A stretch of DNA of 64,000 nucleotides, from assembly GCA_018384595.1 (NCBI GenBank), contig JAHAYO010000018.1, positions 1 through 64,000 of the forward strand, given 5' to 3'. This stretch comes from Thiopseudomonas sp. GTDB taxonomy: Bacteria > Pseudomonadota > Gammaproteobacteria > Pseudomonadales > Pseudomonadaceae. The translations under genes were made by a program, and so were the position numbers. This document shows positions 1 through 64,000 of the stretch, one piece after another (positions within the stretch are counted from its first letter, which is position 1; each line of letters starts with the position of its first letter). The notes beneath the pieces are model-generated. The model saw only the letters and a program-made list of their open reading frames with translations. It did no database searches and was not told where the DNA came from.

Positions 1-181
1 TGCTTGAATAGTATTCTGTTACGGAAGCTTTTGCTCCAGCAGCCAGTGACAGGCCTTCGGAAACGTGTGAGCGCTTGGTGTAGTCCTGGTAAGCAGGCAG
101 CGCGATGGCAGCCAGAATACCGATGATGGCAACTACGATCATCAGTTCAATCAGGGTGAAACCTTTTTGTACATTTTTCAT
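1..181 (-). CDS. pilA: Type IV major pilin (PilA-like), N-terminal part
   Basis: Only the first 60 residues are in the window; the gene runs off the left edge. The start reads [20 protein letters not shown], a textbook class IIIa prepilin leader: six residues, then the prepilin peptidase site G7/F8, Glu at +5 of the mature chain, and a hydrophobic helix that serves both as membrane anchor and as pilus-core packing. The segment after it ([17 protein letters not shown]) is typical of major pilins rather than minor pseudopilins. PilA subunits assemble into type IV pili for twitching motility, adhesion and DNA uptake. A sigma-54 promoter lies upstream at 256-271. The C-terminal disulfide loop cannot be checked. 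Confidence 0.93.
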
Positions 182-255
182 AGGATGTCTCTCCAAGTTA
201 TGAATGCAGGCCCGGCGGGGACAATCCCTGTTGCCGGTAAACCTGTGAGAGGTAT

Positions 256-271
256 TGCAACGGCTGTGCCA
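256..271 (-). promoter_or_regulatory. Sigma-54 (-24/-12) promoter of the pilin gene
   Basis: Read on the minus strand, the sequence is TGGCAC-AGCCG-TTGCA, an exact match to the RpoN consensus with the correct 5-bp spacer. Transcription would start about 12 bases further on, near 244, giving a leader of roughly 60 nt before the ATG at 181. In Pseudomonas, pilA is transcribed by RpoN with the two-component activator PilR, so context and motif agree. The PilR sites themselves were not identified. Confidence 0.85.
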
Positions 272-482
272 GCGTGCCGGCGTGAATAAACTCCTGTGCC
301 GAACTGTGATCTGGGTCACGCATTAGCTTTGGCACAGGCGAAGCTATATTTTTCTGTAAGCCTTGTGGCCCATGGTGTACAGGCATTTTGCGCGGTTTGG
401 CCTATTTTTGCGGCTGGCGCTGGCACGGGGCGAGCGTGTTTGCGCGGGCTGCGCGGACGGGGGCTGGCTGGCACAAGGGGGC

Positions 483-554
483 TGTGACAACGGGCGGGTT
501 TGTCATAGCTGGGGTGTGACAGTTGAGCGGGTTTGTCACAGCATGGTTGTGACA
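483..554. repeat. Cluster of TGTGACA / TGTCACA heptamers
   Basis: TGTGACA occurs at 483, 515 and 548, and the inverted form TGTCA(T/C)A at 501 and 534. Two successive units share the frame TGTGACA-(11 or 12 bases ending GCGGGTT)-TGTCAyA-GC, so the region looks like a roughly 32-bp tandem duplication containing inverted arms. It lies 80-150 bases before the Sel1-like gene. It may be an operator for an unknown dimeric regulator or a set of RNA hairpins. The arm spacing is too wide for a classical CRP/Vfr site. Confidence 0.5.
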
Positions 555-631
555 GAGCGGATGATGCTGGCGGCGGGTGGTAGCGGTTGGCGGTGGTGGT
601 AGAATGGCCGCCCACAGTTGGGGAGGGGCCT

Positions 632-1126
632 ATGTATAGCAAACCGGCAATTACCATCGACACGGCGGCCATGTTGATGCAGCTGTCTAAGCGCACGCTC
701 TGGCGGCACCTGAGCGAGGGCAAGCTGAGTCAGCAGCCCAAAGACAGCGAAGGACGGGCGATGATTTTAATTGAAGAAATAGCCGGGCAACTGGCCATTA
801 GGCTGCTGCCGCCGGCGCAGCCGGCCAATCAGCCTGCCAGCGCGGATGAGGATGAATATGTGCTGCTGGCCGAGGCCGACCGTGGCAACAGCGATGCGCA
901 AAATGATCTGGCGCTGCTGTGTTTGGAGCAGGGGCAACACGCATTTGCCCTGCATTACTTTCAGCGCGCCGCCGAGCAGAACCACGCCGATGCGATGCAT
1001 TATCTAAGCAGCCTGTATGAACAAGGGCTGGGCGTGCCGCCATGCAGCGACACCGCGCTGGTCTGGCTGACCAAGGCGGCGGCATGCGGCCACGCCATAG
1101 CGCGAGCACAGTTGGCGGCTTTGTAA
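632..1126 (+). CDS. Sel1-like repeat protein with N-terminal HTH-like segment
   Basis: A 164-residue soluble protein of unknown function. The first 55 residues (AAMLMQLSKRTLWRHLSEGK) resemble a small helix-turn-helix of the MerR/excisionase type. From about residue 70 the chain turns into Sel1-like repeats (AQNDLALLCLEQGQHAFALH, then AMHYLSSLYEQGLGV), which normally form a helical protein-protein scaffold. I chose the ATG at 632 because GGGAGGGG stands 4-11 bases ahead; the open frame extends upstream to 587 without such a signal. It stands alone, divergent from pilA. A role in pilin regulation would be a guess from position only. Confidence 0.7.
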   Translation: MYSKPAITIDTAAMLMQLSKRTLWRHLSEGKLSQQPKDSEGRAMILIEEIAGQLAIRLLPPAQPANQPASADEDEYVLLAEADRGNSDAQNDLALLCLEQGQHAFALHYFQRAAEQNHADAMHYLSSLYEQGLGVPPCSDTALVWLTKAAACGHAIARAQLAAL

Positions 1127-1147
1127 GGGCAGGGTGGCGGTTGGGAT

Positions 1148-1235
1148 GCCGGCCAAGGCCCGTGCCAGGCATCAGCATCTGTGCCGAAGCTCGCTTCGGC
1201 GCGGGTGCGTAGCCGCAGCACGGGCCTTGACCGGC
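1148..1235. repeat. 88-bp palindromic repeat, copy 1
   Basis: Identical over 88 bases to 1933-2020. The outer arms (1148-1165 and 1218-1235) are inverted repeats matching at 17 of 18 positions. Inside is a perfect hairpin, GCCGAAGC-TC-GCTTCGGC (1183-1200). The element therefore folds as a long stem with an internal stem-loop, like REP/BIME or MITE-type intergenic elements. This copy ends 6 bases from the antitoxin stop codon. It lacks the core sites of an integron attC. Confidence 0.85.
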
Positions 1236-1240
1236 ACGGG

Positions 1241-1531
1241 TTAAAGTTCCAGTTTGATTTTGCCGATGGCGTAGTGATGAACCAGTGCCTGAATCAGATT
1301 TTGATAACCAATGCCTAGTTCTTTGCTGCGAGCCTTGATCACAGCCAGGTCGCTGGTGGAAAAGCGGATGGTTGTTTGCTTTTTTTCGTGCAGACTTTTG
1401 GTATAGCGAGCGTGCTCTCGAAGCTGTTCAAGCTCTCGCGAGTTAAGCGGCCGCTCGTGCCATTCGCCTTGCTCTATCTCGTGCAGCAGCGTGCTTTCTT
1501 CCATATCCAGCAAGAAGTGCTTATCGCTCAT
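1241..1531 (-). CDS. Antitoxin, BrnA / CopG_antitoxin type
   Basis: A 96-residue protein with an acidic N-terminal half (MSDKHFLLDMEESTLLHEIE, then GEWHERPLN) and a C-terminal ribbon-helix-helix-like segment (TTIRFSTSDLAVIKARSKEL, then IGYQNLIQALVHHYAIGKI). This arrangement is characteristic of the CopG_antitoxin family that partners BrnT-like toxins: the acidic arm masks the toxin and the RHH binds the operon promoter. The start is preceded by AGGAGG at ideal spacing. It overlaps the toxin gene by 11 bases, so translation is probably coupled. Autorepression is inferred from the family. Confidence 0.85.
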   Translation of the reverse strand: MSDKHFLLDMEESTLLHEIEQGEWHERPLNSRELEQLREHARYTKSLHEKKQTTIRFSTSDLAVIKARSKELGIGYQNLIQALVHHYAIGKIKLEL

Positions 1532-1808
1532 GGCTTCCTCCTGTGTAGGCTTTATGTAGCCTGCGACTGGGAATAATGGTTTTCAGAAAAATCTCGGTAT
1601 CCGTCTCAACAAAAGGCACATAGCAGATGTAACCGTTTAATTCTAAAACCCATATTTTTTGATTGGGATATTTGTTCGTATTGGGGTGTTGCATGGCTCC
1701 AAGCACTTTGCCTTGCTCCAGCCGCTCCAGTACGTCTTCAAAACAAAGTCCGCGTTGGATAATCAGCAGTTGGTTTTTTATTTCATCCCAGCGTATTTCC
1801 TTGGCCAT
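1521..1808 (-). CDS. BrnT-like type II toxin
   Basis: A 95-residue protein; the core reads IRWDEIKNQLLI, GLCFEDVLERLEQGKVLG, YPNQKIWVLELNGYICYVPF and FLKTIIPSRRLHKAY, the pattern I associate with BrnT-like (RelE-fold) mRNA interferases paired with CopG-type antitoxins. The conserved W-D near the N-terminus and the basic IIPSRR end are visible. I chose the ATG at 1808 because AGGAGG lies 5 bases before it; a GTG at 1814 is inside that signal. Toxin-first order is usual for brnTA. The pair is framed by the two 88-bp repeats. RNase activity is inferred. Confidence 0.8.
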   Translation of the reverse strand: MAKEIRWDEIKNQLLIIQRGLCFEDVLERLEQGKVLGAMQHPNTNKYPNQKIWVLELNGYICYVPFVETDTEIFLKTIIPSRRLHKAYTGGSHER

Positions 1809-1932
1809 ACTCACCTCCTGTGTGTCAGCACATTAGCATTTTGTAGATGTCTGGTAAATACGATTTTATTTGCTTCAATCTTACTTTTTCGCTTCGACAG
1901 GGTGCATTTTGGCAAGCGGCCAACTCTCCAGA

Positions 1933-2020
1933 GCCGGCCAAGGCCCGTGCCAGGCATCAGCATCTGTGCCGAAGCTCGCTTCGGCGCGGGTGCGTAGCCG
2001 CAGCACGGGCCTTGACCGGC
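1933..2020. repeat. 88-bp palindromic repeat, copy 2
   Basis: Second, identical and same-orientation copy of the element at 1148-1235. It lies upstream of the toxin gene and 22 bases from the end of dsbB. Perfect identity over 88 bases outside any gene indicates recent duplication or gene conversion. Recombination between the copies would delete the toxin-antitoxin pair and leave one element. Confidence 0.85.
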
Positions 2021-2042
2021 TCACGTTCAAGCCAGCCAATGC

Positions 2043-2534
2043 TCAGCCCCGACGCACCAACAGCCACAGACTCCAGCCCAACATCAAACAAAAACTAATC
2101 AGGCTCATTTCAGCAATGTTCAGCCCCAGCAGCGTCCAGCCGCGCTCGGCGCAATCCGATGAGCCGTACAGCATTTTCATCAGCACATCCTGTAGCGGAA
2201 AAGCCTCCAGCATAAACTCCAGCGGCGGCAGGCATTCGGGCAGCTGGTCCTTGGGCAGGTGTTGCAGCCAGATCTGGCGGCCGGCGGTGGCAATGCCCAT
2301 GCCAGCCACCAGCAGCATCAAGGCCGCATAAACGCGCCGCCCCCAACTGCGCGGATTATGCAGCGTACCCAGCAGAGCCACCACACCGAACAACATCACC
2401 TCGCCGCGCTGCACATAACACAGCGGGCAAGGCTCTAGCCCCAGCCCGTGTTGGAAATACAGCGCGATCAGCATCAGCAGCGAACAGCCGGCAAAGGCCA
2501 GCAGAAACATCAGGCGGGGTGTCAGAAATCTCAT
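2043..2534 (-). CDS. dsbB: Disulfide bond formation protein DsbB
   Basis: A 163-residue inner-membrane protein with four hydrophobic segments. The CPLC motif (C36, C39) follows the first transmembrane helix and a second periplasmic pair is present (C101 in LPECLPP, C128 in SSDCAE); these are the two redox pairs through which DsbB reoxidises DsbA and passes electrons to quinone. An arginine follows the CPLC at position 43. P. aeruginosa has a DsbB paralogue (DsbH) beside the hem genes, and this gene is likewise divergent from hemC. It may therefore be the dsbH orthologue rather than the main DsbB. Confidence 0.93.
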   Translation of the reverse strand: MRFLTPRLMFLLAFAGCSLLMLIALYFQHGLGLEPCPLCYVQRGEVMLFGVVALLGTLHNPRSWGRRVYAALMLLVAGMGIATAGRQIWLQHLPKDQLPECLPPLEFMLEAFPLQDVLMKMLYGSSDCAERGWTLLGLNIAEMSLISFCLMLGWSLWLLVRRG

Positions 2535-2767
2535 GAAAAACTCCGGTCAGTCAGGGCGGGCGGCCATTTTTCGGCAAGCGCTGTGGCGAGTCAAGGAAAA
2601 GGCAGGTGCGCGAATTTTGCCGGCTGTTGGTGAAGCGCTGGTTAAAGGCTGGTAGCGGCTGCAGGCAGGATAACCATGGCGCAAATCAAGGGAAACTTGC
2701 CGACCGGCCTGCTATGATGAGCCCCGTTTAATTGTCCAGATAGCTTGAAAGGTAGAAGACCCTCACC

Positions 2768-3712
2768 ATGTCCGTTCGTGAAATTCGTATCGCAACCCGT
2801 AAAAGCGCCTTGGCCCTGTGGCAGGCGGAGCATGTTAAATCCCGTCTGGAACAGGCCCATCCGGGCTTGCAGGTCAGCTTGGTTCCCATGGTTAGCCGAG
2901 GCGACCAGCTGCTCGACTCGCCGCTGGCCAAAATTGGCGGCAAGGGGCTGTTCGTCAAAGAGCTGGAAACCGCGCTGCTAGAAGGCGAGGCCGATATTGC
3001 GGTGCACTCCATGAAAGATGTGCCCATGGAGTTTCCGCAGGGGCTGGGCCTGTACTGCATCTGCGAGCGCGAAGACCCGAGCGATGCGTTTGTGTCCAAT
3101 CATTACGACAGCCTGCAGGCACTGCCGCCGGGCAGCGTGGTGGGCACCTCCAGCCTGCGCCGTCAGGCCCAGCTGCTGAAGCTGCGCCCCGATCTGCACA
3201 TCAATTTCTTGCGCGGCAACGTCAATACGCGCCTGGCCAAGCTGGATGCCGGCGACTATGACGCCATCATCCTGGCGACAGCCGGCCTGGTCCGCCTGGG
3301 CTTTGCCGGGCGCATCCGCAGCTGCCTGAGCCATGAAGACTGCTTGCCCGCTGGCGGCCAAGGCGCGGTGGGCATTGAGTGCCGCACGGCAGATGCGGCC
3401 ATCCGCCAGCTGCTGGAGCCGTTGCAACATGCCGATACCGCCGACCGCGTGATTGCCGAGCGTGCCCTTAACCGCCACTTGCAGGGCGGCTGTCAGGTGC
3501 CCATTGCCTGCTATGCGGTGCTGGACGGTGACCAGCTGTGGCTGCGCGGACTGGTCGGCCAGCCGGATGGTACACGGATGTTGCGTGCCGAGGCCCGCGC
3601 TCACCGCTCGCAGGCCGAGGCGCTGGGCGTGGAGGTGGCCGAGGCCCTGCTAAAGCAGGGTGCCGGTGAAATCCTGGCGCAAATATATGCCGACGAAACA
3701 CCGGCCCGCTGA
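2768..3712 (+). CDS. hemC: Hydroxymethylbilane synthase (porphobilinogen deaminase)
   Basis: Joins four porphobilinogen molecules into hydroxymethylbilane, the linear tetrapyrrole precursor of heme and siroheme. 314 residues, normal length. The dipyrromethane-carrying cysteine is C242 in [11 protein letters not shown], and the catalytic aspartate lies in [20 protein letters not shown] and [13 protein letters not shown] are the cofactor- and substrate-binding arginine segments. First gene of hemCDXY, three bases before hemD. A TATGAT-like -10 element is at 2713, but no good -35 is visible. Confidence 0.98.
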
Positions 3713-3715
3713 CTG

Positions 3716-4489
3716 ATGGACGGTTGCTGGCGCGTGCTGATTACCCGCCCCGCTGCTGACAATGCAGCGCTGGGCGAGTTGCTGGCGCGGCAGGGCATCT
3801 ACAGTCATGGCCTGCCGCTGCTGGACATGCGCCCGTTGCCGGAAACGCCCCGCGAGCGCGACCTGCTGCTCAATCTGGACCGCTACAGTACGGTAGTCGT
3901 GGTGAGCAAGCCGGCTGCCCGCCTGGCCCTGCAGCGGCTGGACCGCTACTGGCCGCAGCCGCCGCTCAAACCGCAGTGGTTTACCGTGGGTGAGGGCAGC
4001 GGGGCTATTTTGGCGGACTATGGTCTGACTGTGCACTGGCCGCTGTCGGGCGATGATAGCGAGGCGTTGCTGGCGCTGCCGGAGTTTGCCCGCTCGTTGC
4101 AGCAGCCGTCGCCGCGTGTGCTGGTGATGCGTGCCGATAGTGGGCGCGAGTTTCTGGCGCAGCAGCTGAGCAAACAGGGTATTGAGGTGGATTTTTTGCC
4201 GTTGTATCAACGATTTTTACCTGAATATCCAGCGGGTACTTTGTTAAAGTTGATCCGCGAGCATCATCTCAACGGGCTGGTGGTTAGTAGCGAACAGGGG
4301 CTGCGCAATTTGCGGCAGTTGGCCGCGCAGGATTGGCAGTCCCTGCGTGATTTACCCCTGTTTGTGCCCAGCCCGCGTGTTGCACAGACTGCCCGAGATC
4401 TAGGAGCCCTGCAGGTGATTGATTGCCGGGGCGCGAGCAACCTGGCTGTACAGGCGGCGCTTGCAAGTAGCCGTCCGATTCAGCCCTAG
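3716..4489 (+). CDS. hemD: Uroporphyrinogen-III synthase
   Basis: Cyclises hydroxymethylbilane with inversion of ring D to give uroporphyrinogen III. 257 residues, usual length. Sequence conservation is low in this family; supporting features are the start WRVLITRPAADNAALGELLA, the VVVVSKPAARLAL segment, and VLVMRADSGREFLAQQL marking the second domain. The position immediately after hemC and before hemX is the strongest support. Cytoplasmic. Confidence 0.95.
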   Translation: MDGCWRVLITRPAADNAALGELLARQGIYSHGLPLLDMRPLPETPRERDLLLNLDRYSTVVVVSKPAARLALQRLDRYWPQPPLKPQWFTVGEGSGAILADYGLTVHWPLSGDDSEALLALPEFARSLQQPSPRVLVMRADSGREFLAQQLSKQGIEVDFLPLYQRFLPEYPAGTLLKLIREHHLNGLVVSSEQGLRNLRQLAAQDWQSLRDLPLFVPSPRVAQTARDLGALQVIDCRGASNLAVQAALASSRPIQP

Positions 4490-4501
4490 AAGGACACATC
4501 C

Positions 4502-5761
4502 ATGAGCAAAGATAAAAAGCCCAAAAATAGCACCTCGTCTGTCACCGATGCTGAAGTGTTGCAGCCTGAAAGCGCTGTCGAAGACTGCGCGGCGGATACC
4601 GTTATTGAGGTTGAGGCCGGTGTTGAGCAGGTTGTAGACGAAAACACTGCCGAGACGCCGCCGGAGGCCAGCGAGCAGCCTGCTAGGCCGAGCGCGCCGG
4701 TGGCGCAGCCCGCTGGCGGCGGTGGCAAGGCGCTGTCGACGCTGGCTCTGTTGGTGGCGTTGGCCGGTGCCGGCTTAAGCGGCTGGACGTGGTATGAAGG
4801 TCAGCAGCAGTCGGTGGCCGCAGCGGTGCCAGCGCCGGCAGCCACTGACTATGGCGATGCGATTGAAAAACAGGCCGGACAGCTGCAAGGGCTGCTGCGC
4901 CAGACAGATACCTATAAAGAGCAGATTAGCCGGCTAGAGCAGCAGCTGGCTGCTGTGCCCAGAGCAGCTGAGCTAGCAGAAAACCAGCGCTTGCTGGTGC
5001 AACTGCAGTCTGCGCAACAAGCCTTTACCCGACGCTTTGAGCAGGCTTTTGGCAATACCCGCCAAGACTGGCGGCTGGCCGAAGCCGAGCACCTGCTGCG
5101 TATGGCCCATCTGCGCCTAACTGCGCTGCAGGATTTGAGCAGCGCGCGCTATCTGTTGGAGGCCGCTGACCAGATTTTATTTGAACAGGATGATCCGGCT
5201 GCCTATGCCGCCCGCGAGGCCATGGCACAGGCACTGACTGCAGTGCGCGCAGTGCCGAAGCTCGACCGCACCGGTGTGTTTATGCGCCTAGGCGCGCTCA
5301 ACCAGCAGGTGGGTAGCCTGAGCCAGACGCTGCCGGGTTACACGCCAGGTGACAGCGACACCGGCAGCATCGACTGGAGCAAATTGCTGGACAAAGCATC
5401 CAACTACATCCGCTTGGATATCAACAGCGACACCGAGGCGGTTAAACCGCTGTTGTCCAGCCAGCAACTGATTCATATTCGGCTGGCGGTTAGCCTGAGT
5501 TTGGAGCAGGCCCAGTGGGCCGCGCTTAACGGCCAGCAGGCGGTGTATGACCAAGCGCTCACGCAGGCCGGTGCCCTGTTGCAGGATTATTTTGCCGCAG
5601 ATTATCAGCCCGCTGCGCACATGCGTGAGCAGGTGCAAGAGCTGGCCGGTGCCAGCGTTAGCCAGAGCATGCCGGACATCAATCCGGCTCTGCTGGCGCT
5701 GCAAGCCTATATTCAAGAGCGCACCCTTGAGCAGCGTGCACCCGCGGAGGCCAGCCAATGA
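4502..5761 (+). CDS. hemX: HemX-family membrane protein (uroporphyrinogen-III C-methyltransferase-like)
   Basis: A 419-residue protein with a long acidic, low-complexity cytoplasmic N-terminus (about 1-75), one transmembrane helix (LSTLALLVALAGAGLSGWTW) and a periplasmic part with a coiled coil (about 120-165) and helical region. It carries the HemX family architecture. Although often annotated as a methyltransferase, it has no recognisable S-adenosylmethionine-binding motif, and its biochemical role in heme synthesis is unsettled. Third gene of hemCDXY; its stop overlaps the hemY start (ATGA), so the two are probably translationally coupled. Confidence 0.9.
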   Translation: MSKDKKPKNSTSSVTDAEVLQPESAVEDCAADTVIEVEAGVEQVVDENTAETPPEASEQPARPSAPVAQPAGGGGKALSTLALLVALAGAGLSGWTWYEGQQQSVAAAVPAPAATDYGDAIEKQAGQLQGLLRQTDTYKEQISRLEQQLAAVPRAAELAENQRLLVQLQSAQQAFTRRFEQAFGNTRQDWRLAEAEHLLRMAHLRLTALQDLSSARYLLEAADQILFEQDDPAAYAAREAMAQALTAVRAVPKLDRTGVFMRLGALNQQVGSLSQTLPGYTPGDSDTGSIDWSKLLDKASNYIRLDINSDTEAVKPLLSSQQLIHIRLAVSLSLEQAQWAALNGQQAVYDQALTQAGALLQDYFAADYQPAAHMREQVQELAGASVSQSMPDINPALLALQAYIQERTLEQRAPAEASQ

Positions 5762-6957
5762 AAAAGCGCACTTTCCTGTTGCTGCTGCTGGCCATTTTGG
5801 CGGCGGCTGGACTGGGCATGCTGGTGGTTGAGCACCAAGGCTATGTCTTGATTACTTGGAAAAACATTCGTTTTGAAGCCACGTTGTGGGTGTTTTTGGC
5901 CTGTTTGGCGATTCTGCTTGCGGGGCTGTATCTGCTGCGTTTGCTGGCCGCTGGTTTGTTGTGTTCGCTGGGTTGGGTCAACCCGTGGTCGGCGCACAAC
6001 CGCAAAAAACGGCTGGATACTGCGGTGCATCAGGGCATGTTGGAGTTTTCCCGTGGCAACTGGCAGCCGGCGCTGCGTCAGTTGAGCCATGCTGCTAAGG
6101 TCAGCGAGCAGCCGCTGCCTTATTTACTGGCGGCGGCGCGGGCGGCAGAAAAACTGCAGCAGCCGGATACGGCGGATCAGTTGCTGGGCGAGGCCCGGGA
6201 GCGTTTGCCAAACAACGATCTGGCGATCAGCCTGTGCCAGGCTGAATTTCATAGCCAGCGCGGCCAAACGCAGCAGGCGCAAGAGGTGCTGCAGCAGGCG
6301 CGCAAGCACCATGCCGATAATCCCGAGCTGGCGCTGCGCCTGTATCAGGTGCTGCTGGGCAATCAGGATTGGGGCGGTTTGATTGGCCTGTTGCCTGATT
6401 TGCGTAAGGGGCGCGTGCTGGCCGAGGCTGAGTTGTCTACCCTAGAGCAGCGCGCTTGGCAGGGCCGCCTGCAGTCGGCAACCCAGCTGGATGCGCTGCA
6501 AAAAATCTGGAACACCATGCCGGCTAGTTTGCATCGCCATGCGCGTACAGTGCTGGCCTACTGCAGCCAGCTGATTACTCTGGGGCATGCCGGCGAGGCC
6601 GAAGGGTTGTTGCGCCAGCAGCTGGCGCAGGCGGTCGATGTGCAGCTGTTGCAAGCCTATGCACAGATTCCGCATGCCGACCCAGCCGCAGCGCTGGAGC
6701 GAGGCGAAAGCTGGCTGCAACAAGCAGCGGATGACGCGCTGGCTTTGTTTGCCGTGGGCCGCTTGGCGGTGCAGGCACGGCAGTGGGGCAAGGCGCGGGA
6801 TTATTATCAAGCCAGCCTAGAGCGTATGCCAACGGCGCAGGTGTATGCCGAGCTGGCACGCTTGCTCAACCAGATGGGCGATTACAAAACTGGCGGCGAG
6901 TTGCTGGCGACGGGTATTCGCCTGCTAGAACAGCAGAACGGGCAGGCGACTGCCTAA
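5758..6957 (+). CDS. hemY: HemY, TPR-containing inner-membrane protein
   Basis: A 399-residue protein with two N-terminal transmembrane helices (about 5-25 and 42-65) followed by TPR-like repeats, for example LLAAARAAEKLQQPDTADQL and ISLCQAEFHSQRGQTQQAQE. HemY of proteobacteria is linked genetically to the late steps of heme synthesis and is unrelated to the Bacillus protoporphyrinogen oxidase of the same name. It is the last gene of the operon and is followed within 15 bases by a strong terminator. Confidence 0.92.
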   Translation: MKKRTFLLLLLAILAAAGLGMLVVEHQGYVLITWKNIRFEATLWVFLACLAILLAGLYLLRLLAAGLLCSLGWVNPWSAHNRKKRLDTAVHQGMLEFSRGNWQPALRQLSHAAKVSEQPLPYLLAAARAAEKLQQPDTADQLLGEARERLPNNDLAISLCQAEFHSQRGQTQQAQEVLQQARKHHADNPELALRLYQVLLGNQDWGGLIGLLPDLRKGRVLAEAELSTLEQRAWQGRLQSATQLDALQKIWNTMPASLHRHARTVLAYCSQLITLGHAGEAEGLLRQQLAQAVDVQLLQAYAQIPHADPAAALERGESWLQQAADDALALFAVGRLAVQARQWGKARDYYQASLERMPTAQVYAELARLLNQMGDYKTGGELLATGIRLLEQQNGQATA

Positions 6958-6970
6958 GTGCTTGAGCCAC

Positions 6971-7002
6971 AAAAAACCGCTCCGGTCTGGAGCGGTTTTT
7001 TT
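6971..7002. terminator. Bidirectional intrinsic terminator between hemY and algR
   Basis: Stem CCGCTCC/GGAGCGG with loop GGTCT, flanked by A6 on one side and T7 on the other, so it can end both the hem operon and the convergent algR transcript. Confidence 0.93.
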
Positions 7003-7028
7003 ATGCGCCGGATTTTTTGGCAGGGACG

Positions 7029-7754
7029 TTAGAGGCGGTGCATCAGCTTGCGCACCGCACCGGCATGGCGGCGGCTGACCGGCAGCGGCTCGGGCCACGC
7101 GCTGAGGTGTAGCCATTGCTGGCCGTTGTTGGGGGCACGTTCCATGCGTTCGATGACGCTGCGGTTGACCAAGATACTGCGGTGGATGCGCACCAGCTGG
7201 TCGGCAAATTCCTGTTCTAGCGCTTTGAGCGGTTCGTCAATCAGGGTTTCGCCACGGCGGTGATAAACGGTGACGTATTTGTGCTCGGCCTGAAAATACA
7301 GAATGTCGTCCAGCGCGATGCATTCCAGCCCTTTGTGGGTTTTGGCGCTGATATGGGTGCGTGGGGCGGGCGCTTGTTCGCCAGCGCCCGCCTGGGTCAA
7401 GAGCCGTGCGCGCTGCATGATCTGTTCAAGCTGCTCGGCGCGTACCGGTTTGACCAGATAGCCCAGTGCATGCACGGCAAAGGCCGGCAGGGCAAATTCG
7501 TCATGGGCGGTGCAGAAAATAATGGCTGGGGTGTTGGGCAGTCGATTGAGGGCGGTGGCCACCTCTATGCCGTCCAGTTCTGGCATTTGGATATCGAGCA
7601 GCAGCACGTCAGGATTGTGCTGTGCGCATAGCTGCAGCGCCTCTTTACCGTTGCTGGCCTGTGGCTCCAGCAGCTGGCAACCCTCAATGCGGCTTACCAT
7701 GGCCGCCAGACGGGCGCGCGCTAGGGGTTCGTCATCTGCGATCAGTACGTTCAT
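7029..7754 (-). CDS. algR: LytTR-family response regulator AlgR
   Basis: A 241-residue response regulator. The receiver domain (1-120) has the acidic pair D7 D8, the phospho-acceptor D54 in LLLDIQMPELDG, and the conserved K in LVKPVR. The C-terminal LytTR DNA-binding domain runs from about 140 (ISAKTHKGLECIALDDILYF) to the end. AlgR controls type IV pilus minor pilins, alginate and virulence genes in P. aeruginosa. The frame is open to a TTG at 7763, but AlgR homologues begin at MNVLI, so ATG 7754 is used. It overlaps the fimS end by 23 bases. Confidence 0.95.
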   Translation of the reverse strand: MNVLIADDEPLARARLAAMVSRIEGCQLLEPQASNGKEALQLCAQHNPDVLLLDIQMPELDGIEVATALNRLPNTPAIIFCTAHDEFALPAFAVHALGYLVKPVRAEQLEQIMQRARLLTQAGAGEQAPAPRTHISAKTHKGLECIALDDILYFQAEHKYVTVYHRRGETLIDEPLKALEQEFADQLVRIHRSILVNRSVIERMERAPNNGQQWLHLSAWPEPLPVSRRHAGAVRKLMHRL

Positions 7755-8823
7755 GGTCGGCAAGGCTCCCGGATGCGGCTGTGAAGGGGTAGCTAATCTG
7801 GATGCTAAATAGGGTGTCGCTGCTGTGACAGGTTAGGCGTGCGGCGGGGCCAAACAGCGCTGTGAGCCGCAGGCGGATATTTTCCAGCGCCATGCCGTTG
7901 CCTTTGTGACGTGGGGCGGCGGCGGGCAGCGGGTTGTCTATGCGCAGGCTAAAGGTGTTTTGCGTAACGCTGGCTTGCACCACAATGGTGCCACCTGCGC
8001 TCAGGGGCTGTATGCCGTGCAAAATGGCGTTTTCCAGCAGGGGCTGCAGTGACAAGTGAGGAATGGGTAGCGTGTCAGGCACGCCGTCGATGTGCCAGTC
8101 TAGTTGTAGGCGCTCACCCAGCCGGTGTTGCTCCAGCGACAGGTATTGTTGGGCCAGCGCCAGCTCGTGTTGCCAGGTGGACAGGCTGTTATCTTGGCGC
8201 AGGACGGCGCGAAACAGCGCGGAGAGGACAAGCAGTGCCAGTTCGGCTTTGTCGGGGGCGATTTGGATCAGGCTGGCAATGCTGTTGAGGCTGTTAAACA
8301 AAAAATGGGGGCGGATGCGTGCTTGCAGTGCCTGCAAGCGTGCCTGCAGCTCGGCGCGCTGGCGGCGGCGGGCTTGGCTTTGTAGGTAAAAAATACGCAC
8401 CACCATGCCAGACATAATCAGGCTGATGAGGCTGTTTTTCAGATACAGGGCCAAGCCGCCCTGACCGGCGCTGATAAAGCCCTGCACCTGTATTTGCACA
8501 TGTTGGCTGGCTGCAGTGCAGGCGAGGGTAACCAGTACGGTAAGCAGGCAGGCGAGCAGGCTGGCGTACAGTGAGCTTAGGTGTATCAGCCAAGGCCGTA
8601 ACAGACACAGCAGCGTTACGGTCAATAAGACCACCCACTGCACAAAAAAAGACATCAGCGCCAGCCGTGACCAGTCAAAGGCAGGGGTAGCGGATTCAGC
8701 CAGCACCAGCACCATCACCAGCAGCTCGGCCAGCAGCACGAGGCTGAACAACGCCTCTCCGCGGCATAGGGCCGGCAGGAAAAAATCAGTTTCGCGGGAG
8801 GTGGGCAGCGTCGGTGTGTTCAT
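7732..8823 (-). CDS. fimS: Sensor histidine kinase FimS/AlgZ (LytS-like)
   Basis: A 363-residue membrane kinase, partner of AlgR. Several hydrophobic segments fill the first 150 residues. The His-kinase box is RPHFLFNSLNSIASLIQIAP, the pattern of the LytS/YehU class in which the phosphorylated His is followed by FLFN. An N box (LQPLLENAILHG) and a glycine-rich segment (KGNGMALENIRLRL) are both present, so ATP binding looks possible. The first ATG (8823) is used; a GTG two codons upstream is an alternative. Translational overlap with algR indicates one transcript. Confidence 0.93.
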   Translation of the reverse strand: MNTPTLPTSRETDFFLPALCRGEALFSLVLLAELLVMVLVLAESATPAFDWSRLALMSFFVQWVVLLTVTLLCLLRPWLIHLSSLYASLLACLLTVLVTLACTAASQHVQIQVQGFISAGQGGLALYLKNSLISLIMSGMVVRIFYLQSQARRRQRAELQARLQALQARIRPHFLFNSLNSIASLIQIAPDKAELALLVLSALFRAVLRQDNSLSTWQHELALAQQYLSLEQHRLGERLQLDWHIDGVPDTLPIPHLSLQPLLENAILHGIQPLSAGGTIVVQASVTQNTFSLRIDNPLPAAAPRHKGNGMALENIRLRLTALFGPAARLTCHSSDTLFSIQISYPFTAASGSLADHERTDRR

Positions 8824-8871
8824 GGCCACAGTGTCGCCTGCCCGTGGCGCGCACGCAAGGGCTGGCGCTGC

Positions 8872-9390
8872 TTAGCCGGCGCAACGATGATCCTGTTCAC
8901 GGTTTTCTTGCGTGCTCGACCGCCGCAGGCGGCCCTGTCTGTTCAGCACCAATTGCCAGTCGATAGCACCGTCGCGGCACATAAAAAAGCGCCCGTTGCT
9001 GGCGGTGCTAAAACCGTTGGCATGGAAAATGATTTGGCGCTGAAACCCTGCCCATTGCAGCTCTAAATCGCCGGTGTCGAGGCTGACCACCTGTTCGGGC
9101 GCGAGCTGACTGGAGCCCTGCGCCCGTGGTTGTAAAATCCAGCCTTGGCTCCATTGGTTGTTGCATTGCAGCCCGTTACTGCTGCCGCACAGCTCAATGG
9201 ATACCTTGCGGGTCACCGCCATGGCGCGTGCTTGATGCAGCGTGCGTTCAATGGCGTGCATAGCGGATTGTGAGCGGTTGTTGTTGATAAATTGCTGCCA
9301 GGCGGGAAGGGCGATCTGGGCCGCGATGGCCAAAATTGCCACAATAATCAGCAACTCAACTAGGGTAATGCCTTGGTGTCGTGTGCGCAT
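8872..9390 (-). CDS. fimT: Type IV pilus minor pseudopilin, FimT/GspH family
   Basis: A 172-residue prepilin-like protein. The leader MRTRHQG is cut before ITLVELLIIVAILAIAAQIA, keeping Glu5 and the hydrophobic helix of type IV pilins; isoleucine rather than phenylalanine follows the cleavage site. The rest (CGSSNGLQCNNQWSQGWIL) matches GspH/FimT pseudopilins, which prime pilus assembly and in some bacteria bind DNA. It lies directly after the promoter-proximal side of fimS on the same strand. Gene symbol is tentative because FimT and FimU are hard to separate by eye. Confidence 0.85.
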   Translation of the reverse strand: MRTRHQGITLVELLIIVAILAIAAQIALPAWQQFINNNRSQSAMHAIERTLHQARAMAVTRKVSIELCGSSNGLQCNNQWSQGWILQPRAQGSSQLAPEQVVSLDTGDLELQWAGFQRQIIFHANGFSTASNGRFFMCRDGAIDWQLVLNRQGRLRRSSTQENREQDHRCAG

Positions 9391-9499
9391 AACAGCCTCC
9401 GTGCATAGAGATATCCTTGTCTGCGGCTGACTGTAGTCCGGCTTTTACAAAGGGTATGAAAAAATCTGTTGTGCCTTGCATCCTGCCGACCGCCGCCTT

Positions 9500-9525
9500 A
9501 TATAGAAGCCACATATAGAAGCCAC
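9500..9525. repeat. Short tandem duplication upstream of trxC
   Basis: The 13-bp unit ATATAGAAGCCAC occurs twice in a row, 33 bases before the trxC start. It also contains TATATA-like elements that may act as a -10 region. Probably replication slippage. Confidence 0.6.
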
Positions 9526-9557
9526 TTCGGCCAACCGCCAAAACTGAGGAACCTGTT

Positions 9558-9995
9558 ATGACCGCTTGGATTATTCCCTGTGCGCAGTGTGATGCGCTTA
9601 ATCGTGTGCCTGCTGAACGCACCGCCGACCAGCCCCGTTGCGGAGCCTGTGGCCAGTCGGTGTTGCAGGGTAAGCCGCTGCAGCTGACGGCGGCTCGTTA
9701 TGGCAAGCAGATCAAGGGCGATGTGCCTTTGTTGGTGGATGTTTGGGCCAGCTGGTGTGGCCCGTGTCGCCAGTTTGCGCCGGTGTTTGAGCAGGCGGCG
9801 CAGCAGTTGCAGGGTGTGTGTCGGCTGGCCACGCTGGACAGCGAAGCGGAGCAGTCGCTTGCCGGCCAGTTGGGCATTCGCTCAATTCCGTCGCTGATCC
9901 TGTTTAAAAACGGCAAGGAAGTCGCCCGCCAGAGTGGCGCGATGACGCTGGCACAGCTGCTTGGCTGGCTGCGTCAGCAGGGGGTGGAACTGTAA
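9558..9995 (+). CDS. trxC: Thioredoxin 2 (zinc-binding thioredoxin)
   Basis: A 145-residue thioredoxin with an N-terminal zinc ribbon (C8-x2-C11 and C28-x2-C31) and then the thioredoxin fold with active site WCGPC (C67, C70). The cis-proline segment IRSIPSLILFKNG is intact. TrxC is the cytoplasmic thioredoxin linked to oxidative stress in E. coli; the zinc ribbon distinguishes it from TrxA. Monocistronic in appearance, divergent from fimT. Confidence 0.96.
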   Translation: MTAWIIPCAQCDALNRVPAERTADQPRCGACGQSVLQGKPLQLTAARYGKQIKGDVPLLVDVWASWCGPCRQFAPVFEQAAQQLQGVCRLATLDSEAEQSLAGQLGIRSIPSLILFKNGKEVARQSGAMTLAQLLGWLRQQGVEL

Positions 9996-10075
9996 GGTGT
10001 GGGCCGTTGGCGGTCTGCTAAAGCAGCCGTCATCTGCTATGATGCGCGCACGTTTTAACCTGCAGCGGAATCACC

Positions 10076-11482
10076 ATGAGCGCAAACCAACATACCGAAA
10101 AAACCAACCAGTCCTGGGGTGGCCGCTTTAGCGAGCCCGTGGACGCCTTTGTTGCCCGTTTCACCGCATCGGTCGAGTTTGACCAGCGCCTGTATCGTCA
10201 CGACATCATGGGCTCGCTCGCCCATGCCAAGATGCTGACTAAGGTCGGCGTGCTGGCCGAAGATGAACTCAAGGCCATTGAAGAAGGGCTCAGCGCCATC
10301 CAGCAAGAAATCGAGGCTGGCGAGTTTGACTGGCGCGTGGATCTGGAAGATGTGCACATGAATATCGAGGCGCGTCTGACCGAGCGCATCGGCATTACCG
10401 GCAAAAAACTGCACACCGGACGTAGCCGCAACGACCAAGTAGCCACTGATATCCGTCTGTGGTTGCGTGATGAGATTGACCTCATTTTGGCCGAAATTAC
10501 CCGCCTGCAGCAGGGTTTGTTGGAGCTGGCCGAACGCGAAGCCGACACCATCATGCCGGGCTTTACTCACTTGCAAACTGCCCAGCCAGTGACTTTTGGC
10601 CATCATCTGCTGGCCTGGTTCGAGATGCTCAGCCGCGACCACGAGCGCCTGGTCGATTGTCGCAAACGCACCAACCGTATGCCGCTGGGCAGCGCCGCGC
10701 TGGCCGGTACTACTTATCCGATTGACCGCAGCATCACCTGCGAGCTGCTGGGCTTTGAGGCCATTTCCGGCAACTCGCTCGATGGTGTGTCGGATCGGGA
10801 CTTTGCCATCGAGTTTTGTGCCGCCGCCAGTCTGGCGATGATGCATCTGTCGCGTTTCTCCGAAGAGCTGGTGATGTGGGCTTCGGCGCAGTTCAACTTT
10901 ATCAACCTGCCGGACCGCTTCTGTACCGGCAGCTCGATCATGCCGCAAAAGAAAAACCCCGACGTGCCCGAGCTGGTACGCGGCAAGTCTGGCCGGGTGT
11001 TTGGTGCTTTGATGGGTTTGCTGACCCTGATGAAAAGCCAGCCGCTGGCCTACAACAAGGACAACCAGGAAGACAAAGAGCCGCTGTTTGATGCCGCTGA
11101 TACCCTGCGCGATAGCCTGCGTGCCTTTGCCGACATGGTACCGGCCATCGAGCCGCGCCGTGAGGTGATGCGCGAAGCGGCTCTGCGTGGTTTTTCCACG
11201 GCTACCGATCTGGCCGACTATCTGGTGGGCAAGGGCATTCCGTTCCGTACCTGCCACGATATCGTAGGCCGCGCCGTTGGCTATGGCGTCGAGCAGGGCA
11301 AGGATTTGGCCGAAATGAGCCTGGACGAGTTGCGCCAGTTTAGCGACCAAATTGGCGACGATGTCTATCAAGTGCTGACGCTGGAAGGCTCAGTCAACGC
11401 CCGTAATCACTTGGGCGGCACCGCACCAGCGCAGGTACGTCAAGCGGTGAGTCGTGGTCGTGAACTGTTGGCTACGCGCTGA
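10076..11482 (+). CDS. argH: Argininosuccinate lyase
   Basis: Splits argininosuccinate into arginine and fumarate, the last step of arginine synthesis. 468 residues. Fumarase/aspartase superfamily signatures are all present: [13 protein letters not shown], the histidine-bearing [13 protein letters not shown], and the mobile loop [12 protein letters not shown] with its catalytic serine. No substitutions in active-site motifs were seen. In P. aeruginosa argH neighbours fimS/algR; here trxC and fimT lie between them. Confidence 0.98.
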
Positions 11483-11531
11483 GCATTAACACGACTGCTA
11501 GCCATAACCCGACACAAGAGAGCTATATTCC

Positions 11532-11984
11532 ATGAGCCGTCAGCCCAGAGACAGCCGTTACCAGGTAAGCGCGGATCGGCAGTCGCCGGTACGCAAGTTG
11601 CGCTATGTGGAAACCAACAGGGGGGATGCCGATGACTGCACCCTGTGTCAGCTGGATGACGGCAGTATGGGCGGAGAACACAGCATGAACGACGCAACGC
11701 CCGGGCCTTTGCCCGATGAAGAAGACTTGCTGGTCCAGCAGCAGCTGGTTGATGCGGTAGAAAACCAGCTGGTGGCTAACGAGCCGCCCTGCGTGCAGGC
11801 GGTGCTCAATAAGCTAACGCTGGTGGGCGTAGAGCGCGAAGAGGCCATTGAGATGATGGCCTATGTGCTGGCCGTCGAGATACAGCTTACCTTTTTGCAT
11901 GAGCGCGCCTTTGATGCCGCCAACTACGAGCGCATGTTGCGCGAGCTGCCACAGCTACCCGAGATGCCGGATACTGCTGTATAA
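11532..11984 (+). CDS. Conserved-looking protein of unknown function
   Basis: A small acidic protein of up to 150 residues that I do not recognise. The N-terminal 50 residues are polar with a CTLC pair; the C-terminal 90 (VEREEAIEMMAYVLAVEIQL, then FLHERAFDAANYERMLRELP) are strongly helical and probably the folded part. Translation may start at 11532 or at the internal ATG 11685, which has GGAG eight bases ahead. It lies between argH and cyaA, same strand, with no transmembrane segment or signal peptide. Confidence 0.6.
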   Translation: MSRQPRDSRYQVSADRQSPVRKLRYVETNRGDADDCTLCQLDDGSMGGEHSMNDATPGPLPDEEDLLVQQQLVDAVENQLVANEPPCVQAVLNKLTLVGVEREEAIEMMAYVLAVEIQLTFLHERAFDAANYERMLRELPQLPEMPDTAV

Positions 11985-12019
11985 CGGTCTATCATTTTCC
12001 AACCTATAAGGATGCACCC

Positions 12020-12256
12020 ATGGCCCTCACCCAAGAACAACTGGAAGAACTGCAGTTGCTGAGCCTGTTTCCTGTCAACACCTTGCAGGCCGGCCTTAAA
12101 ATCCACAGCGATGCTGCGCCGGTACGCATTGAGGCCGCCCAGCGCCTGTTTGCCAAAGGTCTGATCAGCCAAAGCGATGGCGGCTATCTGACCAGCCTGG
12201 GGCTGGAAGCCGTCCAACAGCTGGAGTCCCTGAAAACCATGTTGGCTGCGGGCTAA
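12020..12256 (+). CDS. TIGR02647 family protein
   Basis: A 78-residue protein starting MALTQEQLEELQLLSLFPVN and ending in a winged-helix-like LFAKGLISQSDGGYLTSLGL pattern. I recall this layout as a small conserved family of gammaproteobacteria, TIGR02647, with unknown function. The LISQSDGGYLT segment resembles the wing of small DNA-binding domains, but no role is established. It sits 10 bases before cyaA and may be co-transcribed. Confidence 0.75.
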   Translation: MALTQEQLEELQLLSLFPVNTLQAGLKIHSDAAPVRIEAAQRLFAKGLISQSDGGYLTSLGLEAVQQLESLKTMLAAG

Positions 12257-12265
12257 TGCTCCGTT

Positions 12266-15082
12266 ATGGTGCGCATCAGGCCCGTTATTGAAGAGGGGAT
12301 AGATCGCAAGGATCTGTCCCGCATACGGGCACGCTTTCTCCAGCTTAACCAAATACGGCTGGAACGGGCGGCACATAGCCTGTCCAGCCGTCAGCAGCAG
12401 GTGCTGCGTTTGCTGCCGCTGCTGCTGCATGTGAATCACCCGTTGTTGCCCGGTTATGTGTCCACGGTTACGCCGTCTTGGTTTAACAACTACAACCCAG
12501 AACCTGAGCGGGTGCAAGAGGCCCAAGGGCTGGCGCGTTCGTTCGGTTATAAGCCCCGCATTGGTTACGACCGTGGCGAGCTGTACAGCCTATTTTTGAT
12601 GGGCAGCGTCGGCTCCATGGGGCAGGGCGTGCAGAGCGATATGGACTTTTGGCTGTGTCATGCGCCGGAGCTGGATGCCTCCCAGCTGGCCAGTTTGCGG
12701 CGCAAATGCGATGCGCTGCAGGATTGGGCGCACACCTTGGGCGCCCAGATCTCCCTGTTTTTGATTAACCCCGCACATTATGTGACCGGTGCGCGCGAGG
12801 GTGTGTTGACGTCGGACGACTGCGGCACCACCCAGCATTACCTTCTGCTGGATGAATTTTACCGTACCGGTATTTGGCTGGCCGGGCGTACTCCGCTGTG
12901 GTGGTATGTGCCCGACTACGAAGAGCACCGCTATACCGAATACTGCGCGGCGCTGTTGGGTAAGCGCTTTGTGCGCCCCGAAGAGGTGGTGGATCTGGGG
13001 CATCTGGCGCACATTCCAGCACACGAGTTTGCCGGTGCCGGTATGTGGCAGATTTACAAGGGCATTGCAGAGCCCTACAAGTCGCTGCTCAAACTGCTGC
13101 TGATTGAGGTGTATGCGGGGCAGTATCCGCAGGTTGACTGCATCAGCCTGCAGTTTAAGCGGGCCATCTACGGCGGCGACCCCGACCCCGATACGCTGGA
13201 CGCCTACGTCATGCTCTACCGCCGGCTGCAGGATTACCTGCAGGCACGCGGCGAGCTGGATCGGCTGGAGCTGGTGCGCCGTTGTTTCTATCTGAAAATC
13301 GGCGTGCGCATGAGCCAGCCCGGCCAAGCCAAACGCCACGATTGGCAGCGCCAGCTGCTGTGGCGGCTGGTGCGTGAATGGCGCTGGGATGAGGCGCAGC
13401 TGAAAAACCTTGACCGACGCAATCACTGGCGGGTTGGCGAGGTACAGGGGGAGCGGCGCTTGTTGGTGAGCGAGCTGATGTCCAGTTACCGCTTTTTGCG
13501 CCAGTGGGCTCAGGGCCGTGCCGACAGCGCCAGCACCAGCGCCCGTGATCTGGCTGTGCTTGGCCGCCGACTGTATGCCGCGTTTGAGCGCAAGGCAGAC
13601 AAGGTTGAGCATATCAACCCGCAAATTTCCGGTGATATGACCGAGCCGGCCCTAACGCTGGTGGAATATAGCGCTGAGGATGACGATTACAGCCGCTGGG
13701 CGTTTTACCGCGACAATTTGGGCCGCAGCGAGCTGGAGTTTCGCAGCCCGCTCAAGCGCATGCCCAGCCTGCTCGAACTGCTGGCCTGGAGTTGGCGCAA
13801 CGGCATTTTGGATGCTTCCACTAAACTGACCGTACTGACCCGCCAGAGCAGCCTGAGCGAACGCGACCTGTACGAGCTGTTGCAGTGCCTGATGCGTGAT
13901 TTTCCGCTGGGCGCAGACGAGCCGGACGAACACACCCTGCTGCAGCCCGCGCGCGTGGTGCGCAGCATGTTGGTGGTGAATCTGGCCCGCGATCCGTTTC
14001 CGATGCTGGTGAACGAAGATGTGCATATCGCCACTGAACAAACCAACCCGTTGGATTTTTCTGGGCGACGGGAAAATCTGGTACGCAGTATCGACCGCCT
14101 CAGCCTCAATAGCTGGAACGAGCTACTGGTTCACTCATGGGATGGTCCAGATGCGCTGCCGGACTGTTTGGCCTGCCTGTTAGGTGAGCGAATGGCCGGC
14201 CTGGAGCCGCAGGTGAGTGTGTACAGTTTTGGTCGCACCCGCGCTGCAGCCATTGCCGAGCGGGTGGCGGCGGTGGTCAGTGAGCTGATGCAGGCGGCCA
14301 GTCAGGGCGATATGCATTTTTTGCTGCAAATTCAGGCTGGGTTTCATGTGTTGGAGTGGCGCGAGGGCGCGGTAGACCTGCACTCAATGACCGGTGTCAG
14401 GCAGCTGGAAGAGTTTTTGGGCCAGTCGCGTCATGCTGGGCTGGGCTGGCAGCTGGATTCGCTGGCGCTGGATGGGCACCCATTGCGGCTGATATTGCCC
14501 CTTGCGGTGGTGGGCCGTATCGAGCTGTTTTTCTGGGTGCAGGGTGAGCAGGCGCTGATTTTGCTAATGGATGAGCGTAATTGTCTGTTTAGTCAGTACG
14601 TGCCTTTTTATAGTGAGCAAAGCCTGTTGTTGCCTTGGCAGCGGTTTTTTGCCGCTCTGCAGTATCGGCAAGACAGCAACCTCGCAGACGCTGATCTACT
14701 GCGCCCGGGGCTGGATGTGCGTTACTTTCGTATCCTGCCGCAGTCGGCCAGCCGTGCGCGCACCGTGCAGAGCTATAGCCTGTCTGCGCCGGGTGAAGAG
14801 CGTTTTTATCCGGTGCAGGCGATTATCAACAGCCATGGGGCGGTCACTTTGTACTGCAACGGCCACGAATTTTCTGAGCTGGACCACGGCGAGCAGCTGT
14901 ATGACAGGGTGGCGGCTAATATTCTGGCTATGCGCCGCGATGCAGCACGCTATCCCTGCTATATCACTGACCTAGACATGCCGCAGGAACCCGCGCGGCT
15001 GTCGCTGGGCACCTGTCAGTTAGTGGTTAAAAAAGCTGCGCTGGAAGCAAGCCTAAACCGGGCGCTGTTGGCGCAGAACTGA
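12266..15082 (+). CDS. cyaA: Class I adenylate cyclase
   Basis: Makes cyclic AMP from ATP. 938 residues. The N-terminal catalytic domain carries the nucleotidyltransferase-like motif GSVGSMGQGVQSDMDFW, with the S-D-x-D metal-binding pattern seen in enterobacterial CyaA. The large C-terminal regulatory region follows. In pseudomonads cAMP works through the CRP-like protein Vfr to control type IV pili and virulence, which fits the neighbouring pilus regulators. The GTG/ATG region is ambiguous; ATG 12266 is taken. Convergent with cyaY, with only one base between the stop codons. Confidence 0.95.
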   Translation: MVRIRPVIEEGIDRKDLSRIRARFLQLNQIRLERAAHSLSSRQQQVLRLLPLLLHVNHPLLPGYVSTVTPSWFNNYNPEPERVQEAQGLARSFGYKPRIGYDRGELYSLFLMGSVGSMGQGVQSDMDFWLCHAPELDASQLASLRRKCDALQDWAHTLGAQISLFLINPAHYVTGAREGVLTSDDCGTTQHYLLLDEFYRTGIWLAGRTPLWWYVPDYEEHRYTEYCAALLGKRFVRPEEVVDLGHLAHIPAHEFAGAGMWQIYKGIAEPYKSLLKLLLIEVYAGQYPQVDCISLQFKRAIYGGDPDPDTLDAYVMLYRRLQDYLQARGELDRLELVRRCFYLKIGVRMSQPGQAKRHDWQRQLLWRLVREWRWDEAQLKNLDRRNHWRVGEVQGERRLLVSELMSSYRFLRQWAQGRADSASTSARDLAVLGRRLYAAFERKADKVEHINPQISGDMTEPALTLVEYSAEDDDYSRWAFYRDNLGRSELEFRSPLKRMPSLLELLAWSWRNGILDASTKLTVLTRQSSLSERDLYELLQCLMRDFPLGADEPDEHTLLQPARVVRSMLVVNLARDPFPMLVNEDVHIATEQTNPLDFSGRRENLVRSIDRLSLNSWNELLVHSWDGPDALPDCLACLLGERMAGLEPQVSVYSFGRTRAAAIAERVAAVVSELMQAASQGDMHFLLQIQAGFHVLEWREGAVDLHSMTGVRQLEEFLGQSRHAGLGWQLDSLALDGHPLRLILPLAVVGRIELFFWVQGEQALILLMDERNCLFSQYVPFYSEQSLLLPWQRFFAALQYRQDSNLADADLLRPGLDVRYFRILPQSASRARTVQSYSLSAPGEERFYPVQAIINSHGAVTLYCNGHEFSELDHGEQLYDRVAANILAMRRDAARYPCYITDLDMPQEPARLSLGTCQLVVKKAALEASLNRALLAQN

Positions 15083-15083
15083 A

Positions 15084-15455
15084 TTACAGCGCGGAAAAAT
15101 CCGCCGCGCCAGCCCCCTGTTCTTGGCACAGCGCATCCAGCCACTGGCCCAAGCTGCGCTGGTCGCTGCTGCAGCGCCAGCGGTTGCTGTCTGCAGCGTA
15201 GTCAAAGTGAAAACCGCCGCTGCGCGCTGCGACCCAGATTTGCTGCATGGCTTCTTGGCGGCTGAGGATGATCTGGCTGCCATTGTCAAACACCAACGTG
15301 AGGATGCCGCCGCTGTTTTCAATGTCAACATCCAGATCGCTGTCGTCGAGAATGTCTTCGATGCGTTGCTGCACTTCATCGACCAGATCATGGAAGGCGC
15401 TGCTGTTCAGGGGCATGGGTGGGACCTCGGCGTAAGTAATGGGCAAGCCTGCCAC
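15084..15455 (-). CDS. cyaY: Iron-donor protein CyaY (bacterial frataxin)
   Basis: A 123-residue frataxin homologue. The acidic first helix (FHDLVDEVQQRIEDILDD) followed by DVDIENSGGILTLVFDNGSQ and the tryptophan-bearing QIWVAARSGGFHF give the frataxin fold and its iron-binding acidic ridge. CyaY regulates iron delivery to the IscS/IscU machine. The frame starts at 15455 with a 15-residue extension (MAGLPITYAEVPP) before MPLNSSAFHDL; the internal ATG (MPLNS) may be the true start. Arrangement next to cyaA and opposite lptM is the classic gammaproteobacterial order. Confidence 0.92.
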   Translation of the reverse strand: MAGLPITYAEVPPMPLNSSAFHDLVDEVQQRIEDILDDSDLDVDIENSGGILTLVFDNGSQIILSRQEAMQQIWVAARSGGFHFDYAADSNRWRCSSDQRSLGQWLDALCQEQGAGAADFSAL

Positions 15456-15503
15456 GGCTAGGTATACTTTGCCAATTTACCCCAAGTGTTAAGGAAGTTC
15501 CAA

Positions 15504-15644
15504 ATGAAGCGCCGCCTGCTGCCCCTGATTGGCCTGATGATCATGCTGGGACTTACCAGCGCCTGTGGACAAAAAGGTCCGCTGTACCATCCCGATGACG
15601 AGCGCACGGTCAAAGAGCGCAGCAAAGACAGATTCGAGCTGTGA
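15504..15644 (+). CDS. lptM: Small lipoprotein LptM (LppL/YifL)
   Basis: A 46-residue lipoprotein, too short for most gene finders. The hydrophobic signal ends in a lipobox with the modified cysteine at position 21 (LTSAC), followed by the family signature CGQKGPLYHP. LptM binds the LptD-LptE translocon in the outer membrane and helps native disulfide formation in LptD. A Shine-Dalgarno-like AAGGAAG precedes the ATG. Order cyaY-lptM-lysA-dapF is standard in pseudomonads. Confidence 0.93.
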   Translation: MKRRLLPLIGLMIMLGLTSACGQKGPLYHPDDERTVKERSKDRFEL

Positions 15645-15652
15645 GGCGCACC

Positions 15653-16900
15653 ATGATTGATTTTCCTGTTGGTGACGGCCAGCTGTTTGCCGAAGGTGTA
15701 GCGCTGCAACAGATTGCCGCGAACTACGGCACCCCCACCTACGTTTATTCCCGCGCCCATCTGGAGCGCCAGTACCGCAGCTATGCCGATGCTTTGCAGG
15801 GTGTTGAGCATCTGGTGTGCTTTGCGGTTAAAGCCAATTCCAACCTAGCGGTGCTGAATGTTTTGGCACGGCTGGGTGCCGGTTTTGACATCGTTTCTGG
15901 CGGCGAGCTGCAGCGCGTGTTGGCTGCGGGCGGTGAGGCGGGCAAGGTGGTGTTTTCGGGCGTGGGCAAAAGCCGCGACGAAATGCGCATGGCACTGCAG
16001 GCTGGCGTGTACTGCTTCAACGTGGAGTCGGCCAGCGAGCTGGAGCGCCTGCAACAGGTCGCCGCCGAGCTGGGTGTACAAGCGCCGATATCGCTGCGCG
16101 TCAACCCCGACGTGGATGCCGGCACCCATCCTTACATTTCTACCGGTTTGAAAGAAAACAAGTTCGGCATTGCCATTGAGGATGCCGAAGACGTGTACCT
16201 GCGTGCCGCTCGCCTACCTAATATCCGTATCACCGGCGTGGATTGCCATATTGGTTCTCAGTTGACCACGCTGGAGCCGTTTATGGATGCGCTGGATCGA
16301 GTGCTGATGCTGGTCGACCGTCTGGCCGAGTGCGGTATTTACCTTGAACATCTGGACTTGGGCGGTGGTTTGGGCGTGCGTTACCGTGATGAAACGCCCC
16401 CCTGTGCCGCTGACTACATGGCGCAGGTGCGCCAGAAGGTTGCGGGGCGTGACCTCAAGCTGGTCTTTGAACCAGGCCGTTATATTGCCGCCAATGCCGG
16501 TGTGCTGCTGACGCGGGTTGAGTGCCTCAAGATCAACGAGGGCAAATCCTTTGCGGTGGTGGATGCGGCCATGAATGACCTGATCCGCCCAGCGCTGTAT
16601 GAAGCCTGGATGGATATTGTGCCGGTGGTGCCGCGTGCGGGTGAAAGCCGCAGCTACGATGTGGTGGGACCGGTGTGTGAAACCGGTGATTTTCTTGGTA
16701 AGGACCGCGAGCTGGTGCTGGCAGAGGGCGACCTGCTGGCCGTGTGTTCGGCCGGTGCTTATGGCTTTGTTATGGCCTCCAACTACAACACCCGTGGCCG
16801 CGCCGCCGAAGTGATGGTAGACGGCGATCAGTGCCACCTCGTACGCCGCCGCGAAACCGTTGAAGACCTATTTGCCAGCGAGCAAATCCTGCCGGAGTAA
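15653..16900 (+). CDS. lysA: Diaminopimelate decarboxylase
   Basis: PLP enzyme that decarboxylates meso-diaminopimelate to L-lysine. 415 residues from the ATG at 15653, chosen because GAGG stands 6 bases upstream; a GTG at 15641 overlapping the lptM stop is an alternative. The PLP lysine is in FAVKANSNLAVL, the HIGSQL and glycine-rich LGGGLGVRY loops bind phosphate, and VCETGDFLG supplies the second-subunit cysteine. Everything required for activity is present, in contrast to the next gene. Confidence 0.97.
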   Translation: MIDFPVGDGQLFAEGVALQQIAANYGTPTYVYSRAHLERQYRSYADALQGVEHLVCFAVKANSNLAVLNVLARLGAGFDIVSGGELQRVLAAGGEAGKVVFSGVGKSRDEMRMALQAGVYCFNVESASELERLQQVAAELGVQAPISLRVNPDVDAGTHPYISTGLKENKFGIAIEDAEDVYLRAARLPNIRITGVDCHIGSQLTTLEPFMDALDRVLMLVDRLAECGIYLEHLDLGGGLGVRYRDETPPCAADYMAQVRQKVAGRDLKLVFEPGRYIAANAGVLLTRVECLKINEGKSFAVVDAAMNDLIRPALYEAWMDIVPVVPRAGESRSYDVVGPVCETGDFLGKDRELVLAEGDLLAVCSAGAYGFVMASNYNTRGRAAEVMVDGDQCHLVRRRETVEDLFASEQILPE

Positions 16901-16904
16901 TGCC

Positions 16905-17705
16905 ATGCTGCTGCGTTTTGGCAAGCTGCACTGTCTGGGTGACGACCTGATGCTGGTTGAGCGGCTTGGCCAGCAGGTGCACGTGGATGGTGCGCGTATC
17001 CAGCAATGGGCACGGCGTACTCAGGGCGTGGGTTTCAAGCGCTTGGTGCTGGTGGATGCGCCCAGCTTGCCAGAGGCAGATTTTGACTGCCGCAGTTTTG
17101 ACCGCAACGGGGGCGAGCTGGGCAGCAGCTTTGCCGACCTGTGCGCCGCTGCCCGCTGGCTGCACGACCGCCAACTCACCAACCAGCCAGCACTGACCTT
17201 CAATACCCGTAATGCCTTGGTGCCGCTGCATTTGCGCAGTGATGGCTGGATTGCCGCCAGCTATGCGGTGGGTCGTCTGCCGGCAGCCGACAGCCTGCCC
17301 AGCGAGTTGTTGCAGTTTTTGCAACAGCTCGCTGCCCGCCATAGCCTACAGCTGCATTGGCAGCTGTGTGGTCGCCAATTACAGCTGTGGGCTGATCGTG
17401 CGCCGCCGTTGCGATTGCAGCGTTTGTTGCAACCGGTGGCACGCACGCTGCGCGGCTGGCAGCTGCTGTGGCTGCATGTGCGCGATGAGCAGGTGCGGGT
17501 GCAGGGTTGGCAGGTGGAGGCCGAAGCCGGCAGCCATGATCCGGTGTGTTTGATTGCCGGCATGGTACGTCAGCACCTGCACGCTCCGGCGGTGCGGGTG
17601 GAATGGCAGCAGGATTGCTTGCTGCTCGAACACGGTCTGCAGCACGACAGCCTACAACTCTTTGCCCGCGCCACCTTGGCCTTTGAAGGACAGATACAGC
17701 TATGA
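16905..17705 (+). CDS. DapF-like protein lacking the catalytic cysteines (probable pseudoenzyme)
   Basis: A 266-residue protein in the position of dapF (diaminopimelate epimerase). The start LLRFGKLHCLGDDLMLVE and the segment TQGVGFKRLVLVDAPSLPEADFD (split: TQGVGFKRLV, LVDAPSLPEADF) are clearly DapF. The active site is not: the CGNGARC segment is replaced without gaps by a stretch with S75 at the catalytic position, and the second ACGTGAC motif by AGSHDPVC with Ser or Asp at the catalytic place. The usual Asn of GLGND is D13, the GFDQ segment is GFKR, and IFNADG reads SFDRNG. MGNPH is absent. Length is near normal and the frame intact, so the protein is probably made, but it is unlikely to epimerise diaminopimelate. 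Confidence 0.85.
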   Translation: MLLRFGKLHCLGDDLMLVERLGQQVHVDGARIQQWARRTQGVGFKRLVLVDAPSLPEADFDCRSFDRNGGELGSSFADLCAAARWLHDRQLTNQPALTFNTRNALVPLHLRSDGWIAASYAVGRLPAADSLPSELLQFLQQLAARHSLQLHWQLCGRQLQLWADRAPPLRLQRLLQPVARTLRGWQLLWLHVRDEQVRVQGWQVEAEAGSHDPVCLIAGMVRQHLHAPAVRVEWQQDCLLLEHGLQHDSLQLFARATLAFEGQIQL

Positions 17706-18394
17706 GTGAAGACATCAAAATTCTGGATGATGCGCTGGTGGCCGACTACCTGCGCCGTCACCCAGATTTTTTTGTGCAGCAGACCGAGGTGCTGGCCGAG
17801 CTGCGTATTCCCCATGCCAGCGGTAGCACTGTTTCGCTGGTCGAGCGCCAGATGAGCCTGCTGCGCGAGCGCAGTAACGCGCTGCAACAGCGTATGCAGC
17901 GGCTGGTTGAGGTGGCGCGTGACAACGACCGCCTGTTTGAACTGACCCGCCAGTTGACGCTGGACCTACTGGCGGCCAACAGCCTAGAAAGCCTAGTAGC
18001 CACGCTGGATGATGGCCTGCGCGAGCGCTTTCGGGTTCCTGTCTGCGGCCTGCTGCTGGTGTCTGATTACCAGCTGGATGTGGTGCGCAGCGTACCGCTG
18101 GCGCGGGTGCGCCAGCAGATGCCGCTGTTGATGCACGAGCAGATGGTGTGTGGCGCGCTGCGTCCGCGTGAGCTGGAGTTTTTATTTGGTGCGGCGGCGG
18201 GCGAGGTGCGTTCTGCTGCCGTGGCCGGCTTTGGTGATCCGCTGTTGCAGGGTGTACTGGCGCTGGGCAGCCCAGATCCGCAGCGTTACAGCCATAGCGT
18301 GGGCACCCTGTTTCTCGACTTTGTGGCTCAGGTACTGGCCCGTATCCTGCCGCCGCTGCTGCAGGCCCATTGCCGTGGCAGTGACCAGCCCTGA
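17702..18394 (+). CDS. DUF484 family protein (GAF-like)
   Basis: A 230-residue cytoplasmic protein of the DUF484 family, which almost always lies between dapF and xerC. The N-terminal motif [18 protein letters not shown], the following coiled-coil segment (about 45-85) and a GAF-like C-terminal half are visible. Its function is unknown. It overlaps the dapF-like stop by four bases and xerC by one, so the three genes are co-translated. Confidence 0.92.
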
Positions 18395-19287
18395 TGCACG
18401 CGCAACTGGATGCTTGGCAGCTGGAGCGGCGCGCAGGACGTCAGCTGTCTGCGCACAGTTTGGAGGCCGCTCAGCGTGATCTGGAGCAGGTGATGAGTTT
18501 TTGTGCTGAGCACGGCATCACCCGTTGGGATGCTCTGCAAGCGGCTGATGTGCGCCAGTGGTTGGCCAGCTTGCGCCGCCAGCACTATGCCGCTGCCAGC
18601 ATTGCGCGCATGCTGTCCTCGCTGCGTACCTTCTTTAGTTATCTGCAACGCCAAGGGGTGGTGATCAACAATCCAGCCCTAGGCATTCGCGCGCCCAAAG
18701 GCGAAAAACGTCTGCCTCGTACACTGGACGTGGATCGCGCTGGGCAATTGCTTGATCAGCTGCCTGCTGACAGCCTGATTGAACAGCGCGATCGCGCCAT
18801 GCTGGAGCTGTTTTATTCCTCTGGGCTGCGCCTGTCTGAGCTGACCGGGTTGGACCTGCCCGATTTGGACTTGGCTGCCGGTCAGGTACGGGTGCTGGGC
18901 AAGGGCGGTAAGCAGCGTGACCTGCCGGTAGGCCGTCAGGCCCGCGCTGCCCTGCAGGACTGGCTGGCGGTGCGCGCTCAGCTGGCTAAAGACCCGCAGG
19001 CGCTGTTTGTCGGCGAGCGCGGTGCGCGCATTCATCCGTCGGTGGTGCGCCAGCGCCTGAAGCAAGCCGGCCAGCAAATGCTGGGCCAGCACCTGCATCC
19101 GCACATGCTGCGCCACTCGTTTGCCAGTCATATGCTGGAGTCGTCGCAAGACCTGCGCGCCGTGCAAGAGCTGCTGGGCCACGTCAATATCAGCACCACC
19201 CAAATCTATACCCATCTCGACTTTCAGCATCTGGCGCAGGTGTACGACCAAGCCCATCCACGCGCGCGCCGCAAAACCGACGCCTAA
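18394..19287 (+). CDS. xerC: Tyrosine recombinase XerC
   Basis: Resolves chromosome dimers at dif with XerD. 297 residues: an N-terminal SAM-like core-binding domain (1-105) and a catalytic domain. All catalytic residues are visible: Arg in [13 protein letters not shown], Lys in [25 protein letters not shown], the LGH pair, and the nucleophile Y272 in [11 protein letters not shown]. Its fixed housekeeping position after DUF484 separates it from mobile-element integrases. Confidence 0.96.
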
Positions 19288-19363
19288 GCGTCAGGCACTG
19301 TGCTGGGCGCTGCGTGGCGGCAGCGGGCAAGGGGATGGATTACGGCGCAGAAATGGGCTTTTG

Positions 19364-19393
19364 TTGGTCAGCAGGCGACTAAAACAGTACAAT
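19364..19393 (+). promoter_or_regulatory. Probable sigma-70 promoter of ribA
   Basis: TTGGTC at 19364-19369 and TACAAT at 19388-19393 with an 18-bp spacer, 35 bases before the GTG start. Both hexamers are close to consensus. Confidence 0.55.
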
Positions 19394-19427
19394 CGCGCGC
19401 TTGAATTGCTGATGCCAGGAGTTTCCA

Positions 19428-20042
19428 GTGGCTGTTGTTTTTGTTGCGGCATCCAGACTGCCCACCCCCTTTGCCGTATTCACCATGCACGGTTTTCTTG
19501 ACCAAGAAACGGGCAAAGAGCACGTTGCGCTGACGCTGGGCGAGATTGATGATGGCCAGCCAGTGCTAGGCCGTCTGCACTCCGAATGCCTGACCGGTGA
19601 CGCCCTGTTTAGCCAGCGCTGCGACTGCGGTGCCCAGCTAGAGGCTGCTTTGCGCGCCATTGCTGAAGAGGGACGTGGCGTGCTGCTGTATCTGCGCCAG
19701 GAAGGTCGCGGTATCGGCCTGCTCAACAAAATTCGTGCTTATCAGCTGCAAGACGGTGGCGCGGATACGGTGGAAGCCAACGAGCAGCTGGGCTTTGCCG
19801 CTGACCTGCGTGATTACTCCATTTGTAAGCCGATGCTGGATCATCTGGGGGTGCATTCGCTGCGCCTGATGACCAACAACCCGCGCAAGGTCAGTGCGGT
19901 CAAGGGCTTTGGCGTGGCGATCAGCGAGCGCAAGCCGCTGCAGGTGGGACAAAACCCCTATAACCAGCTTTACCTGGCCACTAAGGCCGATAAGCTGGGT
20001 CATCTGCTGGGCCGTGAGCATCAGGACGAGCACCACGACTAA
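19428..20042 (+). CDS. ribA: GTP cyclohydrolase II
   Basis: First committed step of riboflavin synthesis. 204 residues. The zinc-binding cysteines are in [18 protein letters not shown], and the catalytic loop [18 protein letters not shown] and TNNPRKV are intact. The GTG start is supported by AGGAG six bases upstream. It is the free-standing GCHII form, not fused to DHBP synthase. The two following genes continue on the same strand. Confidence 0.97.
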
Positions 20043-20044
20043 CC

Positions 20045-20470
20045 ATGGATAGCCGTTCTTTGCGTTTGCATTCAGCCCTGCAATGGTGGTTGGCGCTGCT
20101 GGTGCTGGTGGTGGTGTTGAAGGCACCGCTGCCCTTTGCGCCACTTGAGCTGTTGCAGCATTCGGTGGCCGGCTTGGTGTTTTTTATTGCCGGTTTGCTC
20201 AGCGTCTTTTTCAGCCGCGCCCCTTTTAATACCTTCAAGACGATTCTGGTCGAATTTTCGGTGGCCGTGCCGCAGCGCCTGCCCAAGCTATGGGCGACCT
20301 ATTTTCAGGTGCGCCGCCGCGCACTGCTGATGGCGCTGTTGCCGGCTGCAGCAGCGCTGGTGGGACGCGTGCTGGGGCTGGAACAGACGCCAGTCTTGTT
20401 GCTGTGCATGACCAGCCTGTTGCTGCTCTGGTTGTATCGCACGCCGGTACAGCTGTGGGCCAAGCTGTGA
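20045..20470 (+). CDS. Small membrane protein of unknown function
   Basis: A 141-residue protein with about four hydrophobic helices (around 14-35, 42-62, 95-113 and 118-136) separated by the basic segment VPQRLPKLWATYFQVRRRA. I recognise no family motif. Pseudomonads carry a similar hypothetical gene directly after ribA. It begins two bases after the ribA stop and overlaps the BtuF-like gene, so the three form one transcription unit. Confidence 0.8.
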   Translation: MDSRSLRLHSALQWWLALLVLVVVLKAPLPFAPLELLQHSVAGLVFFIAGLLSVFFSRAPFNTFKTILVEFSVAVPQRLPKLWATYFQVRRRALLMALLPAAAALVGRVLGLEQTPVLLLCMTSLLLLWLYRTPVQLWAKL

Positions 20471-21255
20471 GTGTGCGGTGCTGGCTCGTACTGTGGCTGG
20501 CATGGAGCCTGCCGGGACTGGCAGCCGAGCGGGTGATCAGCTTGGCACCCTCGCTGACTGAAATGATGCTGGATCTGGATGCCGCTCACCTCTTGGTGGG
20601 CCGATTGCAGGGCGGCCCAGAGCACGTGCAGCTGCCCGAGGTTCCTGAACTGGGTACGGCGGGGCAGCTGGATTTGGAGCAGGTTCTGTTGCTGCAGCCG
20701 GACTTAGTGCTGTATTGGCCGGGTAGCATTGGCCCGCGCACTTTGCGTCAGCTAGAGCAGAGCGGTATCGAGGTGTTTCACGCCAGTGCGCAAACCATGC
20801 AGGCGCTGGCGCAACAATATGCGGTGTTGGGCGCACAGCTGGGACTGGAGCAAAGCGGTGCGCGGATTGCGGACGCTATGCGTCAGCGTCTGGTGCAGCT
20901 CGAACAGCAGTATGCCGACCAGCCCCTAGTGCCGCTGTTTTATCAGCTGTGGGACAAACCCATGTATACGCTGGGCGGCCAGCAGATTGTCAGTGATGCG
21001 CTGCGTTATTGCGGTGCGCGCAATATTTTTGCCGATCTGCCCTTGCCCGCCCCGCAGGTGGATATTGAAAAGGTCATGGCCCGCCAGCCGCAACTGTTGC
21101 TGGTGGGGCGCGCTGAGCTGGCCGACAGTTGGCCGGCGGCGATACGCCCGCCAGTACGGGTGGTGCCCGATGAGGGGCTGGTGCGCCCCAGCCTGCAGAT
21201 GCTGGATGCGCTGGAGCAGCTGTGTGCCGTGATTGATGAAGTACGGAGTAACTGA
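20467..21255 (+). CDS. BtuF-like periplasmic binding protein
   Basis: A 262-residue protein of the class III solute-binding family. Signal peptide: VRCWLVLWLAWSLPGLAAE. The mature start RVISLAPSLTEMMLDLD is the hallmark of BtuF/FhuD-type proteins for cobalamin or siderophores. LDLEQVLLLQPDLVLYWPGS marks the first lobe. The start is the GTG at 20467, overlapping the upstream stop; an ATG further back would give an unlikely N-terminus. No cobalamin ABC permease lies nearby, so the ligand is inferred only. Confidence 0.83.
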   Translation: MSVRCWLVLWLAWSLPGLAAERVISLAPSLTEMMLDLDAAHLLVGRLQGGPEHVQLPEVPELGTAGQLDLEQVLLLQPDLVLYWPGSIGPRTLRQLEQSGIEVFHASAQTMQALAQQYAVLGAQLGLEQSGARIADAMRQRLVQLEQQYADQPLVPLFYQLWDKPMYTLGGQQIVSDALRYCGARNIFADLPLPAPQVDIEKVMARQPQLLLVGRAELADSWPAAIRPPVRVVPDEGLVRPSLQMLDALEQLCAVIDEVRSN

Positions 21256-21258
21256 TTG

Positions 21259-22443
21259 ATGAGTTTTAACTTTAGCGCGCGCAGCCGAGCGATTGAGCCG
21301 TTTCATGTCATGGCGTTGCTGCAGCAGGCCAACGCGCTGCAGGCGGCGGGTCACGATGTGATCCATCTGGAGATTGGCGAGCCGGACTTTACCACGGCCG
21401 AACCCATCATGCAGGCGGCACGTCAGGCGCTGGATGCCGGCGCTACGGGCTATACCCCAGCGTTGGGCCTGCCGCAGTTGCGCGAGGCGATTGCCGGTTT
21501 TTACCAGCTGCGGTATGGCGTGACTATCAGCCCGCAGCGGGTGGTGGTGACGCCGGGTGGCTCAGGCGCTTTGTTGCTGGCCAGCGCGCTGTTGGTTGAT
21601 CCTGGCAAACACTGGCTGCTGGCCGACCCCGGTTACCCTTGCAACCGCCATTTTTTGCGGGTGGTGGAGGGCGGTGCCCAGTTGGTGCCGGTGGGCCCCG
21701 AACAGAACTATCAGCTGACCGCCGATCTGGTGCAGCGCTATTGGGATGCCGATTGCGTGGGCGCACTGGTGGCCTCGCCGGCCAATCCGACCGGCACCGT
21801 GCTCAGCCGTGATGAGCTGGGCAGTCTGAGCCAAGCGGTGCGCGAGCAGCGCGGCACGCTGCTGGTGGACGAGATCTACCACGGCCTGACCTACGGCCTG
21901 GATGCGCCTAGCGTGTTGGAGGTGGATGAACGCGCCTTTGTGCTCAACAGTTTTTCTAAATACTTTGGCATGACCGGCTGGCGGCTGGGTTGGCTGGTGG
22001 CACCCGAGGTGGCAATTCCTGAGTTGGAAAAGCTGGCGCAAAACCTTTATATCAGTGCGCCCACCCTCGCGCAGCATGCGGCGCTGGCCTGCTTTACGCC
22101 GCAGGCACAGGCCATTTTCGAGCAACGCCGTCACGAATTTGCTGCCCGTCGCGATTACCTGTTGCCGGCCCTGCGTGAGTTGGGTTTGCGTATCGAAGTG
22201 GAGCCGCAGGGTGCGTTTTACCTGTATGCCGACATTTCCGCCCTGGGCGGGGATTCTTACGAATTTTGCCGTTACTTCCTGGAAACACAGCATGTTGCCT
22301 TCACGCCGGGCGTGGATTTTGGTCGCCACCGCGCCGGCGAACATGTGCGTTTTGCCTATACGCAGCCAGTACCCCGCCTGCAACAGGCGGTGGCGCGTAT
22401 CGCAGCGGGCTTGACCGAGTGGAAGGCCCGTCATGCAGTTTGA
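21259..22443 (+). CDS. PLP-dependent class I/II aminotransferase
   Basis: A 394-residue fold-type I aminotransferase. [14 protein letters not shown], the [10 protein letters not shown] loop, [11 protein letters not shown], and the PLP lysine in [17 protein letters not shown] are all intact; the C-terminal substrate arginine is in HVRFAYTQP. The substrate cannot be told by sequence alone; aromatic or branched amino acids are possible. The start is ATG 21259. It overlaps sfsA by 11 bases. Confidence 0.93.
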
Positions 22444-23143
22444 CGGGGTGCTGGAGCAGGGGCGCTTGCTTAAGCGTTACAAACGTTTTTTTGCCGATAT
22501 TGAATGCGCCGACGCCAGCGTGCTGACCGCGCACTGCCCCAATACCGGCTCTATGCTTAATTGCCTGCAGGTGGGCGCGCCGGCTTGGTTTGTGCGTAAT
22601 GACGACCCCAAGCGCAAGCTCAAGGCCACGTTGGAAATCCTGCAAACGCCCCATGGCCGCCTGGCCTGCGTTAATACCGGCCGCGCCAACGCGCTGGTGG
22701 AAGAAGCCTTACATAAGGGTGTGATTAGCGAGCTGGCGGGGTTTGACCGTCTGCACCGCGAAGTGCGCTATGGCGAGGAAAACAGCCGCGCTGACTTTTG
22801 TCTGGACTATGGCGCAGAACAGGTTTTTGTCGAGGTAAAAAGCGTCACGCTGGGCTTCGCCGACTCGTCTGTGGCGGCCTTTCCCGATGCCGTCACCGAG
22901 CGTGGCAGCAAGCATCTGCGCGAGCTGGCGCGGTTAGCGCAGGCCGGACAGCGTAGCGTGTTGGTGTATTGCGTGAACCTAAGTGGGATATCAGCGGTGC
23001 GTGTCGCGGCTGAGATTGATCCGGCCTATGCGGCAGCCTTGGAAGCGGCCAAAACAGCAGGCGTCGAGGTGCTGGCCTACGGGGTGGATATTTTCCCCGA
23101 TGCGGGGCGTATAGCGGTGGCACGCAAATTGGCGCTGGTTTGA
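22433..23143 (+). CDS. sfsA: SfsA family protein (sugar fermentation stimulation protein homologue)
   Basis: A 236-residue protein. [35 protein letters not shown] and [11 protein letters not shown] show the SfsA family, which has an N-terminal OB-fold and a nuclease-like C-terminal domain (D-ExK-type residues in DFCLDY and VEVKS). E. coli SfsA binds DNA and was named from effects on maltose metabolism; its real role is unsettled. Last gene of the ribA-sfsA run. Confidence 0.94.
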
Positions 23144-23200
23144 TTTTTGTGCGCGGCAGGCGTTTTAGTGGGCTTATGACCTGTCGCTGTTGACGAAACT

Positions 23201-23276
23201 AGCCCAGCTACGCTGGGCCAATTCCTTCCACCCGCACAGGGCGTGCTGCGGGTTGGGCAGGGCCGGAGTCCGGCCC
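23201..23276. repeat. Three consecutive hairpins between sfsA and gatB
   Basis: Stem 1: GCCCAGC-TAC-GCTGGGC (23202-23218). Stem 2: CCCGCA...TGCGGG (23231-23252). Stem 3: GGGCCGG-AGT-CCGGCCC (23260-23276). All are GC-rich with no T-run on either strand. The region separates convergent genes and may act as a rho-assisted terminator or be an intergenic repeat element. Only one copy is in the window. Confidence 0.6.
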
Positions 23277-23302
23277 ACCACACACCGCAGTGCAAAACAT
23301 CA

Positions 23303-24748
23303 TCAACCTTCCAGCTTTTGTTTCAGCAGCTGGTTGACCTGTTGCGGATTGGCCTTGCCCTTAGACACCTTCATCGCCTGGCCGACAAAGAAGCCGAACA
23401 TTTTTTTGCGGCGGTTGTCATCGGCGCTGCGGTACTCCTCAACTTCCGTGGCATGGGCCGCCAGCATCACGTCAAGAATGGACTCGATAGCGCCACTGTC
23501 GGTGACTTGCTTCAGGCCGCGCTGGTCGATGATGTCATCGGCGCTGCCTTCGCCATTGGCGATGGCTTCAAATACCGTTTTGGCAATGTTGCCGCTGATG
23601 GTGTTGTCTTTGATGCGTACCAGCAGCTCGCCCAGTTGCTGCGCGCTAACCGGTGACTGTTCGATATCCAGGTTGTCCTTGTTGAGCAGACTGGACAGCT
23701 CGCCCATCACCCAGTTGGCGGCCAGTTTGGCATCGCCGCAGACCTGTTGCGCCTGTTCGTAATAATCGGCCATGGCGCGGCTGGCGGTCAGTACGCTGGC
23801 GTCATAGGCAGACAGGCCAAATTCGCTCTGGAAGCGTTGACGCTTTTGCGTGGGCAGCTCCGGCAGGGTCTGGCGCAGCTGCTCCAGATAGTCACGCTCA
23901 ATCACCACCGGCAGCAAGTCTGGGCAGGGGAAGTAGCGGTAGTCGGTGGCTTCTTCCTTGTCGCGCATGGCGCGGGTTTCGTCTTTGGCCGGATCGTACA
24001 GGCGGGTTTGCTGCACCACCTTGCCGCCGTCTTCGATCAGCTCGATCTGGCGCTGGATTTCCGTGTTGATGGCGCGTTCGATAAAGCGGAACGAGTTGAC
24101 GTTTTTGATTTCGGTACGGGTGCCGAACTCTTTTTGCCCGACTGGGCGCACCGAGACGTTACAGTCACAGCGGAACGAGCCTTCGGCCATGTTGCCGTCG
24201 CAGACGCCCAGGTACTGCACCAGACTGTGAATGGCGCGGGCATAGGCTACCGCCTCTTTGGCGTTGCTGATTTCCGGCTCGGAAACGATTTCCAGTAGGG
24301 TGGTGCCGGCACGGTTGAGGTCGATCCCGCTCATACCGCTGAAATCTTCGTGCAGGCTTTTGCCGGCATCCTGCTCCAGGTGGGCGCGGGTGATGCCGAT
24401 GCGCTTGCTGCTGCCGTCTTCCAAGGTGATGTCCATGTGGCCCTTGCCGACAATCGGCAAGTCCATCTGGCTGGTCTGGTAGCCGCTGGGCAGGTCCGGG
24501 TAGAAGTAGTTTTTGCGGTCAAAGCGGTTGATTTCGCCGATCTCGGCATCCACCGCCAGACCGAACAGACAAGCCATGCGCACGGCTTCTTCGTTCAGCA
24601 CCGGCAGGGTGCCGGGCATGGCCAGATCACCGGCGCTGGCCTGAGTGTTGGGCTCGGCGCCAAACTCGGTGCTGCTGCCAGAGAAAATTTTGGTTTTGGT
24701 GGCGAGCTGGGCATGGATTTCCAGCCCGATTACGGTTTCCCATTGCAT
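23303..24748 (-). CDS. gatB: Asp/Glu-tRNA amidotransferase subunit GatB
   Basis: Kinase and transamidase subunit of GatCAB; it activates the misacylated Asp-tRNA(Asn) or Glu-tRNA(Gln) with ATP and adds ammonia. 481 residues, normal. [59 protein letters not shown], and the C-terminal tail domain ending in [20 protein letters not shown] are all typical. No active-site loss is apparent, in contrast to GatA next to it. It is the last gene of the gatC-gatA-gatB minus-strand operon. Confidence 0.97.
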
Positions 24749-24760
24749 GTCGGGGGCTCC

Positions 24761-26206
24761 TTAGAATCCGGCGGGACGGCGCAGATGCCAGTCGGTGGCT
24801 TGTTGATACTGGTGGGCGGCGTTGAGCAGGCGGGCTTCGGCAAACCAGGGTGCCAGTAGCTGCACGCCGACCGGAAGATCGTCAACCAGGCCGCAGGGCA
24901 AGCTCAGCGCCGGCAGACCGGCCAGACTGGCCAGTAGACAGTAGCGCTGAGCGTTTAGGTCTTGCGCGGTGCTTGATTCGCCAATCAGCGGAGCAGCGCC
25001 GGCAGCGACCGGAGCCAGCAACAGATCAACCTCGCTAAAGGTGGTTTGCAGGCCGTTTTTAATCAAACGACGTACCTTTTGTGCATGCACGTAGTAGTCG
25101 TTGTACTGGGCCGCCGACAGGTAGTGCGCACCTAACAGTAGGCGGCGCTTGACCTCGTCGCCAAAACCTTCGCTGCGGCTGCGCTGATACAGGTCGGACA
25201 GGTCTTTGGGGTCGGCACAGCGATGGCCAAAACGCACACCGTCATAGCGCGACAGGTTGGTGGAGGCTTCGCCGCTGCTGATGATCAGGGCGCAGGCTTG
25301 TGCTTGGTCTAGCTGGGGCAGTTGGATATCAACCAGACTGGCACCCAGTGCCTGCAGTTGCTCGGCGGCGGCCAGAATGGCAGCACCGTGCTGGCTGTCC
25401 AGTTGGGCGTCAAACAGCTCGCGCAGGATGCCGATTTTCAGCCCGCTTAGAGGCTGGACAAGGCTGGCGCTGTAGTCGTCAACCGGCTGGTCGGCGCAGG
25501 TGGAGTCGTGCGTGTCGAGTCCGGCGCTGGCCTGTAGCAGCAGAGCGACGTCTTCGGCGCTGCGGGTAATAAAGCTGGCTTGGTCAAAGCTGGACGCGTG
25601 GGCGGTGATGCCGCGGCGAGAAATACGGCCATAGGTGGGGCGCAGCGCAGTCAGGCCCAGATAGGCGGCGGGCAGGCGGGCATCACCCAAGGTGTCGCAG
25701 GCGGTGCTGGCGGCGGCCAGGCCAGCGGCCACGGCCACGGTACTGCCGGCCGCTGCGCCGCCTGATACCCGCTGTGAGTCCCAAGGGTTGGTCACAGCGC
25801 CGTAAAAACTGTTCTGGCCATTGCTGCCCATACCGAATTCGTCCATGTTCAGCTTGCCCAGCGAGAGGGCACCGGCCTGTTGCAGGCGTTCCAGCAGGTG
25901 CGCGCTGTAGGGAGCAATAAAGTTATCAAGCATTTTGGAGCCAGCGCTGGTACGCACGCCTTCGCTGCAGAAACTGTCTTGGTGCGCCAGTGGCAGGCCG
26001 GTCAGGCCGCTGGCGTTACCGCTGTTGCGTTGCTGGTCGGCGGCGTCGGCCTGAGCCAGTGCCTGTTCAGCGGTGGTGGTAATAAAGCTGTTAAGCGCGC
26101 CATCGTGTTGCTGAATGCGCGCTAAATAGTGTTGGGTAAGCTCGCGGGCGGAGAAGGCTTTTTTCGCCAGCGCGTTGGCCTGCTGGGCCAGGGTCATTTG
26201 ATGCAT
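24761..26206 (-). CDS. gatA: GatA homologue with the amidase triad replaced (probable pseudo-amidase)
   Basis: A 481-residue GatA by length and overall sequence (KLNMDEFGMGSNGQNSFYG, LPVGVQLLAPWFAEARLLN). The start at 26206 follows AAGGATCT. GatA normally frees ammonia from glutamine with a Lys/cis-Ser/Ser triad. All three are gone: the HKD lysine is Q76 (LPLAHQDSF), GGSSGGS reads GGAAAGS with A151, and the nucleophile motif DTGGSIRQP reads DTLGDARLP with D175. Relative to S. aureus GatA K79, S154 and S178 (remembered), each is exactly three residues earlier, so the alignment is unambiguous. The frame is intact. It likely keeps a structural role but cannot hydrolyse glutamine. Confidence 0.93.
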   Translation of the reverse strand: MHQMTLAQQANALAKKAFSARELTQHYLARIQQHDGALNSFITTTAEQALAQADAADQQRNSGNASGLTGLPLAHQDSFCSEGVRTSAGSKMLDNFIAPYSAHLLERLQQAGALSLGKLNMDEFGMGSNGQNSFYGAVTNPWDSQRVSGGAAAGSTVAVAAGLAAASTACDTLGDARLPAAYLGLTALRPTYGRISRRGITAHASSFDQASFITRSAEDVALLLQASAGLDTHDSTCADQPVDDYSASLVQPLSGLKIGILRELFDAQLDSQHGAAILAAAEQLQALGASLVDIQLPQLDQAQACALIISSGEASTNLSRYDGVRFGHRCADPKDLSDLYQRSRSEGFGDEVKRRLLLGAHYLSAAQYNDYYVHAQKVRRLIKNGLQTTFSEVDLLLAPVAAGAAPLIGESSTAQDLNAQRYCLLASLAGLPALSLPCGLVDDLPVGVQLLAPWFAEARLLNAAHQYQQATDWHLRRPAGF

Positions 26207-26219
26207 GGTTGCAGATCCT

Positions 26220-26501
26220 TCAGTCAAGCACTTTGGGCACAAGGTAGAGGCCGTCCTGCACGGCTGGAGCCAGCTGCTGGTAACGGTCGCGCTGATCGGT
26301 TTCACTGACGTGGTCGGCGCGCAAACGCTGAGTCAGATCGAGCGGGCTGATCAGCGGTGTTGTGTTGGCTGTATCAGTCTGGCGGATGCCGGCAGCCAGC
26401 AGGATGGCCTGATCCAGCGAAGCGGACAGGGCTGGCAGGGCAGCGGGTTCGAGCATGGTCAGGCGGGCGAGACTGTTCAGGTCGTCGGGCGTGAGGGCCA
26501 T
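26220..26501 (-). CDS. gatC: Asp/Glu-tRNA amidotransferase subunit GatC
   Basis: A 93-residue subunit that wraps GatA and GatB together. The start MALTPDDLNSLARLTMLE and the end APAVQDGLYLVPKVLD match GatC; TPLISPLDLTQRLRADHV is the belt segment. The annotated frame could extend to 26642, but only the ATG at 26501 fits the family. The middle is somewhat divergent from Pseudomonas GatC as I remember it. Confidence 0.92.
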   Translation of the reverse strand: MALTPDDLNSLARLTMLEPAALPALSASLDQAILLAAGIRQTDTANTTPLISPLDLTQRLRADHVSETDQRDRYQQLAPAVQDGLYLVPKVLD

Positions 26502-26593
26502 CGGTGTTCTCCCTTGACGGAATTTTTCTGGGCGGACGTGGTCTGTTGGCCGGTATAAAGCGAACAGCCAGCCCGTAAGGGCACACAATCTAG

Positions 26594-27730
<1,137 letters not shown>

Positions 27731-27735
27731 TCCTG

Positions 27736-27769
27736 TGCCTGTCATCGCAGCATGCTGCGATGACAGGCA
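27736..27769. repeat. 34-bp perfect palindrome between mreB and mreC
   Basis: The two 17-base arms are exactly complementary, centred on CATG (27752-27753). It starts 5 bases after the mreB stop. An RNA copy would form a long, near loop-free hairpin, but no T-run follows on the plus strand. It may act as an RNA processing or attenuation site, or a protein-binding palindrome. Confidence 0.8.
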
Positions 27770-27821
27770 ACGGGTGTGGCGGGCGTGGCGGTGCGGCCGG
27801 CATGACCACAACCTCTCCAAG

Positions 27822-28748
27822 GTGTACATCATCAAACCCATATTTTCCAAGGGCTCCCCGCTAACCGTCCGGCTGGTCTTTTTTGCCCTGTTATCCATAT
27901 TCTGCATGCTGGTGGATGCGCATGGCTCTTGGCTGCAGTCGCTGCGCAGCCATGCAGGGATCATCCTGACCCCGATTTACTGGGCGGGTGATCTGCCCGG
28001 CCGCAGCTTGGATACTGTCTCGCAACTGCTTACCAGCCGTAGCGATATTCTGGCCGAAAACGAGCGCCTGCGCGCCGACACGCTGCTGATGCAACGGCGC
28101 ATGCAAAAACTGGCCACCCTGACCGAGCAGAACGTGCGCTTGCGCGAGCTGCTCAACTCGTCAGCGCTGCTGGAAGAGCAGGTTTTGGTTGCCGAGCTGC
28201 TGGGCGTTGACCCCAACGTACAAACCCACAAACTACTGATCAACAAGGGTAGCCGCCATGGTGTGTATCAGGGGCAGCCGGTGCTGGATGCGCGTGGGGT
28301 GATGGGGCAGGTGGTGGAGGTGATGCCGTTTAGCGCCCGCGTTCTATTACTCACCGATAACAGTCACAGTTTGCCGGTTCAGGTGACCCGTAACGGACTC
28401 AGGGCGATAGGTGGCGGCACCGGCCAGCCTGGCATGATCGAGTTGCGCTACGTGGCCGATAACGCGGATATCAAAGAGGGTGACCTGCTGGTGACCTCCG
28501 GTATGGCACAGCGTTTTCCGGCTGGCTATCCGGTTGGGGTGGTGACCCGTGTTGAGCGAGCCACGGGCCAGCCCTTTGCCATGGTGCATGCTGCGCCTGC
28601 CGCCGCGCTGGATCGCAGCCGGCATTTTTTGTTGGTGTTTGCTGAAGGGCATTCACCGCAGGCGGGTAGCGCTGATGCAAGGGATGAGATGGCTGTAGAA
28701 GCAGAGAACGAAGCGCGTGCCACTGAAGGGCCGGAGGGGCAGCTATGA
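27822..28748 (+). CDS. mreC: Rod-shape determining protein MreC
   Basis: About 308 residues. A short cytoplasmic start (IIKPIFSKGSPLTVRLV), one transmembrane helix (FFALLSIFCMLV), a coiled coil (about 65-105) and the MreC beta-domain (LINKGSRHGVYQGQPVLDA, then KEGDLLVTSGMAQRFPAGYP). Links MreB to PBP2/RodA. The start codon is uncertain: the GTG at 27822 fits the family N-terminus but has AAGG directly against it, and no ATG fits; an ATC 6 bases downstream is better spaced. Overlaps mreD by four bases. Confidence 0.9.
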   Translation: MYIIKPIFSKGSPLTVRLVFFALLSIFCMLVDAHGSWLQSLRSHAGIILTPIYWAGDLPGRSLDTVSQLLTSRSDILAENERLRADTLLMQRRMQKLATLTEQNVRLRELLNSSALLEEQVLVAELLGVDPNVQTHKLLINKGSRHGVYQGQPVLDARGVMGQVVEVMPFSARVLLLTDNSHSLPVQVTRNGLRAIGGGTGQPGMIELRYVADNADIKEGDLLVTSGMAQRFPAGYPVGVVTRVERATGQPFAMVHAAPAAALDRSRHFLLVFAEGHSPQAGSADARDEMAVEAENEARATEGPEGQL

Positions 28749-29230
28749 GTTCCTCGGCGGTACGTTTTGTGTTGGCTGTGCTCAGTGTGCTGCTGGCCTG
28801 TGTGCTAGAAGTGGCACCGTTGCCCGACTTCATGCGCGAATGGCGGCCGTTGTGGCTGGCCCTAGTAGTGTCGTACTGGGTGCTTGAATCACGCGGTGGT
28901 TTTCGCCTAACGCTGGTCTGGCTGATCGGGCTGCTGCAAGACATTTTGTATGGCAGTTTGCTGGGTTTTCATGCGCTATTTTTGACGCTGGTGGCCTATG
29001 TAATTTTGCGCTTTCAGCAGCGGTTGCAAATATTTCCTTTCTGGCAGCAGGCTTTTTATTTGGCGCTGCTGTATGTGCTGGGGCAGCTGGTGCTGATGCT
29101 GCTGGAGCACTTGACCGATACGGCGCGTCCGTTGGTACAGTATCTGGTGCCGGCGCTACTAAGTGGTTTGATCTGGCCATGGCTTTACATGATAATGCAC
29201 GGCTTGCAGCGATGGCTGGCAAGGCACTGA
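28745..29230 (+). CDS. mreD: Rod-shape determining protein MreD
   Basis: A 161-residue integral membrane protein with five or six hydrophobic helices. PLPDFMREWRPLWLALVVSY and LVWLIGLLQDILYGSLLGFH are the conserved MreD signature. Works with MreC and RodA in cell elongation. ATGA overlap with mreC. Confidence 0.95.
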   Translation: MSSSAVRFVLAVLSVLLACVLEVAPLPDFMREWRPLWLALVVSYWVLESRGGFRLTLVWLIGLLQDILYGSLLGFHALFLTLVAYVILRFQQRLQIFPFWQQAFYLALLYVLGQLVLMLLEHLTDTARPLVQYLVPALLSGLIWPWLYMIMHGLQRWLARH

Positions 29231-29379
29231 TCCGCTCACGGGGTTGGGGCGTGCGCCGGCTTGCTATACACTGAGGCACCTGCAATACAGGGTAACACTA
29301 GAGGCCGGCTACACAAGGCGTGCCCGCCTGCAGCAGATAGAGCGCAGGCATTCATTAAATACAATAAGCGGGTTTGGGT

Positions 29380-30537
29380 ATGGGGAAACAAGCGCATTGC
29401 CAGGATATAGGTGGCCAGACAACATCTAGCAGGCTGCTCGGTGGCAGGGTGTCGCGGTGGTTGCTGGTTGCTTTGCTGTCCGTTGGTGTGACAGGTGGCA
29501 GTGTGGTTGCCATGACCGGGCAGGCCGCCGAGCCGGCCAGCGTGGAAGGGGCTGGACCTGTTAGCTCGCCAGCACGCACAATCACCCTGCCTGTTGATGG
29601 CCAGCTGATCAGCCAAGCTGACCTAGATACACTGGCCAGCGAAGTGGAAACGCTGGCGCAGAGCAAGCTGGATCTCGATAACCGCTTGAATGTTGAATTC
29701 GGCCGTTATGAAGCATCCAGATTGCGCTTGGAAGACAGCAAAAAATCCATTCGCAGCGAAACCGAAGAAATTCTACAAAACAACGGTTTGCGCAAACGCC
29801 TTGACAGCCTGTTTGAGCATCACGAGCAGCTGCTGCAGGATGAAAAAAAGCTCTCTGAAGGGCTGGCTGTTCTTCAGGAAGAGCTGGCCGCACGTCAGCT
29901 GCAACTGACTGGCAAGCAGCGTGACCTTGAGCGTTTGCAGGCCAGCTATGCGGCTCAGCAGCGTGAGCAGGCATTGCGCCAAGTACAGGACGTTGCGCGT
30001 CACCTTGAACGCGACCTCAGTTTTCGCGAAACCATCGGTTTCAAGTGTGTCACCAGCAAGAGCCTGAGTACCTGTCTGAATGAATACCCACTCGAATCGC
30101 GTATTCATGGCTGGATCGAAGAGCATTATCAGCAGGCGTTATCAGGTGCGCTATCCGAGCTGGATGTGCAGGTGCAGTTGAGCCCTGACTGGTATACCAG
30201 CCGCTTTACCCGTAAATTTGCCGACGCCAGCATGAGCCTGCAGGGTGCAGTGACGGCAGAGGTTGAGGTCAATGCTGAGATTGTGCCGCGCAAGATGATG
30301 GCCTGTGCACTGACGGGTGCCTCGGCTGAGCTGTGTGAAACCCATTCAGTGTCGCTGATTGTGCGTAGCAACAAATACGGCGATCAGGTGCTGGTCAACA
30401 AAAAGCCCTATGGCTCTACGCCCGTATCGTTGATGTTAGAACCTGGGGTATACAACGTAGAGGTGCGCTATCAGGGACTCACGCAAAAACGCACCCTGAC
30501 GCTGGATGAAAACCGCCACATCAATTTTGTATTTTAA
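29380..30537 (+). CDS. Secreted coiled-coil protein with C-terminal PEGA domain, in the place of maf
   Basis: A 385-residue protein. The N-terminus has a signal or anchor helix (WLLVALLSVGVTGGSVVAM, about 27-45), then a coiled coil (about 85-200), then a middle domain with two spaced cysteine pairs (C-x8-C in KCVTSKSLSTCL; C-x9-C in ACALTGASAELCE) that could form disulfides. A PEGA domain ends the chain (VLVNKKPYGSTPVSLMLEPG, then VYNVEVRYQG). PEGA domains are extracytoplasmic beta modules often near surface proteins. P. aeruginosa has maf between mreD and rng; here this gene is there instead, followed by a terminator. No function assigned; a cell-envelope role is inferred from the topology and neighbours. 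Confidence 0.85.
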   Translation: MGKQAHCQDIGGQTTSSRLLGGRVSRWLLVALLSVGVTGGSVVAMTGQAAEPASVEGAGPVSSPARTITLPVDGQLISQADLDTLASEVETLAQSKLDLDNRLNVEFGRYEASRLRLEDSKKSIRSETEEILQNNGLRKRLDSLFEHHEQLLQDEKKLSEGLAVLQEELAARQLQLTGKQRDLERLQASYAAQQREQALRQVQDVARHLERDLSFRETIGFKCVTSKSLSTCLNEYPLESRIHGWIEEHYQQALSGALSELDVQVQLSPDWYTSRFTRKFADASMSLQGAVTAEVEVNAEIVPRKMMACALTGASAELCETHSVSLIVRSNKYGDQVLVNKKPYGSTPVSLMLEPGVYNVEVRYQGLTQKRTLTLDENRHINFVF

Positions 30538-30568
30538 ACAGCGGAGGCTCGCCAGACGCGCCGTAGGG

Positions 30569-30602
30569 AATGCCGGTCTTGCACCAAGAACCGGCATTTT
30601 TT
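30569..30602 (+). terminator. Intrinsic terminator after the PEGA gene
   Basis: Stem AATGCCGGT/ACCGGCATT with a 12-base loop followed by T-rich TTTTTATG. It separates mreBCD-PEGA from rng. Confidence 0.85.
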
Positions 30603-30698
30603 ATGTCTGCAGTTTGAGTTGCGCCCCGTAAGTAGGCACGACCCAGCAACGGCAGCCTGCCTACACGATAAAAAGAAGGACCGGCAACGGATACCGCT

Positions 30699-32150
30699 AT
30701 GAGCGAAGAAATTCTGATGAACATCACCCCCATGGAAACTCGGGTTGCGGTGGTGGAAAACGGTGTTTTGCAGGAAGTACATATTGAGCGCACCCAAAGC
30801 CGTGGGCTGGTGGGCAATATTTACAAAGGACGGGTGGTGCGAGTATTGCCCGGTATGCAGGCCGCTTTTGTCGATATTGGGCTGGAACGGGCGGCTTTCA
30901 TCCATATTGGCGAGTTGCAAGTGCCGGAGGGCCGACAAATAGACAGCATTAGTGGCCTGCTGCATGACGGGCAGGCGCTGGTGGTTCAGGTCACCAAGGA
31001 CCCAATCGGTAGCAAGGGCGCGCGGCTGACCACCTATTTTTCTATGCCGTCGCGCTATCTGGTACACATGCCGTCCAGCGGCCATATTGGCGTCTCGCTG
31101 AAAATCGAAGATGAAAGCGAACGTGACCGACTTAAAGAGCTGGTTGGCCGCTGTCTGGCGGCAGAAGGTTTGCAGCATTTTGGCGGCTTTATCATCCGCA
31201 CCGCCGCCGAGGGCGTCACCGAAGACGACATGAAGGCCGACATCCTCTACCTGTACCGGCTATGGCAGCAGGTGCAGGAGCAGATTCGCGGCGGCAATGG
31301 CCTGATCTATGAAGAGTTGCCACTGGCGTTACGTACCTTGCGTGACCTGGTTGGCGAGCAAACCGAAAAAATTCGCATTGATTCGCGGGAAACCCTAGGC
31401 CGGGCGCAACAGTTTGTCAGCGAGCTGGTGCCCGGAGTGGATGCGCTGATCGAACATTACCCCGGCGAACGGCCTTTGTTTGACCTGCATGGCATCGAAG
31501 ATGAAATCCAGCGTGCGCTGGAGCGCAAAGTGCCGCTCAAGTCGGGGGGCTACCTGATTATTGATCCGACAGAGGCCATGACCACCATAGACGTCAACAC
31601 CGGCGCCTTTGTCGGGCATCGTAATCTGGAAGAAACCATTTTCAAGACCAATCTTGAGGCGGCCATGGCCATTGCCCGCCAGCTACGGCTGCGCAACGTG
31701 GGCGGTATCATCATTATCGATTTTATCGACATGGAAGACGAAGAACACCGGCGCCAGGTGTTGCGCACGCTGGAGCGCCAGCTGGAACGTGACCATGCCA
31801 AGACCCACATTACCGGCCTTACCGAGCTGGGGCTGGTGCAGATGACACGCAAGCGTACCCGCGAAAGCCTTAGTCAGCTGCTGTGCGAGCCCTGCGCAAC
31901 CTGTCAGGGCCGTGGTGAACTGCGTACTGCGGAAACAGTCTGTTATGAGGTGTTTCGCGAGATCTTGCGCGAGGCACGCGCCTATCAGGCTGAGGGTTAT
32001 CTGGTGCTGGCCAGTCAGAATGTGGTGGACCGCTTGCTGGATGAGGAATCGGCCAATCTGGCAGACCTAGAAACTTTCATTGGCCGACCGATCAAGTTGC
32101 AGGTCGAGAGCCTCTATTCGCAGGAGCAATATGACATTGTATTGCTGTAA
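30699..32150 (+). CDS. rng: Ribonuclease G
   Basis: A 483-residue endoribonuclease of the RNase E/G family, acting in 16S rRNA 5'-end maturation and mRNA decay. The S1 domain (about 35-125) includes IYKGRVVRVLPGMQAAFVDI. The catalytic aspartates are in TTIDVNTGAFVG and IIIDFIDMEDEEHR, and the zinc-link cysteines in CEPCATC. It lacks the long RNase E C-terminal scaffold. Located downstream of mreBCD as in many proteobacteria. Confidence 0.97.
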   Translation: MSEEILMNITPMETRVAVVENGVLQEVHIERTQSRGLVGNIYKGRVVRVLPGMQAAFVDIGLERAAFIHIGELQVPEGRQIDSISGLLHDGQALVVQVTKDPIGSKGARLTTYFSMPSRYLVHMPSSGHIGVSLKIEDESERDRLKELVGRCLAAEGLQHFGGFIIRTAAEGVTEDDMKADILYLYRLWQQVQEQIRGGNGLIYEELPLALRTLRDLVGEQTEKIRIDSRETLGRAQQFVSELVPGVDALIEHYPGERPLFDLHGIEDEIQRALERKVPLKSGGYLIIDPTEAMTTIDVNTGAFVGHRNLEETIFKTNLEAAMAIARQLRLRNVGGIIIIDFIDMEDEEHRRQVLRTLERQLERDHAKTHITGLTELGLVQMTRKRTRESLSQLLCEPCATCQGRGELRTAETVCYEVFREILREARAYQAEGYLVLASQNVVDRLLDEESANLADLETFIGRPIKLQVESLYSQEQYDIVLL

Positions 32151-32195
32151 TTTCGTAACACGCAGCGCACAAAGCAGCAGACAGGGCCGCATGGC

Positions 32196-35100
32196 ATGGC
32201 GCTGCTAAAGCGCTGGTTGTGGCAGCCGCTAGTCTGGGCAGGTGTGATCCTGGTGTTGCTGGGCACGCTTTACCTGAGTGCTGGACGCCTGCTGGTACCC
32301 ATGCTCAATGCTTACCGTATTGAAATTCAAGACTGGATGAGCAGCCAGCTGGGGCAGCCGGTACATCTGGGCCGGCTGCATGCCGGCTGGCACGGGGTTT
32401 CGCCCTGGCTATATGCCGAAGATGTGCGCTTGGGCGCTGGCAGTCAGCCGCTGTCGATAGCGCGCTTGCACTTTCGGCCCGATATGCTGGGCAGCCTGTG
32501 GCGCGGCGGTTGGTCGCTGTCGGCCATCAGCCTGCAGGGCGTTGATCTGGAGCTGCAGCAACAGCAAGACGGGCGCTGGCTGCTCAACGGCATAGCCACC
32601 GGCGGTGATACCAACGCTAAGCCGCAAGAACCGGCAGCTCTGCTGGCGCAGTTGGAGCGTATCGGACATCTGGGGTTGGTGGATGCCCGCATCCGTATTC
32701 ACCCGCAAGGCAGCGCCCCGCTGGAGCTGCGAGAGGCCAGTCTGATGTTGGAGCGCGCTGGGCGTGGGCATCAGATACAGGCCCGCTTGCTGCTGCCTGA
32801 TGGTCAGCCGCTGGCACTATCGCTGCGGTTAGGCGGCAGTCTGGCGCAGTGGCAGCAGGCCAGCATGCAGGGGTATCTGAGCCTGCCAGACAGCAACTGG
32901 TTGCACTGGCTACCCGCTGCCTGGCGTGCTGAGTTAGCGCCGGATTTACAGTTGGACAGTGTGCGCCTGCCCGTGCAGCTTTGGCTGACCGCCAGTCATG
33001 GCAGGCTCAAGCGCCTGCAGCTGGAGACGACCGGCGGCTTGCTGCACGGGCAGTGGCAGCAACAGCCTGTGCAGCTGGAACTGGGCCACATTCAGGCCGA
33101 TTACCATGAAGACCAACGGCAGCGGCGGCTGTGGCTGCCACAGTTCAACGTGCGCCTGCAGCCGCAGGGCAGCATGCAAAACCTAGCGCTGCAGCTGCGT
33201 CAAGCGGCTGATACGCCGGCGGCGTCCACCGCAGTCGAACTGGCGTTCCAGCAGCTGCAGCTGGAGCCGCTGCTGGCTGCCGTGTTGCAGCATGTACCGA
33301 TGCCAGAATTGGCCCAGGATATTCTGCGCCAACTCGACTTTCGCGGGCAGCTGGTCAATACCCGCCTGCGCTGGCATCCGGGCTTGCCTTGGCAGCAGCA
33401 ACTGGAATACGACACCAATATCCGCGCTCTGGATTACAGCCCGTGGAAGAATGTGCCGGGGGCTACCGGTATCCATGGGCGTCTGTTTGGCAGTTTGGCC
33501 GGCGGCGAACTGCATCTGGATAGCTCGGGTTTTAGCCTGTACCTGCGCGAGCTGTTTGCCGAGCCTTGGCAGTATCACAAGGCCCGTGCCCGTCTGACGT
33601 GGGCGCTGAATGAGCAGCTTGATTTCGAACTGACCAGTCCCTACCTGCAGGTGCAGGGCGATGAGGGGGAGCTGGCCGGCGACTTTGTCATAGCCATACC
33701 GCAGACCCCAGGGCTGGAAAGCTATATGGACCTGCGGGTTGGGCTGCGCAATGGCCAAGCATCCTACAAGGACAAATACCTGCCGCTGGTGCTGCGTGAC
33801 AAACAGAAAGAGCTGTGGGACTGGCTGCACGCAGCCATTCGTGGCGGCGATATCCATCAGGGCTATTTTCAATATCAGGGCTCGCTGGCCAGCGGCGTGC
33901 CGCCGGAGGCGCGCTCGGTCAGTCTGTTTTTTGATGTCGACAATGCAGAGCTGGCTTGGCAACCGGGTTGGCCGTCTCTGCACGAAGGGCGCACGCGGGT
34001 GTATGTGGATAATCGCGGTATTGAGGTCGAGATTGACCGTGCCCGCATTCTGGATACGGCGGTGGGACAAAGCCATGCCCAGGTAAGCTATCCAACATCA
34101 GGGCCGGCGCAATTGCGGGTTGAAACGCAGCTGGACAGTACGCTGGCGGATGCCCTGTATATGGTGCAAAAAACGCCGCTGGCGACCAGCCTGCCGCAGT
34201 TGGCTGACTGGCAGGGGCAAGGCCGTCTGCCCGGGCATTTGCAGCTGGATATCCCGCTGGCCGCCGACCAGCTGGCCCATGTTGTATTGGATCTGGTGCT
34301 GGACGATAACCGCCTGCAGATGCCGGAGTATGGGCTTGCCTTTGAAAAACTAAAGGGCACGTTGCGGATTGATAGTCAGCGCGGACTGTTCGGTGATGCC
34401 CTCAGCGGACGCTTTCTGGGGCAGCCGTTTACTGCCAGCGTGGCACCACAGAAGGGTGCTAAAGCTTGGTCGGCGCAGTTGCGCGGCAAAGGGCGCATGC
34501 AGGCCGAGCGCCTGCAGCAATGGCTGGAGCTGAGTGCATCGCCCCTGAATGGCAGTTTTGATTACCAGCTGGATTTGCAGGTGTGGGAGCAGGGCGGCCA
34601 GTTGCAGGTGGACAGTAACTTGCAGGGCGTGCGCATTGATCTACCTGCGCCGCTGGGCAAGGCGGCTACTGAACAGGTGCCAACCCTCTGGCACATGACG
34701 CTGGATGACACAGGCCAACATTACCGGTTGCAGCATGGCCAGCGGCTAAATGCCCTGTTGGCGCTGGGGCAAGGTAAGGACGCTGCGCTGCGCGGCGAGC
34801 TGGTGCTGGATGGGCGTGCGGCGCGGGTGCCGGCCAGCCCAGGGCTGCGTATCAAAGGGCGTTTGGCGCAACTGTCGGTGCCCGACTGGCTAGCTGCGCT
34901 GGAGCGCTACCTGCCGCCAAGCCAAGCGCAGACGCAGAGCACTCCGCTGGTGCAGGATGTGTTGCTAGAAACGGCAGAACTGCTGGGGTACGGCATTCCG
35001 CTGCAACAGGCGCGTCTGGACATCGTGCCGGCAGGCACAGGTTGGCGGGTACAGCTGGCCAGCCAGCAGGCAGAGGGCGTGATTAGGGTGCCGGCCACGG

Positions 35101-35999
35101 GGCCATTGGAGATTGCGCTGGAGCGTTTACAGCTGCCAGCGGCGGCAGGGGAAACGGGGTTGGCGGCTGATAGCCTGCAACCCAGTGATATTCCGGCCAT
35201 GCAGGTCAACATTGCCCAGCTGTTATTGGGCGATGAGCTGCTGGGGCCGCTGGCCTTCATTAGCCAGCCCGCTGCACAGACGGTGCTGTTTGATGACATC
35301 CGTGGCGGCTTTAAGGGCGCTAATCTCAAAGGCGCGCTGCGCTGGACGGGCGGTGCGAAGCCGGCCAGCAGCTTTCAGGGCGAGCTGGCCGGTGAGCACC
35401 TTGAACGGGTGTTGCAGGCGTGGGGGCATGAGCCGTTCATCCGTGGCGAGCAGTTTTATCTGGGGCTGGTGCTGGATTGGCCGGGCACGCCGCTGGATTT
35501 TAGTTTGGCCAGCCTGAGCGGTAAGGCAGGGGTCAAGCTTCGTAAGGGTCAGCTGCAGGCACTGGACGGTGGCGCACAGGCGCTGCGCGTATTTGGCCTG
35601 CTTAATTTTGAATCCATTGGCCGCAGGTTACGGTTGGACTTTTCCGATCTGTGGAGCAAAGGGCTGTCGTATGACCGTATTGATGGTCTGATCGATATTG
35701 AACGTGGCCATTACCGCACGCTGCGGCCGCTGACGCTGGAGGGCGTATCCAGTGATCTGAATCTGGACGGCAGCCTAGATGTACCCAGCGGTGTGATTGA
35801 TGCGCTGCTGCAGGTCGAAATGCCGATCAGCCGCAACCTGCCGTTGGCGGCCATTGCGGTGGGTGCCCCAGCGGTGGGCGGTGCGCTGTTTGTGATTGAC
35901 CGCCTAACCGGTGACCGCTTTGCCCGTATGGCGGCCGTGCGTTACCGGATTACCGGTGATTGGGATAACCCAGACATCACGCTGACCCGTGGAAAGTGA
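32196..35999 (+). CDS. yhdP: YhdP family inner-membrane AsmA-like protein
   Basis: A 1267-residue protein: one N-terminal transmembrane helix (LVWAGVILVLLGTLYLSAGR) and a very long periplasmic beta-rich chain. The C-terminus (GLLNFESIGRRLRLDFSDLW, then LDVPSGVIDALLQVEMPISR) is typical of YhdP. YhdP, TamB and YdbH form the bridge-like group thought to carry phospholipids from the inner to the outer membrane. It lies after rng, the usual order, and just before tadA. Confidence 0.94.
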   Translation: MALLKRWLWQPLVWAGVILVLLGTLYLSAGRLLVPMLNAYRIEIQDWMSSQLGQPVHLGRLHAGWHGVSPWLYAEDVRLGAGSQPLSIARLHFRPDMLGSLWRGGWSLSAISLQGVDLELQQQQDGRWLLNGIATGGDTNAKPQEPAALLAQLERIGHLGLVDARIRIHPQGSAPLELREASLMLERAGRGHQIQARLLLPDGQPLALSLRLGGSLAQWQQASMQGYLSLPDSNWLHWLPAAWRAELAPDLQLDSVRLPVQLWLTASHGRLKRLQLETTGGLLHGQWQQQPVQLELGHIQADYHEDQRQRRLWLPQFNVRLQPQGSMQNLALQLRQAADTPAASTAVELAFQQLQLEPLLAAVLQHVPMPELAQDILRQLDFRGQLVNTRLRWHPGLPWQQQLEYDTNIRALDYSPWKNVPGATGIHGRLFGSLAGGELHLDSSGFSLYLRELFAEPWQYHKARARLTWALNEQLDFELTSPYLQVQGDEGELAGDFVIAIPQTPGLESYMDLRVGLRNGQASYKDKYLPLVLRDKQKELWDWLHAAIRGGDIHQGYFQYQGSLASGVPPEARSVSLFFDVDNAELAWQPGWPSLHEGRTRVYVDNRGIEVEIDRARILDTAVGQSHAQVSYPTSGPAQLRVETQLDSTLADALYMVQKTPLATSLPQLADWQGQGRLPGHLQLDIPLAADQLAHVVLDLVLDDNRLQMPEYGLAFEKLKGTLRIDSQRGLFGDALSGRFLGQPFTASVAPQKGAKAWSAQLRGKGRMQAERLQQWLELSASPLNGSFDYQLDLQVWEQGGQLQVDSNLQGVRIDLPAPLGKAATEQVPTLWHMTLDDTGQHYRLQHGQRLNALLALGQGKDAALRGELVLDGRAARVPASPGLRIKGRLAQLSVPDWLAALERYLPPSQAQTQSTPLVQDVLLETAELLGYGIPLQQARLDIVPAGTGWRVQLASQQAEGVIRVPATGPLEIALERLQLPAAAGETGLAADSLQPSDIPAMQVNIAQLLLGDELLGPLAFISQPAAQTVLFDDIRGGFKGANLKGALRWTGGAKPASSFQGELAGEHLERVLQAWGHEPFIRGEQFYLGLVLDWPGTPLDFSLASLSGKAGVKLRKGQLQALDGGAQALRVFGLLNFESIGRRLRLDFSDLWSKGLSYDRIDGLIDIERGHYRTLRPLTLEGVSSDLNLDGSLDVPSGVIDALLQVEMPISRNLPLAAIAVGAPAVGGALFVIDRLTGDRFARMAAVRYRITGDWDNPDITLTRGK

Positions 36000-36002
36000 G
36001 CC

Positions 36003-36515
36003 ATGAAGCCTATCTATAGGGCTGCCGACAGGCCGCCGGTGATTGATCGTAGTCTTGATCTTGAGTTTATGCGCGAAGCGCTGGAACTGGCCGCTTGCGG
36101 AGCGCGGCTGGGCGAGGTGCCGGTGGGGGCGGTGTTGGTCTGTGATGGGCAGGTGATTGGGCGCGGTTTCAATCAGCCCATCGGCCTGCACGACCCCAGC
36201 GCCCATGCCGAAATGCAGGCCATTCGCGAAGCAGCCCGCCAGCGTGCCAATTACCGTCTGCCGGGCAGTACCCTGTATGTCACGCTGGAGCCTTGCAGCA
36301 TGTGTGCGGGCTTGTTGGTACATGCCCGCATTGCACGGGTGGTGTACGCCGCCACCGAGCCGCGGGCCGGCATGGCCGTTAGCCAAGGGCAATTTTTTGA
36401 GCAGCCTTTTTTGAATCACAGGGTCGTGGTAGAAGGCGGTTTGCTGGCGGACGAGTCGGCAGCGCTGCTGCGGGATTTTTTCCGCCAACGGCGTGCGCGG
36501 CCGGCGCAGCCCTGA
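36003..36515 (+). CDS. tadA: tRNA-specific adenosine deaminase
   Basis: Converts adenosine 34 of tRNA-Arg(ACG) to inosine. 170 residues. The cytidine-deaminase zinc motif is complete: HAEMQAIREA (His ligand and Glu proton shuttle) and PCSMCAG (two Cys). The N-terminal 20-residue extension is unusual but not exceptional. Starts 3 bases after yhdP. Confidence 0.95.
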   Translation: MKPIYRAADRPPVIDRSLDLEFMREALELAACGARLGEVPVGAVLVCDGQVIGRGFNQPIGLHDPSAHAEMQAIREAARQRANYRLPGSTLYVTLEPCSMCAGLLVHARIARVVYAATEPRAGMAVSQGQFFEQPFLNHRVVVEGGLLADESAALLRDFFRQRRARPAQP

Positions 36516-36527
36516 GTCGAGCGGCGC

Positions 36528-38183
36528 TTAGGGGGGGTACAGGGGCGGCAGTTGTGGGTTGGCGTCCTGCTGTTGTTGTTGCACCCAAGCACTGACCGCA
36601 TTCCATAGCGGTTTGCCATCCCAGGGGTGATCGTCGGGTGTGTACAGCGCCTGATTGAGCGCGCGCTGGGCATCCTGCAGCTCGGGCGAGCTGCGCGCAA
36701 GGCTGGCCAGACTGTACTGGTTGTGCCGTATCCACTGATCCAGTGCTGTGCGCGCCTGCTGGGGCTGGTTGCCCAGACAGGCTTTTTTAAGGTTTTCCAG
36801 CAGGCGCGCGCTGGTTCGCGCTGGGGTAACCGGCACAATGGCCGGCAGCTTGCGCGCCCGCCGCCACAAAAACACCAGCCCAAGGCTGAGCAGCGTCAGC
36901 AGCAGACAGGCCAGTTGCCAGAGCAGTAACTCGGTAGCCGGCCGCTGTGCCAGCGCCGGCGCTGTCGATTGCTGCGGCTCCAGTATATGCAGGCTGCGGG
37001 CGTCTACGCGGGCCCACTCAAGCTGGTTGGTGCGGGTGTTCCACCAAGGTAGCTCGTGTGCCGGCAATTCGAGCGTGCCGGCACGGGTAGGTACCAGCAA
37101 ACGCTCTTCGTATTGCTCGCTGTGCAGCCCTTGGGCATCCATGCGCTCGCTCTGGCTGACCGGATTGGCGTACAGGCGTGCGCCGGCCAGTTGGTCGGGC
37201 AGCAGGTGTGGCAGCAGGGTAGCGGGTAGCCCTTCGGCCTGCAGGGTCAGGCTGTAGCGGATGGCCTGCTCCATGGTGGTATCCGGTTGATCAGGGCTGA
37301 TGCTGTGGCTGAGCTGCAGGTTTTGTGCCGGCAGCCAAGTGGCATTGGGCGGAAACGCGTCCGGCGGTGGCAGCACCTTCAGTGGAATGTGCGCGCTCTT
37401 GACCTGCACCGTGCGCCCAGGCGCACCGGATTGTGCGCCGGTGTCTTCGTTGGCTGCCAAGGTGGCGGTGAAGGTAAGGGCCGGAATGGTTAGGGTGCCG
37501 CTGGCCTGCGGAAAAATCGCAAAACGGGTTTCAATAACGCCATGGCGCACGCCCTGAATATAGTGCTGATAGCTGACGGGCTCGCCCAAGCTGTGTACCC
37601 GCGCACCGGCGATGGTCAGCGGGCTGAACTGGCCGTCGCTGTACAGCGGCACGGAGTGAAAGACCCGCAGGGTCAGTATGGCTTGGGCCTGTACGTAGAG
37701 CTGTTCGGTGTCTAGGCTGGCGTCTATGTGTACGGGGCCTAGCTGGCCTGGTTGGCCGGGGCTGCGTGGCAAAACGTCGATGTCCAGCGGTGTGGAGCTG
37801 AGATTACCCAGCTGTAGGGCAGGCAGGGTCAGACGGCCTTCGCGCTTTGGCTGCAGGCGCAGTTGCCAGAGGCTGACCGCCTGCCCGTTCTGTTCGACCA
37901 GCGGCTGATGGCTGCTGGAGAGCAGAGTGAAATCCTGGTGCAAGGGGCTGATATCGGGATCGACAAAATAATCGGGCTGATCCAGCTCCAGTGTGAGCAG
38001 CAGGCTGTCGCCGGCCTGCAGGCTGTGGCGGTCTACCCGTGCACTAAAGCTGGCCGCCTGCAGCGAGCCGGCTGTCAGCAGCATCGTCAGCAGCACCAGA
38101 ATTAGGGTTCTGATGCTTGCAGCTCTTGGCGAAATCTGTGCTTGAGCAGAAGGGCGGGGCTGTCGGGAATTTGCTGGAGCCAT
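36528..38183 (-). CDS. batD: BatD-family protein
   Basis: A 551-residue protein with an N-terminal signal peptide (LILVLLTMLLTAGSLQA, preceded by a 25-residue polar extension), a large periplasmic beta-sandwich region (QAGDSLLLTLELDQPDYFVD), and a transmembrane helix near residue 430 (LACLLLTLLSLGLVFLWRR) before a cytoplasmic helical tail. It is the last gene of the MoxR/Bat cluster. Bat proteins were linked to aerotolerance and stress in Bacteroides and Leptospira. It overlaps the preceding gene by 82 bases, which is long but forced by the lack of a better start. Confidence 0.85.
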   Translation of the reverse strand: MAPANSRQPRPSAQAQISPRAASIRTLILVLLTMLLTAGSLQAASFSARVDRHSLQAGDSLLLTLELDQPDYFVDPDISPLHQDFTLLSSSHQPLVEQNGQAVSLWQLRLQPKREGRLTLPALQLGNLSSTPLDIDVLPRSPGQPGQLGPVHIDASLDTEQLYVQAQAILTLRVFHSVPLYSDGQFSPLTIAGARVHSLGEPVSYQHYIQGVRHGVIETRFAIFPQASGTLTIPALTFTATLAANEDTGAQSGAPGRTVQVKSAHIPLKVLPPPDAFPPNATWLPAQNLQLSHSISPDQPDTTMEQAIRYSLTLQAEGLPATLLPHLLPDQLAGARLYANPVSQSERMDAQGLHSEQYEERLLVPTRAGTLELPAHELPWWNTRTNQLEWARVDARSLHILEPQQSTAPALAQRPATELLLWQLACLLLTLLSLGLVFLWRRARKLPAIVPVTPARTSARLLENLKKACLGNQPQQARTALDQWIRHNQYSLASLARSSPELQDAQRALNQALYTPDDHPWDGKPLWNAVSAWVQQQQQDANPQLPPLYPP

Positions 38184-39637
38184 GTGTCGAGAGCGCCTTG
38201 CTGGAAGTCCGGTAGGGGCGGGTTCAGTGTAGCAGTTTTTGCGTCTGGGACGGGCTGGCCAGCAGGCGTGTCGCCGTGGGGCGTGGGCAGGCCGGTGCCG
38301 TTAGTCTCTTGGCGCGCGGAGTCAGCCAGCTGGTAGGCCAGAGCACGATTGTCGATGGCTGGCTGCAGGTCAGGTTGCAGTTGTAGCGCCCGTTCATAGG
38401 CCTGTGCCGCGGTATCGTATCGTGCAAGCTGCATCAGGCTGTTGCCCAGATTGTAGTAGCCCATGGCGCTGTTCAGCGTAGAAAAATACTCGACCGCCAG
38501 TGGGTAATCGCCGGCATGGTAGGCGGCAATGCCGAGCCACATCGGGTCTTCTAGTGTTTGCAGGGCGCGTATCGGGTCTTGCTCTACCAAGCGGCGTGTG
38601 GGGCTGTCTGCCAAACTGGGGTCGGCGTACAGGGCGGGTAGCAGCGCCAGCAGCGGGACGAACAGCCAGCCGCGTCGAGCCAAAGGTGCCAGCAGTAATA
38701 GCAGCGGCAGCAGCACCCAATAGCCACGATCCACCGGCTGCGGGGTGCGGGGGGCCTGTAGGCGGCCGCTGTCGTCCCTGACCAGCAGGCCGGTTTGCAG
38801 CAGGTCGCTGTGGTCTGTGTGCAGGCGGGCGTAGTCAAAGCCGTGGCGACGGGCAAACTGTTGCAGCGATTGCTCGTGCAGCCGGCTGAGACGCGGGTCG
38901 GTGTTGCCGTCCTGGCGTTGTGCTGCTGGGATGGGCGCGCCTTGCGGACTGCCAACGCCGAGAATGGCAAGCTGCACCCTACGTTTGCCCAGCAGCTGGA
39001 CAAGCGGTTGTTGTTCATCAGCGGAGAGGGCGTGCGTTAGCAGAATAATCTGCCCTTGCCCGTTGGCACCGCTGTCTAGCAGTTGCAGGGCTCGGGCCAC
39101 GCCCGCGGCGGCGTTACGCCCAGCCTTGGGCATCAGCGAGGGATGCAGGGCTTGCAGCAGCTCGCTGGCCAGTGCCGGATCGCTGGCCAGTGGCATCAGG
39201 CTGTGAGCCGAACCGGCATACACCACTAAGGCGGTTAGGCCACCGGTGCGCGTTTGCAGGATGCTCAGTGCCTTGTCACGCATTTGGTGCAGGCGGTCAG
39301 GCAGCAGATCGCGGGCCAGCATATCCGGTGTCAACTCCATGACCACCACCAACGGCTGGGGCTGCAGCGTCGATGGCGTATCGGCGGGGTGGCTGGTGTG
39401 CGGGCTGCTCAGTGCGATACCGGCGAGCAGGGACGCCAAGGCGGCCAGTAGCCAGGGCAGTTGCGCCCAACGGCTATGGCCGGTTTGCAGCAGCCAAGGC
39501 TGGAAGGCAGCGGGCAGCACCTGTTGCCAGTAACTGTTGTGGGCGACTGTTTTGTGCAGCCGCCATAGCAGCAACCACAACAGAGGTGTAACCAGCAGCC
39601 AGTAGGGGCTGGTCAGCTGTATAGGCCCCAGATTCAT
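38102..39637 (-). CDS. BatB/BatC-like von Willebrand-TPR membrane protein with a lost metal site
   Basis: A 511-residue protein: two N-terminal membrane helices, a von Willebrand A domain (about 90-300), another helix pair (about 320-355), then TPR-like repeats (AMGYYNLGNSLMQLARYDTA, about 390-440). A working MIDAS site has DxSxS, then T, then D; here the first loop reads VVMELTPDMLA, the threonine loop RNAAAGVARA, and the third LLTHALSAD. All three are changed. The sister protein encoded next keeps DLSAS, NTAIGDA and LTDGANN. Probably structural. Confidence 0.85.
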   Translation of the reverse strand: MNLGPIQLTSPYWLLVTPLLWLLLWRLHKTVAHNSYWQQVLPAAFQPWLLQTGHSRWAQLPWLLAALASLLAGIALSSPHTSHPADTPSTLQPQPLVVVMELTPDMLARDLLPDRLHQMRDKALSILQTRTGGLTALVVYAGSAHSLMPLASDPALASELLQALHPSLMPKAGRNAAAGVARALQLLDSGANGQGQIILLTHALSADEQQPLVQLLGKRRVQLAILGVGSPQGAPIPAAQRQDGNTDPRLSRLHEQSLQQFARRHGFDYARLHTDHSDLLQTGLLVRDDSGRLQAPRTPQPVDRGYWVLLPLLLLLAPLARRGWLFVPLLALLPALYADPSLADSPTRRLVEQDPIRALQTLEDPMWLGIAAYHAGDYPLAVEYFSTLNSAMGYYNLGNSLMQLARYDTAAQAYERALQLQPDLQPAIDNRALAYQLADSARQETNGTGLPTPHGDTPAGQPVPDAKTATLNPPLPDFQQGALDTWLQQIPDSPALLLKHRFRQELQASEP

Positions 39638-40602
39638 CGCTGCCTGCCTTGTGTTGTCAGCCCCTGCAGCAGCCGGATGACCAGTGCTGTCAGGATGAGC
39701 ACGAGCGCGGCCCGTAGCGGCCAGTGATACAGCTCCTGTCTATGTGGGTGCACGCGTTGCTGGGGCTGGCTGGGCAGGCTGTCGAAAAAATCCAGTGCGC
39801 GCTGTAGGGCGGCTTGCGAGTCAACGTGCAGGTAGCGGCCGCCGGTTAGCCAAGCGAGGTCTTGCAGCAGGATTTGATCAGGGCCTTGCTGGCTGGCGAT
39901 GGCTGCTTGACCGATGCCCAGCGTGTGGATGCGGATGCCTTCGCGGGCAGCAAAGCGGGCGGCGGTACGCGGCGGCATGATGCCGCTGTTGTTGGCACCG
40001 TCGGTGAGCAGAATCAGGTTTTTGTCCCGCGCCGGCAGTTCGCGTAGGCGTTTGATGGCCAAACCAATGGCATCGCCGATGGCAGTATTGTCACCGGCCA
40101 GCCCCGGCGCAGCGCTGTGCAGCCAGTGTTGCAGGCTGGCATGGTCAAAGGTCAGCGGTGCTTGCAAAAATGCTTGGCTGCCAAAAAAAATCAGGCCAAA
40201 GCGGTCGTCGGGGCGATTGTTCAACAGGCGCTGAACCAGCGTGCGGGTAATCTCGAAACGGCTGGCGTCCAGCTGTTGCAGGTCGCGGGTTTGCATGGAT
40301 GCGGACAGGTCTACCGCCAGCATGCTGTTGCGGCCATCGGCCGCCAGTGAGCGTTGCGGCGAGTGCCATTGGGGGCGGGCGGCGGCCATGACCAGCAACA
40401 GCCAGACCAGCGCCACCAGCACCCCATTAGCGCTGGATGCCAAGTGTATACGACGTGGTTGACGACTACTCAGGCTGTGTAGTGGCTGAAAAAAAGGTAC
40501 GCGCAGCACGGTGCGGTTGTTGGTGCTGGCAGGCAGCAACCCGCGCAGCAGCGCCGGCAATGGCAGCACTATCAGCGCCCACGGCCAAGCCAAGCTAAAC
40601 AT
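39634..40602 (-). CDS. BatA-like von Willebrand A membrane protein
   Basis: A 322-residue protein with membrane helices at both ends (FSLAWPWALIVLPLPALLRG near the start, AALVLILTALVIRLLQGL near the end) and a vWA domain between. The MIDAS site is complete: MLAVDLSASMQT, DNTAIGDAIG, LLTDGANNSG. ATG 40602 is used because the 10-residue upstream extension lacks a signal. It overlaps the DUF4381 gene by 8 bases and the next by 4, as in a tightly coupled operon. Confidence 0.92.
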   Translation of the reverse strand: MFSLAWPWALIVLPLPALLRGLLPASTNNRTVLRVPFFQPLHSLSSRQPRRIHLASSANGVLVALVWLLLVMAAARPQWHSPQRSLAADGRNSMLAVDLSASMQTRDLQQLDASRFEITRTLVQRLLNNRPDDRFGLIFFGSQAFLQAPLTFDHASLQHWLHSAAPGLAGDNTAIGDAIGLAIKRLRELPARDKNLILLTDGANNSGIMPPRTAARFAAREGIRIHTLGIGQAAIASQQGPDQILLQDLAWLTGGRYLHVDSQAALQRALDFFDSLPSQPQQRVHPHRQELYHWPLRAALVLILTALVIRLLQGLTTQGRQR

Positions 40603-41071
40603 GGGCACGCATCCAGCGGGTGATGGCGGCATGCAGCCCTTCGATCTGGTGGTCGCTCAGGCGGCAGTCGGGTAGGTAGCTGCCCTGCACCAGAATCATA
40701 AAGCGGGTCAGTCCGGCAGCAGGGCAGCGGCTGTCGAGAAAGGCGAGCCATTCACGGCCGCTGAGTTTGTGGCTGGCAATATCCGGGTAGCGTACGGCGC
40801 AGAAGCGTTTGAGCAGCAGATTGAGCTGTTGCAGCCAAGGGCCGGCCTGATCGCCAGCGGCGGGTCTGGGCAACTGCTGCAGGTGTTCGAGGGCTTCGGT
40901 AAGCGGGTTGGCCGGCTCATGGATTACGGGCTGGGCGGTGCGGCGGTAGCGCCACAGGGCCAACAGTAGAGCGCTGGCGATTGCGACAACCGCTGCGGCC
41001 CATGGCCAGAGGTCGGTTGCGAGCGCTGGTGTGGGCGGGTAGAGCAGAGGATGCAGGGTTTCAAGCGACAT
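40595..41071 (-). CDS. DUF4381 family membrane protein
   Basis: A 158-residue protein with one transmembrane helix (AAAVVAIASALLLALWRYRR, about 20-40) and a cytoplasmic helical domain (LNLLLKRFCAVRYPDIASHK, then LSGREWLAFLD). It has the family pattern of DUF4381, found between DUF58 and vWA genes in MoxR operons. Start MSLETLHPL at 41071, overlapping the DUF58 gene by 11 bases. Confidence 0.9.
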   Translation of the reverse strand: MSLETLHPLLYPPTPALATDLWPWAAAVVAIASALLLALWRYRRTAQPVIHEPANPLTEALEHLQQLPRPAAGDQAGPWLQQLNLLLKRFCAVRYPDIASHKLSGREWLAFLDSRCPAAGLTRFMILVQGSYLPDCRLSDHQIEGLHAAITRWMRAHV

Positions 41072-41987
41072 CGCCAGCCCCCTTGAACCCTGCCAGTCGC
41101 CAGGCCAAATTGTCCGTGGTACAGAGGGGCAGCAAGCGTGCCTGCTGCTGACGGGCCAGCAGTTGCCAGCGCTGTTCAAGTTGCAGCGCCTGTTGTTGCC
41201 ATTGCTGTTGCAGCGCTTGCTGGCTGCGACTCAGCCAGAGTTGACGGTTATGGGCACCGGCCAAGCCAGCAACCTGCGCCGGCAGGGCGTGCTCCAACGG
41301 GTCGTATACTGGTAGCCAGATGCTTTCGTGGCGGGCAGCCAGGGCGCTGAGCACACCGCTGCAGGCGTCATCCAGATGGCTTTGACTGCAAATCACGACC
41401 AGCAGACTGTCGGGTGAGAGTTGGCTGCGGCAGTCGTTGAGCGCCTGCAATAATGGGTTGCTCGGTTCGCTGCTGAAGGGGCTGCTGAGTGCATTGTTGG
41501 CGTCGGTAATGGCTTGCAGCAGTTGCAAGAGTGCTTGGCGGTGGCGGCCTGCAGGTATGAAACGGTCGTGGGCGCTGCCAAATACGCACCCGCCGATGCA
41601 ACGCTGTTCAGCCTCACCGGCCCAGCCGAGCAGGCTGGCCGCCATGGCCGCTTGTACCGACTTAAAGTGACCGCTGCTGGCAAAAAACATGGCTGGGCTT
41701 TGCTCGACCAGAATGAAGAGCGGGCGGTCCAGTTCTTGACGAAACAGGCGCGATTGGATGCCGTCGGCGCGGGCACTGGCGCGCCAGTCGATATGGCGGG
41801 CGTCATCGCCTTGCTGGTAATCGCGCACTTGGTCAAATTCGCTGCTCTGGCCGTGGCGACGGCTCAGTTGCCGTCCGGCCAGTAGGCCACCGCTGCGGTG
41901 GCGTTTGTGCATGCCGCTGGCATGCAGCCATAGACGGGTTTGCAGCAGATGCTCCAGCCCGATATGGACGCGCCCGATTCCCTGCAT
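41061..41987 (-). CDS. DUF58 family protein
   Basis: A 308-residue protein with the DUF58 signature DYQQGDDARHIDWRASARAD and the vWA-like segment PLFILVEQSPAMFF. DUF58 proteins accompany MoxR ATPases; the complex is thought to fold or activate metal-site proteins. No signal peptide, so probably cytoplasmic. Next to moxR with only 3 bases between. Confidence 0.93.
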   Translation of the reverse strand: MQGIGRVHIGLEHLLQTRLWLHASGMHKRHRSGGLLAGRQLSRRHGQSSEFDQVRDYQQGDDARHIDWRASARADGIQSRLFRQELDRPLFILVEQSPAMFFASSGHFKSVQAAMAASLLGWAGEAEQRCIGGCVFGSAHDRFIPAGRHRQALLQLLQAITDANNALSSPFSSEPSNPLLQALNDCRSQLSPDSLLVVICSQSHLDDACSGVLSALAARHESIWLPVYDPLEHALPAQVAGLAGAHNRQLWLSRSQQALQQQWQQQALQLEQRWQLLARQQQARLLPLCTTDNLAWRLAGFKGAGDVA

Positions 41988-41990
41988 GGC

Positions 41991-42950
<960 letters not shown>

Positions 42951-43030
42951 GGTGGCTGCCGGCAAGAAAATGAAGGGGCAGTGTACTTGGAAAATGGGTG
43001 CGCGGGAATGACCCGCACGCGCGCTGCCGT

Positions 43031-43666
43031 TTAGAAGGCGGGTGGACAGTGAAACTGCAGCGGCTGAAAGGTGCGGGGATGGTTGAAGGCCAACTCGGTT
43101 GCGTGCAGACACAGGCGCGGTGCTGCCTGCAAGGCGCTGGCGTGGGCATAAAGAGGGTCGCCCAGAATCGGGTGGCCCAAGCTATTGAGATGCACGCGCA
43201 GCTGGTGCGAGCGGCCGGTGTGCGGGGTCAGCTCGACGCGGCTGAAATCGCCTTCTTGCTGCAACAACCGCCAGAAGGTCAGCGCCGGCTTGCCCTGTTC
43301 CCAGTCGACGATTTGGCGCGGCTTATTGGGTGGGTCGTAGCGCATGGGCAACTCGATCTGGCCGGCGTTGCCGGAAAAGTGGCCCCAGCACAGGGCATGG
43401 TAACGGCGCTGTATCTGGCGTTCACGAAATAGGCGAGACAGCTCGGCATGCACCTGTGGCGAACGTGCCAATACCATCAGACCGGTGGTTTCCCAGTCGA
43501 GCCGGTGCACGATCAGTGCCTCGGGGTAGCCGTTTTGCTGCAGACGCAGAATGAGACTGTCCTTATTGTCCTCGGCGCGACCGGGGACTGAGAGCAGCAA
43601 GGTCGGTTTGTTGACGACCAGCAGGTGCTTGTCGCGGTAGAGCAGGGGAATGTCGGACAGGGACAT
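43031..43666 (-). CDS. rluA: RluA-family pseudouridine synthase
   Basis: A 211-residue pseudouridine synthase without an S4 domain, the size of RluA, which modifies 23S rRNA U746 and tRNA U32. The catalytic aspartate is in ALIVHRLDWETTGLMVLA; the family norm as I recall is HRLDMxTSG. ELTPHTGRSHQLRVHLNSLG and HPILGDPLYA are intact. Next to minE as in P. aeruginosa. Confidence 0.93.
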   Translation of the reverse strand: MSLSDIPLLYRDKHLLVVNKPTLLLSVPGRAEDNKDSLILRLQQNGYPEALIVHRLDWETTGLMVLARSPQVHAELSRLFRERQIQRRYHALCWGHFSGNAGQIELPMRYDPPNKPRQIVDWEQGKPALTFWRLLQQEGDFSRVELTPHTGRSHQLRVHLNSLGHPILGDPLYAHASALQAAPRLCLHATELAFNHPRTFQPLQFHCPPAF

Positions 43667-43684
43667 GGTGTGTGCTGCCTTGGA

Positions 43685-43709
43685 TAAAAACGGCCTGCAG
43701 GCAGGCCGT
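43685..43709 (-). terminator. Intrinsic terminator after minE
   Basis: On the minus strand, ACGGCCT-GCCTGC-AGGCCGT followed by TTTTATCC, eight bases after the minE stop and before rluA. Confidence 0.8.
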
Positions 43710-43717
43710 TGGGCGGA

Positions 43718-43972
43718 TCAGCGGTCAGGCAGGGTGACGTTGAGTTCAAGGATGGAGCAGTTGCCCTGGTTGTCCAGGGCTACCTGAACCTGTTCGCTGT
43801 CGATGTTGACGTACTTGCGGATGACCTCGACCAGCTCCTTTTGCAGCTCGGGCAGGTAGTCGGGTTCGTCGGCGCGGCCACGTTCGTGGGCAACAATGAT
43901 CTGTAGACGCTCTTTGGCGATGGAGGCGCTGGTCGGCTTGTTGCGGGACCGGAAGAAATTGATGATGCTCAT
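43718..43972 (-). CDS. minE: Cell division topological factor MinE
   Basis: An 84-residue protein. The N-terminal amphipathic membrane-targeting segment ([20 protein letters not shown]), the MinD-binding region ([13 protein letters not shown]) and the C-terminal dimer domain match MinE. It stimulates MinD ATP hydrolysis and drives pole-to-pole oscillation so that the Z-ring forms at mid-cell. Confidence 0.97.
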
Positions 43973-43981
43973 TGTGTTGTA

Positions 43982-44791
43982 TTAGCCTCCGAACATGCGC
44001 TTGAGGAAGCTTTTTTTCTGGATTTCGAGGAAACGGTGCGGTACGTCCTTGCCCAGCAGACGCTCGACCGCATCGCTGTAGGCCTGACCCGCATCGCTTT
44101 CTTCGTCAAGAATGACCGGTACACCCTGGTTGGATGCCTTGAGTACGGCCTGTGATTCCGGGATCACGCCAATCATGCGGATAGAGAGGATTTCTTCAAC
44201 GTCCTGCACACTGAGCATTTCGCCGGTGGCAACGCGCTCTGGGTTGTAGCGGGTCAGCAGCAGGTGCTCGACGATTGGCTCGCGGCCTTGCTCGGCGCGT
44301 TTAGACTTGCTCGACAGCAGGCCCAGCATACGGTCGGAGTCGCGCACGGAGGACACTTCAGGGTTGGTGACCACAATGGCTTCGTCAGCTAGATACATGG
44401 CCAGATGAGCGCCTTTTTCAATCCCAGCGGGCGAGTCACAGATGATGTAATCGAAGTCTTCGGCCAGCTCGGTGATGACTTTTTCCACGCCTTCAGGTGT
44501 CAGGGCGTCTTTGTCGCGGGTTTGGCTGGCAGCCAAGATATAGAGGTTTTCTAGGCGCTTGTCTTTGATCAGCGCTTGGTTGAGGCTGGCGTCGCCGTTG
44601 ATAACGTTGACAAAGTCATACACCACGCGGCGCTCGCAGCCCATGATCAGGTCCAGATTACGCAGGCCCACGTCAAAGTCGATGATTACGGTTTTGTGGC
44701 CGCGCAGCGCCAGGCCAGTGCCCAGGGCCGCGCTGGTGGTGGTCTTGCCTACGCCGCCTTTGCCTGAAGTTACAACGAAAATCTTTGCCAA
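43982..44791 (-). CDS. minD: Septum site-determining ATPase MinD
   Basis: A 269-residue deviant Walker ATPase (SGKGGVGKTTTSAALG, switch II in YIICDSPAGIE). The C-terminal amphipathic helix KKSFLKRMFGG binds the membrane. The frame is open to a GTG at 44800, but that GTG is part of the Shine-Dalgarno sequence AAGGTG, which is well spaced from the TTG at 44791; the TTG start also gives the standard MinD N-terminus (AKIFVVTSGKGG). Confidence 0.97.
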   Translation of the reverse strand: MAKIFVVTSGKGGVGKTTTSAALGTGLALRGHKTVIIDFDVGLRNLDLIMGCERRVVYDFVNVINGDASLNQALIKDKRLENLYILAASQTRDKDALTPEGVEKVITELAEDFDYIICDSPAGIEKGAHLAMYLADEAIVVTNPEVSSVRDSDRMLGLLSSKSKRAEQGREPIVEHLLLTRYNPERVATGEMLSVQDVEEILSIRMIGVIPESQAVLKASNQGVPVILDEESDAGQAYSDAVERLLGKDVPHRFLEIQKKSFLKRMFGG

Positions 44792-44881
44792 GGGAGTCAC
44801 CTTACAATGAATGGGAAAAAACCGAGTAAATGCCGCTAATTATATCGGGTTGCTATAGGCGGCGCATCTGAAAAGCGCGTC

Positions 44882-45625
44882 TTAGAGCGCCGCAATGTGC
44901 ATCTGTTCGCCTTCCAGGTAAATCTGTACCGCCGCACCCCAGGCCGGAACGCGGCGCAGGTCTTCGGCTATTTTGTACTGCCCGGCAATGGAGACCAGCT
45001 CGGCACCCAGCTGGTGGCAAAAAATACGGGCACCGCTGTTGCCGTTGATGCCGGCTAGGGCGCGTCCACGCATGGCTCCATACACATGGATATGACCATC
45101 GGCGAGCAGCTCGGCTCCGGCGCTGACCGAAGCGGTAACGATCAGGTCGCAGTGTTTGGCGTAGATCTGCTGGCCGCTGCGAACCGGTGTGGTGATGATG
45201 CGCGGTGGCAACAGCTCGGGCTTGGCCGGCTCGGGCGGCGTATTGCGGCTGGGCAGGGCGCGGTCGCGGGCGATGGAGCTGGGCAGTACTGCCAGATCAA
45301 GAGCGTCGGCGGCGGCCAGTGCGTCTTCTTGCTCGCAGCGAAGTGCCAGTGTGCGCAGACCGTGCCGGCGGCAGATGGCCACCAGTTCGGCCAGATCAGG
45401 TAGCTCGCCGGGCGCGCGTTTGTCCAGCGCCAAAATGAGCGGCGCGTTCTGGAAAAAATCAGGGGCTTGGGCGGCGCGTTCGGCGAGTTGCTCGTCCACG
45501 GCGCTCAGGTCGTTTTCGAGCAGCTCTAGGGTGGTTAGGGTCAGCATGCTGCCCTTGAGCTGGAACGCCGGCACCTTACCTGCAGGCTGTTCGGATTCCT
45601 GTTCCAGCAAATCGGTTGGTTCCAT
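44882..45625 (-). CDS. minC: Septum site-determining protein MinC
   Basis: A 247-residue FtsZ inhibitor. N-terminal FtsZ-binding domain ([20 protein letters not shown]) and C-terminal beta-helix dimer domain ([20 protein letters not shown], then [20 protein letters not shown]) joined by a Pro-rich linker. First gene of minCDE. Confidence 0.96.
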
Positions 45626-45726
45626 GATGGTGTCCGTAGTGGAAAAAAGAGTCTTATAGCGGCAAGCGTGCGAGTCTGCAAATTTTTCCGTAAACTGGCC
45701 CGATTTGGTAGTACAGAAGGCTGGAA

Positions 45727-46647
45727 ATGAAGGAAAACCGCTTTAACAGGTCATTTATGCTGCCCCGCTACTGGCTGCTGTGGTTGGGGCTGGCTCTTTT
45801 GTGGCTGTTGGTGCGGTTGCCCTATCCGCTGTTGCTGCGACTGGGGCGGGTGCTGGGTGCCTTGATGTACAGGTTTGCTGGCCGTCGTCGCCATATTGCC
45901 CAGCGCAATCTGGAGCTGTGTTTCCCGGAAAAAACCGCCACCGAGCGTGAGTATCTGCTGCGCGAAAACTTTGCCTCCACAGGCATTGCATTCTTTGAAA
46001 TGGCCATGAGCTGGTGGTGGCCGCACACGCGCTTGCAGCGGCTGGTTCAGGTGCAGGGGCTGGAGCATTTGCAGCAAGCACAGCAGGATGGCCGTGGGGT
46101 GATCTTGATGGCAATCCACTTCACCACGCTGGAAATTGGCGCGGCGCTGCTGGGTCAGATGCATACCATTGACGGCATGTACCGTGCGCATAAAAATCCA
46201 GTGTTTGACTATGTTCAGCGTAAAGGGCGTGAACGTCATAACGCCGATGCCATTGCCATTGAGCGTGAGGACGTGCGCACCATGCTGCGCCACCTGCGTC
46301 AGGGGCGCGCTATCTGGTATGCGCCGGATCAGGACTATGGTGCCAAACAGAGCCTGTTTGTACCGCTGTTTGGGGTGCCGGCCGCTACGGTAACCGCCAC
46401 CAGCGCGTTTGCGCGGCTGGGCAAGGCGCTGGTGGTGCCCATGCGCCAGAGTCGTTTGCCGGGCGGCAAGGGCTATTTGCTGCAGGTTGAAGCCCCGTGG
46501 CAGGGCTTTCCTGGCGCGGATGAGGAAACCGACTGCCGGCGTATCAATCAGTGGATCGAGCAAGCCATTGAGCAGCATCCAGAACAGTATCTGTGGAGCC
46601 ACCGTCGCTTCAAGACCCGACCTGAAGGCGAGAGCAAAGTCTATTGA
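45727..46647 (+). CDS. lpxL: Lipid A biosynthesis acyltransferase (LpxL/HtrB-like)
   Basis: A 306-residue inner-membrane enzyme that adds a secondary acyl chain to lipid A. N-terminal hydrophobic helix ([20 protein letters not shown]), the HTTLE-type H-x4-E motif in [29 protein letters not shown], and a C-terminal [11 protein letters not shown]. Ends in an overlap with the patatin gene. Divergent from minC, as in P. aeruginosa. Which acyl chain it transfers cannot be told. Confidence 0.93.
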
Positions 46648-47861
46648 GTATTGCAAACCAGCTATTTGGCAGAAAAAAAGCCCTGCCTATTTCTGAACCA
46701 GAAAGCGTTACCGGCCTGATTCTGTCGGGCGGTGGCGCGCGTGCGGCCTATCAGGTGGGCGTGCTCAAGGCCGTGGCAGACTTGCTGCCTTGCCCAGATG
46801 AAAACCCATTTCAGGTGGTGGTGGGGACTTCCGCAGGGGCAATCAATGCCGTCAGCCTCGCTTGCGGTGCCATGCATTTTCAGCAGGCAACCCAACAGCT
46901 GGAGCGCGTCTGGCAGAATTTTACCAGTAACAAGGTATACCGGACGGACTGGCTCGGCGTGCTGGGGCAGGCCAGCCGTTTTAGCCGTGTGCATTTGCTG
47001 GGGCTTGGGCGTTCTGATGATCCGCTGGCGCTGCTGGACAATAGCCCGCTGCATGAATTGCTCGCCAGTGAGCTGGATTTTGCCGGGATTAGCCTAGCGC
47101 TGGCCCGGCGCAAGCTCAAGGCGGTGGGCATTACAGCCTTCGCCTATCAGGGAGCCAGCTCGGTAACCTTTTATCAAAGCCGGGGCACTGTGCTGCCTTG
47201 GGACAGATACCGCCGTCAGGGTGTGCCGGTGCGCTTGCAGCTGGAGCATCTGCTGGCCAGCGCCGCCATTCCACTGTTGTTTCCACCGGTGCGGCTGGAT
47301 GACGGCTTTTATGGTGATGGTGCGGTACGCCAGATGACGCCGGTGAGTCCGGCGCTGCATTTGGGCGCTAACCGGATTCTGGTGGTCGGCGTCAACAGCC
47401 GGTTGGAGGAGCAGCAGGACCGGTCGCTGCAGTGCAGCGCGCCCAGTCTGGCGCAGATCAGCGGGCACTTGCTTAACAGCACCTTTGCCGACAATTTGGA
47501 CGCTGACCTTGAACGCTTGCAACGGCTCAACCAACTAGGCGGCCTGATCAGCCCTGAGCTTCATCATCTGCAGGAAGGCTTAGCACCGGTAGAGGTGCTG
47601 GTGATTCAGCCCAGCCAAGTGATTGATGACATTGCCATTCGTCACCGACATCAGCTACCCGCATCGATCCGTACTTTTTTGCGTGGACCTGGTGCCACGC
47701 GCAGCAGCGGCGGTGGTGTGCTGAGCTATTTGTTGTTTGAAAAGGACTATTGCGCCGAGCTGATTGAACTGGGCTATCAGGATGCGATTGCCCAGAAAGA
47801 ACGATTGCAGGCGTTCTTGCGCCCGTGTCGTGGGCAGAGTGTCGGGCAGAAACCCGCTTGA
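46644..47861 (+). CDS. Patatin-like phospholipase
   Basis: A 405-residue protein. Patatin Ser/Asp dyad: oxyanion motif LILSGGGARAAYQVGVL, nucleophile elbow VVVGTSAGAINAVSLACGAM (in GTSAG), and DGA in FYGDGAVRQM. No signal peptide, so probably cytoplasmic or membrane-associated. The C-terminal 150 residues lack a known domain by eye. Coupled to lpxL by a 4-base overlap, which suggests a lipid-remodelling role. Confidence 0.9.
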   Translation: MSIANQLFGRKKALPISEPESVTGLILSGGGARAAYQVGVLKAVADLLPCPDENPFQVVVGTSAGAINAVSLACGAMHFQQATQQLERVWQNFTSNKVYRTDWLGVLGQASRFSRVHLLGLGRSDDPLALLDNSPLHELLASELDFAGISLALARRKLKAVGITAFAYQGASSVTFYQSRGTVLPWDRYRRQGVPVRLQLEHLLASAAIPLLFPPVRLDDGFYGDGAVRQMTPVSPALHLGANRILVVGVNSRLEEQQDRSLQCSAPSLAQISGHLLNSTFADNLDADLERLQRLNQLGGLISPELHHLQEGLAPVEVLVIQPSQVIDDIAIRHRHQLPASIRTFLRGPGATRSSGGGVLSYLLFEKDYCAELIELGYQDAIAQKERLQAFLRPCRGQSVGQKPA

Positions 47862-47884
47862 TCTGGGCGATGGGGCTGGGTTAG

Positions 47885-47907
47885 ACAGCAGGGCACAGCC
47901 CTGCTGT
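47885..47907. terminator. Hairpin between convergent patatin and apt genes
   Basis: ACAGCAGGGC-ACA-GCCCTGCTGT, a perfect 10-bp stem with a 3-base loop, but no T-run on either side. It lies between converging genes and could be a weak or rho-assisted terminator. Confidence 0.45.
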
Positions 47908-47918
47908 GGGCGCGTCAG

Positions 47919-48467
47919 TCAGCGTTCGTTACAGGCAAAGGCTGTCAGACTGTAGCTGGGAATACCGGCGTCCTGCAGTCGTTGTGAGCCTTCCAGCTCA
48001 GGCAGGTCAACAATCGCCGCAACTTCATACACCTGTGCGCCCATGCGGCGGATCAGGCTGGCGGCGGCAAGAAAGGTACCGCCACTGGCAATAATGTCAT
48101 CCAGCAGCAAAACCTTGTCGCCTTCGCAAAGAACATCTTTATGCACTTCCAGCACCGATTGCTCGTAGCCTGTGTCATAGGGCTCGCTAAGGACATCATC
48201 GGGCAGCTTGCCTTCTTTGCGGAACAAAATCAGCGGCTTATTCAGTGCATAGGCGACCATGGAGCCGAGCAAAAAGCCACGGGCCTCGATGGCTCCGACG
48301 TGGGTAAAATCGCTTTCGACGTAACGCTGCACCAAGCCATCAACCACCATGCGGGTTGCGCGGGGTGACTGGAATACCGGTGTAATGTCGCGAAAAATGT
48401 TGCCAGCACGCGGAAAATCGGGAATCGCCCTGATCAGGGACTTGATTGCAAAATCGTCAAAAATCAT
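47919..48467 (-). CDS. apt: Adenine phosphoribosyltransferase
   Basis: Purine salvage: adenine plus PRPP gives AMP. 182 residues from ATG 48467 ([20 protein letters not shown]), chosen over the longer frame that runs into anr. The PRPP loop reads [13 protein letters not shown], and [20 protein letters not shown] is the family segment. Downstream of anr on the same strand, as in P. aeruginosa. Confidence 0.95.
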
Positions 48468-48501
48468 GGTGTGTCTCCAAATACAGGGATTGCCTTTGGG
48501 G

Positions 48502-49236
48502 TTAAACGTCTTGGCTGCCGCCGGCCAGTGCGCAGAGCTCAATCAGGTTAAGCAGGTGGATCTCTTTGCCCTCGGCCTTGAGCAGGTCGTTTTGCTGGAA
48601 ACGGGTAAAGACGCGGGATACGGTTTCGACAGCAAGCCCCAGATAATTGCCGATTTCATTACGCGACATGGCCAGACGGAACTGGTACGGCGAGTAACCA
48701 CGGGCGCGGAAACGGGCCGACAGGTTAATCAAGAAGGTGGCGATACGTTCGTCGGCGTTTTTCTTGGATAGCAACAACAGCATCTGCTGTTCGTCACGGA
48801 TTTCGCGGCTCATGATGCGCATCAGCTGGCGACGCAGTTGAGGTAGAGTGACGCTGAGCTCGTCCAAGCGTTCAAAGGGGATTTCGCAGATGGAGGTGGT
48901 TTCTAGTGCGATGGCGGAAACGGGATATTGTTCGGTATCCATGGCGGACAGCCCGACAAATTCGCTGGGCAGATGAAAACCGGTGATCTGCTCTTCACCA
49001 CAGTCAGTGATATTGAAGGTTTTCAGGCTGCCGGAGCGTACCGCATAGACTGAGTTGAATGTATCGCTTTGGCGAAACAGAAACTCGCCTTTTTTAAGGG
49101 GCCGGCTGCGCTTGACAATGGCGTCCAGCGCATTGAGGTCGCCCAGGTCGAGCGAAAGGGGCAAGCATAAGGCTGCCAGGCTGCAATCTTTACAATGGGC
49201 TTGGTGTGTACTGCGGGCGCTGATGACTTCAGCCAT
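48502..49236 (-). CDS. anr: FNR-type oxygen-sensing regulator Anr
   Basis: A 244-residue CRP/FNR-family regulator. The N-terminal cysteine cluster [11 protein letters not shown], with a further Cys in NITDCGEEQ, would ligate the oxygen-labile 4Fe-4S cluster. The recognition helix region [20 protein letters not shown] is of FNR/Anr type (E..SR). Anr turns on denitrification, arginine fermentation and microaerobic genes in pseudomonads. No Anr box (TTGAT-N4-ATCAA) was seen upstream of it. Confidence 0.95.
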
Positions 49237-49420
49237 ACTTCATATCCCTTGGCCGGTGAAACAAAATCGAATGGGTCCTAGATTACCTCAGCCTATACAA
49301 AGCTGCCAGCAGTGACGTGGGGTAGGCGGGCTACTTTATGCTGATGGCGTTCGCGCAAAACAGACTAATAGGTTGCAGGGTAACGAAGTGGTGGGGGCTG
49401 CGCGGGAGCTGCCCCGCAGC

Positions 49421-49897
49421 TTATTTATTCTTTTCGCGGATGGCGCGCTGCATTTCTCGGTTGGAGTCCCGCTCTTTGAGTACATGGCGCTTGTCGAAGT
49501 CTTTTTTGCCCTTGGCCAGCGCGATTTCGCATTTGACTAGATGTTTTTTCCAGTACAGGGCCAACGCGACGCAGGTATAGCCCTGACGTTGTACGCCGCC
49601 AATCAGCTTTTCTAGTTCGTTGCGACGCAGCAACAGCTTGCGAGTGCGGGTTGGGTCGGCGACCACATGGGTACTGGCGGTTTGCAGTGGGCTGATATGA
49701 CAGCCCATCAGCCAAGCTTCTCCATCTTTTAGCAGCACATAGCTGTCAACCAGCTGGGCCTTGCCTTCGCGCAGGCTTTTTACTTCCCAGCCGGTAAGGG
49801 CAAGCCCCGCTTCAAAGCGGTGCTCGATGAAATAGTCGTGTTGCGCTTTCTTGTTGAGCGCAATAGTCCCCTTGGGGTGTTTTTTTTGCTTAGCCAT
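49421..49897 (-). CDS. smpB: SsrA-binding protein SmpB
   Basis: A 158-residue tmRNA partner for rescue of stalled ribosomes. N-terminal [40 protein letters not shown], and a basic C-terminal tail ([20 protein letters not shown]) that enters the decoding centre. The ssrA gene was not found in the window. Confidence 0.97.
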
Positions 49898-50036
49898 AAG
49901 AGCGACATTATAAAGGCAAGATTGGCTTCTGGCGAGAGGCAGCGTTGCGTACCAGCATCATGTGCAGGGTGGTGGCAGCGTTCAACGTTCGGTAGACTGT
50001 CGCCTTCGTCAAGGTTTCGGATTGTTTAGTGTTTGC

Positions 50037-50471
50037 ATGAGTACCCTTATCAGCCGTTCCGCCCTGTTGCCGTATCCGGCGCGGGCTCTGTATGACATGG
50101 TCAATGATGTTGAGGCTTATCCGCAGTTTTTGCCCTGGTGTTCCGCTACCCGTTTGCTGGAAAGCAGTGAAACGGCGCTGCGTGCGGAGTTGACGGTGGC
50201 CAAGGCTGGGTTTACTCAGCGCTTTAGCACCCGCAACCAGATGATTCCAGGCGAACGTATCGAGCTACAACTGGAAGAAGGGCCGTTTAAGAAGCTGCAC
50301 GGCATCTGGACCTTTCAGCAGCTAACCGATGAGGCCACCAAAATTAGTTTAGACATGGAGTTTGACTATGCCGGCGCGCTGATCCGGGCAACTCTGGGGC
50401 CGCTATTTACCCATGCTGCCAACACTATGGTGGATGCTTTTTGCCAGCGTGCCAAACAACTATACGGGTGA
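50037..50471 (+). CDS. ratA: RatA-like START-domain protein
   Basis: A 144-residue START/Coq10-type protein. SALLPYPARALYDMVNDVEA, YPQFLPWCSATRLLES and PFKKLHGIWTFQQLTDEAT match RatA/PasT. In E. coli RatA was reported to inhibit 70S assembly; a Coq10-like ubiquinone role is equally likely for the fold. Divergent from smpB and followed at once by the RatB/RnfH gene, the conserved gammaproteobacterial order. Confidence 0.92.
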   Translation: MSTLISRSALLPYPARALYDMVNDVEAYPQFLPWCSATRLLESSETALRAELTVAKAGFTQRFSTRNQMIPGERIELQLEEGPFKKLHGIWTFQQLTDEATKISLDMEFDYAGALIRATLGPLFTHAANTMVDAFCQRAKQLYG

Positions 50472-50475
50472 GTCA

Positions 50476-50781
50476 ATGCAGGATATTGATGTAGAAGTGG
50501 CCTATGCACTGGCCGACAAGCAAAAAATAGTGGCGCTGAAAGTCAGCGAAGGAACCACCGTGCGTCAGGCGGTATTGCAATCGGGTTTGGAGCGAGACTT
50601 TCCTGAGCTGGATCTGGCCGGTAGCGCGCTGGGTATTTTTGGCAAGGCGGTCGCCAGGCCGGATGAGCAAGTGCTGGAGGCGGGCGAGCGGGTAGAAATT
50701 TACCGGCCGTTACTGGCTGACCCGAAGGAAGTGCGCAAACAGCGCGCGGAGCGCGCCGCTAAAGCTAAAAGCGAGGAATAG
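50476..50781 (+). CDS. RnfH family protein (RatB/PasI)
   Basis: A 101-residue ubiquitin-like protein, UPF0125. QDIDVEVAYALADKQKIVAL and GTTVRQAVLQSG fit the family. It pairs with RatA as a proposed toxin-antitoxin (RatAB/PasTI), though this is disputed. ATG 50476, four bases after ratA; the longer frame from 50413 overlaps ratA. Confidence 0.9.
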   Translation: MQDIDVEVAYALADKQKIVALKVSEGTTVRQAVLQSGLERDFPELDLAGSALGIFGKAVARPDEQVLEAGERVEIYRPLLADPKEVRKQRAERAAKAKSEE

Positions 50782-50828
50782 CAAGCAGTCCTTCTGGCGT
50801 GGAGTACGACAGAAGGAAGGAGCGTGTA

Positions 50829-51218
50829 TCAAGGCTGGTCGTAGGCAGCTTCGTCATCCTGACCGAGGATGGCTTCGTCACGGCTCACACCAGGCATAAA
50901 GTCACCTTGCAGACCGCTTAGCAAGCCTTGGTCGTCAAAATACAGGGTGATCCGTTCTTGGCGGCGTTGCTGGCGACCGGGCTCCATGCTGTACAGGTAG
51001 TCCCAGCGCCGAGCATTGAAGGTATCGCTGATCAGTGGCGTACCCATGATAAAGCGAACCTGCTGGGCGCTCATGCCAGGGCGCAGCTGGTCGATCATGT
51101 CTTGGGTAATCACGTTGCCCTGCTGTACATCCACCTTGTACACGCCGGGTACAGAGCAGCCGACAAGAGTGATACAGGCAGCCAGCCCTAGGCTGTGCAG
51201 AAAACGTTTCTTTTGCAT
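50829..51218 (-). CDS. bamE: Outer membrane assembly lipoprotein BamE (OmlA)
   Basis: A 129-residue lipoprotein of the BAM complex. Lipobox LVGC with the modified cysteine at 21, then the SmpA/OmlA fold [34 protein letters not shown]. Start ATG at 51218; a longer frame is open but would bury the signal peptide. Divergent from fur, the usual arrangement. Confidence 0.94.
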
Positions 51219-51318
51219 TGGTGATGAACTTCCACTATCGTTTGTTGAGTTATCAGATTGGTCGCAAGAGTAAGCCCAGTTAGGGTTTTGCAAGACCGCA
51301 TGAAATGAGAAGTTGATT

Positions 51319-51720
51319 ATGTCTGAAAATGTTGAGTTGCGTAAGGCTGGTTTGAAGGTAACCCTGCCGCGGGTAAAAATCATGCAGATTTTGGATGCGG
51401 CCGAACAGCGTCATATGAGCGCTGAGGATGTGTATAAGGCGCTGATGGAAGCCGGCGATGATGTTGGCTTGGCGACGGTATACCGTGTGCTGACCCAGTT
51501 TGAGGCTGCTGGGCTGGTCATCCGTCATAATTTTGATGGGGGGCACGCCGTGTTTGAGCTGGATGATGGCGAGCACCATGATCATATTGTGTGCGTGGAC
51601 TCTGGCGAGGTATTCGAGTTTTTTGACGAAAAAATCGAGCAGCGGCAAAAAGAAATTGTTGATGAAATGGGCTACGAGCTGGTTGACCATAATCTGGTGC
51701 TGTACGTAAAGAGAAAATAA
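51319..51720 (+). CDS. fur: Ferric uptake regulator Fur
   Basis: A 133-residue metalloregulator. Winged-helix DNA-binding domain (about 1-83; [20 protein letters not shown]) and dimer domain with the metal ligands HHDHIVC. It has the single-cysteine pattern of Pseudomonas Fur (CVDSGEV), not the paired CxxC of E. coli Fur. ATG 51319 matches the family start. Confidence 0.96.
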
Positions 51721-51740
51721 CGGCTCGGCCTGCTAGTGCA

Positions 51741-51765
51741 ACGCCCCGCAATGCGGGGCGTTTTT
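51741..51765. terminator. Intrinsic terminator after fur
   Basis: ACGCCCCGCA/TGCGGGGCGT perfect stem and a T5 run on the plus strand; it also lies just after the convergent sbp stop. Confidence 0.92.
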
Positions 51766-51773
51766 GGTTTGGG

Positions 51774-52766
51774 TTAGCGGTCGGTGTAAATCTGGTCGAA
51801 TACGCCGCCGTCATTGAAGTGAGTTTGCTGAATTTCGGCCCAGCTGCCGAAGGTTGCTTCGACGGGTATGAACTGTACCGCAGGGAAGCGTTCGGCAAAC
51901 TCGGCCAAGATGTCAGCATTGCGTGGACGCAGGTAGTTGTGTGCGGCAATACGCTGGGCCTCGTCCGACCACAGGTAATCAAGGTAAGCCTGCGCCAGTT
52001 CGCGGCTGCCCTTGCGCTCGACCACCTTGTCAACCAGCGTTACCGGCGGCTCGGCTTCGGCACTGACGCTGGGGTACACCACCTCAAAACCGCCGGCCCC
52101 AAATTCGCGGGCAATCATCACCGCCTCGTTTTCAAAGGTTAGCAATGCATCGCCAATGCCGTTTTGCATGAAGGTGCTGGTGGCACCACGCCCACCGGTA
52201 TCCATCACCGGCACATGGGCAAACAGCTGGCCGACAAACTCGCGGGCATCCTGCTCGTTACCCCCGTTTTGCAATACGTAAGCCCAGGCTGACAGGTAGC
52301 TGTAGCGCCCGTTGCCCGAGGTTTTTGGGTTGGGGACGATCACCTCGACGCCTTCACGAACCAGGTCGGGCCAGTCTTGGATATTTTTGGGGTTACCCTT
52401 GCGTACGATCAGGACCGTGGCCGAGCTGAACGGCGCGCTGTTGTTGGGTAGGCGACTGGCCCAGTCTTGCGGAATCAGCTGACCATATTGGTGTAAGGCA
52501 TTGATGTCGGTGGCCATGTTCATGGTAATGACATCCGCCGGCAAACCGTCGATTACCGAGCGCGCCTGCTTGCTGGAGGCACCGTGCGACATCTGGATTT
52601 GCGCTGGCTTGTTACCCAGTTCTTGCCAGTGTTTTTGGAAGGCGGGGTTGTAGTCCTTGTAAAAGTCACGCATGACATCGTATGACACGTTCAACAAGGG
52701 GGCGGCACTGAGCGACTGGCTTAGGGTCAGCAGGGCAGTTAGTGAGGCGGCCAGCAAGGGTTTCAT
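51774..52766 (-). CDS. sbp: Periplasmic sulfate-binding protein
   Basis: A 330-residue solute-binding protein with signal peptide (LLAASLTALLTLSQSLSA). LPNNSAPFSSATVLIVRKGN, PNPKTSGNGRYSYLSAWAY and GRGATSTFMQNGIGDALL are the sulfate/thiosulfate-binding signatures. It would deliver sulfate to a CysTWA ABC permease, but none is beside it here. Monocistronic; convergent with fur. Confidence 0.93.
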   Translation of the reverse strand: MKPLLAASLTALLTLSQSLSAAPLLNVSYDVMRDFYKDYNPAFQKHWQELGNKPAQIQMSHGASSKQARSVIDGLPADVITMNMATDINALHQYGQLIPQDWASRLPNNSAPFSSATVLIVRKGNPKNIQDWPDLVREGVEVIVPNPKTSGNGRYSYLSAWAYVLQNGGNEQDAREFVGQLFAHVPVMDTGGRGATSTFMQNGIGDALLTFENEAVMIAREFGAGGFEVVYPSVSAEAEPPVTLVDKVVERKGSRELAQAYLDYLWSDEAQRIAAHNYLRPRNADILAEFAERFPAVQFIPVEATFGSWAEIQQTHFNDGGVFDQIYTDR

Positions 52767-52931
52767 AGGATATAGCTCCGGCAATGGCGAGGAATGGCCG
52801 CAGTTTAGGGTGGCAGGCTTAGACTGTAAAAGAATTAAATTGAATGCTGTTATTCCTTTTTTGGCTTGCCGTGGATTGAGCGACCTGCTTAAACCCAGCG
52901 TTTGATCTTGCTGCTCTGCGCTGCTGAAAGT

Positions 52932-52957
52932 AAAAAGCCCTCTTGCGAGGGCTTTTT
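52932..52957. terminator. Intrinsic terminator after etfD
   Basis: AAAAGCCCTC-TTGC-GAGGGCTTTT on the plus strand; on the minus strand the T4-T5 tail suits etfD (stop at 52962). Confidence 0.88.
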
Positions 52958-52961
52958 GGGG

Positions 52962-54614
52962 TTACATATTGGGGTAGTTAGGGCCGCCGCCACCTTCTGG
53001 CGCGATCCAGGTGATGTTTTGTGACGGGTCCTTGATGTCACAGGTTTTACAGTGCAGGCAGTTTTCCGCGTTGATCTGCACGCGCTTGCCGCCTTCGTCT
53101 TTCTCGACGATTTCGTACACACCGGCGGGACAGTAACGCTGGGCCGGCTCGTCATACAGGGGCAGGTGCTTGTCGATGGAGATGCTCTCGTCCTTCATCA
53201 CCAAGTGAACGGGCTGGTTGGCTTCGTGTGCGGTGTTGGAGAGGAATACCGAGCTCAGGCGGTCAAAGCTGAGTTTGCCGTCCGGTTTTGGGTAGTCGAT
53301 TTTCGGGGCTTCATTGACCTTTTTCAGTTTGGCATAGTCCGGTACGGTGTCGCGCAGGGTGACCGGAATTTTGCCGCCAAACATGTTTTGGTCAACATAG
53401 TTGAAAGCACCGCCCATCAGCGCGCCGAACTTGTGGATAGCTGGGCCAAAGTTGCGGCTGCAGTAAAGGTCCTCATACAGCCAGCTGCTTTTGTAGCCCT
53501 CGACATAGGCGTTCAGCTCGTCGCCGCCGGCACCGCCGGCCAGCAGGGCGTCGGCGGCTGCTTCAGCCGCCAGCATGCCGGATTTCATCGCCGTGTGGTT
53601 GCCTTTGATTTTGGCAAAATTCAGCGTGCCTAGGTCACAGCCGATCAGTGCGCCGCCGGGGAAGACCATTTTCGGCAGTGAGTTGAAACCGCCCTTGGTG
53701 ATGGCGCGGGCACCATAGGCAACGCGGGTGCCACCTTCTAGGTACTGCTTGATCACCGGATGGTGCTTGTAGCGCTGGAACTCTTCAAAGGGCGACAGGT
53801 GCGGGTTGCTGTAGGACAGGTCAACGATCAGGCCGACCGCCACTTGGTTGTTTTCAATATGGTAAAGGAATGAACCACCGGGGTTGTCATCGTTCAGCGG
53901 CCAGCCAGCCGCGTGTACCACTAGGCCCTCTTCGTGTTTGGCTGGGTCGATGTCCCAAATTTCTTTGATGCCCAAGCCGTAGTGCTGCGGGTCGCAGTCT
54001 TGATCGAGCTGGTAGCGGGCTATCAGTTGTTTGCCAATATGACCGCGACAGCCTTCGGCAAACAGGGTGTATTTGGCGCGCAGTTCCATGCCGGGCGTGT
54101 AGCTGTCTTTTTGATTGCCGTCGTGGTCGATGCCCATGTCGCCGGTCAGAATGCCGTAGACCACGCCGTCATCGTTGATCAGCGCTTGCTGGGCGGCAAA
54201 GCCGGGATACACTTCGACGCCGAGGTTTTCCGCCTGTTCGGCCAGCCAGCGGCACAGGTTGCCCAACGAAATAATATAGTTGCCTTCGTTGTGCATGGTC
54301 TTAGGCACAAACAGACCCGGAATTTTTTGTGCCTTGTCGGCGCTTTTGAACAGGTAAATATCGTCACGCTTGACTGGTGTGTTGAGCGGTGCGCCCAGCG
54401 CTTGCCAGTCGGGGAATAGTTCGTTCAGGGCGCGTGGCTCAAATACGGCACCGGACAGACTGTGTGCGCCCACTTCAGAGCCTTTTTCTACTACGCAGAC
54501 GCTGATTTCCTGGCCTGCTTCGGCTGCTTTCTGTTTCAGCCGGCATGCGGCGGACAATCCGGCAGGGCCGGCGCCGACTATGACGACATCGAAATCCATA
54601 AATTCGCGTTCCAC
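52962..54614 (-). CDS. etfD: Electron transfer flavoprotein-ubiquinone oxidoreductase
   Basis: A 550-residue membrane-associated flavo-iron-sulfur enzyme. It takes electrons from ETF and passes them to ubiquinone. FAD-binding GXGXXG in VVIVGAGPAGLSAACRLKQK; 4Fe-4S cysteines near the C-terminus in CLHCKTCDIKDP plus a preceding Cys in RYCPAGVYE. The GTG at 54614 is the likely start: GAGGAGAG stands 5 bases before it and MEREF matches the P. aeruginosa start as I remember it. Divergent from etfBA. Confidence 0.97.
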   Translation of the reverse strand: MEREFMDFDVVIVGAGPAGLSAACRLKQKAAEAGQEISVCVVEKGSEVGAHSLSGAVFEPRALNELFPDWQALGAPLNTPVKRDDIYLFKSADKAQKIPGLFVPKTMHNEGNYIISLGNLCRWLAEQAENLGVEVYPGFAAQQALINDDGVVYGILTGDMGIDHDGNQKDSYTPGMELRAKYTLFAEGCRGHIGKQLIARYQLDQDCDPQHYGLGIKEIWDIDPAKHEEGLVVHAAGWPLNDDNPGGSFLYHIENNQVAVGLIVDLSYSNPHLSPFEEFQRYKHHPVIKQYLEGGTRVAYGARAITKGGFNSLPKMVFPGGALIGCDLGTLNFAKIKGNHTAMKSGMLAAEAAADALLAGGAGGDELNAYVEGYKSSWLYEDLYCSRNFGPAIHKFGALMGGAFNYVDQNMFGGKIPVTLRDTVPDYAKLKKVNEAPKIDYPKPDGKLSFDRLSSVFLSNTAHEANQPVHLVMKDESISIDKHLPLYDEPAQRYCPAGVYEIVEKDEGGKRVQINAENCLHCKTCDIKDPSQNITWIAPEGGGGPNYPNM

Positions 54615-55063
54615 AAGCTCTCTCCTCGGTTACACGGCTTTTATTGTTAAAGTCGCTGAACCGGGTAGCGGAGCAGCGCTGGGCATTATATCTACCATGG
54701 CGCAAACGGCCAATGCAAACGATCGTTTGAATTTTTTAAAAACCTGTTTAGAATCGGCCACGGGGATTCTCTGAACGCATACGTCCGGTCGTTACCTGCC
54801 GTTGCGTGCCGAGCTTACAAAAACAATGATTGTCCCTTTGCTGACAGATCTGTTGTTCCCGCGCTTGAGGCAGAGCCTTTGGCCGGAGGGGATTCCTTGC
54901 GGGCCGTGACCAAACCGCCCGTATTGACCGCATACCGGGTTGCGTTCAAGATAGCAGGCTATTTTGCCTGACCGACCTGGGTGGATCGCCCTGTGCGATC
55001 GTGCATGACTGTCTGGGCTTGCCTTGGCGGTATTTTTAATTCACCGGAGATAACGAGGAATCC
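54615..55063. other. Divergent regulatory region between etfD and etfB
   Basis: About 450 bases without a convincing gene. It contains the PsrA-like operator at 54716-54729. The etfB side ends in CGGAGATAACGAGGAATCC before the ATG, with a strong GAGG. The plus strand from 54780 to 55000 is otherwise featureless to me. Confidence 0.7.
54716..54729. promoter_or_regulatory. PsrA-like operator
   Basis: CAAAC-GATC-GTTTG, a perfect 14-bp palindrome that fits the consensus (G/C)AAAC-N2-4-GTTT(G/C) described for the Pseudomonas TetR-type regulator PsrA. It is 102 bases before the etfD start and 335 before etfB. PsrA responds to long-chain fatty acids; controlling ETF genes from such a site is sensible because beta-oxidation feeds electrons into ETF. 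Regulation is inferred. Confidence 0.7.
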
Positions 55064-55813
55064 ATGAAGATTCTAGTAGCTGTCAAACGAGTGGTTGACC
55101 ACAACGTAAAAGTACGCGTTAAGGCGGACTCTACCGGCGTAGAGCTGGCCAACGTCAAAATGTCGATGAACCCCTTCTGTGAAATCGGTGTGGAAGAAGC
55201 CATCCGCCTGAAGGAAAAAGGCATCGCCACCGAGGTGATTGCCGTATCGGTTGGCCCTTCTGCCGCCCAGGAGCAACTGCGTACCGCGCTGGCGCTGGGT
55301 GCCGACCGTGCCATTTTGGTTGAACAGGACGGCGAGGTCAGTTCGCTGAGCGTGGCCAAGATCCTCAAGGCGATTGCCGACAAGGAGCAGCCCGGGCTGA
55401 TCCTGCTGGGCAAGCAGGCCATTGATACCGACAACAACCAGACCGGCCAGATGCTGGGCGCGCTGACCGGTTATGCTCAGGGCACCTTTGCTTCCAAAGT
55501 GGGCGTCGAGGGCGACAAGGTCAATGTGACCCGTGAAATCGACGGTGGCCTGCAAACCGTTGGCCTGAAACTGCCGGCCATTGTCACTACCGACCTGCGT
55601 CTGAACGAGCCGCGCTATGCCAAGCTGCCAGACATCATGAAAGCCAAGAAAAAGCCGCTGGAAACAGTTACTCCGGCCGACTTGGGCGTTACTGTGGCTT
55701 CGACCCTGACCACGCTGAAGGTTGAGGCTCCGGCTCAGCGCAGCGCTGGCATTAAGGTGGCCGATGTGGCCGAACTGGTTGAAAAACTGAAGAACGAAGC
55801 GAAGGTGATCTAA
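55064..55813 (+). CDS. etfB: Electron transfer flavoprotein beta subunit
   Basis: A 249-residue AMP-binding ETF subunit that takes electrons from acyl-CoA dehydrogenases. [39 protein letters not shown] and [19 protein letters not shown] are diagnostic. Overlaps etfA by one base. Confidence 0.97.
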
Positions 55814-56739
55814 TGGCTATCCTGGTTATTGCAGAACACTCCAACGCTGCGCTCGGTGCAGCAACCCTGAATACCGTAACCGCTGCCAGCCAGATTGGCG
55901 GCGACATTCATGTACTGGTCGCCGGTGCCGGTTGCGCTGCTGCAGCTGAAGCAGCCGCCAAAATCAATGGCGTGGCCAAAGTGCTGGTGGCGGATGATAC
56001 CGTCTATGCACACCAGCTGCCGGAAAACGTCGCCACGCTGGTGGCCGGTCTGGGCAACGGCTACAGCCATATTTTGGCGCCAGCCACCACCACCGGCAAG
56101 AACCTGCTGCCACGTGTGGCCGCGCTGCTGGATACCGATCAGATCTCCGAGATCATTGCGGTAGAAAGTGCCGATACCTTCAAGCGTCCGATCTACGCAG
56201 GCAACGCCATTGCCACAGTACAGTCCAGTGCTGCGATCAAGGTGATCACCGTGCGCGGTACCGGTTTTGATGCGGCAGCCGAAGGCGGCTCGGCAGCGGT
56301 CGAGAACATTGCTGCTGGTGCTGATGCTGGTATTTCCAGCTTTGTCGGTGAAGAACTGGCCAAGTCCGACCGTCCTGACCTGACCTCTGCCCGCGTGGTG
56401 GTGTCCGGTGGTCGCGGCATGGGCAACGGCGAGAACTTCGGCATGCTGTATAAGCTGGCCGACAAACTGGGCGCTGCGGTGGGCGCGTCCCGTGCTGCGG
56501 TGGATGCCGGCTTTGTGCCCAACGACCTGCAAGTCGGTCAGACCGGCAAGATTGTTGCGCCGGACCTGTACATCGCGGTCGGCATTTCCGGTGCCATCCA
56601 GCATCTGGCCGGCATGAGCGGCTCCAAGGTGATTGTGGCGATCAACAAGGACGAGGATGCACCGATCTTCCAGGTGGCCGATTACGGCCTGGTGGCTGAC
56701 CTGTTCGAGGTGGTGCCGCAACTGGATGCGGCGCTCTGA
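55813..56739 (+). CDS. etfA: Electron transfer flavoprotein alpha subunit
   Basis: A 308-residue FAD-binding ETF subunit. The C-terminal signature [20 protein letters not shown] and [20 protein letters not shown] bind [23 protein letters not shown] marks domain II. Last gene of etfBA; followed by a terminator. Confidence 0.97.
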
Positions 56740-56756
56740 GTTTTCAGGCAGGTTGA

Positions 56757-56787
56757 CAAAAAACCCGCTATATTTGGCGGGTTTTTT
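56757..56787 (+). terminator. Intrinsic terminator after etfA
   Basis: Stem AAAAAACCCGC/GCGGGTTTTTT with an 8-base loop; 18 bases after the etfA stop. Confidence 0.9.
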
Positions 56788-56811
56788 GTGCCTGTCGTGT
56801 AGGAATTTGCC

Positions 56812-57522
56812 ATGTCATTGCGATTGTGGTCCGTTTTGCTGGGTGGCATGCTGTGCGCCGGTGCGCGTGCCGAAGTACCCGCGCCGCAGTCATGCGAGCA
56901 GCTGTATATGGCCGTGGATTATGCTTTGTTGCAACAGGCGGGGCTGGATGACGGCCCGTTGCTGCAGGGGCTGAGCCGGCGCAGCGGGCTGGCACTTCAG
57001 CCGCAGCCAGCCAGCAAGGCTGCTCGGGTTGATTTTGCCGAGGGTGTGCTGGATCTATGGGTGGGCATGGATAAGGCGTCGGCGCGGCAGTTGAACGGCC
57101 GTTTGCTGGAGCCGGCCCTGTGGCAAGAGCAATTGTTGCTCTGGGTACGGGCTGGCGAGCTGGCCAGTCTGAAACACTGGCCGCAGCTGGATGGTTTGCG
57201 TGGCGGTTACTGGCCCGAGCAGGAAAACACGGGCGTGCTGCAGAGCATTCAGGGTCAGGTGCGGCTGGAAGATCTACGGCGCCAGGATGATCCGGTGGCC
57301 GCTGTCAAAGCGCTATTAGTGGGTGAAATTGACTATTTCATGGCCTATGCCCGTGCCGACAGGCCAGCGCTGCTGCAGGAGCTCAAGGCAGGGCGGATTG
57401 AAGCCCTGCACCAGCCCGCGCAGACCCGCACCTACCATTTGGCCATCAGCCAGCAATCAGCCTGTAAGGATGAAGCGCTAGTGGCTCGACTGGAGCGGGC
57501 TTTGCAGCTTCGACGCAAGTGA
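56812..57522 (+). CDS. Periplasmic binding-like protein
   Basis: A 236-residue protein with a signal peptide (LWSVLLGGMLCAGARA) and the layout of a small amino-acid-type (SBP_bac_3-like) binding fold: DYALLQQAGLDDGPLLQGLS, VDFAEGVLDLWVGMDKAS and LRGGYWPEQENTG correspond to lobe switches. No permease or ATPase lies next to it, so it may be a stand-alone sensor or a divergent binding protein. It lies between two terminators and is its own unit. Confidence 0.7.
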   Translation: MSLRLWSVLLGGMLCAGARAEVPAPQSCEQLYMAVDYALLQQAGLDDGPLLQGLSRRSGLALQPQPASKAARVDFAEGVLDLWVGMDKASARQLNGRLLEPALWQEQLLLWVRAGELASLKHWPQLDGLRGGYWPEQENTGVLQSIQGQVRLEDLRRQDDPVAAVKALLVGEIDYFMAYARADRPALLQELKAGRIEALHQPAQTRTYHLAISQQSACKDEALVARLERALQLRRK

Positions 57523-57525
57523 TAC

Positions 57526-57559
57526 AAAAAAGCCCGTAACGCATGGTACGGGCTTTTTT
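57526..57559. terminator. Bidirectional intrinsic terminator
   Basis: AAAAAAGCCCGTA...TACGGGCTTTTTT, 13-bp symmetrical stem with an 8-base loop, between the periplasmic protein gene and convergent htpX. Confidence 0.93.
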
Positions 57560-57572
57560 CTGGAAACGCGGG

Positions 57573-58451
57573 TTAGCCGCGCTGCTGCAGGGCTGCGATG
57601 CGCTCTTCCAGCGGTGGGTGACTCATCAGCAGGCCAGCCAGACCATTTTTCAAACCGCCGCTGATGGCAAAAGCGCTCATGCTTTCTGGCATCTGTGATT
57701 CTACCTGCCCAGACTCCACCTGCAGGCGGCGCAGAGCGCTGATCATGGCACCGGTGCCGGCCAGCTGAGCGCCGGCTTCATCAGCACGGAACTCACGCTT
57801 GCGCGAGAACCACATCACGATCACGCTGGCCAAAATACCCAGCACTAGCTCAGCCACGATGGTGGCAACATAGTAGCCGATGCCTGGGCTGTCGCTTTCG
57901 TTTTTCAGCAGCGCCTTATCGACAAAGTTGCCGAAAATACGGGCAAAGAACATGACGAAGGTGTTCACCACGCCCTGAATCAGGGTTAGGGTGACCATGT
58001 CGCCATTGGCCACGTGCCCGATTTCATGGGCCAATACAGCCTCCACTTCTTCTCGACTAAAACGCTCCAGCAGGCCCTGACTCACGGCGACCAGCGCGTT
58101 GTTGCGATTCCAGCCAGTGGCAAAGGCGTTGGCTTCATAGGCAGGGAAAATGCCGACTTCGGGCATGCCGATGCCTTTTTCGCGTGCCATACGCTCAACC
58201 GAACTAACCAGCCATTGCTCCTGGTGGGTGCGGGGTTGGTCGATGATCTGGGTGCCGGTGGATTTTTTCGCCATCCACTTGGATAGAAACAGCGAAATAA
58301 ACGAGCCGGTAAAACCAAATACCGCACAGAAAATTAGTAAATCGCCGTGGTTTTGACCGGTATAACGGTCAACGCCCAGCAGTTTGAGGGTGATACTGGC
58401 GACAATAAGAACAGCAATGTTGGTTGCCAGAAAAAGGAAGATGCGCATCAT
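57573..58451 (-). CDS. htpX: Membrane-bound zinc protease HtpX
   Basis: A 292-residue inner-membrane M48 metalloprotease that degrades misfolded membrane proteins. Two N-terminal helices, active-site motif [13 protein letters not shown] with a downstream glutamate in [12 protein letters not shown], and two more helices in between. ATG 58451 or the second ATG at 58448. In P. aeruginosa htpX is next to the same hypothetical gene and alaA. Confidence 0.96.
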
Positions 58452-58567
58452 GTGCGTAGTGCTCCGTGTGTGAAAGGTGAGGGTTAAATGGTGATGGTCA
58501 ATGGAAATTCAAGCTGCTGTGCTATGACGGCGTGCCGACATTACTGACCGCGACGGGCGGTGCGGGT

Positions 58568-58999
58568 TCAGCGCCCCATGCTGAAAAACTGCTGCATGAC
58601 AGCAATGAGCCGCTCGCTGTCGCCGGCCTTGAGATGCTGGCGCAGCTGTTGAGCCAGGCTGCCTTGTACGCGGCGGATACTGGCCGGCAGGCTGGCCAAT
58701 TCTGCGGACAGTGGCTGTAGGCAGGACGACAGACGAACAAAGGCTTTTTCGCTCAGCTCGGCCTGATCTACGGCGGTGTAACCCAAGGTGCCATGATGGC
58801 GCAGATAGCCTTCGCTGGCCAGCCATAGCAGCGTGCTCAGACACTGCTGCTGGCGAGGGTGGGGCAGACCGACTTCATCCGGCGGCAAGATGCCAACAAA
58901 GTCGTCCATGTACAGGGTGAGCGGACGCGGGAAGGACTGGTACAGCATGACCAGTCCCTGCGCCGCATCGCGGTAGAAATCGTCGATATGCAGATCCAT
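58568..58999 (-). CDS. Conserved hypothetical protein between htpX and alaA
   Basis: A 143-residue soluble, largely helical protein: MDLHIDDFYRDAAQGLVMLY, then SFPRPLTLYMDDFVGILPPD, HPRQQQCLSTLLWLASEGYL. The middle (LSTLLWLASEGYLRHHGTLG) looks like a small winged helix. I recall a homologue of unknown function at this position in P. aeruginosa. It starts 5 bases after the alaA stop and is probably co-transcribed with it. Confidence 0.83.
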   Translation of the reverse strand: MDLHIDDFYRDAAQGLVMLYQSFPRPLTLYMDDFVGILPPDEVGLPHPRQQQCLSTLLWLASEGYLRHHGTLGYTAVDQAELSEKAFVRLSSCLQPLSAELASLPASIRRVQGSLAQQLRQHLKAGDSERLIAVMQQFFSMGR

Positions 59000-59004
59000 G
59001 CGTG

Positions 59005-60216
59005 TTACTGGCGGTAGGTCTTGAGAAAGTTGCCGATGCGGCCAATGGCCACTTCCAAGTCTTCAACCCGCGGTAGGGTGACCACGCGGAAGTGGTCAGG
59101 CCAAGGCCAGTTGAAGGCGGTACCCTGAACCACTAGCAGACGCTCCTGCAGCAGCAGGTCGAGGACGAACTTTTCGTCGTTGTGGATCGGGCACACCTTG
59201 GGGTCGATTTTCGGGAAGGCATAGAGCGCGCCCATAGGCTTGACGCAGCTGACACCGGGAATGTCGTTGAGCAGCTCCCAGGTGCGGTTGCGCTGTTCCA
59301 GCAGACGGCCATGGGGCAGTACCAAATCGTTGATGCTTTGGTAACCACCTAATGCTGTCTGGATAGCGTGCTGGGCTGGCACGTTGGCGCATAGGCGCAT
59401 GTTGGCTAGCATGTCCAAGCCTTCGATGTAGCCTTGGGCGCGGTGCTTGGCACCGGACACAATCAGCCAGCCAGAGCGAAAACCGGCCACACGGTAAGAC
59501 TTGGACAGGCCGTTGAAGGTCAGAAACAACAGATCATCGGCCAGCGAGGCAATACAGGTGTGTTGAGCGCCGTCGTACAAAATTTTGTCGTAAATTTCGT
59601 CGGACAGCACGATCAGGTTGTGTTGGCGGGCTAGCTCAACGATTTCTTGCAGCAATTCTTTTGAGTACACCGCGCCGGTCGGGTTGTTTGGGTTGATCAG
59701 CAAAATGGCCTTGGTGTTGCGGGTGATCTTGCTGCGGATGTCGTCCAGATCGGGAAACCAGCCGGCCTGCTCATCACACAGGTAGTGCACCGGCTTGCCG
59801 CCGGCCAAGGTGCAGGCGGCGGTCCACAGGGGGTAATCGGGGGCGGGGATCAGTACTTCGTCACCGTTGTTGAGCATCGCCTGCAGCGACATCACGATGA
59901 GCTCGGAGACGCCGTTGCCCAGGTAAATATCTTCGATGCCGACCCCCTGGATGTTCATTTGCTGGCAGTAATGCATCACCGCCTTGCGCGCGCTGAACAG
60001 GCCCTTGGAGTCGCTATAGCCTTGCGCGGTTGGCAGGTTGAGAATCACATCTTGCAGGATTTCCTCCGGTGCCTCGAAGCCGAACGGGGCAGGGTTGCCG
60101 ATGTTCAGCTTGAGTACGCGCTGGCCTTCGTCCTCCAGACGTTTGGCTTGTTTGAGCACCGGCCCGCGGATGTCGTAACAAACGTTGGCCAGCTTGTTGG
60201 ATTTGGTGAACTGCAT
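59005..60216 (-). CDS. alaA: Alanine transaminase AlaA
   Basis: A 403-residue PLP aminotransferase making alanine from pyruvate and glutamate. The start FTKSNKLANVCYDIRGPVLK, LLINPNNPTGAVYSKELLQE and the PLP-lysine segment FNGLSKSYRVAGFRSGW match AlaA/YfbQ. Active site looks intact. First gene of the alaA-hypothetical-htpX run, though htpX may have its own promoter. Confidence 0.95.
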   Translation of the reverse strand: MQFTKSNKLANVCYDIRGPVLKQAKRLEDEGQRVLKLNIGNPAPFGFEAPEEILQDVILNLPTAQGYSDSKGLFSARKAVMHYCQQMNIQGVGIEDIYLGNGVSELIVMSLQAMLNNGDEVLIPAPDYPLWTAACTLAGGKPVHYLCDEQAGWFPDLDDIRSKITRNTKAILLINPNNPTGAVYSKELLQEIVELARQHNLIVLSDEIYDKILYDGAQHTCIASLADDLLFLTFNGLSKSYRVAGFRSGWLIVSGAKHRAQGYIEGLDMLANMRLCANVPAQHAIQTALGGYQSINDLVLPHGRLLEQRNRTWELLNDIPGVSCVKPMGALYAFPKIDPKVCPIHNDEKFVLDLLLQERLLVVQGTAFNWPWPDHFRVVTLPRVEDLEVAIGRIGNFLKTYRQ

Positions 60217-60378
60217 GAGAAAATGTCCCGCAAAATGAAAGGGTAAAGGCTGGCATTGCGGCGCATGCGGGCGGCAATGTCAAAAGCTCGTCTATAATGC
60301 CAGTTTTTACCGGACTTTGCTTGCCCGCCACAGGGGTTGAGTGGGCAGGCTGGCCCAGCATCCGTAAAGGAGAATAAG

Positions 60379-61269
60379 GTGGCAACTTCACTGGAGCGTT
60401 TTTTACAACGGGCCGGCCACACGCTTGACCGGCTGGAGCCGTTGTTGCCTGTTCAGCGCCCGCCGCTGGACTGGGAGCAGCAATGGGCTGCCCGCTGGGT
60501 GGCCAGCCCGCAGGGCGGTTATCTGCGTCCGATTCAGGTGCGCAGCAAGCTCAAACTAGGCGACCTGTTGGGTGTGGAGCGCCAGCGCGATCAGTTGCTG
60601 AGCAATACCCGCCAGTTTCTGGCGGGGCTGCCCTGCAACCATGCGCTGATGTGGGGCGCGCGCGGCACCGGTAAATCGTCGCTGGTGCGCGCCATTTTAG
60701 GGCAGCATGCCAGCGCGGGGCTGCGCCTGATCGAGGTCGAGCGCAATGACTTGGCTGACTTGCCACTGATTGTCGAATCGCTAGGCAGTCTTGCGCAAAA
60801 GTTCATCATCTTTTGTGATGACCTGTCATTTGAGCCGGGGGAGGGCGATTACCGGTTGCTGAAAAGCATTTTGGACGGCTCGCTGGAACAGGCGCCGGAC
60901 AATGTGGTGCTCTATGCCACTTCCAATCGCCGCCACCTGTTACCTGAATACCAGAGTGACAACCAAGGCTGGCAGCGCGGCGATAATGGCGAGCTGCATC
61001 CGTCGGAGGCGGTGGAAGACAAGATTGCCCTGTCTGACCGTTTTGGCTTGTGGTTGTCTTTTTATGCCTTTAGCCAAGACCATTATCTGGATGTGGTTTG
61101 TCATTGGGTCAGCCACTATGCGACGCCGCTCAAGCTGGTCTGGCGGCGTGATGATGATTTTGAAAAACAGGCCATCCGCTGGGCTCAAGCCCGCGGCAAC
61201 CGTAATGGCCGCTGCGCCGAGCAGTTTGCCCGCCACTGGGTTGGACTGCAGGCACTGGCTGCCCGTTAA
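60379..61269 (+). CDS. DUF815 family ATPase
   Basis: A 296-residue AAA-type ATPase. Walker A in MWGARGTGKSSLVRAILGQH, Walker B in FIIFCDDLSFEPGEG, sensor region in VVLYATSNRRHLLPEYQSDN. GTG start at 60379, with AAAGGAG seven bases upstream. DUF815 proteins are widely conserved and of unknown function. Followed by the small gene at 61292, likely one transcript. Confidence 0.9.
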   Translation: MATSLERFLQRAGHTLDRLEPLLPVQRPPLDWEQQWAARWVASPQGGYLRPIQVRSKLKLGDLLGVERQRDQLLSNTRQFLAGLPCNHALMWGARGTGKSSLVRAILGQHASAGLRLIEVERNDLADLPLIVESLGSLAQKFIIFCDDLSFEPGEGDYRLLKSILDGSLEQAPDNVVLYATSNRRHLLPEYQSDNQGWQRGDNGELHPSEAVEDKIALSDRFGLWLSFYAFSQDHYLDVVCHWVSHYATPLKLVWRRDDDFEKQAIRWAQARGNRNGRCAEQFARHWVGLQALAAR

Positions 61270-61291
61270 TTTTGTTTGCTAAGGAACTTCC

Positions 61292-61699
61292 ATGCACGAC
61301 TCCTATCTGCAACACCACATCACCCTGCTGCACTACCTACGCCAGCTGCTACAGGCGCTGGCCGGAGCGGATGTCATCCCAGAGGGACATCACAGCTTTA
61401 TCGAACGTTATGACGAGCTGATTGAAGCCCTGCAACAGGGGGATGAAGACCTTTATCTTGGCCAAGAGCTGGTCAGTCAGGTGTTTCAGCGCTATCCGCA
61501 AATTGCCCATCAGGTGCCACGCGATCTGCTATGGTTTTTTGGCGGCGAGTGCCTGCACTTGATGCCGGATGAAGAAATTGCCGGCTACCAGTTGCTGGAC
61601 GAGCGTCGACACGAGGCGCTGGAGCAGGGCGCTGCGTTTGATTGGGACGCCGAGGTGCGTTTGTTGTTTATGCCGCCAGCCAGTCCCACCGCCAATTAA
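61292..61699 (+). CDS. Conserved hypothetical protein (PA2817-like)
   Basis: A 135-residue soluble acidic protein: HHITLLHYLRQLLQALAGAD, then IPEGHHSFIERYDELIEALQ, then YPQIAHQVPRDLLWFFGGE. I recall a Pseudomonas hypothetical of this kind near a tRNA-Glu, which fits, but I cannot confirm the number. No known domain. Confidence 0.75.
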   Translation: MHDSYLQHHITLLHYLRQLLQALAGADVIPEGHHSFIERYDELIEALQQGDEDLYLGQELVSQVFQRYPQIAHQVPRDLLWFFGGECLHLMPDEEIAGYQLLDERRHEALEQGAAFDWDAEVRLLFMPPASPTAN

Positions 61700-61716
61700 A
61701 AATTTCAAAAAGGCAG

Positions 61717-61745
61717 TTGACGAACGTAAAAGCCGTCCCTATAAT
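61717..61745 (+). promoter_or_regulatory. Sigma-70 promoter of the tRNA operon
   Basis: TTGACG at 61717-61722 and TATAAT at 61740-61745 with exactly 17 bases between them. The GC-rich discriminator GCGC directly after the -10 is typical of stringently controlled stable-RNA promoters. Expected transcription start near 61752. Confidence 0.92.
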
Positions 61746-61816
61746 GCGCACCACTTCCAGCGAACAGCCCAAAAGGCAAGCGCTAGAAGCGGTAACTGTT
61801 AAAAGTTCCAGGCTGC

Positions 61817-61892
61817 GTCCCCTTCGTCTAGTGGCCTAGGACACCGCCCTTTCACGGCGGTAACAGGGGTTCGAGTCCCCTAGGGGACGCCA
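61817..61892 (+). tRNA. tRNA-Glu (TTC)
   Basis: 76 nt including an encoded CCA. Acceptor GTCCCC pairs with GGGGAC; anticodon loop CTTTCAC with anticodon TTC between CCGCC and GGCGG; T-arm GGGGTTCGAGTCCCC. Confidence 0.98.
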
Positions 61893-61898
61893 CATCAA

Positions 61899-61974
<76 letters not shown>

Positions 61975-61990
61975 GATAAGGCGTCAAGCC

Positions 61991-62018
61991 AAAAAAGAGT
62001 CCTTCGGGACTCTTTTTT
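61991..62018 (+). terminator. Intrinsic terminator of the tRNA operon
   Basis: AAAAAAGAGTCC-TTCG-GGACTCTTTTTT; UUCG tetraloop and T7 tail. Confidence 0.95.
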
Positions 62019-62041
62019 TATGCCTGCAAAATATCGGGTAC

Positions 62042-62070
62042 AAAAAAGCGCAGCCATGGCTGCGATTTTT
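62042..62070. terminator. Intrinsic terminator of the nitroreductase gene
   Basis: Perfect 16-bp palindrome CGCAGCCATGGCTGCG (62049-62064) with A6 to the left and T5 to the right; on the minus strand it follows the nitroreductase stop by about 26 bases. Confidence 0.8.
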
Positions 62071-62095
62071 GCTGAATACCACCGGCTTGGCGTAT

Positions 62096-62692
62096 TTAAC
62101 CAAACACACGAAAGCGCTGGGCGTCGTCCATATAGTCCTTGTCAGCAAACTCTGCTGCGTTGCCGCCAAAGGGCATTTGTGCACTCAGCTGCCAGCTGGC
62201 GGGCAGATTCCAAGCGCTATGTACCTGTGCGTCAATCACTGGATTGTAATGTTGCAGGCTGGCACCTATGCCGGCCTCGGCCAGGGCGGTCCAGACCGCA
62301 AACTGGGCCATGCCGGCCGCGTTGGCAGAAAACTCTGGAAACTTGTCGGCATAGAGGGCGAATTTTTCTTGCAGGCCGCGAATAACGTCTTGGTCTTCAA
62401 AAAACAGGATGGTGCCGGCCCCGGCGGCAAAGCTGGCCATTTTCTTTTCTGTATTGACGAACTGCTCGGCTGGCGTCAGTGGGCGCAGGGCGTCCTTGAC
62501 CAGTTGATTCCAGAATTTCTGATGTTCGTCACCAAACAGAATAACCACGCGCGAGCTTTGCGAGTTAAAGGCCGACGGCGCTTCGCGCACCACCGACTTG
62601 ATCAGGGTTTCTAGGGCTGCGCGCGGCAGCGGCAGCTGGTCATTCAGGGCGTACTGGGTGCGGCGTTGCTGATAGAGGTTCAGGGCGTGCAT
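62096..62692 (-). CDS. Nitroreductase family oxidoreductase
   Basis: A 198-residue FMN-dependent nitroreductase-fold protein. LYQQRRTQYALNDQLPLPRA near the start and the segments EAPSAFNSQSSRVVILFGDE and TALAEAGIGASLQHYNPVID fit the Frm2/Hbn1-like subgroup: an SxFNxQxxR FMN loop and a glycine-rich C-terminal loop. Physiological substrate unknown. The broken peroxiredoxin gene precedes it by 3 bases, same strand. Confidence 0.9.
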   Translation of the reverse strand: MHALNLYQQRRTQYALNDQLPLPRAALETLIKSVVREAPSAFNSQSSRVVILFGDEHQKFWNQLVKDALRPLTPAEQFVNTEKKMASFAAGAGTILFFEDQDVIRGLQEKFALYADKFPEFSANAAGMAQFAVWTALAEAGIGASLQHYNPVIDAQVHSAWNLPASWQLSAQMPFGGNAAEFADKDYMDDAQRFRVFG

Positions 62693-62695
62693 GGG

Positions 62696-63269
62696 TTACT
62701 CCTTGCCTTGAGGGGCGGCATCTTCCTCACGGGCGCGTTTCATCAAACCGCGGGCGAGGAAGAGTTCAAACTGTTCAAAGGGAATGCGATCGCCGGCGTC
62801 CTTGCCGTACCAGGTCTGGCTGATTTCGCCAGATTCGTCGATCAGAAAGTCGGCTGGCATCAGATTAGTGGTAAACAGTCCGGCCAGTCCGGTGATTTTT
62901 AGATCCTGCAGGGCCGTGGGCAGGCGGCTAAGAATGCCCTTGTACTTGCCCCAGCGCGAGTGGATATTGACGCCGAACGCCTCATAGATAGCGGAGTCGG
63001 AGTCAGCAATCAATGGAAAGGGCGCGGGCGTGCCGCTTCGTACCGTTTGAGTGTATCAGTATCGGCAGGAAATAGCGCAACCACTTGCAGGTCCAAGGCG
63101 TCACGTTCTTTGTGCTTGTAGGTCAGTTCAAAAATACGGAAATTACAGAATGGGCTGTCAGGGTCGCGGAATAAACAAAGCAGGGAGCGTTTGCCGCCGG
63201 TTTCAATGCGCGTGCCGTGCCTGTCGATAAATTCACGAATGGGGGCTTGGCCGGGGCTATGAGTTGCAT
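62696..63269 (-). pseudogene. Peroxiredoxin (AhpC/TSA-like) gene with two frameshifts
   Basis: The start ATG at 63269 reads MQLIAP, then the sequence continues as GQAPIREFIDRHGTRIETGG only one frame over, so a base is missing within GCCCCGGCC (about 63250-63257). The second frame runs through LLCLFRDPDSPFCNFRIFEL and LDLQVVALFPADTDTLKRY to ARPRPF, then stops; the end (PLIADSDSAIYEAFGVNIHS, NLMPADFLIDESGEISQTWY) is again in another frame after a further missing base near 63014-63030. Both sites are C/G-rich. It is either a decaying gene or a double sequencing error. The redox motif reads SPFC where CPFC would be expected in this group (memory). AGGA precedes the start. Confidence 0.83.
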
Positions 63270-63351
63270 GCGGGAGTCCTGCAAAAACACGGGCAAGAGT
63301 CCTGTTGCGGCTGTCGTCGTAATTACCAAGAAGGCTGCTGGCGTGCTTGTA

Positions 63352-63393
63352 TAAAAAGAAGCCGGCATGGCCATAAAACGAAGACCATGCCGG
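63352..63393 (-). terminator. Intrinsic terminator of the small membrane protein gene
   Basis: On the minus strand, CCGGCATGG...CCATGCCGG with a 14-base loop, followed by CTTCTTTTTAT. It lies between the small membrane protein gene and the broken peroxiredoxin gene. Confidence 0.75.
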
Positions 63394-63405
63394 AAGCGGT
63401 CTTGA

Positions 63406-63621
63406 TTAGGGGTTCTGGTCTGAATTTTTTTCAGATTTTTTGATTTGCTCCAACGCTTCCCAAGCTTTGGCAAACACGAAAGGAATGATGGCAAACGCGA
63501 GGGCAATGGTGGCTGTTGCTGTTTGCTGAGCCGCATCCTTAGCACCACCTAGCCACAGCAGCAGTACGGCCGCTGCAATGCCGCTGCCAACAAGGGTGAC
63601 AATCCAAGTGTTTTTTTGCAT
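63406..63621 (-). CDS. Small two-helix membrane protein of unknown function
   Basis: A 71-residue protein with two hydrophobic segments (WIVTLVGSGIAAAVLLLWLG and ATIALAFAIIPFVFAKAWEA) and a charged C-terminus (EQIKKSEKNSDQNP). The ATG is preceded by AGGACC at normal spacing, and a terminator follows. I recognise no family. Confidence 0.7.
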   Translation of the reverse strand: MQKNTWIVTLVGSGIAAAVLLLWLGGAKDAAQQTATATIALAFAIIPFVFAKAWEALEQIKKSEKNSDQNP

Positions 63622-63843
63622 GAGGTTTGGTCCTGTTTAAGTATAAATGTAGTGTGTGGAAAAGGTGGTGCCAATAAAACAATTAAGCGTATGCCTGTCA
63701 AGCGCGGGCGGTTAGACATTTGAGGTAGATCATGCAATCACTGCGCAGTCCGCAGCCCTTACAGGGTGGTGTTGCAAGAGAAAGGTGTTGGCGTTTCGGG
63801 CTAAAATACCGTCTTGTCCATACACCGAAAGAAAGAGGAAACC

Positions 63844-63906
63844 ATGCAGAATACGAAGCCTTGTACAGCGCAAACAGATGGCGGCGAGCGGGGGTTGCAA
63901 CCATGA
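63844..63906 (+). CDS. Possible leader peptide overlapping the Nudix gene
   Basis: A 20-codon frame starting MQNTKPCTAQTD with a strong AAAGAGGAAA ahead of it. Its TGA overlaps the Nudix ATG (ATGA), while the Nudix ATG itself has only GCGGGGG nearby. This is the layout of a translationally coupled upstream frame. It is too short to recognise. Confidence 0.4.
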   Translation: MQNTKPCTAQTDGGERGLQP

Positions 63907-64000
63907 ATATGACTGAAACGCGCCTGAGTTCGCAACGCTGCTTTGACGGCAAGATCATTCGTATCTGTCTTGATCAGGTGCGATTGCCGGATGGCAGCCA
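63903..64000 (+). CDS. Nudix hydrolase (ADP-ribose pyrophosphatase-like), N-terminal part
   Basis: Runs off the right edge. The visible 32 residues, MTETRLSSQRCFDGKIIRIC then LDQVRLPDG, match the N-terminal strand pair of NudF-type ADP-ribose pyrophosphatases; the Nudix box itself is outside the window, so activity cannot be judged. A second ATG at 63909 is an alternative start. Confidence 0.65.
   Translation, partial: MNMTETRLSSQRCFDGKIIRICLDQVRLPDGS

Follow-up and report, generated by a model that had tools for sequence, protein, structure and literature searches.

The gatA gene of Thiopseudomonas sp. located in the analyzed DNA (64,000 nt in total; referred to below as the window) encodes, as judged from its sequence, a member of the amidase fold that lacks the Ser-cisSer-Lys site, and the other GatA proteins read from the genus share this feature. 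Several further glutamine-using enzymes of these bacteria appear to be altered likewise, i.e. the change is larger than one affecting GatA alone. We consider it likely that the GatCAB complex works as an Asp-tRNA(Asn) amidotransferase on free ammonia, without glutamine hydrolysis, and that this is a genus-wide change.

The gatA gene (positions 24761–26206, minus strand) starts with ATG, contains no internal stop codon and encodes a 481-aa protein. It is placed between gatC (26220–26501, minus strand; 93 aa) and gatB (23303–24748, minus strand; 481 aa), in the operon order gatC-gatA-gatB. All three reading frames are open, in agreement with the sequence-only reading of this DNA, which had described an intact gatA frame and a complete gatB. 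The transamidase subunit gene gatB is complete and strongly conserved; gatC is also complete, and fast evolving. GatA was aligned with four proteins of solved structure: 4wj3 (P. aeruginosa), 3h0l (A. aeolicus), 2df4 (which we take to be the S. aureus protein) and 3kfu. The alignments, ungapped near the catalytic sites, place Gln76 (codon CAA, 25979–25981, minus strand), Ala151 and Asp175 at the positions of the catalytic Lys, the cis-Ser and the nucleophilic Ser, respectively. Thus, the three substitutions first recognized from the letters were confirmed, and the offset of three residues proposed for each of them holds against 2df4. The changes suspected in the surrounding signature are also present: codons 151–152 (GCA GCG, 25751–25756, minus strand) specify Ala-Ala, Ser152 being replaced together with the cis-Ser, and codons 173–175 (25682–25690, minus strand) specify Leu-Gly-Asp at the Gly-Gly-Ser position that includes the nucleophile, so that the loop Gly173 has become Leu.

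Two further positions are altered. Codon 306 (GCC, 25289–25291, minus strand) encodes Ala, and codon 420 (CAG, 24947–24949, minus strand) encodes Gln, where all 27 relatives read have Tyr and Asp, respectively. The glutamine-binding Asp of GatA is given as D418 for the yeast protein in the available text of PMC4027206. Position 420 is probably the site of this residue, lost in all three GatA proteins of the genus; this assignment comes from visual inspection of the alignment with 4wj3, that with 2df4 being gapped close by.

The distribution of these substitutions was examined in 57 genomes, including that of the window (G000; completeness 90.67%), and GatA matches were obtained in 56 of them. 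The genus is represented by G000, G001, G002 and G003, with listed completeness values of 87% (G001), 90%, 90.67% and 100% (G002), and a sister genus by two genomes, G020 and G035. No GatA match was found in the 87% complete G001. The protein was read from the best 30 of the 56 matching genomes, namely three of the genus and 27 others of the same family. Gln, Ala and Asp occupy the three sites in all three genus genes (G000, G002 and G003), whereas Lys, Ser and Ser are present in all 27 relatives, and the catalytic residues are intact in both sister genomes. Of the 26 matching genomes outside this count, G005 was read in part: its GatA pieces retain Lys76 and the Asp, and a contig gap covers both Ser sites. 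The best 80 of 578 named loci likewise all carry Lys, Ser and Ser; the nearest named GatA proteins among the matches listed include those of Pseudomonas, Azotobacter and Halopseudomonas, and the family looks like Pseudomonadaceae. The two other genus genomes with the altered residues are separate assemblies, whose GatA proteins show 69% and 72–73% identity. Since they contain the same three substitutions, an error at codons 76, 151 and 175, which had been named as a possible refutation, is ruled out.

Comparative analysis of the 27 relatives revealed 220 invariant columns, of which 32 differ in all three GatA proteins of the genus. Among these 32 are K76, S151, S152, G173, S175, Y306 and D420. 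The chance of all three catalytic residues falling within the 32 columns is 0.0028; with Y306 and D420, two positions added after the list had been inspected, the corresponding value for five of five is 5e-5.

The protein is still recognizable as an amidase. Its PF01425 score (393 bits) exceeds the cut-off, and its best model is the NCBIfam GatA model TIGR00132, with a score (453.3 bits) below the cut-off of 481.1. The predicted structure has a mean pLDDT of 86.1, with low-confidence stretches at residues 90–93, 315–326 and 361–363, and its best structural match is 4wj3_A (TM 0.91), which suggests that the amidase fold is kept. The glutaminase activity of GatA is predicted to be absent. It may be argued that a new catalytic site, formed for example by C170, D175 and Q420, still hydrolyzes glutamine or another amide, given that Q76, A151, C170, D175 and Q420 are identical in all three species of the genus. 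Such a site is highly improbable, as the protein no longer has either Ser, the Lys, the loop Gly or the Asp that probably bound glutamine, G002 has in addition lost Arg355, and the parallel losses in unrelated glutaminase folds (see below) point to an activity that was lost rather than rebuilt.

Substitution rates were estimated from Nei-Gojobori counts. Within the genus, dN/dS is 0.18–0.25 for GatA, 0.06–0.08 for GatB and 0.16–0.33 for GatC, compared to 0.05, 0.04 and 0.13, respectively, for the sister pair G020–G035 (dS of 1.7, 1.3 and 0.5). Evolution of GatA and GatC is therefore faster in the genus than between G020 and G035, yet both remain under purifying selection. Relative to this sister pair, in which dS approaches saturation, the GatA ratio is raised 3.4- to 4.9-fold. 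The relaxation suggested by the sequence-only reading was thus borne out with respect to rate, but not as a release from selection. DNA identity between G000 and G003, followed in 150-base steps, is 0.65–0.81 over most of gatA and then rises to 0.94–0.99; the high part, which takes in the last portion of gatA and the bulk of gatB, extends from about 24865 down to about 23516 of the window, and dS between these genomes is 0.17 for gatB and 0.94 for gatA. Judged by this sharp border, the pattern looks like a recent interspecies exchange of gatB, which makes the comparison of GatA with GatB unsafe for the G000–G003 pair; pairs involving G002 show the same GatA/GatB picture.

The question of whether these bacteria need GatCAB was addressed by searching for enzymes that could replace it. 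No match to AsnRS was found with PF00152 in any of the four genus genomes (87, 90, 90.67 and 100% complete). In each of them the model matches three genes, encoding AspRS, LysRS and a third protein of approximately 330–370 aa. The latter was considered as a candidate AsnRS and rejected, being identified by model as EpmA in G000 and G002; the G001 copy reads alike and that of G003 falls within the same score range, so that no AsnRS is left among the PF00152 matches. Replacement of the amidase by synthetases, one of the possibilities raised earlier, is accordingly not upheld for asparagine; GlnRS is present in G000. G000 also contains a stretch (locus L035, contig C42, 1484–1552) that matches the GluRS/GlnRS catalytic family over 23 positions (23.8 bits), near a long ORF resembling a double ATPase by eye; this match may reflect chance or a remnant. 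AspRS retains the Pseudomonas-type segments RRRDHGG and RP[DE]GA, as well as residues H31 and G81, in all three proteins read. H31 and G81 presumably mark a non-discriminating enzyme, and we propose on the basis of these motifs that AspRS is of the Pseudomonas (non-discriminating) type.

A second gatA had been put forward as another way out, but was not found: G000 (90.67% complete) contains a single PF01425 match and G002 (100% complete) a single match by protein search. G003 carries one extra amidase with the Lys, Ser and Ser residues, which was rejected as a GatA (TIGR00132 score of 192.6 bits, compared to the cut-off of 481.1). The search for an asparagine synthetase of the AsnB type, an earlier suggestion, yielded no full-length PF00733 protein in the genus genomes, each of which gives only two weak matches of 20–26 bits that cover no more than 76 of the 354 positions; one lies inside guaA in G000, and the other in an ORF of 402–431 aa. 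The sister genome G020 is also without a strong AsnB-type match, hence this absence is not special to the genus. No tRNA-Asn was found among the 58 sources scanned. A tRNA-Glu(TTC) and tRNA-Gly(GCC) pair is present at positions 61817–61974 of the window and recurs, equally spaced, in G002 (L265). Since AsnRS is lacking among the matches, Asn-tRNA should depend on AspRS and GatCAB, and GatCAB should be its sole source. If GatA does not work, another source of the amide is required.

A search for class I glutaminase domains (PF00117) led to the other glutaminase enzymes of the genus, which, with GatA, represent three fold classes: (i) the amidase type (GatA), (ii) the triad type (CarA, GuaA and PurL) and (iii) the nitrilase type (NadE). 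In CarA, the Cys is replaced by Gly, the His by Ile or Val and the Glu by His in all three proteins; these losses are also evident against the solved 1c30, whose own chain has Ser at the Cys position, presumably a known mutant. CarB is open and 95–97% identical within the genus. Comparison with solved structures revealed that PurL has Gly for Cys and Asn for His, with the Glu retained (3/3), and that some 80 residues are missing from the glutaminase domain of GuaA, the Cys, His and Glu among them (4/4, G001 included). The synthetase parts of PurL and GuaA (in the latter, the ATP-binding part) are open and conserved. The two-domain NadE of G002, aligned with 5kha, has Ser in place of the glutaminase-site Glu and Gly in place of the Cys, and retains the Lys, positions that we take to be glutaminase-site residues. 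The same arrangement, a synthetase part kept and a glutaminase nucleophile gone, recurs in GatB/GatA, CarB/CarA, GuaA, PurL and the NadE of G002. In both sister genomes, CarA, PurL, GuaA and PyrG possess their catalytic residues. Where the two sister proteins agree, all three genus proteins differ from them at 110 of 340 columns for CarA, 287 of 1209 for PurL and 76 of 516 for PyrG. As other residues of each protein have changed too, the argument rests on loss of the nucleophile and not on rarity alone.

No match to the G002 NadE was found in any other locus examined, nor was a NadE found beside hemY in the window. Within positions 2768–11482 of the window, a hemC-hemD-type cluster was recognized by eye; according to Pfam, a two-component regulator pair comes next, with argH lying beyond it. 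The same cluster adjoins the two-domain NadE in G002 (L311, 13448–19465).

GlmS gave no match in the four genus genomes and was found in both sister genomes. NagB is present in all four (the G001 copy was checked by model), and as the sister genus has it too, it is not special to the genus. Both sister genomes yield PF00117 matches to TrpG and HisH, which the four genus genomes do not; HisA, HisF, HisB, HisH, TrpE, TrpD, TrpC and TrpG of the sister genus were unmatched in 694 kb of genus DNA and 400 kb more. In a further 400 kb of genus DNA, the sister TrpE matched PabB. PabB of G002 is encoded at L292, 2839–4182, and PF00117 finds no TrpG/PabA in that genome. The lack of matches to GlmS, TrpG and HisH, together with the small genomes of the genus (2.2–2.8 Mb, compared to 3.0–6.7 Mb in 30 of 32 other genomes of the family) and the raised dN/dS of GatA, GatC and CarA, would suit genome decay in a host-dependent lineage, in which the subunits are heading for loss and their products are obtained from a host or neighbors. 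We nevertheless regard decay as very unlikely: GatA, CarA, PurL and GuaA have open frames in each of the three genomes read, dN/dS lies well under 1, GatB and CarB are strongly conserved, and Asn-tRNA, for which no AsnRS was matched, cannot be supplied from outside.

Not all glutamine-dependent functions have been altered. PurF (L200 in G000, L201 in G002, L202 in G003 and L203 in G001) retains the N-terminal Cys, Arg73, Asn101, Gly102 and Asp127 (Met = 1); two of the seven sites viewed are changed (T76V and H100Q, in all four genomes). The PyrG triad is intact in the three proteins read, a C-terminal piece from G001 retains the His and Glu, and another PF00117 protein looks intact in all four genomes. 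GlnA is present in all four, and an NADP-type GdhA in G002. The kept PyrG triad and GlnA indicate that glutamine is still made and used, and with the PurF Cys they show that any switch to ammonia is not total. The same observations might be read in favor of a separate free glutaminase, or an amidase acting in trans, that releases ammonia from glutamine for all the crippled synthetases: GlnA is kept, PyrG is intact and G003 has its extra Lys/Ser/Ser amidase. This explanation is unlikely, given that G000 and G002 contain no further amidase-family match, and that it would be wasteful to build glutamine from ammonia and then to free the ammonia again. A weak motif search of approximately 43% of G002 also revealed no GlsA motif, and no urease or ammonium-transporter (AmtB) motifs.

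Most cells contain little free ammonia, and amidotransferases fed by glutamine through internal tunnels are therefore seen as the rule. The loss of glutaminase sites in unrelated folds, combined with the retention of the synthetase parts, makes a switch to free ammonia the best explanation of the pattern, and lends indirect support to the earlier suggestion that GatB uses it. According to the proposed mechanism, the non-discriminating AspRS would load Asp onto tRNA-Asn; GatB would use ATP to activate the side chain of this Asp and then amidate it with free ammonia; and the pseudo-amidase GatA, with GatC, would be retained as scaffold and tunnel parts, the dead glutaminase parts in general probably being kept to hold the complexes together. 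Glucosamine-6-phosphate may be formed from fructose-6-phosphate and ammonia by NagB, GlmS being unfound. We infer that each of the altered enzymes runs on ammonia and that an ammonia-rich habitat permitted the change. It is fairly probable that glutamine has been dropped as amide donor in several pathways, through inactivation of three unrelated glutaminase folds and loss of the Ntn-type GlmS.

If this is correct, tRNA-dependent Asn, purines, carbamoyl phosphate, NAD and probably glucosamine would be made from free ammonia, with CTP synthase as a clear exception whose resistance to the change becomes a testable question. Protein synthesis would be tied, through Asn-tRNA, directly to ambient ammonia, the choice of amide donor would be shown to be reversible, and natural tunnel-only enzymes would be at hand for asking why dead subunits persist. 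To our knowledge, no GatCAB working with a pseudo-amidase GatA is known, and the literature searched, in which few subscription journals were covered, contained neither a GatA without its catalytic site nor parallel glutaminase loss in one organism.

Individual elements of this proposal have precedents. Excerpts from the respective reports state that yeast GatFAB accepts NH4Cl as donor (PMC4027206) and that E. coli PurF without its Cys accepts free ammonia (PMC3261824). As to a conceivable ammonia-rich habitat, the GTDB family holding Thiopseudomonas also includes Ventosimonas (PMC7074058, in part), sections of PMC8277422 list ant-gut isolates and metagenome bins of the latter, and turtle-ant gut symbionts produce ammonia from urea (passages of PMC5840417). 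The crenarchaeal PurF' resembles the enzymes described here in having lost the N-terminal Cys nucleophile, ammonia use being proposed for it in the text available from PMC3261824; a normal PurF is encoded beside it, whereas no intact GatA, CarA, GuaA or PurL copy was found in the genus. The single-domain NH3-dependent NAD synthetase (PMC3376133, in part) is likewise an amidotransferase without a working glutaminase, but there the domain is absent, while in the two-domain NadE of G002 its site is changed. Among the entries of Table 1 considered here from the same source, a survey of 490–730 genomes, gatABC, carAB, purL and guaA have no entry without the glutaminase part, which is missing for nadE in 44%.

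The closest known system is the GatCAB/asparagine transamidosome of P. aeruginosa (4wj3), with which the genus shares the operon, the protein length, the predicted fold, GatB, the AspRS type and the lack of an AsnRS match; the P. aeruginosa GatA has Lys, cis-Ser and Ser where the genus has Gln, Ala and Asp, and the genus protein has also lost the probable glutamine-binding Asp. A glutaminase part retained without its Cys, with ammonia as donor, is a feature of animal carbamoyl phosphate synthetase I. The likeness to this enzyme lies in the Cys-less glutaminase part that was kept; there, the change concerns one enzyme and one pathway, whereas here it appears to extend to GatA, CarA, GuaA, PurL and NadE, i.e. 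to three unrelated folds.
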